Positions 1 through 41,801 of a stretch of 41,801 nt of DNA are shown in pieces (the first letter of the stretch is position 1; every line of letters starts with the position of its first letter). Below the pieces are notes generated by a model, which was given only the letters and a program-made list of their open reading frames with translations, did not search any database and was not told where the DNA came from. Position numbers and translations under genes: made by a program. The DNA comes from an uncultured Oscillospiraceae bacterium. Its GTDB lineage: Bacteria; Bacillota; Clostridia; Oscillospirales; Oscillospiraceae. The DNA lies in the NCBI GenBank assembly GCA_944387065.1, contig CALXDM010000013.1, positions 1 to 41,801 of the forward strand, read 5' to 3'.

Positions 1-1194
1 TATCAGCTGGTGGATGGGAAACTGATTATCAACGAGGAAGAAGCGGAGGCGATCCGCGTCATCTATGACCAGTATGTTCATACGGATATTGGCGCAAACG
101 GAATTGCAAAATATCTGGAGAACCATGGCATCCGTAAAATTCCCAGGCAGAATGGAAAGAATCCCCTGTTTGATGCACATTTGATTCGTTTGATTTTGAA
201 AAATCCGGTGTACTGCGGCAAGATTGCCTATGGACGCCGCAAAACGGAAAAAGTGCGCGGCACAAGAAACGAGTACAAGTTGGTGGAACAGGACAATTAC
301 CTGTTGGCAGATGGTTTGCACGAACCGATTGTTTCGGAAGAGGTCTGGCAGGCGGCGCAGGTGAAACTGCTGGCACAGGCCAAGAAATACGAACACGTCA
401 ACCGCGGGAAAGATGAACACGTACATTTGCTCTCCGGCATTGTAAAATGTCCTGTCTGCGGAGCCGGAATGTATGGGAATAAAAGCATCAAGCACAAAGC
501 AGACGGTACCAAGTACAAGGATTTTTATTATTACGGCTGTAAACATCGCTCTATGATTCGTGGGCATAAGTGCGATTACAAAAAGCAGATTCGGGAAGAA
601 CTGCTGGACGATGCCGTGGCGGAAGTCATTGTAAAGCTGGTGAGCAATCCGAAGTTTGCGGCTATGATGCAGGAAAAAATCAACATGAAAGTGGATACTG
701 CCGCCATTGACCAGGAGATTGCCAATTACGAGAAGCAGCTGCGCCAGCATTATTCCGTCAAAGCAAAGCTGGCGGAGGAGATTGATTCTCTCGACCCGGA
801 TGACCGGCACTATGTGCGGCGCAAGGCAGACCTTGATGACCGGCTCTACAAGATGTATGATAAGATCGAGGATGCAGAGTCCCTGTTGATTGCTGCCAGA
901 GCTAAAAAGCAGGCCATCGAAGCGGAAAAGCTGACCGGCGACAATATCTATAAAGTTTTGATTTATTTTGAGAAGCTGTACGGCGTGATGAACGATGTGG
1001 AGCGGCGGCAGCTGATTGAGGCACTGATCTCGGAGATACAGATTTACCCGGAGCGGCAACCTAATGGACAGTGGTTGAAATCCATCAAATTTAAGCTGCC
1101 TATCATTGAGGAAGATATGAGTGTCAGTTTGGACAACGAAGAACAAATCGAGACGGTTGTGTTGCTGCAAAGAAAAGCCGGGGCCGCACGGTGA
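1..1194 (+). CDS. Large serine recombinase, C-terminal part (5' end outside window)
   Basis: The frame is open at base 1, so the gene starts upstream and the catalytic resolvase domain is not visible. What remains begins in the recombinase domain (site-recognition part, about the first 100 residues). Then comes a zinc-ribbon (CPVC at 451-462, with further Cys in YYGCKH and GHKCDY), then a coiled-coil of about 120 residues rich in Lys, Glu and Ala, and a C-terminal beta segment. This order is typical of large serine integrases of TnpX/phiC31 type carried by clostridial transposons, ICEs and prophages. Such enzymes usually sit at one end of their element, so the junction with host DNA should lie between here and the LysR gene. 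Family assignment is secure; the element type is inference. Confidence 0.9.
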   Translation, partial: YQLVDGKLIINEEEAEAIRVIYDQYVHTDIGANGIAKYLENHGIRKIPRQNGKNPLFDAHLIRLILKNPVYCGKIAYGRRKTEKVRGTRNEYKLVEQDNYLLADGLHEPIVSEEVWQAAQVKLLAQAKKYEHVNRGKDEHVHLLSGIVKCPVCGAGMYGNKSIKHKADGTKYKDFYYYGCKHRSMIRGHKCDYKKQIREELLDDAVAEVIVKLVSNPKFAAMMQEKINMKVDTAAIDQEIANYEKQLRQHYSVKAKLAEEIDSLDPDDRHYVRRKADLDDRLYKMYDKIEDAESLLIAARAKKQAIEAEKLTGDNIYKVLIYFEKLYGVMNDVERRQLIEALISEIQIYPERQPNGQWLKSIKFKLPIIEEDMSVSLDNEEQIETVVLLQRKAGAAR

Positions 1195-1291
1195 TGTCGG
1201 ACCGCCGCCTGCGGAGCAAAGTCCTATCCCTGAAAGCAAAGGGGATGATTCCCAGCACCATTGCGGCTGCTTCCAATCGTCACAGGGGAAG
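1191..1291 (+). pseudogene. Possible truncated start of a second element gene
   Basis: A GTG/ATG pair overlaps the recombinase stop (GTGATG at 1191) and opens a frame of about 33 sensible codons (MSDRRLRSKVLSLKAKG...). After about 1290 it runs into the antisense of the LysR gene, where the translation loses protein-like character. This looks like the first codons of a gene cut at the element boundary. No function is recognisable. It could also be chance. Confidence 0.3.
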
Positions 1292-2212
1292 CTACACTTC
1301 ACCTGGCCTGGCGGGCGGAGCACCGGCGGAATCAGCCGGGCCAAAGCTGGTTTTCAGCGCCTCCAGCAGGGCGCTGGCCGCCGGGGTGAACACCTGCCGC
1401 TTCTTCCAGATCACGTTCCCCTCGCTCTCCAGCCGGGGCCACAGGGGCCGGAAGCACAGGCCGCTGCCCTCCCCCGTGTCAATCAGTCCTTCAAAGCAGA
1501 GCATAATGCCCAGCCCCGCCCGAACCAGGACGCTGCCGTTATAGGGCAGGTTGAAGGTGGCCGCAATATTCAGCTTCTCCTGCCGCTCCCCAAACAGCTT
1601 TGGATAGTCTTGCAGCATCCCCTGCCGGGAGACGATCAGCGCCTCCCCTTCCAAGTCCCTTGCCGTCAAGCGCCTTTTCCTCGCCAGCGGGTGCTCCCGG
1701 GGCAGGACGGCCCCCCAGACGTCGGCAAGCGGGATGGGCAGGAAGTGATACTTGGCCTGCTCCACCGGCTGGGCAATGACCGCCAGGTCCAGCAGCCCTT
1801 TGTCCAGATCTCCGGTCAGATCCTCGGTGTTGCCGCTTTTCAGGTGGAAGCGGACCCCGGGGTGGGCGGCTTTCACCTGGGCCATCACCTGGGCCACCCG
1901 CTTCATCCCCTCCGACTCCGCGCAGCCCAGAAACACCTCCCCGCCCACCGTGCCATCCAGATCCCGGAACTCCGCCTTGGTCTTGTCCACCATGCCCAGG
2001 ATGTCCTCCGCCCGCTTGCGCAGCAGCATCCCCTCCTGGGTCAGCTCGATGTGGAAGCTGTGGCGGATAAACAGCGTTCTGCCCAGCTCGTCCTCCAGCC
2101 CCTTCATCTGCCTGGACAGGGCCGGTTGGGACAGGTACAGCCGCTGGGCTGCCCGGGTCATGTTCCCCTCCCGGGCAATCTCCAGAAAGTAGCGCAGCGT
2201 ACGCAGCTCCAT
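1292..2212 (-). CDS. LysR-family transcriptional regulator
   Basis: 306-residue LysR regulator. The N-terminal winged helix-turn-helix (MELRTLRYFLEIAREGNMTRA followed by LYLSQPALSRQMKGLEDELG) is canonical, and the remainder is a two-lobed LysR substrate-binding domain (NTEDLTGDLDKGLLDLAV region). The start is placed at the ATG at 2212 because AAGGAGGAC lies directly upstream. An in-frame ATG at 2245 has no such site. It is divergent from the hydrolase/aldo-keto reductase pair with 140 bp between, so it probably controls them. The stop falls at the apparent edge of the recombinase element, so the last few residues could be altered by that insertion. Ligand unknown. Confidence 0.92.
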   Translation of the reverse strand: MELRTLRYFLEIAREGNMTRAAQRLYLSQPALSRQMKGLEDELGRTLFIRHSFHIELTQEGMLLRKRAEDILGMVDKTKAEFRDLDGTVGGEVFLGCAESEGMKRVAQVMAQVKAAHPGVRFHLKSGNTEDLTGDLDKGLLDLAVIAQPVEQAKYHFLPIPLADVWGAVLPREHPLARKRRLTARDLEGEALIVSRQGMLQDYPKLFGERQEKLNIAATFNLPYNGSVLVRAGLGIMLCFEGLIDTGEGSGLCFRPLWPRLESEGNVIWKKRQVFTPAASALLEALKTSFGPADSAGAPPARPGEV

Positions 2213-2245
2213 CCCACCGTCCTCCTTGATATGCAAAAAACTCAT

Positions 2246-2260
2246 AATGTGATATACATT
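2246..2260. promoter_or_regulatory. Candidate LysR operator
   Basis: AATGT-GATAT-ACATT, a perfect 5-5-5 dyad of the T-N11-A type used by LysR proteins. It lies just upstream of the -35 of the divergent hydrolase operon and upstream of the lysR start. The assignment to this regulator is inference. Confidence 0.5.
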
Positions 2261-2268
2261 TTAACCAT

Positions 2269-2297
2269 TTGCCCGCCCCGGGTCAATCCTCTATAAT
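2269..2297 (+). promoter_or_regulatory. Promoter of the hydrolase/AKR operon
   Basis: TTGCCC (2269-2274), 17-bp spacer, TATAAT (2292-2297). The perfect -10 box with standard spacing places transcription start near 2304, about 50 nt before the chosen ATG. Confidence 0.7.
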
Positions 2298-2352
2298 GAA
2301 CCTGTCCCGCCCAACGGGCGGATTCCATCCAAGCAGAAAGGACGGTGGGCGT

Positions 2353-3345
2353 ATGCAACCGCTCTCCCTCACCCAGCAATGGGATAAGACCTTCCCCAAA
2401 AGCGACCAGGTGGAACACAGCAAGGTCAGCTTCTACAACCGCTACGGCATCCCTCTGGCCGCCGACGTGTACCGGCCCCGAGGGGTGGCGGGCAGGCTGC
2501 CAGCCATCGCCGTGTGCGGTCCCTTCGGCGCGGTGAAAGAGCAGGCCGCCGGCCTGTACGCCCAGACCATGGCCGAACGGGGCTTCCTCACCCTGGCCTT
2601 CGATCCCTCCTTCACCGGGGAGAGCGGCGGCCAGCCTCGATATATGGCCTCCCCCGACCTCAACACCGAGGACTTTCAGGCCGCCGTAGACTTCCTGTCC
2701 GTCCAGGAAGACGTGGACGAGGATCGGATCGGCCTGATCGGCATCTGCGGCTGGGGCGGCCTGGCCCTCAACGCCGCCGCCTTGGACACCCGGGTCAAGG
2801 CCACGGTGGCCGCCACCATGTACGACATGGCCCGGGTCAACGCCAAAGGCTACTTTGACGCGGAGGATAGCGAGCAGGCCCGCTACGAAAAACGCCGGGC
2901 CCTGAACGCCCAGCGGACCCAGGACTACCGGCGCGGCTCTTACACCCTGGGCGGAGGTGTGGTCGACCCCTTGCCCGAGGACGCCCCCTCCTTCGTGCGA
3001 GACTACTACGACTACTACAAGACCCCCCGAGGATACCATCCCCGCTCCCTCAACTCCAACGGGGGATGGAACGTGGTGGGCTGCATGTCCTTCCTCAATC
3101 AGCCCATCCTCCAGTACAGCCACGAGATCCGCTCTGCCGTGCTGGTGGTACACGGGGAGCAGGCCCACTCCTGCTACTTCAGCCGGGACGCCTTTGCCGC
3201 CATGATGCAGGGCAACCCCTGCCCGGACAACAAGGAGCTGCTGATCCTCCCCGATGTGGTGCACACCGACCTGTATGACGGCGGCGGCAAAGACGCCATC
3301 CCCTTTGACAAGCTGGCGGACTTCTTCACCGCCCACTTGCGATGA
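2353..3345 (+). CDS. Alpha/beta hydrolase with cysteine nucleophile (dienelactone hydrolase-like)
   Basis: 330-residue cytoplasmic alpha/beta hydrolase, no signal peptide. The nucleophile elbow is GICGWGG with Cys132, as in dienelactone hydrolases rather than the serine of common esterases. A likely acid is in HGEQAHS (about 269), and the catalytic His is His304 (VVHTDLYD). The ATG at 2353 was preferred to an upstream GTG/ATG because AAAGGA lies about 10 nt before it and the promoter -10 overlaps the longer frame. The 3' end overlaps the aldo/keto reductase start (ATGA at 3342), so the two are translationally coupled. Together they suggest hydrolysis then carbonyl reduction of a small metabolite. 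Substrate unknown. Confidence 0.85.
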   Translation: MQPLSLTQQWDKTFPKSDQVEHSKVSFYNRYGIPLAADVYRPRGVAGRLPAIAVCGPFGAVKEQAAGLYAQTMAERGFLTLAFDPSFTGESGGQPRYMASPDLNTEDFQAAVDFLSVQEDVDEDRIGLIGICGWGGLALNAAALDTRVKATVAATMYDMARVNAKGYFDAEDSEQARYEKRRALNAQRTQDYRRGSYTLGGGVVDPLPEDAPSFVRDYYDYYKTPRGYHPRSLNSNGGWNVVGCMSFLNQPILQYSHEIRSAVLVVHGEQAHSCYFSRDAFAAMMQGNPCPDNKELLILPDVVHTDLYDGGGKDAIPFDKLADFFTAHLR

Positions 3346-4181
3346 GCCCCGGGAGCAAGGCGGCGGGCCAGGCGGAAACCATCCCCCTGTCCAACCAGGT
3401 GCAAATACCCCTGGTTGGCCTTGGCACCTGGGATCTGCGGGGGGATGTGTGCGTCCGGACGGTGGCCGCCGCCATCCAGATGGGCTACCGGCTGATCGAC
3501 ACCGCCCAGATGTACGGCAACGAGGAGGCAGTGGGCCGGGGCATTGCCCAGGGCGGCACGCCTCGGGACCAACTCTTTGTCACCACCAAGCTCTATCGGG
3601 TGAGCAACAGCTATGAGAAGGCCCGGCTGGCCATCGACCAGTCCCTGGCCCGCCTGGGGACAGACTATGTGGATCTCCTGCTCCTGCACGAGCCCTACCC
3701 CCAGGGTCCTGAGATGTACCGTGCCCTGGAGCAGGCCTTGGAAGTGGGGAAGGCCCGGGCCATCGGGGTCTCCAACTACGATCCCCACTGGTATGAGACC
3801 TTCCTGGGCCAATGCCAGGTGGTGCCCGCCGTCAACCAGCTGGAGGTCCATGTACTGTTTCAAAAGTGGCAGTTCCAGGCCCAGATGGCCGCCCATGGCA
3901 CCGCCCTTCAGGCCTGGGCACCCCTGGCCCAGGGCCTGGCGGGGGTGGCCTCCCACCCCGTCCTGGCCGCCATCGGCCAGGGCCATGGAAAGACGGCGGC
4001 TCAGGTAGCCCTGCGCTTTCTGGTGCAGCGGGGGATCTCGGTGATCCCAAAATCCCAGCGCCCGGAGCGGCTGGCGGAGAACCTGGCCCTGTTTGACTTC
4101 ACCCTCAGCCCCCAGGAGATGGAGCGCATCCGCGCCCTGGATCGGGATGACACCCTCTTCCCCTGGACGAAGGCGTTCTAA
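3342..4181 (+). CDS. Aldo/keto reductase
   Basis: 279-residue NADPH-dependent aldo/keto reductase, (beta/alpha)8 barrel, close in plan to the 2,5-diketo-D-gluconate reductase group. The tetrad is present: Asp53 and Tyr58 (LIDTAQMYGNEEA), Lys83 (TTKLY) and His116 (LLLLHEPYP). Further family marks are GVSNYD, AVNQLEVH and the cofactor-binding IPKSQRPERL near the C terminus. It overlaps the hydrolase by 4 nt and ends before a strong terminator, so the two form a closed bicistronic unit. The substrate cannot be read from the sequence. Confidence 0.92.
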   Translation: MSPGSKAAGQAETIPLSNQVQIPLVGLGTWDLRGDVCVRTVAAAIQMGYRLIDTAQMYGNEEAVGRGIAQGGTPRDQLFVTTKLYRVSNSYEKARLAIDQSLARLGTDYVDLLLLHEPYPQGPEMYRALEQALEVGKARAIGVSNYDPHWYETFLGQCQVVPAVNQLEVHVLFQKWQFQAQMAAHGTALQAWAPLAQGLAGVASHPVLAAIGQGHGKTAAQVALRFLVQRGISVIPKSQRPERLAENLALFDFTLSPQEMERIRALDRDDTLFPWTKAF

Positions 4182-4207
4182 GCCCCTGCCCAGCCTGGCT
4201 TTCCCAT

Positions 4208-4239
4208 CCGCGCCGCCTTCGCTGCGGCGCGGATTTTTT
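4208..4239 (+). terminator. Rho-independent terminator
   Basis: CCGCGCCG (4208-4215) pairs with CGGCGCGG (4225-4232) around a 9-nt loop, followed by ATTTTTT. It ends the hydrolase/AKR operon. Confidence 0.88.
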
Positions 4240-4263
4240 CCCGTCTAAAGGGATACGCTAAGC

Positions 4264-4292
4264 TTGCATTGCCGGGCTCAGACCGCTATAAT
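4264..4292 (+). promoter_or_regulatory. Promoter of the thrE-HAD operon
   Basis: TTGCAT (4264-4269), 17-bp spacer, TATAAT (4287-4292). The consensus -10 overlaps the start of the longest open frame. This rules out the upstream TTG at 4292 as the translation start. Confidence 0.75.
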
Positions 4293-4351
4293 TGGGATGC
4301 CGCTGGAATAACCGACGGCATCCCATCTTTCCCAGACAGGGGGGCTCTGGC

Positions 4352-5584
4352 TTGGACTACGATCTGCTGTTAGAGGGCTGCTGTGACATGGGCTGCCGCC
4401 TGCTGGGGTGTGGCGCGGAGATCCACCGGGTGGAGGACACGGTGCGCCGGCTGTGCGGGGCCTATCAGGTGCAGGGCGAGGTATTCGCCGTGCCCAACTG
4501 CCTCATCGTCAGCGCCACTGACGGCCAGGGCCGGGTCCACACCCGGATGCGCCGGGCCCAGGTCCTGGGCGTGGACATCGAAGCGCTGGAGGGGTACAAC
4601 GCCCTGTCCCGCCGGCTGTGCGCCAACCCGCCAGAGGACCCCGGCCAGATCCTCGCCCTGGCCCGCCAGGTGGAGGCCGGCCTGCGCCGCTATCCCCTGG
4701 CCCTGATCCTGTTGGGCTACTTCATCGGCTCGTTCTGCTTCGCCCTGTTCTTCTCCGGCGGTGGGCCGGAGGCGCTGGCCGCCGGCCTTTCCGGCCTGTT
4801 GGCAGGGCTGTGCCTGGTGGCCCTGGGCCGGGCCCAGGTGAACTTTTTCATCGCCACCCTGGCCGCCGCCTTCGTGCTGGCCTTCTCCGCCTACGGCCTG
4901 CAGGCCCTGGGCCTACCAATCAACCTCCAGGTGGTGATCCCCGGCGCCATCATCGTGCTGGTTCCCGGCTTGGTGTTCACCAACTTCATGAGCGACCTGC
5001 TCACCGGGGACATCCTGGCCGGGCTGTCCACCTTCGCCCGTGCGGTGCTCACCGCCGGGGCCATCGCCCTGGGGACGGGCGCGGCCCTGGTGGTCTGTCT
5101 GCGCCTGTGGGACCTGTCCGCAGGCAGCCAGGCGCTGGTGAACTATCCCGTCCCGCTGCTGTGCCTGTTTGCCTTCCTGGGGTGCCTGGGCTTCTGCCTG
5201 CCCTACAATGTGCAGGGGATAGGCGGGTTGCTGTGCGGGCTGGGGGGCGCGCTGGGGTGGGCGGTCTACCTGGCCGTTCAGGCCCTCACCGGCCAGCTGG
5301 TGTATCTGCCCACCCTGTTTGCCGCCATGGCGGTGACCATCTATGCCGAGGCCATGGCCCGGCTGCGCAAGTGCCCCGCCACCGCCTACCTGGTGATCTC
5401 CTACTTTCCCCTGGTGCCCGGCCTGACCATCTACCAGGCCATGAGCTACGGCATCCAGGGGGACACCCAGCTGTTTCTGGAAACCTTCATCCGCACCTTT
5501 GGCATTGCCGGGTGCATCGCCCTGGGGGCGCTGGCCGTTTCCACCGCCATGCGCCTGCTGTCCCACGAGAGAAAGGAGGGCTGA
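4352..5584 (+). CDS. ThrE-type threonine/serine exporter (fused ThrE domains)
   Basis: 410-residue inner-membrane protein. The N-terminal cytoplasmic part (about 1-110) carries the DUF1212/ThrE signature: CGAEIHRVEDTVRRLC, then FAVPNCLIVSATD. It is followed by about 10 hydrophobic segments covering the ThrE and ThrE_2 (DUF3815) halves, here in one chain; many Firmicutes split them into two genes. The start is the TTG at 4352 with a G-rich Shine-Dalgarno run at 4339-4344, because the promoter -10 box lies upstream. Likely exports small amino acids such as Thr or Ser. Specificity is inferred from the family. The downstream HAD gene begins 3 nt after the stop. Confidence 0.85.
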   Translation: MDYDLLLEGCCDMGCRLLGCGAEIHRVEDTVRRLCGAYQVQGEVFAVPNCLIVSATDGQGRVHTRMRRAQVLGVDIEALEGYNALSRRLCANPPEDPGQILALARQVEAGLRRYPLALILLGYFIGSFCFALFFSGGGPEALAAGLSGLLAGLCLVALGRAQVNFFIATLAAAFVLAFSAYGLQALGLPINLQVVIPGAIIVLVPGLVFTNFMSDLLTGDILAGLSTFARAVLTAGAIALGTGAALVVCLRLWDLSAGSQALVNYPVPLLCLFAFLGCLGFCLPYNVQGIGGLLCGLGGALGWAVYLAVQALTGQLVYLPTLFAAMAVTIYAEAMARLRKCPATAYLVISYFPLVPGLTIYQAMSYGIQGDTQLFLETFIRTFGIAGCIALGALAVSTAMRLLSHERKEG

Positions 5585-5586
5585 CC

Positions 5587-6276
5587 ATGCCCCGTTACCA
5601 AACCGTCCTGCTGGACGCGGACATGACCCTGTTTGACTTCTCCCGCTCGGAACGGGAGGCCCTGCGGGCCACCCTGCTGGCCCACGCCCTGCCCTGGAAC
5701 GAGGGAATGCTGGACGACTACGCCAAGATCAACACCGCGCTGTGGGCCGCCTTTGCCCGGGGGGAGATCGACCAGGACTTCCTGGGCACCGAGCGCTTTG
5801 CCGCCCTCATGCGGCTCCACGGCGGCCGGGCCGATCCCTGGCAGGTCAACCACAGTTATGAACTGGCCCTGGGGGAGACGGCCTACCTGCTGCCCGGCGC
5901 GCTGGAGTTCTGCCGCGCCCTGGCCGGGCTGGGGCTGACCCTGGCCATCGCCACCAACGGCCTGCCTGCCGCCCAACGGGGCCGGTATGAGCGCACCGGC
6001 CTGGATCGGTACATCCCCCACCTGTTCATCTCCATGGAGCTGGGGGCCCGGAAGCCCCAGCCCGCCTTTTTTGACCGGGTCTGCCAGGCCCTGGGCGTCC
6101 AGGATCGGAGCTCGGCCGTCATGGTGGGGGATGGGCTGGACACCGACGTGCTGGGCGGTAACCGGGCGGGATTGGACACCATCTGGTACAATCCCGGCCG
6201 CCTCCCTCTCACCGGCTCGGCCCGCCCCACCCACACCGTCGCCTCCTATGAGGAGATCCTCTCCCTCCTGTCCTGA
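5587..6276 (+). CDS. HAD-superfamily phosphatase, YjjG type
   Basis: 229-residue HAD hydrolase with an alpha-helical C1 cap. Motif I is LLDADMTLFD (nucleophile Asp and Asp+2), motif II is ATNG, motif III is the Lys in ARKPQP, and motif IV is GDGLDTDV. The pattern and length fit YjjG-like nucleotidases (noncanonical dNMP/dUMP house-cleaning enzymes), but HAD specificity is hard to predict. It starts 2 nt after the thrE stop region with GAAAGGAGG upstream, so it is cotranscribed. Nothing suggests a functional link to amino acid export. Confidence 0.85.
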   Translation: MPRYQTVLLDADMTLFDFSRSEREALRATLLAHALPWNEGMLDDYAKINTALWAAFARGEIDQDFLGTERFAALMRLHGGRADPWQVNHSYELALGETAYLLPGALEFCRALAGLGLTLAIATNGLPAAQRGRYERTGLDRYIPHLFISMELGARKPQPAFFDRVCQALGVQDRSSAVMVGDGLDTDVLGGNRAGLDTIWYNPGRLPLTGSARPTHTVASYEEILSLLS

Positions 6277-6340
6277 TCCCTTCCGGCACGCTCCCTGCAC
6301 AACGGCATTATTTTGTAACCCCATTGTAACCCATTTGTAG

Positions 6341-6368
6341 TTGATTCCTCCATGTCGAATGGTATAGT
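6341..6368 (+). promoter_or_regulatory. Promoter of the lipoprotein pair
   Basis: TTGATT (6341-6346), 16-bp spacer, TATAGT (6363-6368), about 30 nt before the SGNH lipoprotein start. Confidence 0.6.
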
Positions 6369-6400
6369 AAAGGCGATCTTACCAAGGGAGCTATGTCGAA

Positions 6401-7300
6401 ATGAATCCGATGCGTCCAAAATCTCCTGCCAGCCGGCTGGCCCTGCTGCTGCTCGTCCTGGCGCTGCTATCAGGCTGTGCCCGGGCCGGGGACAACCCTA
6501 TCCAGAGTGGGTCACCCGCCCCCGCCGATTCCCAGCAGCAAGCCACCCCCCAGCCCACCCCGAGCCCTACCCCACAGCCCACTCCCTCGCCGGAGCCCAC
6601 CCACGCCTACCCCCTGTATACCTTTGGAACCCCTCTGGAGGAGAGCGCCCCGGTGGCCGACGACAGCTTTTTTGACTCCGCCGTCTTTCTGGGGGACTCC
6701 CGCACGGAGGGCCTGCAGCTGTTCAGCGGCCTGAAAAACGGTACGTTTTACTGGGCGCGGGGGATGACGGTGTTCCGGGCCGACAGCGACGAGTACCGGG
6801 TGTTCCAGGTGGACGGCCAGCAGCTCACCCTGGTGGACGCCCTGGCCCAGCGGCAGTATGAGGCAGTCTATGTGATGATCGGCATCAACGAGCTGGGCTA
6901 TTCCCCCCAGCGCTATGAACAGGGCCTGGCCGAGCTGATCGACAAGATCCTCGCCGTCCAGCCCAGCGCCGTGGTCTATCTCCAGACCCTGCCCCCGGTG
7001 AACGACGCCGTGGCCCGGGCAAACGGGCTGGCCGACTATATCAACAACACTCAGGTGGACTTGTTCAACCAGGCAATTGTACGCGTGGCCGCCCAGAAGG
7101 GGGTGGTCCTGCTGGATACCGCCAGCGTCTACCGGGGGCCCGACGGGCAGCTCCCTGCCGAGCTGGCCTCCGACGGAGCCCACTTCGTGTTCAGCGGCTA
7201 CGCCCGCTGGGCCGACTACCTGCGCTGCCATGTGATGGACCCGGAACGCTACTTCTACAACCGCGCCTTAACCTCGGCGGGAGAGGAGGGATCGCCATGA
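6401..7300 (+). CDS. SGNH/GDSL-family hydrolase lipoprotein
   Basis: 299 residues. A lipoprotein signal ends in LLSGC (lipidated Cys26), followed by a Pro/Ser/Thr linker with repeated PTPSPTP units (about 40-68) that would extend the enzyme from the membrane. The catalytic domain has FLGDSR (Ser100), GINELG (Asn163) and SDGAH (Asp258, His261): the SGNH nucleophile, oxyanion and Asp-x-x-His blocks. Extracellular esterase or deacetylase acting on cell-wall or polysaccharide O-acyl groups is the usual role of such proteins; the substrate is unknown. It overlaps the next lipoprotein gene by 4 nt (ATGA), so the two probably work together. Confidence 0.88.
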   Translation: MNPMRPKSPASRLALLLLVLALLSGCARAGDNPIQSGSPAPADSQQQATPQPTPSPTPQPTPSPEPTHAYPLYTFGTPLEESAPVADDSFFDSAVFLGDSRTEGLQLFSGLKNGTFYWARGMTVFRADSDEYRVFQVDGQQLTLVDALAQRQYEAVYVMIGINELGYSPQRYEQGLAELIDKILAVQPSAVVYLQTLPPVNDAVARANGLADYINNTQVDLFNQAIVRVAAQKGVVLLDTASVYRGPDGQLPAELASDGAHFVFSGYARWADYLRCHVMDPERYFYNRALTSAGEEGSP

Positions 7301-7770
7301 GACTGATCCGGATGGGTATCCTGGCTGTTTCAGCGGCTGCGCTGCTGACCCTGGGCGCCTGCGGCGCGGGCGGCGGGCAGCAGCCTTACGATCTCCAGGA
7401 CGCCGAGACCCTGCTGGCCAGCGGCGCCTTCGATCCCTCCATGGGCCCGGTGGAGCCCCAGGCCGTGGCCGCGCTATACGGGCTGGATCCAGCCACCGTG
7501 GAGGACTGCGTGAGCTACATGGCAACCAACACCTCGGTCAGCGCCGACGAGCTCACCATCCTGGTGCTCACCGATGAGCAGGCCGCCCAAGCGGCGCTGG
7601 AGGCCTGCCAGGCCAGGGTGGACAGCCAGATCACCGTATGCAAAAGCTACTGCCCAGCTGCCGTCCCCCGCCTGGAGGGGGCTGTCATCCGCCAGGCGGG
7701 CCGCACCGTTTTGCTGGCCGTGGGCGACCCCGCCCTGCTGCCCGTCGCGGTGGACGGCCTGCACACCTGA
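7297..7770 (+). CDS. Small lipoprotein, DUF4358-like
   Basis: 157 residues with a lipoprotein signal (LTLGAC, Cys22) and a single compact domain. The domain pattern (ELTILVLTDEQAAQAALEAC, then a hydrophobic C-terminal strand-helix with VGDP) resembles DUF4358 proteins of clostridia. That family is often found next to SGNH hydrolases or MBOAT acyltransferases, but no function is established. It is translationally coupled to the SGNH lipoprotein. Assignment of the DUF is from memory of the family pattern. Confidence 0.72.
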   Translation: MRLIRMGILAVSAAALLTLGACGAGGGQQPYDLQDAETLLASGAFDPSMGPVEPQAVAALYGLDPATVEDCVSYMATNTSVSADELTILVLTDEQAAQAALEACQARVDSQITVCKSYCPAAVPRLEGAVIRQAGRTVLLAVGDPALLPVAVDGLHT

Positions 7771-7785
7771 GCAAACACGGCGCAA

Positions 7786-7819
7786 AACACCCCCGGGAGG
7801 TTTCCCTTCCGGGGGTGTT
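7786..7819. terminator. Bidirectional terminator between lipoprotein operon and ftsH
   Basis: AACACCCCCGG pairs with CCGGGGGTGTT (11 bp) between convergent genes. On the minus strand the stem is followed by TTTT (complement of 7784-7787), so it fits ftsH termination best. Confidence 0.75.
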
Positions 7820-7836
7820 CCTTTGTCCCTCTTCTT

Positions 7837-9999
7837 TTATTCCGCCGGGGTGGGCCCATCCTCTGGGCCGGCGGGCGGGGGGCTCCCCGCCTCCTCTGAC
7901 GGTCCCGGAGGCGGAACCACAGGCTGGCTGGTGATATGGATGGAACGGGCAGGGGGTTCGATGTCCCCGCCCTGCGGACCCGATTGGGTGGAGGCGTACG
8001 GATCCTCCACCAGGGCGGGGTCGCGCCCCTCGATGATGGCCACCATCTCCGCCCCGGTGATGGTCTCCTTCTCCAGCAGGTAGGCCACCACCTTGTCCAT
8101 GTCCTCCCGGTTGGCCCGGATGATCTCCACCGCCTGCCGGTAGCACTGGTCCAGGATGTCCTTCACTGCCTTGTCCATCTGGGCGGCGGTGTCCTGGGCG
8201 CAATCCATGCCGTAGCCCCCGTCCAGGTACTGGTTGCGGCGGGAGGCCAGAGCCATCATGCCAAACTGCTCGCTCATGCCGAACATGGCCACCATGTTCC
8301 GGGCAATGTTAGTGGCGTCCTGGATGTCCTGGCTGGCCCCGTTGGTCATGGTGTTCATCACCACTTCTTCCGCCGCACGGCCGCCCATGGACACGGTGAT
8401 TTTGGCCATCAGCTCGTCCTTGGTGCGCAGCTCGGTCTTGTCCTCCTCCGGCATCAGCAGGGTGTAGCCCAGGGAACCCTGGGTATGGGGCACAATGGTA
8501 ATCTTCTGCACCGGCTCGGTGTTCTTCTGCTTGTAGGCCACCATGGCATGGCCCACCTCGTGGTAGGCCACCAGTTTCTTCTCCAGCTCGGTGAGCACGC
8601 TGCCCTTCTTCTCCGTGCCGGCGATGACCAGCTCAAAGGCGGCCAGCAGGTCCTCCTGGGTCACCAGGCGGCGGCCGCGGCGCACCGCCCGCAGGGCGGC
8701 CTCGTTGACCAGGTTGGCCAGGTCCGCCCCCACGCAGCCGGCGGTGGCCAGGGCCACCTTCCTCAGGTTCACGTCCTCGGCCAGCTTGATGTTGCGGGTG
8801 TGCACCTGCAAGGTGGCCAGCCGCCCGGCCAGGTTGGGCCGGTCGATGATGATGCGCCGGTCAAAGCGGCCCGGGCGCAGCAGAGCCTGGTCCAGCACCT
8901 CGGGGCGGTTGGTGGCCGCCAGCAGGATGACCCCCTTGGTGGCGTCAAAGCCGTCCATCTCCGCCAGCAGCTGGTTCAGGGTCTGCTCCCGCTCGTCGTT
9001 GCCCCCCATGCGGTTGTCCCGGGACTTGCCGATGGTGTCGATCTCGTCGATGAACACGATGCAGGGGGCCACCTTGCTGGCCTCTTTGAACAGGTCCCGG
9101 ACCCGGCTGGCCCCCACACCCACGAACATCTCCACGAAGTCTGAGCCGGAGATGGAGAAGAAGGGCACGTTGGCCTCCCCCGCCACCGCCTTGGCCAGCA
9201 GGGTCTTGCCGGTGCCCGGCGGCCCCACCAGCAGCGCACCCTTGGGCAGCTTGGCGCCGATCTCGGTGTATTTTTGCGGGTTGTGGAGGAAGTCGATGAT
9301 CTCGGTCAGCGACTCCTTGGCCTCGTCCTGACCGGCCACGTCCCGGAAGGTCACGCCGGTCTGCTTCTCCATATATACCTTGGCGTTGGCCTTGCCAACC
9401 CCGCCGATGCCGCCGATGCCGCCGCCGGCCCCCATCTTCTTGAACATATACCGGTAGAGGAAAACCATGGCCACCACCAGGATCAGGGTGGGCAGCACAT
9501 AGCTGACCACGGCGGACATCATATACTGCTCGTTGGTCACCAGTTCCTCGGAGACCTTCACCTCGTTTTCCACCAGCAGGTCCATCAGCCCATCATCAGA
9601 CACCGTGGTCAGCGGAGCGCACTGGAACACCACCGACTGGCCGGACAGCTCCCGCCCACCGGCAAACAGGTCCATCAGGTTGACCCCGCCGCCCACCCGG
9701 TTCTCCAGCTCCTGGGCGTACTGAGTGAGCGGGGGCGTGCCATCCTTCACGGTGAAGTAGTAGGCGTTGGAACTCGTCTGCACCTCTTCCACATATCCCT
9801 CGGCCACCCACTCCCGGAACTCCGTGTAGGCCACGGTGACCCGGCTCGAGGTGCGCATAGAGCTCATGCAGGTGTTCAGCAGCACCACCAGCAGCAGCGC
9901 CCAGATGACGATGCTCAGAAAACTGAGGGAAGGCTTTTTCTTATTGTCGTTCTGGCGATTATGATTGTTTTGATTGCTGGGTTTGTTGGGCCCGGCCAT
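7837..9999 (-). CDS. ftsH: ATP-dependent zinc metalloprotease FtsH
   Basis: 720-residue membrane AAA+ protease that degrades misfolded and regulatory membrane proteins. Order: short cytoplasmic Asn/Gln/Lys-rich tail, TM1 (about 25-45), extracytoplasmic domain, TM2 (about 162-186), AAA+ module with Walker A GPPGTGKT (259-266), Walker B VFIDEID (315-321) and arginine-finger region [10 protein letters not shown], then the protease with HEVGH (480-484). The C-terminal tail is Pro-rich and probably disordered. The start is the ATG at 9999 with AAGGAG 9 nt upstream; longer in-frame starts lack a ribosome site. It lies alone on the minus strand behind a leader of about 170 nt. Confidence 0.97.
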
Positions 10000-10175
10000 A
10001 GACACACGCTCCTTCATTTTCAGGCCGCCGGGATGCCCCAGGGCAGGGGCAGGGCTCTTGTCCGCGCCGGGCGCGCCCAGGGGGCGCATCCCCCTGCGGC
10101 GCGCGGCCGCCCCGCACCCGATCCGTCCGGTCGAACCCGCGCAGGCCCGCGGCGCCGTCGGATCCTGTGTCCCTC

Positions 10176-10204
10176 ATTGTAGCATACTCCACCCTCAAAA
10201 ACAA
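10176..10204 (-). promoter_or_regulatory. Promoter of ftsH
   Basis: On the minus strand: TTGTTT, 17-bp spacer, TACAAT (complement of 10176-10181). This gives a GC-rich 5' leader of about 170 nt (10000-10170) with short inverted repeats and no recognised riboswitch or CIRCE element. Confidence 0.65.
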
Positions 10205-10316
10205 GAAATGTTCGCTCCAGCGTTGTAAACTTTCTATGACCATCTCCCCCACCCCTCGCCCCATCCCACGACAGGCATCCCCATTCCGGCAGGGCCCGAC
10301 GGCGATTTTCCCTCTT

Positions 10317-10343
10317 TTGTTTTCCGGCAAGGCATGGTATGAT
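10317..10343 (+). promoter_or_regulatory. Weak candidate promoter of rlmB
   Basis: TTGTTT (10317-10322), 15-bp spacer, TATGAT (10338-10343). The spacer is short, so this is tentative. It lies about 65 nt before the rlmB start. Confidence 0.35.
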
Positions 10344-10407
10344 GGACAGGATCAGACAAGCGCCGCTCCCGCCCCGGGCCGGAGCGCCGGTAAGGAGATG
10401 GACCGCT

Positions 10408-11181
10408 ATGAAGCAGCACAGCCGCCCCCCTGTCCCAGAGCGGGAGGGGGCCGATGGGCTCATCGAGGGGCGCAACGCGGTGATGGAGGCCCTGCGCGCC
10501 GGCACCCCCATCGACAAGCTCTATCTCGCCCGGGGGGAGACGGACGGCACCCTGGGCCGCCTGGCCGCCGCCGCCCGGGCCCAGGGGGTTGTGGTGGTGG
10601 ACGCCGACCGGCGCAAGCTGGACAGCATGAGCCGCACCCACAGCCATCAGGGGGCCATCGCCGTGGCCGCCGTGCGAGCCTACGCCCAGGTGGACGACCT
10701 GCTGGCCATCGCCCGGGAGCGAGGGGAACCCCCCCTGCTGGTGGTGTGCGACGGGCTGTCCGACCCCCACAACCTGGGCGCGGTCATCCGCACCGCCGAG
10801 TGCGCCGGCGCCCACGGGGTCATCCTCCCCAAGCGTCGCTCGGCGGGGCTCACCGCTGTGGTGGCCAAAACCAGCGCCGGGGCGGTCAGCCACCTGCCGG
10901 TGGCCCGGGTGGCCAACCTGCCCGCCCTGCTGGACCAGCTCAAGCGGGAGGGGATCTGGGTGTTCGGCACCGCCGCCGACGGGAGCACCGGCCTGTATGA
11001 GGCCGACCTGAAGGGCCCGGCCGCCATCGTCATCGGCAGCGAAGGGGCGGGCATGGGCAGGCTGGTGCGGGAACAGTGCGACTTCTTGCTCTCCATCCCC
11101 CTGCGTGGCCGGGTCAGCTCCCTGAACGCCTCCACCGCCGCGGCCATCGTGCTGTACGAGGCGGTGCGCCAGCGCACCTGA
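10408..11181 (+). CDS. rlmB: 23S rRNA 2'-O-methyltransferase, RlmB/TrmH family
   Basis: 257-residue SPOUT methyltransferase. An N-terminal substrate-binding domain (GLIEGRNAVMEALRAG) precedes the knotted catalytic domain with the three family motifs: DGLSDPHNLGAVIRTAEC (Asn and Arg), VIGSEGAGM and IPLRGRVSSLNAS. RlmB methylates G2251 in the 23S rRNA peptidyl-transferase region using S-adenosylmethionine; paralogues act on other rRNA or tRNA sites, so the exact target is inferred. The ATG at 10408 is preceded by TAAGGAG at 10-nt spacing. A degenerate P-type ATPase-like gene follows after 24 nt. Confidence 0.9.
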   Translation: MKQHSRPPVPEREGADGLIEGRNAVMEALRAGTPIDKLYLARGETDGTLGRLAAAARAQGVVVVDADRRKLDSMSRTHSHQGAIAVAAVRAYAQVDDLLAIARERGEPPLLVVCDGLSDPHNLGAVIRTAECAGAHGVILPKRRSAGLTAVVAKTSAGAVSHLPVARVANLPALLDQLKREGIWVFGTAADGSTGLYEADLKGPAAIVIGSEGAGMGRLVREQCDFLLSIPLRGRVSSLNASTAAAIVLYEAVRQRT

Positions 11182-11205
11182 ACCCCAAGGAAAGGAGCTT
11201 CCCCC

Positions 11206-13278
11206 ATGTCGGAACGCAAAGACCCACCCTCCAAGGGCAAGGACAAGCCCTATTCCGTGGACGACATCCTGGCCGAATACGGCAGCGGAAAGTACGACAA
11301 AGGCTCCAGAAAGGTGATCTCGTTCCCTGAGGAAGGGCCGGATGGCTCCCGACCCGCCCCAACCGACCCCACCCCTCCCAAGCCCGCTGCCCAGCCAGGG
11401 CAGGACCAGGCCCCCCCTCCAATAGCCCAGATCTCTCCCAAGGGGTTGGGCCGCCAGCTGGCCGCCCGGCTGTCCACCCTGCTGCGCCGGGCCGACCACT
11501 ACGCCGACCATATGTACGACCAGGCCGAGCCGGACGAACAGACCGTCAAGGCCGAGCGGTACATCCCCGGCGTGGACCGGGAGGAGCCCCAGCCGGACGA
11601 GCCTCCCACGCCGTCCCGCCGGAAGCCCCGGCCCTCAGCCCCCACCCCGCCGGACACCGCCCCCGCCCAGCTGGCCGAGCGTTGGCAGCAGGGGCTGAAG
11701 GGCCGCCGGTGGCGAACCTGGCTGGCCTTCTCCCTCAGTTTGGCCGCCGTGCTGCTCTCCCTGGAGCTGCCCCTGCTGGACTGGTCCGCCCCACCGCTGG
11801 ACACCGTGCGTCTGGCGGCGCTGTCCAGCCTGCTGGCCCTGGTGGGCCTGCTGTGCTGGGAGGTCATCGTGCGCGGCCTGGCCCGGCTGTGCACCCTGCG
11901 CCCCGGGGCGGAGAGCCTGGCCGCCCTGGCCTGGCTGTTCACCCTGGGTGACGCCCTGGTGCTTCTTGGGACGGACTACCGCCAGGGCCTGCCCTGCTGC
12001 GCCGTCACCGCCCTGGGCCTGGCCTTCTCCTTCTGGGGGGACACCCTGCGCCGCCGGGGGGACCGGCTGGGGGCCAAGACCGCCGCCCTCACCCGTACCC
12101 CCTATGTGGTTACCCTGGACGAGGGCAAGTGGAACGGCCGGCCGGCCTACGCCAAGTGGTCCGGCCCAGCCGCCGGCTTTGGCAGCCAGCTCCAGATGGA
12201 GGACGCCGCCCAACGGGCCTACCGGGTGGCCGCCCCCCTGCTGCTGCTGGCCTGCCTGCTGTGCCCGCTGATGGCCGCAGTCAGCTGTGGGGACGCCGGC
12301 CGCTTCCTGTGGTCGGCCTCTGCCTGCTTCACCGCCGCCTGCGCCTGGTCCGCCCTGCTGGCCTACGGTCTGCCCTATCACAAGCTGGCCCAGCGCCTGC
12401 AAAAGCTGGGGGCCGCCCTGGCCGGCTGGCCGGGGGTGGCCCGCTGCCGCGCCGCCGGCATCCTCATGACCGACCTGGACCTCTTCCCCCCCGGCAGCGT
12501 CCAGGTGGCCCAGGTGCGGGTATTTGGCGGGGTGTCCACCGAGAAGGTGGTGGCCTATACCGCCACCCTGCTGCGGGTGTTCCAATGCGGGCTCACCCGC
12601 CCCTTCCACGACCTGCTGCGCGCCCAGGGCGCCGTCTACCGGGAGGTATCCGCCCTGCGCCCGGAGGAGGGCGGCCTGTCCGGCGTGATCCATAACCAGG
12701 AGGTGCTGGTGGGCACCGCCTCCTTCCTGCGGGTGATGGACGTGCCCCTGCCCCAGGGGCTGAACATCAAGCACGCGGTTTTTTGCGCCATCGACCGGGA
12801 GCTGGCCGGGATGTTTCCCCTGAACTACGCCATGAGCCCCGCCGTCAGCCCCGCCCTGTCCGCCCTGATGCACGCGGGCATCTCCCCCATCCTGGCCACC
12901 CGGGACTTCAACCTCATCCCCGCCCTGCTGGGCCAGAAGTTCAAACTGCCGGTGGACAAGATGGCCTTCCCCCCTGTGCTGCGCCGGCTGGAGCTGTCCC
13001 AGCCCGACCAGCCCCACAGCGACACCCCCGTGGCCCTGCTGGGCCGGGAAGGGCTGAACGTGTACTCTGACGCCGTGGTGGGCGCCCGCCGCCTACGCCT
13101 GGCGGTGCGCCGCAGCCTGGCCTTCACCCTGCTGGGGGCGGCAGTGGGGGTTTGCCTCACCTTCTACCTCACCTATGTGGGCGCCTGGGACTCTCTCACC
13201 CCCGCCAACTTCCTGGTGTTCATGCTGGCCTGGTTAGTCCCCGAGCTGGTCCTGGCCAACTGGGTCAACCAGTTCTGA
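11206..13278 (+). CDS. Degenerate P-type ATPase-like membrane protein, catalytically dead
   Basis: 690 residues, unrecognised by name. Residues 1-165 are a Pro/charged-rich, probably disordered cytoplasmic tail. From 170 it follows the plan of a P1-type ATPase: four membrane segments (about 172-190, 203-222, 237-255, 262-278), a very short actuator region (about 280-338), two more segments (342-360, 368-388) ending in a Pro (GLPY) where TM4 has CPC, and a cytoplasmic part. There GILMTDLDLFPPG (419-430) sits where DKTGT belongs, GLSGVIHNQEVLVGTASF (490-507) resembles the nucleotide-domain strand, ATRDFN (564-569) replaces TGDN, and LLGREGLN (611-618) replaces GDGxND. Two terminal membrane segments follow. 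TGE, DKTGT, TGD and GDGxND are all lost, so no ATP-driven transport is expected. AAAGGAG precedes the ATG; rlmB is 24 nt upstream. The homology is my reading, not a search result. Confidence 0.8.
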   Translation: MSERKDPPSKGKDKPYSVDDILAEYGSGKYDKGSRKVISFPEEGPDGSRPAPTDPTPPKPAAQPGQDQAPPPIAQISPKGLGRQLAARLSTLLRRADHYADHMYDQAEPDEQTVKAERYIPGVDREEPQPDEPPTPSRRKPRPSAPTPPDTAPAQLAERWQQGLKGRRWRTWLAFSLSLAAVLLSLELPLLDWSAPPLDTVRLAALSSLLALVGLLCWEVIVRGLARLCTLRPGAESLAALAWLFTLGDALVLLGTDYRQGLPCCAVTALGLAFSFWGDTLRRRGDRLGAKTAALTRTPYVVTLDEGKWNGRPAYAKWSGPAAGFGSQLQMEDAAQRAYRVAAPLLLLACLLCPLMAAVSCGDAGRFLWSASACFTAACAWSALLAYGLPYHKLAQRLQKLGAALAGWPGVARCRAAGILMTDLDLFPPGSVQVAQVRVFGGVSTEKVVAYTATLLRVFQCGLTRPFHDLLRAQGAVYREVSALRPEEGGLSGVIHNQEVLVGTASFLRVMDVPLPQGLNIKHAVFCAIDRELAGMFPLNYAMSPAVSPALSALMHAGISPILATRDFNLIPALLGQKFKLPVDKMAFPPVLRRLELSQPDQPHSDTPVALLGREGLNVYSDAVVGARRLRLAVRRSLAFTLLGAAVGVCLTFYLTYVGAWDSLTPANFLVFMLAWLVPELVLANWVNQF

Positions 13279-13284
13279 GCCCCC

Positions 13285-13308
13285 CTCTCGTCAGAAGGCG
13301 AGAGTTTT
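13285..13308 (+). terminator. Weak terminator after the P-type ATPase-like gene
   Basis: CTCTCG and CGAGAG pair (6 bp) around an 8-nt loop, followed by TTTTCC. Confidence 0.5.
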
Positions 13309-13447
13309 CCCCTTCTATTCGTCAAAAAATAAGCAATTTTTCACAATTTTTTCACCTTATATATTTACCTTTTGTCCATATCGTATAAATTAAATCCCCC
13401 TTTTTGGTGGTTTTTCCCCTTGCTTTTCCACCTGTTTTCCACTAACA

Positions 13448-13482
13448 TGAAATCGTCTTAAATGGCGGCCAAAGGCCTCCAT
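13448..13482 (+). promoter_or_regulatory. Candidate cre-like site and dyad upstream of mglB
   Basis: TGAAATCGTCTTAA (13448-13461) matches the CcpA cre consensus with two mismatches. It abuts an inverted repeat, ATGGCGGCC-AAA-GGCCTCCAT (13462-13482, 8 of 9 paired), about 30 nt before the mglB start. The dyad could be an operator or a 5' mRNA hairpin. A TATAAA at 13384-13389 is a possible -10, but no good -35 is seen. Carbon-source control is inference. Confidence 0.35.
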
Positions 13483-13510
13483 CGAAACTGTAAGACAAAG
13501 GAGAATTGAT

Positions 13511-14803
13511 ATGAAAAAAACTCTTGCATTGCTCCTGGCCGCCCTGATGGCCCTCAGCCTGGCCGCCTGTAGCGGCGGCGGCAGCGACAGCTCTGAGGCC
13601 CCTGCCAGCGGGGATCCCGCCAACTCCGGCAGCACCGCCGACGTGGCCAACGCGGAGAAGCCCCTGGTCTGGTTCAACCGCCAGCCCTCCAACAGCACCA
13701 CCGGCGAGCTGGACACGGAGGCGCTGAACTTCAACGAGGACACCTACTATGTGGGCTTTGACGCCAACCAGGGCGCCCAGCTCCAGGGTGAGATGGTTCT
13801 GGACTACATCCAGACCAACATTGATACCATTGACCGCAACGGCGACGGCGTCATCGGCTATGTGCTGGCCATCGGCGACATCGGCCACAACGACTCCGTG
13901 GCCCGCACCCGCGGCGTACGCGCCGCCCTGGGCACCGGCGTAACGGTGGACGGCGCTATCAACAGTGACCCCATCGGCACCAACACCGACGGCACCTCCA
14001 CCATCGTGCAGGACGGCACCCTGGAGATCAACGGCACCACCTACACTGTCCGAGAGCTGGCCTCCCAGGAGATGAAGAACTCCTCCGGCGCCACCTGGAA
14101 TGACTCCACCGCCGGCAACGCCATCGGCACCTGGGCCGCCGCTTTCGGCGACCAGATCGACGTCGTGGTATCCAACAACGACGGCATGGGCATGGCCATG
14201 TTCAACGCCTGGTCCAACCAGAACGGCGTGCCCACCTTCGGCTATGACGCCAACTCCGACGCGGTGGCCGCCATTGCCGACGGCTACGGCGGCACCATCA
14301 GCCAGCACGCCGACGTGCAGGCCTACCTGACCCTGCGGGTGCTGCGCAACGCCCTGGACGGCGTGGACATCGACACTGGCATCGGCACCGCCGACGAGGC
14401 GGGCAACGTGCTCAGCGACGACGTGTACCGCTATGATGAGACCTCCCGCTCCTACTACGCGCTGAACGTGGCGGTCACCGCCGAGAACTACCAGGACTTC
14501 CTGGACTCCACCGCGGTGTACGCGCCCGTGTCCAACCAGCTGGACGAGGCCAACAACCCTGTGCGCAGCGTATGGCTGAACATCTACAACGCCGCGGACA
14601 ACTTCCTGAGCGGCACCTATCAGCCCCTGCTGGAGAAGTATGACGACCTGCTGAACCTGGACGTGGAATACGTGGGCGGCGACGGCCAGACCGAGAGCAA
14701 CATCACCAACCGGCTGAGCAACCCCGACCTGTATGACGCCTTCGCCATCAACATGGTGAAGACCGACAACGCCGCCTCCTACACCACCATCCTCAGCCAG
14801 TAA
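13511..14803 (+). CDS. mglB: Galactose/methyl-galactoside-binding lipoprotein, apparently circularly permuted
   Basis: 430 residues, lipoprotein signal with LAAC (Cys20). Residues 50-333 match galactose-binding protein from its middle to its end: LVWFNRQPS (Asn56), calcium loop DRNGDGVI (108-115), GHNDSVAR (His126, Asp128, Arg132), Trp196, SNNDGM (Asn223), FGYD (Asp246). The family's first 80 or so residues are missing at the N terminus and appear at the C terminus (352-430): VWLNIYNAADNFLS (Tyr359, Asp363, Phe365), then FAINMVKTDNAASY. These match VTIYKYDDNFMS and LAINLVDPAAAG of E. coli MglB. A linker of about 20 residues (333-352) joins the old termini. All sugar contacts remain except the last Asn (Gln265 here). 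It binds sugar for the MglA/MglC importer. AAAGGAG precedes the ATG. Confidence 0.9.
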   Translation: MKKTLALLLAALMALSLAACSGGGSDSSEAPASGDPANSGSTADVANAEKPLVWFNRQPSNSTTGELDTEALNFNEDTYYVGFDANQGAQLQGEMVLDYIQTNIDTIDRNGDGVIGYVLAIGDIGHNDSVARTRGVRAALGTGVTVDGAINSDPIGTNTDGTSTIVQDGTLEINGTTYTVRELASQEMKNSSGATWNDSTAGNAIGTWAAAFGDQIDVVVSNNDGMGMAMFNAWSNQNGVPTFGYDANSDAVAAIADGYGGTISQHADVQAYLTLRVLRNALDGVDIDTGIGTADEAGNVLSDDVYRYDETSRSYYALNVAVTAENYQDFLDSTAVYAPVSNQLDEANNPVRSVWLNIYNAADNFLSGTYQPLLEKYDDLLNLDVEYVGGDGQTESNITNRLSNPDLYDAFAINMVKTDNAASYTTILSQ

Positions 14804-14858
14804 AGGGAATGAAGCTGTTCTGACCGGAAGGCCCTTCTGATCACGAACGCATAGCGCA

Positions 14859-14926
14859 TTAGGGAGAAGGCATTCTTCGCTCGCGGGAGAAATATCTCTC
14901 CGTTGGAGGAAGGGCCTTCTCCCTAA
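14859..14926 (+). repeat. Long intercistronic hairpin between mglB and mglA
   Basis: TTAGGGAGAAGGC (14859-14871) pairs perfectly with GCCTTCTCCCTAA (14914-14926). An inner GGAGA/TCTCC hairpin (14886-14901) sits in the loop. No T-tract follows. It is probably an mRNA-stabilising or processing hairpin that keeps the binding protein in excess over the rest of the transporter. Confidence 0.75.
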
Positions 14927-15004
14927 TTGCAGTTTCGGGAAGCAACCCTTGGCAGGCCCGGCCCCTGCCAAACCGACTAACACAGTATAATGGGAGTAAC
15001 AAAC

Positions 15005-16513
15005 ATGGCTGAAAGAAAAGACGACATCGTCCTGTCCATCCGTGGCATGAGCAAGTCTTTCGGTCGCAATCGCGTGCTGGACCACATTGATCTGGACGTC
15101 AGGCGCGGGACGATCATGGGCCTCATGGGGGAGAACGGCGCGGGCAAGTCCACCATGATGAGGTGCCTGTTCGGCACCTACCAGAAGGACGAGGGAAAGG
15201 TGCTGCTCAACGGCCAGGAGATCAACTTTTCCGGCCCCAAGGCCGCCCTGGAAAACGGGATCGCCATGGTCCATCAGGAGCTAAACCAGTGCCTGGATCG
15301 GAGCGTCATCGACAACCTGTTCCTGGGCCGCTATCCCACCAACTCCGCCGGCGTGGTGGACGAGGGCAAGATGAAAAAAAAGGCCGCCGAGCTGTTCCGC
15401 CGCCTGGGCATGACCGTGAACCTGTCCCAGCCCATGCGGAATATGTCCGTCTCCCAGCGGCAGATGTGCGAGATTGCCAAGGCCATCTCCTACAACGCCC
15501 AGGTCATCGTCCTGGACGAACCCACCTCTTCGTTGACGGTGCAGGAAGTGGCAAAGCTGTTTGACATGATGCGCTCCCTGAAAGCGCAGGGAATTTCGCT
15601 GATCTATATCTCCCATAAGATGGATGAGGTCTTTGAGATCTGCGATGAGATCTCGGTCCTGCGGGACGGCAAGCTGGTGATGACCAAACCCGCCCAGGAC
15701 ACCAACATGAACGAGGTGATCTCCGCCATGGTGGGCCGCACGCTGGAAAACCGTTTCCCACCGGTGGATAACACCCCGGGGGAGGTCATCTTCTCTGTCC
15801 AGCACCTGTCCACCAAGTACGCCCCCCATCTGCAGGACATCTCCTTCGACGTGCGGGAGGGGGAAATCTTCGGCCTGTACGGGCTGGTGGGCGCGGGGCG
15901 GACCGAGCTTCTGGAGACCATTTTCGGCGTGCGCACCCGGGCTGCGGGCCGGGTGTACTTCAAGGGCCACCTGATGAACTTCGCCAACGCCAAGCAGGCC
16001 ATCGAGCACGGCTTCGCCCTCATCACCGAGGAGCGCAAGGCCAACGGCCTGTTCCTAAAGTGCGACTTGACGTTCAACACCACCATCGCCAATCTGGAGC
16101 AGTACAAGACCGGGCTGGCCCTGTCCGCCTCCAAGATGGTGAAGGCCACCAATCGGCAGATCCGGACCATGCGCACCAAGTGCATGGGGCCTGACGATAT
16201 GATCACCAGCCTGTCCGGCGGCAACCAGCAGAAGGTCATCTTCGGCAAGTGGCTGGAGCGCTCGCCCCAGGTCTTTATGATGGATGAGCCCACCCGGGGC
16301 ATCGACGTGGGCGCCAAGTACGAGATCTATGAGCTGATCATCCGCATGGCAAAGCAGGGTAAGACCATCCTCGTGGTCTCCTCGGAGATGCCCGAGATCC
16401 TGGGCATCACCAACCGCATCGGCGTGATGTCCAACGGGCGCCTGTCCGGGATTGTCAACACCAAGGACACCAATCAGGAAGAGCTCTTGCGGCTGAGCGC
16501 GAAATACCTATAA
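15005..16513 (+). CDS. mglA: Galactose ABC transporter ATPase MglA
   Basis: 502-residue tandem ABC ATPase that energises sugar import with MglC. The first cassette has Walker A GENGAGKST (42-50), the family's altered signature VSQRQM and Walker B VIVLDEPTSSL. The second has the degenerate Walker A GLVGAGRTE (Arg for Lys, usual in this family), signature LSGGNQQKV and Walker B VFMMDEPTRGID. Length and motifs fit MglA/RbsA-type proteins. The ATG at 15005 is preceded by GGGAG at 8 nt. It is third-strand central in mglB-mglA-mglC, 14 nt before mglC. Confidence 0.95.
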   Translation: MAERKDDIVLSIRGMSKSFGRNRVLDHIDLDVRRGTIMGLMGENGAGKSTMMRCLFGTYQKDEGKVLLNGQEINFSGPKAALENGIAMVHQELNQCLDRSVIDNLFLGRYPTNSAGVVDEGKMKKKAAELFRRLGMTVNLSQPMRNMSVSQRQMCEIAKAISYNAQVIVLDEPTSSLTVQEVAKLFDMMRSLKAQGISLIYISHKMDEVFEICDEISVLRDGKLVMTKPAQDTNMNEVISAMVGRTLENRFPPVDNTPGEVIFSVQHLSTKYAPHLQDISFDVREGEIFGLYGLVGAGRTELLETIFGVRTRAAGRVYFKGHLMNFANAKQAIEHGFALITEERKANGLFLKCDLTFNTTIANLEQYKTGLALSASKMVKATNRQIRTMRTKCMGPDDMITSLSGGNQQKVIFGKWLERSPQVFMMDEPTRGIDVGAKYEIYELIIRMAKQGKTILVVSSEMPEILGITNRIGVMSNGRLSGIVNTKDTNQEELLRLSAKYL

Positions 16514-16527
16514 CGGGGGCATTGCAG

Positions 16528-18183
16528 ATGGCAACAGATAACAGAAACATTCTCACACAGGAGCAGGAGCTCCAGCTGCGCCAGCCCATTGACGAGTATG
16601 TGGGCGCAATCCAGCAGCGCATCAACGCCCTGCGGGCGGACGGCACCGACCGGGTCATCGCGCTGCAAAGCAGCATTGACGCACTCAAGCGCGACCGGGT
16701 TTACAATCGGGAGGAGAAGGCCGCCAAACTGAGCCAGCTCCGGACGGAACTGGCCCAAGCCCGGGCGGTGGAGGCCCGTAACAAAGGGGAGATCTCCAAG
16801 CTCATCGCCGACGCCGAGGGCTATCTCAAGGCTCACTTCCGCAACGACTACTACCAGGCGGTGAGGGAGAGCTGTAAGGAGGAAAAACTAGCCGCTCGGC
16901 AGCGCTACCGCCAAGCGGTGGAGCAGCTCAAGCAGGGCCATCGCCAGGCGCTGGCCCAGATGAGCAACCGCTCTGAGGTCAAGGACGAGAAGTACGTCCA
17001 GAAAAACCGCCTGTTTGACGCCAAGATCCAGTTGGACCAGAACCTCCAGCAGGCCAAGGACCGCCGGCACGCCGCCTATGAGCACCGGTATCATCTGATC
17101 GACCTGCTGCGTATGTCCAAGTTCACCGTTGGGCAGTCCCTGGCCCAGCGATGGGAGAACTACAGATACACCTTCAACCGCCGGGACTTCCTGCTGCGCA
17201 ACGGCCTGTATCTGGCCATCATCGTGATCTTTGTGGCTCTGTGCACCCTCGCTCCCGTGCTCCGGGGCGTCCCCCTGCTGACGCTGAGCAATGTGCTCAA
17301 CATCCTCCAGCAGGCCTCCCCCAGGATGTTCCTGGCCCTGGGCGTGGCCGGCTTGATCCTGCTGGCCGGCACGGACCTGTCCATCGGGCGTATGATGGGC
17401 ATGGGGATGACGGCGGCCACCATTGTGATGCACCGTGGCATCAACACCGGCTCCGTCTTTGGCCATGTGTTTGACTTCACCGGCATCCCGGTGGTGGGGC
17501 GCATCATCCTGGCCCTGGTGGTGTGCATTGTCCTGTGTACCGTATTCACCACCATTGCCGGGTTCTTCACCGCCAAGTTCAAGATGCATCCCTTCATCTC
17601 CACCATGGCCAACACGCTGGTCATCTTCGGCCTGATCACCTACTCCACCCGGGGCGTCTCCTTCGGCGCCATCGAGACCAGCATCCCCAGCATGATCATC
17701 CCACGGGTCAACGGCTTCCCCACCATCATCCTCTGGGCGGTGGCGGCGGTGATCATCGTGTGGTTCATCTGGAACAAGACCACCTTCGGCAAGAACCTGT
17801 TCGCGGTGGGCGGCAACTCCGAGGCCGCCGCCGTCTCCGGCATCTCCGTGTTCCGGGTCACCGTGGGCGCCTTCGTCCTGGCCGGCATCCTGTATGGCTT
17901 TGGCTCCTGGCTGGAGTGTATCCGCATGGTGGGCTCCGGCTCTGCGGCCTATGGCCAGGGCTGGGAGATGGACGCCATCGCAGCCTGCGTGGTGGGCGGG
18001 GTATCCTTCACCGGCGGCATTGGCAAGATCTCCGGCGTGGTGGTGGGCGTGTTCATCTTCACCGCCCTGACCTACTCTCTGACCACCCTGGGCATCGACA
18101 CCAACTTGCAGTTCGTCTTTTCCGGCATCATCATCCTGATCGCAGTTATGCTGGACTGCCTGAAGTACGTGCAGAAAAAGTGA
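16528..18183 (+). CDS. mglC: Galactose ABC transporter permease MglC with large cytoplasmic coiled-coil extension
   Basis: 551 residues, against about 336 in E. coli MglC. Residues 220-551 are a standard MglC permease: multiple membrane helices, LGVAGLILLAGTDLSIGR (271-288), WNKTTFGKNLFAVGGNSEAA and DAIAACVVGGVSFTGGIG. Residues 1-218 are extra: charged helices rich in Gln, Arg, Lys, Glu and Ala without membrane segments (for example QEQELQLRQP, YNREEKAAKLSQLRTELAQA, YRQAVEQLKQGHRQALAQ), predicted by eye to form coiled coils in the cytoplasm. The extension has the same GC and codon style as the rest. It sits next to the ATPase MglA and could contact it; its role is unknown. The start is the ATG at 16528 with GGGGG upstream. 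Confidence 0.92.
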   Translation: MATDNRNILTQEQELQLRQPIDEYVGAIQQRINALRADGTDRVIALQSSIDALKRDRVYNREEKAAKLSQLRTELAQARAVEARNKGEISKLIADAEGYLKAHFRNDYYQAVRESCKEEKLAARQRYRQAVEQLKQGHRQALAQMSNRSEVKDEKYVQKNRLFDAKIQLDQNLQQAKDRRHAAYEHRYHLIDLLRMSKFTVGQSLAQRWENYRYTFNRRDFLLRNGLYLAIIVIFVALCTLAPVLRGVPLLTLSNVLNILQQASPRMFLALGVAGLILLAGTDLSIGRMMGMGMTAATIVMHRGINTGSVFGHVFDFTGIPVVGRIILALVVCIVLCTVFTTIAGFFTAKFKMHPFISTMANTLVIFGLITYSTRGVSFGAIETSIPSMIIPRVNGFPTIILWAVAAVIIVWFIWNKTTFGKNLFAVGGNSEAAAVSGISVFRVTVGAFVLAGILYGFGSWLECIRMVGSGSAAYGQGWEMDAIAACVVGGVSFTGGIGKISGVVVGVFIFTALTYSLTTLGIDTNLQFVFSGIIILIAVMLDCLKYVQKK

Positions 18184-18197
18184 TCCCACACAAAGCA

Positions 18198-18231
18198 AGC
18201 CTGCCGGGGCCCGTTTGGGCCCCGGCAGGCT
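18198..18231. terminator. Bidirectional terminator between mglC and lysR
   Basis: A 15-bp perfect stem, AGCCTGCCGGGGCCC (18198-18212) with GGGCCCCGGCAGGCT (18217-18231) and loop GTTT, lies between convergent genes. Flanking T-rich tracts are modest on both sides. Confidence 0.85.
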
Positions 18232-18246
18232 GTTGTTCTGCCCCGC

Positions 18247-19137
18247 CTATCCCTCCATCTCCTGGGCCAGGCGGACAAATTCATTCATCTCCCGGGTGCG
18301 CCACTTCTCCTTGTGGGAGAAGACCTGCCGGTACAGGGTGGTTTGGAAGTCCACCACGTTCAGCTGGCATAGCCCCCCCTGAGCAATGCTTTGCTCCACC
18401 GCGTACCAGGGCAGCAGGGATATCCCCCGGTTGTGCTCCAGCATCCGAATGATAAAGGAGGTGTTGCTGCACTCCAGGAAGGGGGTGAGTACGATCTCCC
18501 GAGAGGCCAGAAACCGGTCCAACACCCGGCGGTAGTTGGTATCCCGCTCCGTGAGGTAGAACGGCTGGTCTAGCAGCTGCTCCACCCGCAGCTCCGACCG
18601 GTCCAGCAGCTGCTCTCCCAGGCAGGGGGAGGCCACAAAGACCACCTCTTCCCGCCGCTCCAGCAGCTTATTCCAATTGTTATTGTACCGCGGCTCATCC
18701 AGGATGTAGATCAGGTCCAGCTCCCCCTGCTCCATGCGCTGGATCAGGGCCTCTGGCTCGCCGATGGTGGTGTGGATCACCACCTCCGGGTGCCGCTGCC
18801 AATACACTCGCAGGATGGCGGGCAGTTTCGAGTAGCACAGCGACTCGATGGTCCCGATGTGCAGCCGGCCGTGCAGAGCCCCCTCGTCGGCCACCGACAG
18901 CCGGGCCTTGTTCACCTCGTTGAGCACCTCGTAGGCCCGGGCCAAAAACTGCTCCCCGGGGTCGGTCAGCGCGATGCGCTTGCCCATCCGGTCAAACAAG
19001 CGGGTGTGCAGCTCCTCCTCCAGCATCCGAATCTGGACCGTCACCGCCGACTGGGAATAGCCCAGGCTCTCAGCGGCTTTGGAAAAACTCTTAAACTGTG
19101 CCACTCGGACAAATGTGTTGATCTGGCGCAGTTCCAT
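18247..19137 (-). CDS. LysR-family regulator of the serine operon (inferred)
   Basis: 296-residue LysR protein. The helix-turn-helix is MELRQINTFVRVAQFKSFSKA plus LGYSQSAVTVQIRMLEEEL, followed by a standard effector domain (HIGTIESLCYSKLPAIL, GELDLIYIL). The start is set at the ATG at 19137, where the LysR N terminus begins; the longer frame adds a non-conserved tail. It is divergent from the symporter-sdaAB-sdaAA operon with 170 bp between. It ends at the shared terminator with mglC. Control of the serine genes is inferred from the arrangement. Confidence 0.92.
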   Translation of the reverse strand: MELRQINTFVRVAQFKSFSKAAESLGYSQSAVTVQIRMLEEELHTRLFDRMGKRIALTDPGEQFLARAYEVLNEVNKARLSVADEGALHGRLHIGTIESLCYSKLPAILRVYWQRHPEVVIHTTIGEPEALIQRMEQGELDLIYILDEPRYNNNWNKLLERREEVVFVASPCLGEQLLDRSELRVEQLLDQPFYLTERDTNYRRVLDRFLASREIVLTPFLECSNTSFIIRMLEHNRGISLLPWYAVEQSIAQGGLCQLNVVDFQTTLYRQVFSHKEKWRTREMNEFVRLAQEMEG

Positions 19138-19182
19138 CCCTATTCCCCAGCTCCCTCCACCCCAGAAGTTCCTGTTTTTCTG

Positions 19183-19250
19183 ATATAAATTTTTTAAAAC
19201 TATATGATTAAATCTATGAATTTGACTTCCCTGCGTAGGCATAATACACT
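19183..19250 (+). promoter_or_regulatory. Promoter and LysR-like operator of the serine operon
   Basis: A 23-bp AT-rich near-palindrome at 19183-19205 (ATATAAA...AACTATAT) fits a LysR recognition site. It is followed by TTGACT (19222-19227), a 17-bp spacer and TACACT (19245-19250). The operator lies immediately upstream of the -35, the usual position for LysR activation. Confidence 0.55.
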
Positions 19251-19307
19251 AAACCCAGCGAAGAGTCAAGAGGAAATTTGAGCAAAAATTTCGAGGAGGT
19301 ACAAAAC

Positions 19308-20531
19308 ATGGCAGAAAAGAAGAAATTTCGATTGGGGCTGTTGCCTAAGCTCATCATCGGCATCATCCTGGGTATCCTGATCGGGCAGTTCCTGCCGGAG
19401 TGGTTCGGCCGCATCATCTACACCGCGTCCAGCCTGTTCAGCACGTTCCTGTCCTTCGTCATCCCCCTGATGATCCTGGCCTACGTCACCATGGGCATTG
19501 CCGACCTGAAGAACGGCGCTGGCAAGCTGCTGTTGATCACCGTGGTTCTGGCCTACGGCTCCACCCTGATCGCCGGGTCCGGCTCCTATGCGGTAGCCAG
19601 AAGCCTGTTCCCCAGCTTCATGAGCGAGGGCGCCCTGGAGCAGATCGCGGCCACCGCCAGCAACTCCCTGGAGACATATTTCAGCTTGGATATCCCCCCG
19701 CTGTTTGACACCTTGGCCGCCGTGGTACTGGCCTTCATTCTGGGCCTGTGCCTGTCCACCCTGCGGGGCAAGACCATTGGCGACACCCTGTACAACAGCA
19801 TGAGCGACTTCTCCGGCGTCATTGACAAGGTGCTCCACTCGGTCATCATCCCCCTGCTGCCCTTGTACATCTGCGGAACCTTCACCAACATGACCAAGTC
19901 TGGCCAGACCTTCGCCATCCTGGGCATCCTGTGGAAGGTGTTCCTGGTGGTCATCGCCATGCACCTGGTGATCATCCTGCTCCAGTTCCTGGTGGCCGGC
20001 CTGATCTCTCACAAGAATCCCTTCCGCCTGATGAAAAATCAGATCCCCGGTTACACCACCGCCCTGGGCACCCAGTCCTCGGCGGCCACCATCCCGGTGA
20101 ACCTGCAGTGTGCCGCGGCTGACGGCGTGTCCGAGGAGATCCGCAACTTCGTGGTCCCCCTGTGCGCCAACATCCACATGGCCGGCTCCATGATCACCAT
20201 CACCGCCTGCTCCACTGCGGTATGTCTGATGAACCAGATCCCCATTAGCCTGTCTACGATCATTCCCTTCATCTGCACCCTGGGCATCGCCATGGTGGCC
20301 TCCCCCGGTGCTCCCGGCGGCTCCATCATGACCGCCCTGCCCTTCCTGTACATGGTCTTTGGCCCGGAGTACGGCGACGTCAACGGCCCCACCTGCGCCA
20401 TCATGGTCGCTTTGTACATCACCCAGGACTCCTTCGGCACTGCCTGCAACGTGTCCGGCGACAACGCCATCGGCGTCATCGTCGAAACCATCTACCAGAA
20501 GTTCATCAACAAGGTCCCTGCCAAGACCTAA
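19308..20531 (+). CDS. Dicarboxylate/amino acid:cation symporter, probable serine/threonine importer
   Basis: 407-residue DAACS-family (GltP/SstT-type) sodium- or proton-coupled importer with about eight membrane helices. The re-entrant loop serine motif is TQSSAATIPVN. The substrate/cation region NIHMAGSMITI stands where NMDGTA is usual, and TQDSFGTACNVSGDNAIG lies in the last helices. The start is the ATG at 19308 behind GAGGAGGT. It is followed 27 nt later by sdaAB and sdaAA, so serine (or threonine) is the most likely substrate and SstT-like function is inferred. Glutamate/aspartate transport is the alternative. Confidence 0.88.
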   Translation: MAEKKKFRLGLLPKLIIGIILGILIGQFLPEWFGRIIYTASSLFSTFLSFVIPLMILAYVTMGIADLKNGAGKLLLITVVLAYGSTLIAGSGSYAVARSLFPSFMSEGALEQIAATASNSLETYFSLDIPPLFDTLAAVVLAFILGLCLSTLRGKTIGDTLYNSMSDFSGVIDKVLHSVIIPLLPLYICGTFTNMTKSGQTFAILGILWKVFLVVIAMHLVIILLQFLVAGLISHKNPFRLMKNQIPGYTTALGTQSSAATIPVNLQCAAADGVSEEIRNFVVPLCANIHMAGSMITITACSTAVCLMNQIPISLSTIIPFICTLGIAMVASPGAPGGSIMTALPFLYMVFGPEYGDVNGPTCAIMVALYITQDSFGTACNVSGDNAIGVIVETIYQKFINKVPAKT

Positions 20532-20558
20532 TGTACGCTGTGGGGAAGGAGATCCACA

Positions 20559-21227
20559 ATGTCCTATATTAGTATTTTTGATGTGATCGGCCCCAACATG
20601 GTGGGCCCGTCCAGCTCCCACACGGCGGGGGCCTCCGTCATCGCCTTCTTGGCGCATAAGATGATCACCCCCCCGCTAGTTCGTGTGTCCTTCACCCTCT
20701 ATGGCTCCTTTGCCAAGACCTACCGCGGCCACGGCACTGACCGCGCCCTGCTGGGCGGCATCATGGGCTTTGGGACCGATGACCTTCGCATCCGGGACTC
20801 CTTCCAGATCGCTGATGATCGGGGCCTTGCCTACCAGTTCCTCCCCTGTGAGACCGAAACCGAAGTCCACCCCAATACGGTGGATATCCGCATGGAGAAC
20901 GCCGACGGGCAGGTGATGGTAGTGCGCGGGGAGTCCCTGGGTGGCGGCAAGGTACGCATCACCCGGATCAACGGGGTGGAAGTGGACTTCACCGGCGATT
21001 ATAGCACCGTCATCGTCATCCAGCAGGATAAGCCCGGCGTGGTGGCCCACATTACCAAGGTACTTAGCGACCGAGGGGTAAACATCGCTTTCATGCGCCT
21101 GTTCCGGGAATCCAAGGGCCTGACTGCCTACACCATCGTGGAGACCGACGGGCACTTCCCGGAGGGGATTGCCCAGCCGCTGCGGGACAATCCCAACGTG
21201 CACGATGTGATGATCCTGGAACCGTAA
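20559..21227 (+). CDS. sdaAB: L-serine dehydratase, iron-sulfur-dependent, beta subunit
   Basis: 222-residue beta chain of the two-subunit clostridial L-serine dehydratase, which converts serine to pyruvate and ammonia. The N-terminal motif VIGPNMVGPSSSHTAGA contributes to the active site. A C-terminal ACT domain (from about 148, VIVIQQDKPGVVAHITKVLSDRG) is typical and may sense serine. GGAAGGAGA precedes the ATG. sdaAA starts 12 nt after the stop. Confidence 0.96.
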   Translation: MSYISIFDVIGPNMVGPSSSHTAGASVIAFLAHKMITPPLVRVSFTLYGSFAKTYRGHGTDRALLGGIMGFGTDDLRIRDSFQIADDRGLAYQFLPCETETEVHPNTVDIRMENADGQVMVVRGESLGGGKVRITRINGVEVDFTGDYSTVIVIQQDKPGVVAHITKVLSDRGVNIAFMRLFRESKGLTAYTIVETDGHFPEGIAQPLRDNPNVHDVMILEP

Positions 21228-21239
21228 GGAGGAGAGGGT

Positions 21240-22112
21240 ATGGATTTCAACTCTGCCAAGGAACTGCTGGAGCTGTGCCAGCAGGAGCAATGCCCTATCT
21301 CTGAGGTCATGCGCCGCCGGGAGTGCGCCCTGGGGGAGACTACCCGGGACGTGGTGGACCACCGGATGGCCCGCGCCCTGGAGATCATGCGCGCCTCGGC
21401 CACCCAGCCCATCAAGTCGCCCGGGCGCTCCATGGGCGGGCTCATTGGTGGGGAGGCCAAAAAGCTGGCCAACCACGCCGCCAAGGGCAAGGCCATCTGC
21501 GGCGACGTATTGCTCAGAGCCATGACCTATTCCATGGCCGTGCTGGAGGTCAACGCCTCCATGGGGCTGATTGTGGCCGCGCCCACCGCCGGTTCCGCCG
21601 GGGTGGTCCCCGGACTGCTGCTGGCCCTACAAGAGTGCTATCAGATCTCTGACAGCCGGCTGATCGACGCGCTGTTCAACGCCGGAGCGGTGGGCTACCT
21701 GGCCATGCGCAACGCCACCGTGGCCGGGGCGGTGGGCGGTTGCCAGGCTGAGATGGGCGTCGCGGCTGCCATGGCGGCCTCCGCCGCTGTGGAGCTGATG
21801 GGCGGAGAGCCCGAGCAGTGCATGGATGCGGCTTCTACCGTCCTGATGAATATGCTGGGTCTGGTCTGTGACCCGGTGGGCGGTCTGGTGGAGTATCCCT
21901 GCCAGAACCGGAACGCCTCTGGCGTGGCCAACGCCCTGATCGCCGCAGAGTTGTCTTTGAGCGGGATCACCCAGCTCATCCCCTTCGATGAGATGTTGGC
22001 CACCATGTACGCCGTGGGCCGGCGCATCCCCCTGGAGCTGCGGGAGACCGCACTGGGCGGCTGTGCCGTAGCCCCTTCCGCCTGCCAGCGGTGCGCCAGC
22101 TGCGCAACCTGA
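21240..22112 (+). CDS. sdaAA: L-serine dehydratase, iron-sulfur-dependent, alpha subunit
   Basis: 290-residue alpha chain carrying the oxygen-sensitive [4Fe-4S] cluster. Candidate ligands are Cys169 (GGCQAEMG), Cys211 (CDPVGG) and Cys222 (EYPCQNRN). KSPGRSMGGLIGGEA and APTAGSAGVVPG are family motifs. It ends in a Cys-rich tail (CAVAPSACQRCASC). It follows sdaAB with AAGGAGGAG upstream and closes the serine uptake/degradation operon at a strong terminator. The oxygen-labile enzyme fits an anaerobe. Confidence 0.96.
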   Translation: MDFNSAKELLELCQQEQCPISEVMRRRECALGETTRDVVDHRMARALEIMRASATQPIKSPGRSMGGLIGGEAKKLANHAAKGKAICGDVLLRAMTYSMAVLEVNASMGLIVAAPTAGSAGVVPGLLLALQECYQISDSRLIDALFNAGAVGYLAMRNATVAGAVGGCQAEMGVAAAMAASAAVELMGGEPEQCMDAASTVLMNMLGLVCDPVGGLVEYPCQNRNASGVANALIAAELSLSGITQLIPFDEMLATMYAVGRRIPLELRETALGGCAVAPSACQRCASCAT

Positions 22113-22125
22113 TCGCCAAACCCCC

Positions 22126-22165
22126 AGCGGCCGCTTTGGGATTTCTCCCAAAGCGGCCGCTTTTT
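22126..22165 (+). terminator. Terminator of the serine operon
   Basis: AGCGGCCGCTTTGGG (22126-22140) pairs with CCCAAAGCGGCCGCT (22147-22161), a 15-bp perfect stem with a 6-nt loop and TTTTT. Confidence 0.95.
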
Positions 22166-22236
22166 CATCCCCTTCCTCCCCCAGGAGAGACAGGGCGCAC
22201 TTTCCCTCTTTTGGGTGCCGCCCAGTGATTTTCCCC

Positions 22237-22265
22237 TTGCGAACGGACGGGCCGGCGGCTATAAT
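22237..22265 (+). promoter_or_regulatory. Promoter of the third lysR gene
   Basis: TTGCGA (22237-22242), 17-bp spacer, TATAAT (22260-22265), about 32 nt before the lysR start. Confidence 0.65.
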
Positions 22266-22296
22266 GGCAAAAAAAGAGGGAAGAGGAGACGCCACC

Positions 22297-23196
22297 ATGA
22301 CCTTGCAGCAGTTGAAGTATGTCCTGGGGATCGCCGACAGCGGCTCACTCAACGCCGCCTCCAAACACCTGTACATCTCCCAGCCCACCCTGTCCAGCGC
22401 GGTGAAGGAGCTGGAGGACGAGATCGGCTTTCCCCTGTTCCGCCGCTCTAACCGGGGCGTCACAGTCACAGCCCAGGGAGAGGAGTTTTTGAACTATGCC
22501 CGCCAAGTCTGTGCCCAGTACGCCCTGTTGGAGTCGCGCTTTGTGGCCGGGAAGTCCAAGAAGAAGTTCTCCGTCTCCGCCCAACACTACACCTTCGCCG
22601 TCCACGCCTTCTCCGAGCTGATCCGCAAGGTGGGCATGGAGGAGTATGAGTTTTCCATGCTGGAAACCAAGACCATCGAGTGCATTGAGAATGTCCGGGA
22701 TTACAAAAGCGAACTGGGGATTCTCTACCTAGACGAGTTCAACCAGCGGTATGTCTCCAAGCTCCTGGAGGAGAACAACCTGGAGTTCCATCCGTTGAAG
22801 GATTGCTCCACCTGCGTCTACCTCTGGCAGGGCCACCCGCTGGCCCACCGCCCGGTACTGTCCATGGAGGATCTGGAGCCCTACCCTTGCATTGCCTTTG
22901 AGGTGGGCAAGGGCAACTCCCTGTTCCTGTCCGAAGAGGTCAAGAGCACCTATCCCTACCGGCAGCTGGTCCGGGTGTGCGACCGGGCCACAGCCCTCAA
23001 CTTCATGAAGGGGATTCTCGGCTTCACCCTGTGCTCCGGCATCATCTGCACCGAGCTGAACGGCCCGGAATATAAGGTAGTTCCCCTGGGGGAGGGGGGC
23101 GTCATGCGCATCGGCTACCTCCAGCGCCGGGGCAGCACCCTCTCTCCCCTAGGGGCGCTCTACCTGGAAGAGGTCCGCCGCGCCATGGACAGCTGA
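22297..23196 (+). CDS. LysR-family regulator upstream of metNIQ
   Basis: 299-residue LysR protein of the CysL/CysB-like type. The helix-turn-helix is MTLQQLKYVLGIADSGSLNAAS plus LYISQPTLSSAVKELEDEIG, and the effector domain contains KKFSVSAQHYTFAVHAFSEL and LGFTLCSGIICTEL. The ATG at 22297 follows GAGGAG; the upstream portion of the frame overlaps its own promoter. It is codirectional with the methionine-type transporter operon and 300 nt before metN, so a sulfur amino acid regulatory role is likely but inferred. Confidence 0.9.
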   Translation: MTLQQLKYVLGIADSGSLNAASKHLYISQPTLSSAVKELEDEIGFPLFRRSNRGVTVTAQGEEFLNYARQVCAQYALLESRFVAGKSKKKFSVSAQHYTFAVHAFSELIRKVGMEEYEFSMLETKTIECIENVRDYKSELGILYLDEFNQRYVSKLLEENNLEFHPLKDCSTCVYLWQGHPLAHRPVLSMEDLEPYPCIAFEVGKGNSLFLSEEVKSTYPYRQLVRVCDRATALNFMKGILGFTLCSGIICTELNGPEYKVVPLGEGGVMRIGYLQRRGSTLSPLGALYLEEVRRAMDS

Positions 23197-23244
23197 CCTG
23201 GCCCGTCATAGATTTTGACTATATCCGACATTCGGCAATGGGTA

Positions 23245-23275
23245 TTAACACCTTTCCGACCCGGTGTGGTATGCT
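23245..23275 (+). promoter_or_regulatory. Candidate activator-dependent promoter of the met operon
   Basis: TTAACA (23245-23250), 19-bp spacer, TATGCT (23270-23275). A TTGACT at 23215 is too far away to serve as -35. A CCGA-cat-TCGG dyad (23225-23235) upstream is a possible LysR contact. Confidence 0.35.
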
Positions 23276-23319
23276 AAGGACAGCCCTTCCAGGCAATCCA
23301 GACAGAAAGGAGCTCCGCC

Positions 23320-23418
23320 ATGGAATCCATCTCCACCCGTATCGCTCCCGTCCTGTCATGCCATCCCGCCATGTGTGCTGGAATGATGGCCAGTCTCGTC
23401 CCACGCGCCCGAATGTGA
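23320..23418 (+). CDS. Met/Cys-rich 32-residue leader peptide
   Basis: ATG at 23320 behind a textbook ribosome site (AAAGGAG, 7-nt spacing), stop TGA at 23416. The peptide holds five Met after the initiator residue's run (positions 18, 22, 23 and 32 besides Met1) and Cys14 and Cys19, concentrated in SCHPAMCAGMM (residues 13-23). A terminator hairpin (23442-23475) lies between its stop and metN. The layout is that of translational attenuation: scarcity of charged Met- or Cys-tRNA would stall the ribosome and change leader folding. CCTGTC inside the leader (23352-23357) can pair with GGCAGG of the terminator arm. Function inferred; existence of the peptide is supported only by its start signals. 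Confidence 0.6.
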   Translation: MESISTRIAPVLSCHPAMCAGMMASLVPRARM

Positions 23419-23441
23419 ATGGGTCCAGTCCCCGTCTATCT

Positions 23442-23475
23442 GGCAGGCGCGCGTGGCGTGCCTGCCCATTTTATT
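23442..23475 (+). terminator. Leader terminator (possible attenuator) before metN
   Basis: GGCAGGC (23442-23448) pairs with GCCTGCC (23460-23466), extendable inward by about 3 pairs, followed by CATTTTATT. It lies between the leader peptide and metN in the same transcription unit, so it must be read through for expression. Confidence 0.65.
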
Positions 23476-23496
23476 CCCCAGAAGAGAGGGATCGCT

Positions 23497-24531
23497 ATGA
23501 TCCAATTTGAACATGTATCCAAGCGCTTTGTCACTGGCGCCAAGGCCGTGGAGGCGGTGAAGGATGTGAGCCTCCACATCCCGCGGGGGGCCATCGCGGG
23601 CATCATCGGCTTTTCCGGCGCGGGGAAGTCCACCCTGGCCCGATGCGTCAACCTGCTGGAGCGGCCCACCTCGGGGCGGGTGGTGGTGGGCGGCGTGGAC
23701 CTGACCGGGCTGGGCCCCGCCCAGCTGCGACGGCGCCGGGAAAAGATCGGCATGATCTTCCAACAGTTCAACCTGTTCCAGTCCCGCACCGTGTACGGCA
23801 ACGTGGCCTATCCCCTCCGGCGCCGGGGGATCAGCCGGCAGGCCCGGGCGGAAAAAGTGAGCCGGCTGCTGGATCTGGTGGGCCTGGCCGACAAGGCCGG
23901 CGCCTATCCCTCCCAGCTCTCCGGCGGCCAGAAGCAGCGGGTGGCCATCGCCCGGGCCCTGGCCAATGACCCGGAGGTGCTGATCAGCGACGAGGCCACC
24001 AGCGCCCTGGACCCCCAGACCACCAGGTCCATCCTCCACCTGCTCCAGGAGCTGAACCGGACCCTGGGCATCACCATCGTGGTCATCACCCACGAGATGT
24101 CGGTAGTCAAGGAGATCTGCGACCGGGTCTTTGTGATGGACGGCGGGCAGATCGTGGAGCGCGGGCCGGTCTTTCAGGTCTTCTCCTTCCCCCAGCAGGC
24201 GATCACCCGGGGCTTTGTGGACGGCACGTCCGCCCTGGCCCGGCTCCAGGAACTGCTGCGCGACCCCAGCCATCCCCTCCGCCTTGGCCCAGAGGACTAC
24301 CTGATCCGGCTGCGCTACCTGGATCACAGCGCCACCGAGGCGCTCATCTCCCACGTCTCCCGCAGCTACGGGGTGGATGTGAACATCCTGCTGGGGGACA
24401 TCGAGCTGATTGACGGCAAGGCGCTGGGCGGCCTGGTGGTCATCGTCCGGGGGACCCACGAGCAGGTGTCCGGCGCCCTTCAACACCTGTCCCAGCGCAA
24501 TGTGTCCGCGGAGGTGATCTCCCATGGCTGA
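23497..24531 (+). CDS. metN: Methionine ABC transporter ATPase MetN
   Basis: 344-residue ABC ATPase: Walker A GFSGAGKST (38-46), signature LSGGQKQR, Walker B VLISDEATSALD. A C-terminal NIL domain (about 270-344, with YGVDVNILLGDIE) binds methionine in MetN for feedback inhibition. It powers uptake of methionine or related sulfur compounds with MetI and MetQ. The start is the ATG at 23497 (AGAGAGGG upstream), because the longer frame runs through the leader terminator. The end overlaps metI by 8 nt. Confidence 0.95.
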   Translation: MIQFEHVSKRFVTGAKAVEAVKDVSLHIPRGAIAGIIGFSGAGKSTLARCVNLLERPTSGRVVVGGVDLTGLGPAQLRRRREKIGMIFQQFNLFQSRTVYGNVAYPLRRRGISRQARAEKVSRLLDLVGLADKAGAYPSQLSGGQKQRVAIARALANDPEVLISDEATSALDPQTTRSILHLLQELNRTLGITIVVITHEMSVVKEICDRVFVMDGGQIVERGPVFQVFSFPQQAITRGFVDGTSALARLQELLRDPSHPLRLGPEDYLIRLRYLDHSATEALISHVSRSYGVDVNILLGDIELIDGKALGGLVVIVRGTHEQVSGALQHLSQRNVSAEVISHG

Positions 24532-25204
24532 GTGGCTTCGCCCGATCATCCCCGACGTGGTGGAACGCAGCGACCAGCTGTGGGAGGCACTGGTGGAGAC
24601 CCTCCAGATGGTGGGCATCGCTGGCGGGATCTCCGTGCTGCTGGGCATCCCTTTCGGCGTGCTGCTCTTCACCACCAAGCGGGGTGGCATCCTGCAAAAC
24701 CGGCCCGTCCACTTCCTGCTCAGCAAGTTCTGCGATGTCTTCCGCTCCATCCCCTACATCCTGCTGGCCATGTTGCTGCTGGGCCTGAGCCGCCTGGTGG
24801 TGGGCACCGCCATTGGAGTCAAGGGCGCCATCATCCCCCTGCTCTTCGGCACCATTCCCTACCTGGGTCGGCTGACGGAGAACGCCCTGGCCGAGGTGCC
24901 CGCCGGCATGGTGGAGGCCGCCCAGGCCATCGGCTCCTCTCCCCTGGAGATCATCTGGCGGGTCTACCTGAAAGAGGCCATCCCAGGCATTGCCCGCGGG
25001 GTTACCATCACCCTGGTTTCCCTGGTCAACTTCACCACCCTGGCCGGCGTGCTGGGGGCCGGTGGGTTGGGCAACTTCGCCGTCATGTATGGACATTCCC
25101 GAAATATGCCCGACATCATCGTCGTATCCATCCTGATCATCCTGGCCCTGGTCAGCCTCATCCAGGCCGTTGGCACCCTCATCGCCAGGCGGGCCACCCA
25201 TTGA
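24524..25204 (+). CDS. metI: Methionine ABC transporter permease MetI
   Basis: 226-residue permease with five membrane helices and the cytoplasmic coupling motif EVPAGMVEAAQAIGSSPLEI (EAA loop). Length and pattern are those of MetI. It overlaps the 3' end of metN and precedes metQ by 73 nt. Forms a homodimeric channel with two MetN subunits. Confidence 0.95.
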   Translation: MAEWLRPIIPDVVERSDQLWEALVETLQMVGIAGGISVLLGIPFGVLLFTTKRGGILQNRPVHFLLSKFCDVFRSIPYILLAMLLLGLSRLVVGTAIGVKGAIIPLLFGTIPYLGRLTENALAEVPAGMVEAAQAIGSSPLEIIWRVYLKEAIPGIARGVTITLVSLVNFTTLAGVLGAGGLGNFAVMYGHSRNMPDIIVVSILIILALVSLIQAVGTLIARRATH

Positions 25205-25277
25205 GCGGCCGGGCCACCCCGCCATCCATCCGATTCCATGACATCCCAATACCTGAATCTCGAAGGAGGAATTCCCC

Positions 25278-26132
25278 ATGAAAAACAGACACTTCCCCGG
25301 CCGGCTCCCAGCCCTGTCCCTCGCCCTGGCTCTGGCCCTCACCCTGGCCGCCTGCGGCAGCCCCGCCCAGACGGAGAGTCCCGGCAGCAGTGGCGGCAAC
25401 GCGGTCATTGAGGTCACCGTGGGCGTGGTGGGCGGCAGCAATGATCAGTGGGACACCGTCAACCAGCTGCTGGCCGACGAGGGCATCCACGTCACCCTGG
25501 AGGAGTTTTCCGAGTACAAGCTCCCCAACGAGGCCCTCAACAGCGGCGACATCGACCTGAACGCCTTCCAGCACAAGGCCTATCTGGAGCAGGAGATCGA
25601 GGAGCTGGGCTATGAGCTCTCCATCCTGGGGGACACGGTCATCGCCCCCCTGGCCCTCTACTCCAACTCCATCACAGACGTCAGCCAGCTCCAGGATGGT
25701 GACACCATCGCCGTGCCCAGCGATCCCACCAACCAGGGGCGCTGCTTTAAGATCCTGGAGTCCGCCGGTCTGCTGGAGGTGGATCCCGCCGCCGGCTATA
25801 CCCCGGAGCTCAAAGACATCACCTCCAACCCGCTGAACCTGGAGTTTGTGGAGGTGGAGGCGTCTAACACCCCCAGTCTGCTGCCCGACGTGACCGCCGC
25901 CTTCGTCAACGGGGCCCACGCGGTGGATCACGGCCTGAGCCTGGACGACGCGGTGTATACCGAGCAGGTGGAGCCGGGTAGCGACAACCCCTACATCAAC
26001 GTGCTCGTCTGCCGCACCCAGGATCTGGACAACGAGGTGTACCAAAAGGTGCTGGCGGCCTACCAGTCCGATGAGACCGCCCAGGCCATTGAGGAGATTT
26101 TCCAGGGCGCCTACCTCCCCGCGTGGGCGTGA
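25278..26132 (+). CDS. metQ: Methionine-binding lipoprotein MetQ
   Basis: 284 residues, signal ending LTLAAC (Cys26), then a NlpA/MetQ-type binding domain: EFSEYKLPNEALNSGDIDLNAFQHKAYL, and further on IAVPSDPTNQGR and NPYINVLVCR. It captures methionine or a relative at the cell surface and delivers it to MetNI. AAGGAGGAATT precedes the ATG. Its stop lies within 6 nt of the deacylase start, so the enzyme is cotranslated. Family members also carry cystine, D-Met or N-formyl-Met, so specificity is inferred. Confidence 0.94.
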   Translation: MKNRHFPGRLPALSLALALALTLAACGSPAQTESPGSSGGNAVIEVTVGVVGGSNDQWDTVNQLLADEGIHVTLEEFSEYKLPNEALNSGDIDLNAFQHKAYLEQEIEELGYELSILGDTVIAPLALYSNSITDVSQLQDGDTIAVPSDPTNQGRCFKILESAGLLEVDPAAGYTPELKDITSNPLNLEFVEVEASNTPSLLPDVTAAFVNGAHAVDHGLSLDDAVYTEQVEPGSDNPYINVLVCRTQDLDNEVYQKVLAAYQSDETAQAIEEIFQGAYLPAWA

Positions 26133-26137
26133 CGGCC

Positions 26138-27307
26138 ATGGGAATCCATCCATATGTGGAGCAGGACCGGGACTATCTGATCGCCCTGCGCCGGCACTTC
26201 CACTGCCACCCGGAACTGAGTATGCAGGAGCACCGCACCGCCCAGCGCATCGAGGAGGAGCTGCGCTCGGTGGGCATCCCCACCCGCAGGGTGGGGGACA
26301 CCGGGGTGCTGGGCGTGCTGCGCGGCGGCCGGGGCGACGGGCGGAAAATCGTCCTGCGGGCAGACATTGACGCGCTGCCCATCCAGGACGGCAAGGCCGT
26401 CCCCTATGCCTCCCAGGAGTCCGGGGTGATGCACGCCTGCGGGCACGACGTTCACGCCGCCGCCCTGATCGGGGCCGCCCGGGCCCTCAAGCGCCTGGAG
26501 GGTTCCTTTGCCGGCGAGGTGGACCTGGTGTTCCAGCCCGGCGAGGAGTATGGCAAGGGAGCGGTGCTCTTCCTGGAGGACGGCGCCCTTGCCGGGGCGG
26601 ATCGGTGCTTCGGCATCCACATCCAGTCCTCCCTGCCTGTGGGCCAGGTGGCCATGAGCAACGGGCCGGAGAACGCCTCGGTGGACCACTTCACCATCCG
26701 CATCACCGGGAAAAGCGCCCATGTGTCCACACCGGAGCTGGGGGCGGACGCGCTCTACTGCGCGGCCCAGCTGGTGGTGGCCCTCCAGGGGGTCGTCACC
26801 CGGATGACCAGCCCCACCGATCCGGTGCTGATCGGCATCGGCGTTTTGCAGGCTGGGGAGGGCTACAACATCGTGGCCCGGGAGGCGGTGATCGAGGGGA
26901 CCGTGCGCTGCTTCTCCCCCCAGACCCGAGCCTTCGTCAACCGCAAGATCGAGCAGCTGGCCCATGGTGTGGCGCAACTCTACCACGCCGACGCCCAGGT
27001 GGACAGCGAGTCCTTCACCTGCCCCCTGATCAACAGCGCCGAGGTCTTTGCCGAGGCAGTACCCGCGATCCAGCAGGTGGTGGGCCCGGAAAACCTGGTG
27101 CCCAAGCAGCCCTCCCTGGGCGGGGACGACATGGCCGAGCTGATGGCTCAGATCCCTGGCGTCTACGCCTTTGTGGGCAGCGGCAGCCCGGATCGCCCCG
27201 GCTCCCAGCTGGCCCACCACACCCCCGGCTTTGACGTGCACGAGGACTGCATCCCCATCGCCGCCAGCCTCCACGTCTCCTTCGCCCTATCCCAGCTGCA
27301 AGGATAG
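26138..27307 (+). CDS. M20-family amidohydrolase (N-acyl amino acid deacylase)
   Basis: 389-residue cytoplasmic metallo-amidohydrolase of peptidase family M20D. Metal and catalytic motifs are RADIDALPIQ (74-83), HACGHDVHAA (99-108), QPGEEYGKGA (133-142, catalytic Glu) and LGGDDMAEL near the end. Family members remove N-acyl groups from amino acids or cleave aminoacyl conjugates (hippurate, N-acetylcysteine, IAA-amino acids). Because it closes the metNIQ operon, release of Met or Cys from an imported N-acyl or conjugated form is the likely job. The start at 26138 has no clear ribosome site and relies on coupling to metQ; a GTG at 26129 is an alternative. Confidence 0.9.
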   Translation: MGIHPYVEQDRDYLIALRRHFHCHPELSMQEHRTAQRIEEELRSVGIPTRRVGDTGVLGVLRGGRGDGRKIVLRADIDALPIQDGKAVPYASQESGVMHACGHDVHAAALIGAARALKRLEGSFAGEVDLVFQPGEEYGKGAVLFLEDGALAGADRCFGIHIQSSLPVGQVAMSNGPENASVDHFTIRITGKSAHVSTPELGADALYCAAQLVVALQGVVTRMTSPTDPVLIGIGVLQAGEGYNIVAREAVIEGTVRCFSPQTRAFVNRKIEQLAHGVAQLYHADAQVDSESFTCPLINSAEVFAEAVPAIQQVVGPENLVPKQPSLGGDDMAELMAQIPGVYAFVGSGSPDRPGSQLAHHTPGFDVHEDCIPIAASLHVSFALSQLQG

Positions 27308-27312
27308 CAAAG

Positions 27313-27352
27313 CGCCCCGCCGCCGGAGCCCACAGGTTCCGGCGGCGGGGCG
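27313..27352. terminator. Bidirectional terminator between met operon and thi operon
   Basis: CGCCCCGCCGCCGGA (27313-27327) pairs with TCCGGCGGCGGGGCG (27338-27352), 15 bp, between convergent operons. Confidence 0.8.
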
Positions 27353-27379
27353 TTCCCCGTCCCTGGCCAGCCCGGCCAG

Positions 27380-28038
27380 CTACTCCTCCAGTTTCCAAGC
27401 CATGTCCCAAAACCCCAGCTCATACCGGCTGCAGGCCACAAAGATCTCCTCCAGCCGCCGGGCTTGCGCCTCCGGACAGCCTGCTGCCAGCCGGTCCATC
27501 CGATCCATCAGGGCGGCGTTGGTCCGCTGGTACTCCGCCCCGGCGTAGCTGCGGATCCACTCCCCATACAGGGGGTGCTCCGCCGCCCCGGGGCGCTGGG
27601 CCAGGCGAAGGCCGATCTCGGCGTAGCTCCAGGAACAGGCCAGGATAGCCGCCACGATCTCCGTTGGCCCGCCGGCAGCGGCCACGGCCAGCATATAGTG
27701 GGTGTAGGACAGGTTGGCCAAGGCGGGCCGGACGGCGAGGACCGCTTCCTCGGAAATGCCCATCCTGGCCATGTAGGCCCGGTGGAGCTCCATCTCACCC
27801 CCCAGGATCCCCTCCACATTGGCGGCGAAGGTGCGCATCAGCTCTGGATCCTCCGCCTTGACCACCCCATAGGCAAACACCCGGGCGTACTCAAACAGAT
27901 ACAGGTAATCCTGGAGCAGAAAGTGCCGGAATTTCTCCGGCGCCAGCGTACCATCCCCGATGCCCTGAACAAAGGGGTGGCGTGGCAGGCCTCCCACACG
28001 GGGCGGCCGGCCGCGTAGAACCGTTGGGTTATCGACAT
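27380..28038 (-). pseudogene. tenA: Thiaminase II / aminopyrimidine aminohydrolase TenA, frameshifted
   Basis: TenA salvages hydroxymethylpyrimidine by hydrolysing aminopyrimidines. The normal N terminus (MSITQRFYAAGRPVWEACHA) starts at 28038 behind GGAGAGGAG and overlaps the thiE stop. The rest (PFVQGIGDGTLAPEKFRHF onward, including the catalytic Cys in LACSWSYAEIG and the C-terminal ELGFWDMAWKLEE) is in another frame. The switch falls in a C-run (complement of GGGG at 27974-27977). One more C would restore a 219-residue protein. Everything else is intact, so this is either a recent single-base deletion or a sequencing/assembly error. A start at 28057 in the downstream frame gives a non-homologous tail and is not credible. 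Confidence 0.88.
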
Positions 28039-28694
28039 GGTCTTTTCTCCTCTCCAAAGATCTGGTCTGCCAGAGCCCTCAGGCCCTTGGCCGCCTGGCC
28101 GGGGTCGGCCTGGCCAAACAGCCCGGACACCACCGCCGCCCCCACCGCGCCGCTGCCACGGAGCCGGGGCAGATTGCCGGCATGGATGCCCCCGATGGCC
28201 ACCACCGGAATGGCCACGGCGGCGCAGATGGCCCGCAGCGCTTCCAGGCTCAGGGGGCGGGCGTCCTGCTTGGTTGCGCTGCCAAACACCGCACCCGCCC
28301 CCAGGTAGTCCGCACCCGCCCGCTCCGCCGCCACGGCAGCCTCCACCGTGCGGGCGGTCATGCCCAGGATCTTATCCCGGCCGATGAGCGCGCGGATGTC
28401 CCGGCCACGGACGTCCTCCTGCCCCACGTGAACCCCATCGGCGTCCACCGCCAAGGCGGCCTCCACGTCGTCGTTGACCAGGAATGGCACGCCGTGCCGC
28501 CGGGCCACCGCTTGCACTTCCCTGGCCTGGGCCAGCAGGGCCTCCCCCCGCAGCCCCTTTTCCCGCAGCTGCACACAGGTGGCCCCGCCGGCCACCACCG
28601 TCTCCACCACGTCGGCCAGCCTACGCCCGTTGAGCCAGGCGCGGTCGGTGATAGCGTAGAGCCGCAGGGCCCCTCTCAGATCAAAGCGCGTCAT
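28029..28694 (-). CDS. thiE: Thiamine-phosphate synthase ThiE
   Basis: 221-residue TIM-barrel enzyme that joins HMP-pyrophosphate and thiazole phosphate to thiamine phosphate. Motifs: YAITDRAW, CVQLREKG, LVNDDVEAALAVDADGVHVG, a catalytic loop AVFGSATKQDA (the usual form is FPTPTK, so slightly altered) and IPVVAIGGI. The start at 28694 lies inside the 3' end of thiM (14-nt overlap), and the stop overlaps the tenA start, so translation is coupled through the operon. Confidence 0.95.
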   Translation of the reverse strand: MTRFDLRGALRLYAITDRAWLNGRRLADVVETVVAGGATCVQLREKGLRGEALLAQAREVQAVARRHGVPFLVNDDVEAALAVDADGVHVGQEDVRGRDIRALIGRDKILGMTARTVEAAVAAERAGADYLGAGAVFGSATKQDARPLSLEALRAICAAVAIPVVAIGGIHAGNLPRLRGSGAVGAAVVSGLFGQADPGQAAKGLRALADQIFGEEKRPCR

Positions 28695-29514
28695 AGCGGG
28701 CCTCCCGTTCCAGAATATCCGGGGTGAGCAGCTCCATCCCGTCGATAAGGTCGTTGCGGAAGGTGGCGTTTCCCGTACCACCGGCGCACCGATGCCGGTC
28801 CGCCCGCTCCCCGCTCACCCCCAGCGCGGTGACCGCCGCCAGAGCCGCCTCCAGACGCCGCTCCGGCAGCGCCCCGCAGAAAGCCCCGGTGAGGGCGGAG
28901 AGCATACAGCCGCTGCCGGTGACCCGGGCCATCTCGGCGCAGCCGTTGCGCCCCACAAAGGCGCGGCGGCCGTCGGTGACCACATCCAGGGGTCCGGAGA
29001 GCACCACCACCGCCCCTGTGCACCGGGCCAGCCCCCCAGCCAGCTCCGCCGCCCGCCCCAGGCCGCGCTCCGTAACTAGGTCGCCCGGCGCCGCGTCCAC
29101 CCCGCTGCCCGCCCCCACCCCCAGGGCCAGGGCGCGGATCTCCGAGGCATTGCCCCGGATCACAGCCACCTCCACCTCCTCCAGCAGCCTGGCCACCAGC
29201 TTCCGCCGCACCCCGGACGCTCCCACCGCCACCGGGTCCAGCACCACAGGGCGCCCGAGCAGGCTGGCCTTCCGTCCGGCCAGGCGCATGGATTCCCCGT
29301 GCTCCACCGCCCCCAGGTTGCACACCAGGGCCTGGGCCGAGGCGGTGATCTCCTCCACCTCTTCCGGGTGGCGGGCCATGGTGGGGGCGGCCCCGGCGGC
29401 CAGGACAATGTTGGCGCAGTCGTTGACGGTGACGAAGTTGGTAATCAGGTGGATCAGAGGCGCCCGGGCCCGCAGGGCCTCCAGCGCGCCGCCCAGGTCA
29501 GGTTTCCGCTCCAT
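28681..29514 (-). CDS. thiM: Hydroxyethylthiazole kinase ThiM
   Basis: 277-residue ribokinase-fold kinase that phosphorylates the thiazole moiety of thiamine for salvage. Motifs: HLITNFVTVNDCANIVLAAG, the substrate region PTMARHPEEVEEI, RGNASEI, and the anion-hole/catalytic VTGSGCMLSALTG. It follows thiW by 1 nt, which fits uptake by ThiW then phosphorylation. Confidence 0.95.
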   Translation of the reverse strand: MERKPDLGGALEALRARAPLIHLITNFVTVNDCANIVLAAGAAPTMARHPEEVEEITASAQALVCNLGAVEHGESMRLAGRKASLLGRPVVLDPVAVGASGVRRKLVARLLEEVEVAVIRGNASEIRALALGVGAGSGVDAAPGDLVTERGLGRAAELAGGLARCTGAVVVLSGPLDVVTDGRRAFVGRNGCAEMARVTGSGCMLSALTGAFCGALPERRLEAALAAVTALGVSGERADRHRCAGGTGNATFRNDLIDGMELLTPDILEREARYDAL

Positions 29515-29515
29515 C

Positions 29516-30034
29516 TCACCCCTCCAGGACCGCCTGCGCGGCGCTCAGACCGCCAGAGCGCTTTAGGGCCAGCAGCACCACCCAGGCGATGATGGACCCG
29601 CCCACGGTGGACACCAGGAAGGGACCGATGTACGCATACACCGCCGCCGTCTGGCCCAGGAGCAGCACCGCCACCGGCCAGGCAGCCAGGCCACCCAGCA
29701 CTCCGGTCCCAAAGGCCTCCGCCCCACAGGTGGCCCACAGCTTCCCGGTCTTGGCGTAGACCAAGCCGCACAGCAGCGCCCCCACCATGCTGCCCGGGAA
29801 GGCCAGCAGGGTGCCCAGGCTCAGCAGGTTGCGGATCAAACTGGCGGCGAAAGCGGCGGCAACGCCGTACCAGGGCCCCAAGAACACAGCGCATAGGATG
29901 TTCACCATGTGTTGGACAGGGGAACAGCGAGAGGCCAGCACGGGAAAAGAGAATAGGCTTCCCACCACGGCTACGGCCACCAGGACGGCAGCCACAGCCA
30001 GTTTTTTGACGGCACTTCCTGATCTCACCATCAT
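29516..30034 (-). CDS. thiW: ECF transporter S component ThiW (thiazole)
   Basis: 172-residue membrane protein with about five or six helices. Motifs SPVQHMVNILCAVFLGPWYG and FPGSMVGALLCGLVY match ThiW, the substrate-capture subunit proposed for hydroxyethylthiazole uptake with the shared ECF ATPase module, which is not in this window. The start is one of two adjacent ATGs (30034 or 30031) behind AAGGAG; the longer frame is out of register with any homology. It lies between thiD and thiM under the TPP riboswitch, supporting the assignment. Confidence 0.9.
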   Translation of the reverse strand: MMVRSGSAVKKLAVAAVLVAVAVVGSLFSFPVLASRCSPVQHMVNILCAVFLGPWYGVAAAFAASLIRNLLSLGTLLAFPGSMVGALLCGLVYAKTGKLWATCGAEAFGTGVLGGLAAWPVAVLLLGQTAAVYAYIGPFLVSTVGGSIIAWVVLLALKRSGGLSAAQAVLEG

Positions 30035-30038
30035 TCCT

Positions 30039-30878
30039 TCACTCCTTTGTTGTTTCCTTATCTGTCGCTTCCCCGTCCCACACCACCGCTCCCCCCTCGG
30101 GGACGGCGTAGTTGTGCCAGAGCGGGCCGCTACCCGTCCCCAGGTCCAGCCCGGCCCGCATACAGGCGGTGATGTAGGCCTTGGCCTTCCCCACCCCCTG
30201 GGGCAGGTCGCAGCCCAGGGCCAGGAACGAGGCAATGGCCGAGGACAGCGTACAGCCTGAGCCGTGGTTGTTGGCGTTGTCCACCCGGCCGGCCCGGAAC
30301 CAGTGGAACGCCCCTCCCTGCCACAGCAGGTCGTCCGCGTCCTGCTCCCGGTGCCCGCCCTTCACCAGCACCGCCCCGGGGAGGGTGCTCCCGATGGCCT
30401 GGGCCGCCCGGAGCATATCCGGCTCGCTCCCGATGGGGAAGCCACATAGCCGCTCCGCCTCGGGAAGGTTGGGAGTGATCACCTCGGCCAGGGGGAACAG
30501 CTCCTCCTTCAGGGCGGCCAAAGCGCCGTCCTGCAAGAGGCTGGAGCCGCTGGTGGACACCATCACTGGATCCACCACAACGTGCTCTGCCCGGTACTCC
30601 CGCAACTTTCTCCCAATGGCCCGGATGATGGCCGCGTTGGACACCATCCCGATCTTCACCGCGTCGGGCCGGATGTCCCGGAACACGCAGTCCAGCTGTT
30701 GGGCCACAAACTCCGGGGAGGCCTCCAGCACCCCGGATACCCCCATGGTGTTTTGAGCGGTGAGGGCAGTGACGGCGCTCATGCCGTATACCCCCAGGCA
30801 GGCCATCGTTTTCAGGTCCGCCTGGATCCCCGCGCCTCCGCTGGAGTCGCTGCCCGCGATGGTCAGCACCCGTTTCAT
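30039..30878 (-). CDS. thiD: HMP/HMP-phosphate kinase ThiD
   Basis: 279-residue kinase making HMP-pyrophosphate for ThiE. Motifs: LTIAGSDSSGGAGIQADLKT, YGMSAVTALTAQNT, VLVKGGH and the C-terminal NNHGSGCTLSSAIAS (anion hole). The start is the ATG at 30878, at proper distance from AGGAGG; an ATG two codons upstream is too close. It is the first gene after the TPP riboswitch. Confidence 0.96.
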   Translation of the reverse strand: MKRVLTIAGSDSSGGAGIQADLKTMACLGVYGMSAVTALTAQNTMGVSGVLEASPEFVAQQLDCVFRDIRPDAVKIGMVSNAAIIRAIGRKLREYRAEHVVVDPVMVSTSGSSLLQDGALAALKEELFPLAEVITPNLPEAERLCGFPIGSEPDMLRAAQAIGSTLPGAVLVKGGHREQDADDLLWQGGAFHWFRAGRVDNANNHGSGCTLSSAIASFLALGCDLPQGVGKAKAYITACMRAGLDLGTGSGPLWHNYAVPEGGAVVWDGEATDKETTKE

Positions 30879-30896
30879 ATCCATCCCTCCTGGCAA

Positions 30897-30929
30897 AACA
30901 AAAATCGGGGCGCCCCCAGGGCGCCCCGA
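30897..30929 (-). terminator. TPP-controlled terminator before thiD
   Basis: On the minus strand, TCGGGGCGCCC pairs with GGGCGCCCCGA (11 bp, 3-nt loop), followed by TTTTTGTTTT. It lies between the riboswitch and thiD: transcription stops here when TPP is bound (inferred from the known mechanism in Firmicutes). Confidence 0.9.
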
Positions 30930-30979
30930 GCATTGGAAACAGCCCGTCCGGAGCCTATGGGCCCCTGGCCGTTCCACAC

Positions 30980-31066
30980 TCGCCGCGTCCCTACGGTGGC
31001 ATTATCCACATCAGGTCGGGTCAGGCTTGCGCCCCTCTCAGCCCTTCTTCAGAGCTCCCCTGCGAA
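30980..31066 (-). promoter_or_regulatory. TPP riboswitch (THI element)
   Basis: Minus strand reads AGGGGAGC, then GGGCTGAGA, then ACCTGATGTGGATAATGCCA and CGTAGGGA. These are the conserved thi-box blocks in order and spacing: the pyrimidine-sensor CTGAGA and the pyrophosphate-sensor region. The closing P1 helix uses TCGC and GCGA. It controls the thiD-thiW-thiM-thiE-tenA operon. Confidence 0.96.
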
Positions 31067-31090
31067 CGAATTTCATGTTCAGTTTAGTCA

Positions 31091-31119
31091 ATGATAGCAC
31101 AGCGGCGGCAAAAAGGAAA
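31091..31119 (-). promoter_or_regulatory. Candidate promoter of the thi operon
   Basis: On the minus strand, TTTCCT, 17-bp spacer and an extended -10 TGC-TATCAT (complement of 31091-31096), about 25 nt before the riboswitch. Confidence 0.42.
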
Positions 31120-31160
31120 GGGCCTTTTCTTCCACCGCGGCCATGAGCCATCCCGCTCTT

Positions 31161-31916
31161 TCATTCCGAACCCTGCCGCAGCCACAGCTCCCGAAGCCCG
31201 AGGAAGGTGAGGTTTGGCTCCCAAATGGCAGGGATGCGCAGCAAGGGGCGCACATAGGCGCTGTTCCCCCCGGTGAGCACCACAGTCAGGGGTCCAAACT
31301 GTTCCTCCAGCCGGCGGGCGATCCCCTCGATGGCCCCCGCTGCACCATAGAGCGCGCCGCAGCGCATACAGGACTCGGTATCGGTCCCGATCAGCCCCTC
31401 TGGCCGAGCGAACGTGACGGCAGGGAGCTGGGCCGCCCCATCGCTGAGGGCGGACAGAGAGAGGGCCAGGCCGGGCAGGATCATCCCGCCCTGGAACACC
31501 CCCTCCCCATCCACCACCGACAATGTGGTGGCGGTCCCCATATTGAACACCGCTAAGGGCGGGGCATGGCGAGCCAGGGCGGCCACGCAGTCCACCACCC
31601 GGTCCATCCCCAGGCGGGCGGGGTCATAGTCTCCCAGGGGCAGGCCGGTGGGGGTGTCCCGGTCTATGATCCGCACCGGCTTGCCCGTGAGGGCGGCCAG
31701 GACTCCGGCCACCGGGCCGGTGAGGTGGGGCACCACCGAGACGAGGACAGCCCCCTGGAGGGGCGCAACCCCCGCCAGCGTCCCCTCCAGGGCGGAGCGC
31801 CAGCCCGGCTCCCCCAGCTCTCTCGCGGCTGGCAGACGGCGGAGAAAGGCCAGCTTTTCCCCCGCCAAGCCCCCCATGGCCACGGTGGTATTGCCGATGT
31901 CTACCGTGAGCAGCAT
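31161..31916 (-). CDS. coaX: Type III pantothenate kinase CoaX, divergent
   Basis: 251-residue ASKHA-fold kinase, first step of CoA synthesis. VDIGNTT (5-11) is the phosphate-binding motif and GMDR (103-106) supplies the catalytic Asp105. Two usually conserved positions differ. The DxGTATT motif reads NMGTATT (Asn125 for Asp), and IGKNT reads IGTDT (Thr178 for Lys). It may still act, or have changed activity. It starts 2 nt after the stop of a pantothenate-type ECF S component, which supports the pathway. The opposite-strand coaBC completes a CoA cluster. Confidence 0.85.
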   Translation of the reverse strand: MLLTVDIGNTTVAMGGLAGEKLAFLRRLPAARELGEPGWRSALEGTLAGVAPLQGAVLVSVVPHLTGPVAGVLAALTGKPVRIIDRDTPTGLPLGDYDPARLGMDRVVDCVAALARHAPPLAVFNMGTATTLSVVDGEGVFQGGMILPGLALSLSALSDGAAQLPAVTFARPEGLIGTDTESCMRCGALYGAAGAIEGIARRLEEQFGPLTVVLTGGNSAYVRPLLRIPAIWEPNLTFLGLRELWLRQGSE

Positions 31917-31917
31917 C

Positions 31918-32604
31918 TCAGGCCGGCCGCCCGGAGGCCGGGGCTGTCTCCAGCTTCGCGGCCTTCGCCAGGGGGATGCACACAGCAGGGGTAATCACGG
32001 CGGACACGATGGCCTCGGGGATGCCATTGGCGGCCACAATGCCTAGGATCAGGCTGGTGACGGCCTCGGAGGGGATGCCCTGGGCCGCAGCATAGGCCTC
32101 GGGAAAAATGACGCCGATGGCCCCCATCACCAGGGCCGTATTGGTAAAAGCCCCCGCCACAGCGGCCAGCGCCATGGTCCCGGCCTGTATCCCCGCGTTT
32201 CGCTTCCCAGGCAGGCGCCGGAGCAGGGTGTACACCAGCCAGGGGATCACCCCCACAAAGATCCGGGGCACAAAGCAGATGAACAGGGCCCAGGGGCTGC
32301 CCCGGCCCAGGCCCGGGACTGGGAGGAAGGGGGTAAACACAAAGGAGGACAGACCGGGGACCAGCGTGTTTTTCAGCAGGCTGGACAGGCCGAACATGCC
32401 GCCGAGAAACGCGCCCTTTTTTGGCCCGAGCAGCAGGGAGCCGATGATCACCGGCACATGGAGCACGGTGGCTTTGATCACTGGCAGGTCGATCAGCCCC
32501 AGGGGAGTAAAGGTCAACAAGAAAATAATGGAAGTCAACATGACCAAAATGGCCAGGCTCTGCACCTGCCTGGTGCGTTGCGCGCGGGTCTGGACGCTTT
32601 TCAT
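31918..32604 (-). CDS. panT: ECF transporter S component, PanT-like (pantothenate)
   Basis: 228-residue membrane protein with about six helices. LGLIDLPVIKATVLHVPVI near the N terminus and LLGPKKGAFLGGMFGL are the pattern of PanT-like S components. The start is the ATG at 32604, 9 nt after AGGAGG; an upstream TTG is less likely. Together with coaX and the divergent coaBC it indicates pantothenate capture for CoA synthesis. It needs the ECF ATPase module encoded elsewhere. Substrate is inferred from context. Confidence 0.85.
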   Translation of the reverse strand: MKSVQTRAQRTRQVQSLAILVMLTSIIFLLTFTPLGLIDLPVIKATVLHVPVIIGSLLLGPKKGAFLGGMFGLSSLLKNTLVPGLSSFVFTPFLPVPGLGRGSPWALFICFVPRIFVGVIPWLVYTLLRRLPGKRNAGIQAGTMALAAVAGAFTNTALVMGAIGVIFPEAYAAAQGIPSEAVTSLILGIVAANGIPEAIVSAVITPAVCIPLAKAAKLETAPASGRPA

Positions 32605-32737
32605 ATTCAATTACCTCCTGCTGCCGTTCCCGCCCAGCGGGATACAGCGCAACCTAAAAATATGACCGGTGTGGGAGGGGAATCGAGCCTGCCGTCTCAA
32701 TGGAGTACAGCGGCCCGCCGTCCGCTTGGTCAGGGCC

Positions 32738-32766
32738 ATTATACGCAATCTCCTTCAAAATTGCAA
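32738..32766 (-). promoter_or_regulatory. Promoter of panT-coaX
   Basis: On the minus strand, TTGCAA (complement of 32761-32766), 17-bp spacer, TATAAT (complement of 32738-32743). It leaves a structured leader of about 125 nt before panT. Confidence 0.75.
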
Positions 32767-32794
32767 CCTAAATGTGGAAAAAATACTGCGAGCC

Positions 32795-32803
32795 TGCTAT
32801 AAT
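32795..32803 (+). promoter_or_regulatory. Extended -10 promoter of coaBC
   Basis: TGC-TATAAT (32795-32803), with a poor -35 (TGGAAA, 32775-32780). Transcription would start near 32810, about 50 nt before coaBC. GCAACCTAAA occurs at 32649-32658 and again at 32763-32772 between the divergent genes, a possible shared regulator site. Confidence 0.6.
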
Positions 32804-32860
32804 ACGCATCAGCCGAAAGCCCCGGGGGATGGCGTCCCCACCTGGAGAGGAGTGAGCGTC

Positions 32861-34093
32861 ATGTTAAAGAAAAAAACCGTGCTGCTGGCTGTCACCGGCA
32901 GCATCGCCTGTTATAAGTCCGCCAGCCTGGCCTCTGCCCTGGTGAAGCAGGGGGCCAACGTCCAGGTGTTGATGAGCAGAAACGCCACCGAGTTCATTGG
33001 TCCCCACACCTTTGAGTCTTTGACGGGCAACCGGGTGAACGTGGACACATTCGACCGCAATTACCAGTTCCAGGTGGAGCACATCGCCCTGGCCGACCAG
33101 GCGGATGTGGTACTGGTGGCCCCGGCCACCGCCAACGTGCTGGCCAAGCTGGCCCACGGGCTGGCGGACGATATGCTCACCACCACCATCCTGGCCTGCC
33201 GCTGCCCAAAACTGGCCGCCCCCGCCATGAACACCCGGATGTATGAAAACCCGGTGACCCAGGACAACCTGGATCTTCTGCGGCGATACGGCTGGGAGCT
33301 GATCGAGCCGGCCAGCGGCCAGCTGGCCTGCGGCGAGGTGGGAAAGGGCAAAATGCCGGAGCCGGAGGAGCTGCTGGAGTATGTGAAGCACGCCATTGGC
33401 CACGAGAAGGACATGGCGGGGCTGCGGGTGCTGGTCACCGCCGGCCCCACCCAGGAGGCACTGGATCCGGTGCGCTGTCTCACCAACCACTCCACCGGCC
33501 GGATGGGCTATGCCATTGCCCGGGCCGCCGCGGCCCGAGGGGCCGCCGTCACCCTGGTGTCCGGCCCCACCAATCTGAAAAAGCCTGTCTGTATGGAGAC
33601 GGTGGACGTGGTATCCGCTCAGGATATGTTCGAGGCGGTCACCATGCGGGCGGCGGAGCAGGACATCATCATCAAGGCCGCTGCCGTGGCCGACTACCGC
33701 CCTGCGGTCCAGGCAGAGGACAAGATCAAGAAGCGCAACACCGGCGCTGACCTGTCCCTCCCCCTGGCCCGCACCAGGGATATCCTGGCCTGGCTGGGGG
33801 AGCACAGAGCTCCCGGGCAGTTCCTGTGCGGCTTTTCCATGGAGACGCGGGATCTGGTGGAACATTCCCGGCAAAAGCTGGAGCGCAAGCGCCTGGATCT
33901 GATCGCCGCCAACAACTTGCGGGATCCGGGGTCAGGCTTTGGGACCTCCACCAATCAGCTCACCCTCATCGGGCCCGACCAGCTGGTGGAGCTGCCCCTC
34001 ATGAGCAAGGAGGAAGCCGCCCACGCCCTGTTAACCCATATCCTGGCCCGGCGGGAATCGGCCTTCGACCTGGCGACGCGTTCTACATACTAA
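32861..34093 (+). CDS. coaBC: Phosphopantothenoylcysteine decarboxylase / phosphopantothenate-cysteine ligase CoaBC
   Basis: 410-residue bifunctional flavoprotein for two CoA steps. The decarboxylase half (1-190) has VTGSIACYK, the catalytic His in HIALADQADVVLVAPAT, PAMNTRMYENP and the reactive Cys in SGQLACGEVGKGKM. The ligase half has TAGPTQEALDPVRC, NHSTGRMGYAIA and the CTP-site KIKKRN. The start is the ATG at 32861 behind GGAGAGGAG; the longer frame runs through the promoter. The gene is divergent from panT-coaX. Confidence 0.96.
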   Translation: MLKKKTVLLAVTGSIACYKSASLASALVKQGANVQVLMSRNATEFIGPHTFESLTGNRVNVDTFDRNYQFQVEHIALADQADVVLVAPATANVLAKLAHGLADDMLTTTILACRCPKLAAPAMNTRMYENPVTQDNLDLLRRYGWELIEPASGQLACGEVGKGKMPEPEELLEYVKHAIGHEKDMAGLRVLVTAGPTQEALDPVRCLTNHSTGRMGYAIARAAAARGAAVTLVSGPTNLKKPVCMETVDVVSAQDMFEAVTMRAAEQDIIIKAAAVADYRPAVQAEDKIKKRNTGADLSLPLARTRDILAWLGEHRAPGQFLCGFSMETRDLVEHSRQKLERKRLDLIAANNLRDPGSGFGTSTNQLTLIGPDQLVELPLMSKEEAAHALLTHILARRESAFDLATRSTY

Positions 34094-34354
34094 GAGACAT
34101 CATTGGTCGGAGGCCGCTCCTTCATTCCGGCTTATGCGGGACTGGATCGGACACACTTCTCTATAGCCAGGAAAACGGAACCGGCTGTGGAGCGCCAGTG
34201 GGCAGCGTGAAATTCCCAGCGAAACCCGGACTCCCCTACAGCCCACCTACATGCCCGCCTATTGACCGCCGTCCCTCGATTTTGACCCGAATGAGTCAAG
34301 TCCGGGCCAGTCACCTTGTTTGAAAAAACCGATTCACGCTTGCCGCTTAAACAA
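34094..34354. other. Noncoding gap between coaBC and the surface protein gene
   Basis: No convincing ORF, RNA gene or repeat was seen before the terminator at 34355. The short open frames on either strand have neither ribosome sites nor recognisable protein. Confidence 0.6.
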
Positions 34355-34391
34355 AAAAATCGCCAAAGACACGATGTCTTTGGCGATTTTT
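34355..34391. terminator. Bidirectional terminator
   Basis: AAAAATCGCCAAAGACA (34355-34371) pairs with TGTCTTTGGCGATTTTT (34375-34391): 17-bp stem, 3-nt loop, with A and T tracts on either side. It serves the 3' ends of both coaBC and the surface protein gene. Confidence 0.93.
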
Positions 34392-34469
34392 CGTTTCATT
34401 GCCCGCTTGACAAAGGGCAGTTCATTTCTCCAGGGATAGCTTGCATTGTTTGCAACAGGGCTACTTTGC

Positions 34470-37400
34470 TTACTTGGCGAGGTTCTCCAGGAAGCGCATC
34501 ACCACCGCCGCCACCTGGCAGCGCTCACTGTTGCCCTTGGGATTGATCTGGTTGTCGGAACCTTGGATCAGACCGTGGCCCACCATCCACTGCATGGAGG
34601 TCTGCGCCCAATCGGCCACCGTAGCCCGGTCTGTAAAGACGGATAGATCTCCGCTGGCGGCCAGGTCGTAGCCCTTGTATTGGGCGTAGCGGTATATCAT
34701 GGCCACCATCTGCTCCCGGGTGATGGCATCGCCAGGGCCGAACAGCCCATCGCCGTAGCCGCTGACTATGCCATTTTCAACCCCCCAAGCTGCCGCCTGA
34801 TCATACCATACCCCGGCAGCCACGTCGGTGAAGTCAGAACCGCCCACGTTGGGCTGTCCCTCCATCCGCCACAGGGTGGTGACAAACTGGGACCGAGTCA
34901 TGATACCATGAGGGTCGAAGGTGGCATCCCCGGTGCCCTGCATCAGACCGTTCTCCCAGACGTAGCGCACCGCCTCGTTGATCCAACCGCTGTCGCTCAC
35001 ATCTGCGAAGGGCAGTTCTTCCGGTTTGCTCTCCCGGAAGATTGCGGTAATGGTTTGGTTCTCATTCAGATCTGTAAAAGTATATGCGCTGACAGCGCCT
35101 ATACTGATACCGTCCACCAGCACATCAGCAATCTCGTAGCCCTCATCGGCGGTGATCGTGAAGGTCTGTCTGCCGCCAGCGGCCACCGCTACAGCGCCGG
35201 CAGGACTGATGGATCCACCTTCCCCCGCAGAGGAGGTGATGATTCGGCCGCTGCTGCTACCACCGCCAAAGCTTTCCCGGTCGCAAACGCCCACAATTGT
35301 GAGGTCCTCCTCAACTGTGTAGGCCGATACAGATCCAATATACTTCTCATTTACCATCAATTGACTTGCTCTAAAACCGTCGTTGGGCACCAATTTGATG
35401 GTCAGCACATCTCCATATCTGATTTTCGCCCCGCTTTGCAGGCTCTCGCCATCACTGTTAAGTACAGTGATCGTACCATTATTCGGTTGCTCGAAACTCA
35501 GGGTGAACTCTTCAATTTCCGTGAAATGTGCCTCCACATCCACGTTGGACATCAGATCCTCCAGTAGATAGGTATCCTCCAAAACTAACCCATCGACGGG
35601 CAGGTGCTCAGCTACTCCGTCGCGTTCCACCACCCACTTGGTCATCCGCTGGTCCTCATATGCTTGGGCCGTAAACAGAACATCCGATCTGGGCACCAGG
35701 TATTCCCCGTTGGTCACCCATCGGTCTCCGGACTGGGCCGTCACTACTCCTGTGCTGCGGGCCACTTCCTCGAAGGTCAGCTGGTACTCAAACTTCGCAC
35801 CAAATTTGGCCTGGGCCTGAATGCCGTTTTCATCTACAGGCAGCGTGACACTGGCCTCGCTGTAGTTTTTCAGATCTCCCGTCCAGCCCTCAAACTGGAA
35901 ATAGGTATCCGGTACAGCGCTCACGGTCACTTCACTGCCCTTAAAGACCTTTAGGTTGCCAGTACTACGGTCATTCATATTCAAATCCAAGGTTTTTCCT
36001 GCCTGGGTAATTTGAACTTGTCCCCCACTGGCCTGCAATACGCCTAGGTCAATTTCTGCATACAGGTCCGGATCCTCTATGTTGGCAAACACGGGGCTGA
36101 TCTCATGGCTGTCTTTGGTGGGCGTGAAATTCAGCTCGTTCACCCCAATTGACTGAACCTCCACGCCATCAATGCGCCATCCTTCCAGCACGTATCCCTC
36201 ATCAGGATATGCCACCAGTGTCATGCCGTCTGCCCGCACACTTACCGGTGTGCTTGGGATCTCATCCCCGTCCACATAGGCCGACACTGTTCCGCCGGCC
36301 CCTTCGTTCTCCGTCCCAAAGCTTATGGAACTACGCTCTTTCACCTTTTCAATCTTCACTGTGACTATGCCATTGTCCCGTAGGATAAAGTCATATTCCA
36401 CCTGCTCATCGCTGAAAGCGATCTCCTGGGCCGGTTGGTCGCCCTGTTGGATGGTAATTCCGGTCACGAGATACCCTTCATCGGCTGTGATTGTCAAATA
36501 GACCACGCTGGTCTCGGGCACGGGGCCGCTCTCATCGAGCGTCACCCCATTGGCCACAGCCTCCACCGTGCCGTTCTCCCCTCCGTCAAGGGTCAGCGTG
36601 TAATTGGCCCTCTCCGTCTGGGCCTCCACCTGATTAGATGGTACGCTCTCTTGCTCCAGACCGCTGTCCGCCTGGTGGACAGCGACCACCCAGAACACAT
36701 AGCTTGAGTTGCTATCTAGGCCATCCACATGGAAGTTGGGCTCGGTAATCATCTCGTCATTCAGCTTGGTCTGTTTGCCCGACTCATCCTCCATATAAAT
36801 ATTGTAACCGTCAACTTCTTTGAAGGTAGCCACATTCTTCCGCTCCTCAGAGGGAACGGGTTCGCTCCAACTCAGGTCAAAGGCATTTGCCCCTGACTGC
36901 TCCACTTTTAAATCACTTACTGGCTGCGGCGGCGTCTCCAACCCGTCCAACTGGTAGAGCAGTATTGGCGTCTCACCCTCGCCGTCCCCGTCCAAATCTA
37001 GCTCGGCTTGCCCAAACTGCCAGGCAAATTTGTACTGGCCAGAGGTTTCTTGTGGGATGCGCATATTCTGCTCAAAGGATTGGGAATTTAAGTTGGCCAC
37101 TGTACCAGAAGTCCCGGCAGCGTTGGTGTTAGTTTCATAGGAACTACTCCCCCGGCTAAAGCCATATCCTGTGGAGGCACCTACATATACTTCCGTACCC
37201 AGCAGCCCGAAGCCGCCACCCACCGACATAGAGAAGCTAAACCCATGGGCCTGGCCCTTGGAAATGGTTTCGCTCTGCTCCTGGGTCCACGCACTGGTGA
37301 TAGATCCAGCGGCGTAACCCAGTTCATACACCTTACTGGTTACCTCCATCCCATCAGTGGCCTCCTGCATATAGCCAAAGGGGCTGCCCTCATTGCCCAG

Positions 37401-40022
37401 GAATTTGGCCGTTTCCCCGGCATTTTCGTCCACCTTATACAACGGTTTGAACTTAGTTTGATCTCCATCATACAAGTCTGTCATCGCTGTATTGTAGTAG
37501 TCCACAAATGCATTATAACTCTCCACCCCCAGGGTGTAGTAACGGGGCTGTTTGGGCACCACGACCTGGATAGCGTCCGTGGTCAGATAGCTTTTGTCAT
37601 ATTCATTTTCCCCCGCCGGCTTCGTGCGCTCCGGCCAGGTGCCGTCCGGTTTCATGATGTCATAGGTGTAGATGAACACCGGGGTACGCTGAAGGACTAC
37701 CATATCGTGGGAACCAGCGGAAAAAGTATCCGTATAGCTGATAGACAAACTCTCCTCGAAGCTGCTGGTAAACTCCCCGCTGTAGCCCATCTCCAGTTGA
37801 AGCTTGACGGTGGCAAACAGCCCGCCGGAAACACTGGAATTGACACCCACACTCACCGAATGGGTGTCCGAGGTGGACTCCCCATAGGAATAGGAGGTGG
37901 TCAGTGAATAAGATGTGCTGCTTGGCAGGAAGTTGCTGATGCCGCCCAACTCATCAAAATAAGGGGCGGCCTGAAGTACCGCCTGGACCTGAGGATCGGC
38001 ATAGGTGTAGTACTTCCCGGTATACCGGGCCATCTGGCCGTCCTTGTCCCGGTCAATGGCCACAACAAAGCAGTTCAGCCGCTCCGCAGGGCTCCCCTCC
38101 GAAGCATAAGTATTATCTCCGTGGTTGAGCACGAGCCAGCCCTCGTAGCCGCTTTTTGCAGGCTCAAACATATCGCTGGAAAAAAACTCTTGGGATACGC
38201 CCGGCCGTATCAGCGCACCATCCTGGTCAAACTCGTCATCATAGTTTGTGCCACCCACGATACCTACCTTGTACCAGTAGTTATCATAGGTATGCGTCCA
38301 GTAGTTGCCCTCTTCATTAATACCCCGGATGAACACAAACTGCTCCCGGCCTAGGTCGTTGCCGTCAAAGTTACCGCCCACCACCGATGAGATAAAGTTT
38401 GTGTTCAGCTTGTCCCATCCTATCATGTTGATGGCCCAGTCCATAGCATAGGCAATATAGAGGCAGACAGGCTCGTTGCCGCTCATGCTGTAAATACCAC
38501 CGTTGAGAAACACGTGCTCCGGGTTACCACGGCCATCAATAGCAGCGGTGGCCACGGCGAAGGGGGCCCAGTAACAGTCGCTGACATCAATAGGCTCATC
38601 CTCGCTGATTCCCTTAGACATGGAAGCATTCACCGGCCCCAGATAGCGAGTGTGGAGGACCCCGTTATCAAAGGAATAGCTTGCCACCTCATACTTTGTA
38701 TTGTCAATACTAAAGTTGACATCTGCGGTGGCTCTATAGCCCGCCACTACGATCTCGTCAGTGCCATCGCCATCTATATCGCCCGCAGCCACCGAGGGAG
38801 CGGCCATGGTTCTGCTGTCTGCGTCATAGATATATGTGGTGACGGGGATCTGATTCAGAACCGAGTTTGGTTGGCTCCCCGTCTGCCGTTGGCCATAGGC
38901 CACCGCCAGCATAGGGGAATACAACTCCGTGGCCAGCCCCTGTATGCCGGAGCGACTCATGTAGGACACCGCCACTAGGTCATCCACCCGGTCGAGATTG
39001 AAGTCACCAGTGGCCAGGCTGACTCCCAGCTTGTCGGTATAGTGTCCAGCATTCCGACTGCCAAATTCGGAATTCCGATACTGCTCGTGGAGGAAGAGCC
39101 GGCTCTCCCCGATCTTGCTCAGATTGTTGCTGCCGTCGTTAAAACTGTACTCCACCAGTTTGTAATTCTCGTTGTCTGCGGGATAGTAGATGACAATGGT
39201 GTCTTTTCCATCTCCGTCGTAATCGCCAGCTGTGATGGAAAAAAAGTTTGCAGCCTTGTGCTGATGCATATTACTTACATCATTCACTGAATGGATACCG
39301 AAGTTATAGTGCTCGTTCCTGGCTTCCTCGCCAATCCAGGAAGCATCACCCACTTCACATACAGTGGAATACTCTCCTGTATTCGCGTCCATCACCCACA
39401 GGTACACCTTGTCATTCTGCGGGTCGCTTCCGTCAAACCCCACAAAGGCTACATGGTCGTTGTAGCCGCTGCTGGTGGGATCCAAAGCAACAGCCTCAGT
39501 GAAGGAATAGACCGGCCCGCCGTCCTCCTGGATATTTTGAGAATAGGCCGTCACGTTCTCAAACGCCTCGAGATGAGCCCTATCCGCCACCACCTGACTC
39601 ACATCCAAATTCTCATACCAGAACATCTGGTTGGTCGGGTCGCTGTAATAGGGAGTAGCATGTGAGAGGGGATTGGAGTAGAGCAGCAGCTCATTCTTGA
39701 CATTGAGGTTGAACGGTACATTCTCATCGTAGCCGTATGGATTTTCCCAGCTCTCTGAGTCAAACCCCGCAGGGATATTCTGCAAGGTCATAATGTCATT
39801 AAATCGATCCTGCTCCGCATTGGTTTGCGCATCTCCCCCCTCTGCCTGGATGGTCAAAGTCTCCTCTACCCCTATAGGTTTATCCCCTTTCATCTGGTCG
39901 CCGATCCAATCCGCCTTGGTAGCCAATGCCCCCATAGGTAGGATGGAAAGGCATAAAGCTGCTGCGAGCATCCAGCTCAGTAGCCTTCCGATGGGCGAGT
40001 GATTGATTCCTCTTTTTCTCAC
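34470..40022 (-). CDS. Giant SLH-anchored surface protein with FG-GAP repeats, beta-rich pore-like core, FnIII and InlB-like repeats
   Basis: 1850 residues. GTG start behind AGAAGGAGA. Signal peptide (1-35). Four FG-GAP/VCBS-type calcium repeats: AGDYDGDGKDTIVIYY (265-280), TGDFNLDRVDDL (338-349), AGDIDGDGTDEIVV (413-426), GGNFDGND (549-556). Two Ser/Thr/Gly-rich alternating stretches (700-790 and 900-1005) of a kind seen in aerolysin- or MACPF-like barrels. A fibronectin III domain (1031-1137). Three or four bacterial repeat (InlB B-like) units (1138-1650: GYLVTGITI, GYVLEGWRIDG, YFQFEGWTGD). Three SLH domains (1670-1850) that bind secondary cell-wall polymer. Codon use is less GC-rich than its neighbours, suggesting transfer. 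Role probably adhesion or interaction; the pore idea is my inference from residue alternation only. Confidence 0.88.
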   Translation of the reverse strand: MRKRGINHSPIGRLLSWMLAAALCLSILPMGALATKADWIGDQMKGDKPIGVEETLTIQAEGGDAQTNAEQDRFNDIMTLQNIPAGFDSESWENPYGYDENVPFNLNVKNELLLYSNPLSHATPYYSDPTNQMFWYENLDVSQVVADRAHLEAFENVTAYSQNIQEDGGPVYSFTEAVALDPTSSGYNDHVAFVGFDGSDPQNDKVYLWVMDANTGEYSTVCEVGDASWIGEEARNEHYNFGIHSVNDVSNMHQHKAANFFSITAGDYDGDGKDTIVIYYPADNENYKLVEYSFNDGSNNLSKIGESRLFLHEQYRNSEFGSRNAGHYTDKLGVSLATGDFNLDRVDDLVAVSYMSRSGIQGLATELYSPMLAVAYGQRQTGSQPNSVLNQIPVTTYIYDADSRTMAAPSVAAGDIDGDGTDEIVVAGYRATADVNFSIDNTKYEVASYSFDNGVLHTRYLGPVNASMSKGISEDEPIDVSDCYWAPFAVATAAIDGRGNPEHVFLNGGIYSMSGNEPVCLYIAYAMDWAINMIGWDKLNTNFISSVVGGNFDGNDLGREQFVFIRGINEEGNYWTHTYDNYWYKVGIVGGTNYDDEFDQDGALIRPGVSQEFFSSDMFEPAKSGYEGWLVLNHGDNTYASEGSPAERLNCFVVAIDRDKDGQMARYTGKYYTYADPQVQAVLQAAPYFDELGGISNFLPSSTSYSLTTSYSYGESTSDTHSVSVGVNSSVSGGLFATVKLQLEMGYSGEFTSSFEESLSISYTDTFSAGSHDMVVLQRTPVFIYTYDIMKPDGTWPERTKPAGENEYDKSYLTTDAIQVVVPKQPRYYTLGVESYNAFVDYYNTAMTDLYDGDQTKFKPLYKVDENAGETAKFLGNEGSPFGYMQEATDGMEVTSKVYELGYAAGSITSAWTQEQSETISKGQAHGFSFSMSVGGGFGLLGTEVYVGASTGYGFSRGSSSYETNTNAAGTSGTVANLNSQSFEQNMRIPQETSGQYKFAWQFGQAELDLDGDGEGETPILLYQLDGLETPPQPVSDLKVEQSGANAFDLSWSEPVPSEERKNVATFKEVDGYNIYMEDESGKQTKLNDEMITEPNFHVDGLDSNSSYVFWVVAVHQADSGLEQESVPSNQVEAQTERANYTLTLDGGENGTVEAVANGVTLDESGPVPETSVVYLTITADEGYLVTGITIQQGDQPAQEIAFSDEQVEYDFILRDNGIVTVKIEKVKERSSISFGTENEGAGGTVSAYVDGDEIPSTPVSVRADGMTLVAYPDEGYVLEGWRIDGVEVQSIGVNELNFTPTKDSHEISPVFANIEDPDLYAEIDLGVLQASGGQVQITQAGKTLDLNMNDRSTGNLKVFKGSEVTVSAVPDTYFQFEGWTGDLKNYSEASVTLPVDENGIQAQAKFGAKFEYQLTFEEVARSTGVVTAQSGDRWVTNGEYLVPRSDVLFTAQAYEDQRMTKWVVERDGVAEHLPVDGLVLEDTYLLEDLMSNVDVEAHFTEIEEFTLSFEQPNNGTITVLNSDGESLQSGAKIRYGDVLTIKLVPNDGFRASQLMVNEKYIGSVSAYTVEEDLTIVGVCDRESFGGGSSSGRIITSSAGEGGSISPAGAVAVAAGGRQTFTITADEGYEIADVLVDGISIGAVSAYTFTDLNENQTITAIFRESKPEELPFADVSDSGWINEAVRYVWENGLMQGTGDATFDPHGIMTRSQFVTTLWRMEGQPNVGGSDFTDVAAGVWYDQAAAWGVENGIVSGYGDGLFGPGDAITREQMVAMIYRYAQYKGYDLAASGDLSVFTDRATVADWAQTSMQWMVGHGLIQGSDNQINPKGNSERCQVAAVVMRFLENLAK

Positions 40023-41057
40023 AACAATCTCCTTCTTTCATATTTTTCCTATCTATAGGAACCATCCGTTTCCGGTTGGTTTCGGGTTTGACCTGTTGCA
40101 TATGCGCCGGTCAAAAACAGAATTAGCGAATATCACATACGCCAAACCGCATTTAACCCGCAAGGAACCAGCGCAATCTGCAGGGTAGTTGGGCGCAGGA
40201 CACATCCCGCTTCCCTCAGGCTATCGGGAAACCTTGTCAGGGATTCGTGCGCTATTGCTAAGGTTTGGGTTTTCACTCTAGCCCAGAAATTAGAATATTT
40301 CTCTTTCAGCCACACTTTTAGAGCGGTAGACAGAAATAGAAATATAGAGAAATTCTATCTGTATTACAAGGAAACCTGTATCCTTCACACCAATTTCCGA
40401 CAGAATCCATGTGCCACTGGATAAGCCATTTATCATTCCAAAAAAACGATACACATTATAATTATTAATCATAATATATATGTTTTCTTCATTTGTCAAT
40501 AGTATTTATATGTTTCTTTATATAAATCGCTTTCTTTTTGCCCATTATTTTGTAAAATATACCCTAATATTGCTCTATTTGATGTATATTTGCCCATACT
40601 CCTTGATTTTAGAAAGCTTTAATATACATAAATAAACATTATTTCCTAATAATAGGGTTTTTCAATTATCACCTTTACCCCATAAGCTCACCTCATACCA
40701 AAGGTAAAACATAGCCCTGAAAAGCAAAAGCAGCGCAACATCTGATTTTACAAGCAGCCTTCTTACTGGAACCAATTGCAACGTTCCCTTACTGTGTGAA
40801 CCGCAGCCTTTTCCCATAGAGGAAGGGAAATAAGCACGAGTTTAAGCTGCATCTTCCCATTTATGGCATCCACTTTGACAACGGGGAAAAGGGCCGCAGA
40901 GCGCAAAAAAAGCGGGGCCTCCGGCCTGAAAAATCAGGCGGAAGCCCCACTCCATCTCGTACAAAGGCTTAATTTTCCCATCTAGCGGAAAGGACATCTG
41001 TGGAAAATCACTTTGGATTTTGGGCTCTAAAAAGCCCGCAAACCCGCATGAATACTG
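40023..41057. other. AT-rich noncoding region upstream of the surface protein
   Basis: About 1 kb with no credible gene on either strand. The part from about 40290 to 40700 is strikingly AT-rich compared with the rest of the window. TTTGACC (40087-40093) and GGTCAAA (40109-40115) form an inverted repeat about 65 nt before the surface protein start, a possible operator or promoter element. A GC hairpin with an A-run lies at 40903-40948. Confidence 0.6.
40903..40948 (-). terminator. Terminator-like hairpin, minus strand
   Basis: GGGGCCTCCGGCCTGA (40914-40929) pairs imperfectly with TCAGGCGGAAGCCCC (40934-40948). On the minus strand it is followed by TTTTTTT (complement of 40905-40911). No gene that would use it is visible within the window. 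Confidence 0.6.
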
Positions 41058-41094
41058 ACAAAAATGGACCGGTCATCTATTATGACCGGTCCAT
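41058..41094 (-). terminator. Terminator of the original tRNA gene
   Basis: ATGGACCGGTCA (41064-41075) pairs perfectly with TGACCGGTCCAT (41083-41094). On the minus strand the stem is followed by TTTTG. It lies directly after the tRNA 3' end. Confidence 0.85.
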
Positions 41095-41095
41095 A

Positions 41096-41141
<46 letters not shown>

Positions 41142-41272
41142 TGCGGATCGTTGATGATTTTGGCCCCGTTGGGTGCTTTTCAGCCCTTTCCGCTCGGAAT
41201 GTGTATGATGTTTGACCATGCATGGTTCGTTGGCTCCACATAGTCCAGAACCCGTATGGGTCACGGTTTGGG

Positions 41273-41503
41273 TCAGGCGGAAACGGACTCGTCAAAGAAG
41301 CCTCGCACAGGCTGAGAGGAAAGCTCCCGTTTGGCCAGTTCTCGCTCATAGTTGACACGGGTGATCTCTTCAATAAATGCCTTTTGTGTGGGGGTGGCTG
41401 TGAGCCAAGAGACATTGAACTTTTTGCACATGGAGAAAAAAGTTCCGTACCACAGCCGGTCTTCCTCACTCTCATGGGTGAAATACCACTTGGCGTTTTC
41501 CAT
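41273..41503 (-). CDS. Small conserved-looking protein of the integrated element
   Basis: 76 residues starting MENAKWYFTHESEEDRLWYG at the ATG at 41503, behind GGAGGGAGGG. It is highly charged, has no membrane segment or signal, and is probably helical (KAFIEEITRVNYERELAKREL). I do not recognise a function; small proteins of this look occur in clostridial ICEs and phages. It lies just inside the region to the right of the tRNA scar, so it is probably element cargo or a maintenance gene. The rest of 41141-41801 shows no other gene I can support. Confidence 0.6.
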   Translation of the reverse strand: MENAKWYFTHESEEDRLWYGTFFSMCKKFNVSWLTATPTQKAFIEEITRVNYERELAKRELSSQPVRGFFDESVSA

Positions 41504-41801
41504 CTTCAGCCCTCCCTCCAGGCAATCTGTGCCGCCTGTTTCTTGAAACCAGTGTACCATGAGAGCAACGAGTTTACAACTCTGGAGGGAAGCCAAAATT
41601 TCCGCCTCTTGCCCCTTGTGAGCCGATGTGTGGCCTCTTGGCGAATGGGGAGAGTAACTGGCCCCAGCAAGGTCTCTGGGGGGAATTTTGGCCTATTTGC
41701 AGGGCAGATGGCAGTCGACGAAAGAAAAGCAGCCGGCTATGTGTTTGTCAAGCAAAAAATATTCAGATAAAGTGAATGCTTGTGAGATGAAAAACGGCGC
41801 A

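Follow-up and report, generated by a model that had tools for sequence, protein, structure and literature searches.

The protein encoded at 13,511–14,803 on the forward strand of the window (the whole stretch of 41,801 nucleotides analysed here, likely from a gut bacterium) is a naturally circularly permuted MglB-type substrate-binding protein, and the permutation is conserved. The segment that forms the N-terminus of conventional MglB has moved to the C-terminus, as the first-pass annotation had proposed and as Pfam, profile alignments and shuffle controls bear out. That annotation was aware of no earlier account of a permuted MglB. We reject this claim of novelty: Brautigam et al. solved the structure of TpMglB-2 of Treponema pallidum in 2016 and called the protein circularly permuted (PMC4990184, cited here and below from part of its text). 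The window protein is a new member of the TpMglB-2 family, whose class is named Type Ic/Cluster Bc in that paper, and the principle of the permutation has thus been in print since 2016.

Architecture of the permuted protein

The reading frame is open throughout and its product has 430 residues. It starts with a predicted lipoprotein signal peptide and lipobox (LAAC, with Cys20; 13,511–13,570, forward strand, as are all features below), as read from the sequence. In the profile-profile alignment, residues 47–288 (13,649–14,374) are the equivalent of conventional MglB 82–279. Residues 333–351 (14,507–14,563) form the linker into the moved segment, in the part where TpMglB-2 has its fourth hinge and connection (PMC4990184); the linker of about 20 residues noted ahead of residue 352 fits both the alignment and the structural model. 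The moved segment itself, residues 352–424 (14,564–14,782), corresponds to conventional MglB 3–76 and bears D363 and F365.

The Pfam matches follow the same order. PF13407 covers residues 75–284 with positions 93–256 of its 258, the first 92 profile positions being absent, and PF18610 lies C-terminal to it, at residues 352–421. Neither Pfam nor the profile alignment finds the conventional segment order in the 430-residue protein, which scores 81.4 bits against NF011924, the NCBIfam equivalog of conventional MglB, under the curated cut-off of 420. Homology to TpMglB-2 is collinear over the full length, with residues 48–428 matching 20–385 in a single stretch (E 3.2e-92).

Evidence for the rotated segment order

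The conventional MglB profile combines E. coli MglB with 28 relatives, and the family alignment has 32 rows, close relatives that are 75–89% identical to the window protein. Aligning the two parts separately, as the first-pass annotation had suggested, places residues 47–288 on conventional MglB 82–279 (E 3e-24) and the C-terminal piece, residues 345–430 alone, on 3–76 (E 0.003, in a single comparison). When the conventional profile is doubled in tandem, one collinear alignment joins residues 47–424 to 82–385. Two shuffle controls were run. The C-terminal piece scores 24.1 against a mean of 12.3 and a maximum of 23.4 for column-shuffled versions, with 0 of 200 reaching the real score. The gain from profile doubling is 13.2 and reaches at most 4.4 when the C-terminal columns are shuffled, with 0 of 100 attaining the real gain. 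Since the first control was passed narrowly, the doubling control is the stronger of the two. Together, these comparisons favour a displaced MglB N-terminus over a segment from another gene, without settling the matter.

The AlphaFold2 model, a check that had been proposed at the outset, adopts the permuted two-lobed fold and matches permuted crystal structures over the mature length, at about 42–44% identity in the structural alignments. Strands 352–357, 383–388 and 410–415 correspond to the first three N-lobe strands of MglB, placed C-terminally. Model confidence is moderate (mean pLDDT 64.5, pTM 0.62), with a narrow 32-row alignment as input and a training set that may have included 5jx2. 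The insertion that would provide the fourth hinge and connection is present in the sequence, and the pLDDT falls below 50 in parts of 321–336.

Searches of the genome of the window with PF18610 and E. coli MglB turned up no further MglB. The former gave one match and the latter two, both within the permuted gene. The same genome also encodes two other substrate-binding-like lipoproteins with weak PF13407 matches (39.7 and 21.6 bits), neither of which the search with E. coli MglB identifies as an MglB.

Ligand and calcium sites

The first-pass annotation held that the ligand residues are kept across both parts except one. Nine of the ten E. coli glucose contacts tabulated in PMC4990184 are identical (D363, F365, N56, H126, D128, R132, W196, N223 and D246), D363 and F365 aligning with E. 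coli D14 and F16. The tenth, E. coli N256, is Q265 here, as it is Q215 in TpMglB-2 (PMC4990184). Tyr359, the equivalent of E. coli Y10, is also kept, and E. coli K92 corresponds to R57. The mapped ligand-site residues are constant in 32 of 32 rows of the family alignment, all of them close relatives. The calcium loop (D108, N110, D112) comes with the changes seen in TpMglB-2, G116 standing for Q142 and D217 for E205. Judged by these residues, the predicted binding site is intact, and the likely ligands are glucose as well as galactose.

Position 363 deserves separate mention. It is Asp here, in E. coli (D14) and in Treponema saccharophilum, and Asn311 in TpMglB-2. Because of this Asp, shared with E. 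coli MglB, similar use of glucose and galactose appears more likely, from this one residue, than the glucose preference reported for TpMglB-2 (PMC4990184). For TpMglB-2, two published measurements disagree on galactose, the earlier work giving 150 and 250 nM (PMC4990184).

Relation to known systems

TpMglB-2 (Tp0684; PDB 5jx2, 6bgc and 6bgd), for which glucose binding was measured in 2016 (PMC4990184), is the closest known system. The two proteins have in common the permuted order, collinearity over almost all of the mature protein, the lipoprotein nature, MglA and MglC neighbours, and the positions of the ligand and calcium sites, with the Gln-to-Gly and Glu-to-Asp changes of the latter among them. 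Unlike TpMglB-2, the window protein has Asp363 rather than Asn311, longer linker insertions and a Gram-positive host, and the structural alignments put the identity of the two at about 42–44%. The permuted class is also present in Gram-positive gut bacteria (PMC4990184), and the window protein is of the same kind as the permuted 'Gram Positive/Gut' group in the 2016 cladogram. With conventional MglB of E. coli and Salmonella it shares, by homology, nine of ten glucose contacts and the two-lobed fold, whereas the segment order is rotated.

The first-pass annotation had also suggested that the permutation changes which lobe carries the lipid-anchored end. This did not hold up: both termini of TpMglB-2 are in the N lobe, the same lobe as the N-terminus of E. 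coli MglB (PMC4990184), and the anchor therefore shifts within that lobe and not to the other one.

Operon context

A perfect 14-bp inverted repeat lies between mglB and mglA, at 14,858–14,927. The RNA fold of 14,804–14,989 reaches −78.5 kcal/mol (z −4.36 against shuffles), and the repeat likely forms a transcript hairpin, whose likely effect is to shield the mglB portion of the transcript or to set it apart. Downstream are an MglA-type ATPase of 507 residues (14,990–16,513), whose best NCBIfam match is NF008215 MglA at 669.7 bits, under the cut-off of 828, and an MglC-type permease recognised by Pfam and NCBIfam (16,528–18,183), with 551 residues from its ATG and an alternative TTG start at 16,522. 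Upstream, at 11,206–13,278, is an open reading frame of 690 codons; its product is hydrophobic in several stretches, and neither Pfam nor NCBIfam gives a match for it at 0.001.

An N-terminal extension of the partner permease

E. coli MglC has 336 residues and no N-terminal extension. The core of the window MglC, 39% identical to it, begins only at about residue 215. The extension of about 214 residues ahead of it (16,528–17,169) has no domain in Pfam or NCBIfam, and our literature search of open-licence PMC papers returned no description of it. It is modelled as a helical rod, with long helices at 11–38, 61–144 and 148–195 whose block pLDDT is mostly 84–91, and is predicted to form a coiled-coil arm. 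Because it stands ahead of the first membrane helix, the extension is probably cytoplasmic, a placement that draws on the arginine-rich stretch before that helix and on the topology of the family.

Permuted-receptor loci with a permease core number 77, and the permease is complete in 75; 10 of the 80 best loci had been dropped, having no core within the stretch. The window extension is matched by BLAST in 74 of the 75 complete permeases. The remaining one, of T. saccharophilum, has 222 residues ahead of its core, and these score 33.1 bits against the extension profile, with 500 shuffles at or below 4.9. Two permeases are cut by contig ends, and the extension is visible in both. Its length varies: in the shortest cases, 173 and 190 open-frame residues lie ahead of the core. 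Among conventional loci, the core was found in 17 of 18 and the extension in 0 of these 17, which have 5–75 open-frame residues before the core. Receptor domain and extension occur in exactly the same genomes in the phylum (2/199), class (2/245) and family (5/101) draws, although the positive genomes of the three draws number no more than five different ones in all.

With the T. saccharophilum extension as query, 145 proteins were retrieved. The 120 listed all have the PF02653 domain of permeases, and the names shown among them are all Treponema, T. denticola and T. brennaborense being two of them; the T. pallidum permease is not among these 120. The candidate length limits of the homologue searches restrict the view to copies that are not stand-alone. 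On plasmids, a search with MglC gave 19 records in which 80% or more of the query is covered, of which two are permuted-type; the extension profile matched none of the seven examined among the 17 others. Of these seven, the five with gene tables have a permease gene of only about 320–354 codons, the match running on beyond it, into the ATPase gene in four and past a GntR regulator gene in one. One of the other two, which are unannotated, has a 534-residue open frame with no extension match.

A tree was built from 39 permease cores, 17 of them conventional and 22 taken from the 75 of the permuted type. A branch supported at 100/100 separates all permuted-type cores from the others, with a program warning that long branches meet near some rows. 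The simplest reading is therefore that the permutation of the receptor and the extension of the permease were both inherited as marks of a single operon lineage. This linkage is no proof of mutual need, because the receptor docks outside the membrane and the extension is likely inside.

Distribution

The same segment order is found in the 120 homologues listed, in 80 loci of named genomes (the best 80 of 500 related stretches) and in a treponeme; the relatives thus keep the order that the first-pass annotation had proposed to look for in them. The nearest among these best 80 is Candidatus Enterenecus merdae, at 99%, and the window therefore probably stems from a member of that genus. Homologues P0006 and P0007 have internal duplicated stretches, which are likely assembly errors. 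In four overlapping draws, PF18610 is present in 2 of 199 genomes (phylum draw), 2 of 245 (class draw), 6 of 147 (order draw) and 5 of 101 (family draw); none of 14 control genomes has it. The distribution is patchy, even within the family (4 of 100 genera). Plasmid-borne copies occur in two phyla, in Agathobacter rectalis (on a plasmid of 252 kb) and T. saccharophilum (pTS2, 382 kb), and plasmid carriage may bear on the patchy distribution of the permuted-type operon. In A. rectalis, the operon is followed by genes for a response regulator and a histidine kinase.

Discussion

Very probably, the gene encodes a circularly permuted, predicted lipoprotein of the TpMglB-2 family that would feed D-glucose and D-galactose to the MglA-MglC importer encoded directly downstream. 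This reading builds on the observed gene order, permuted segment order, homology to TpMglB-2 and conservation of ligand positions. The protein would be anchored by a lipid at Cys20, with the C-terminal piece, residues 352–430, completing the N-terminal lobe in three dimensions. The predicted lipoprotein would likely capture D-glucose and D-galactose outside the cell, and sugar between the lobes would close it, by analogy with what was measured for TpMglB-2. The closed form would then dock on MglC, and MglA would power uptake. In the simplest reading, the inherited extension of MglC would brace or regulate the ATPase side.

The authors of the 2016 study raised the possibility that the C-terminal segment of TpMglB-2, with its 13% identity, derives from another gene (PMC4990184). 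Transposed to our protein, this would mean that an unrelated segment has taken over the structural role of the MglB N-terminus. Identity is low (16% over 73 columns), the C-terminal piece has a Pfam family of its own and its score is narrowly above the best shuffle, all as one would expect in that case. Nevertheless, the piece aligns in register to MglB 3–76, with Y359, D363 and F365 falling on Y10, D14 and F16, and none of 100 shuffles reached the doubling gain, which makes such an origin rather unlikely. A fusion of mglB fragments, either decayed or misassembled, is a further reading, which the first-pass annotation had tied to the presence of a second complete mglB; in its favour, the internal repeats of P0006 and P0007 do resemble assembly errors. 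However, the order is conserved in the listed homologues, the named-genome loci and a treponeme, the ligand positions do not vary, the operon is intact and the genome holds no other MglB; we reject this reading as having next to no probability.

It could also be argued that the protein is chiefly a sugar sensor and not part of an importer, since E. coli MglB is also used in chemotaxis (PMC4990184) and the A. rectalis operon precedes two-component genes. We find this very unlikely: the gene forms one operon with its own ATPase and permease, a matching permease core accompanies the permuted receptor in 77 loci, and no sensor gene was recognised beside the permuted mglB in the part of the window searched. 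The importer reading can be carried further, speculatively and with only a slim chance of being right: rotated receptor and helical arm might constitute one distinct importer design of gut Firmicutes and treponemes, in which a cytoplasmic coiled-coil arm would gate or dock the ATPase or a cytoplasmic partner.

Our study confirms, in a gut Firmicute, that a transporter receptor can be circularly permuted in nature and that such a permutation is both stable and widespread. Within the permuted family, Asp363 offers a simple test of the choice between glucose and galactose. It is the extension of the partner permease that could advance the field a little: it follows the permuted receptor across two phyla, and the pair is therefore testable as one importer subfamily.
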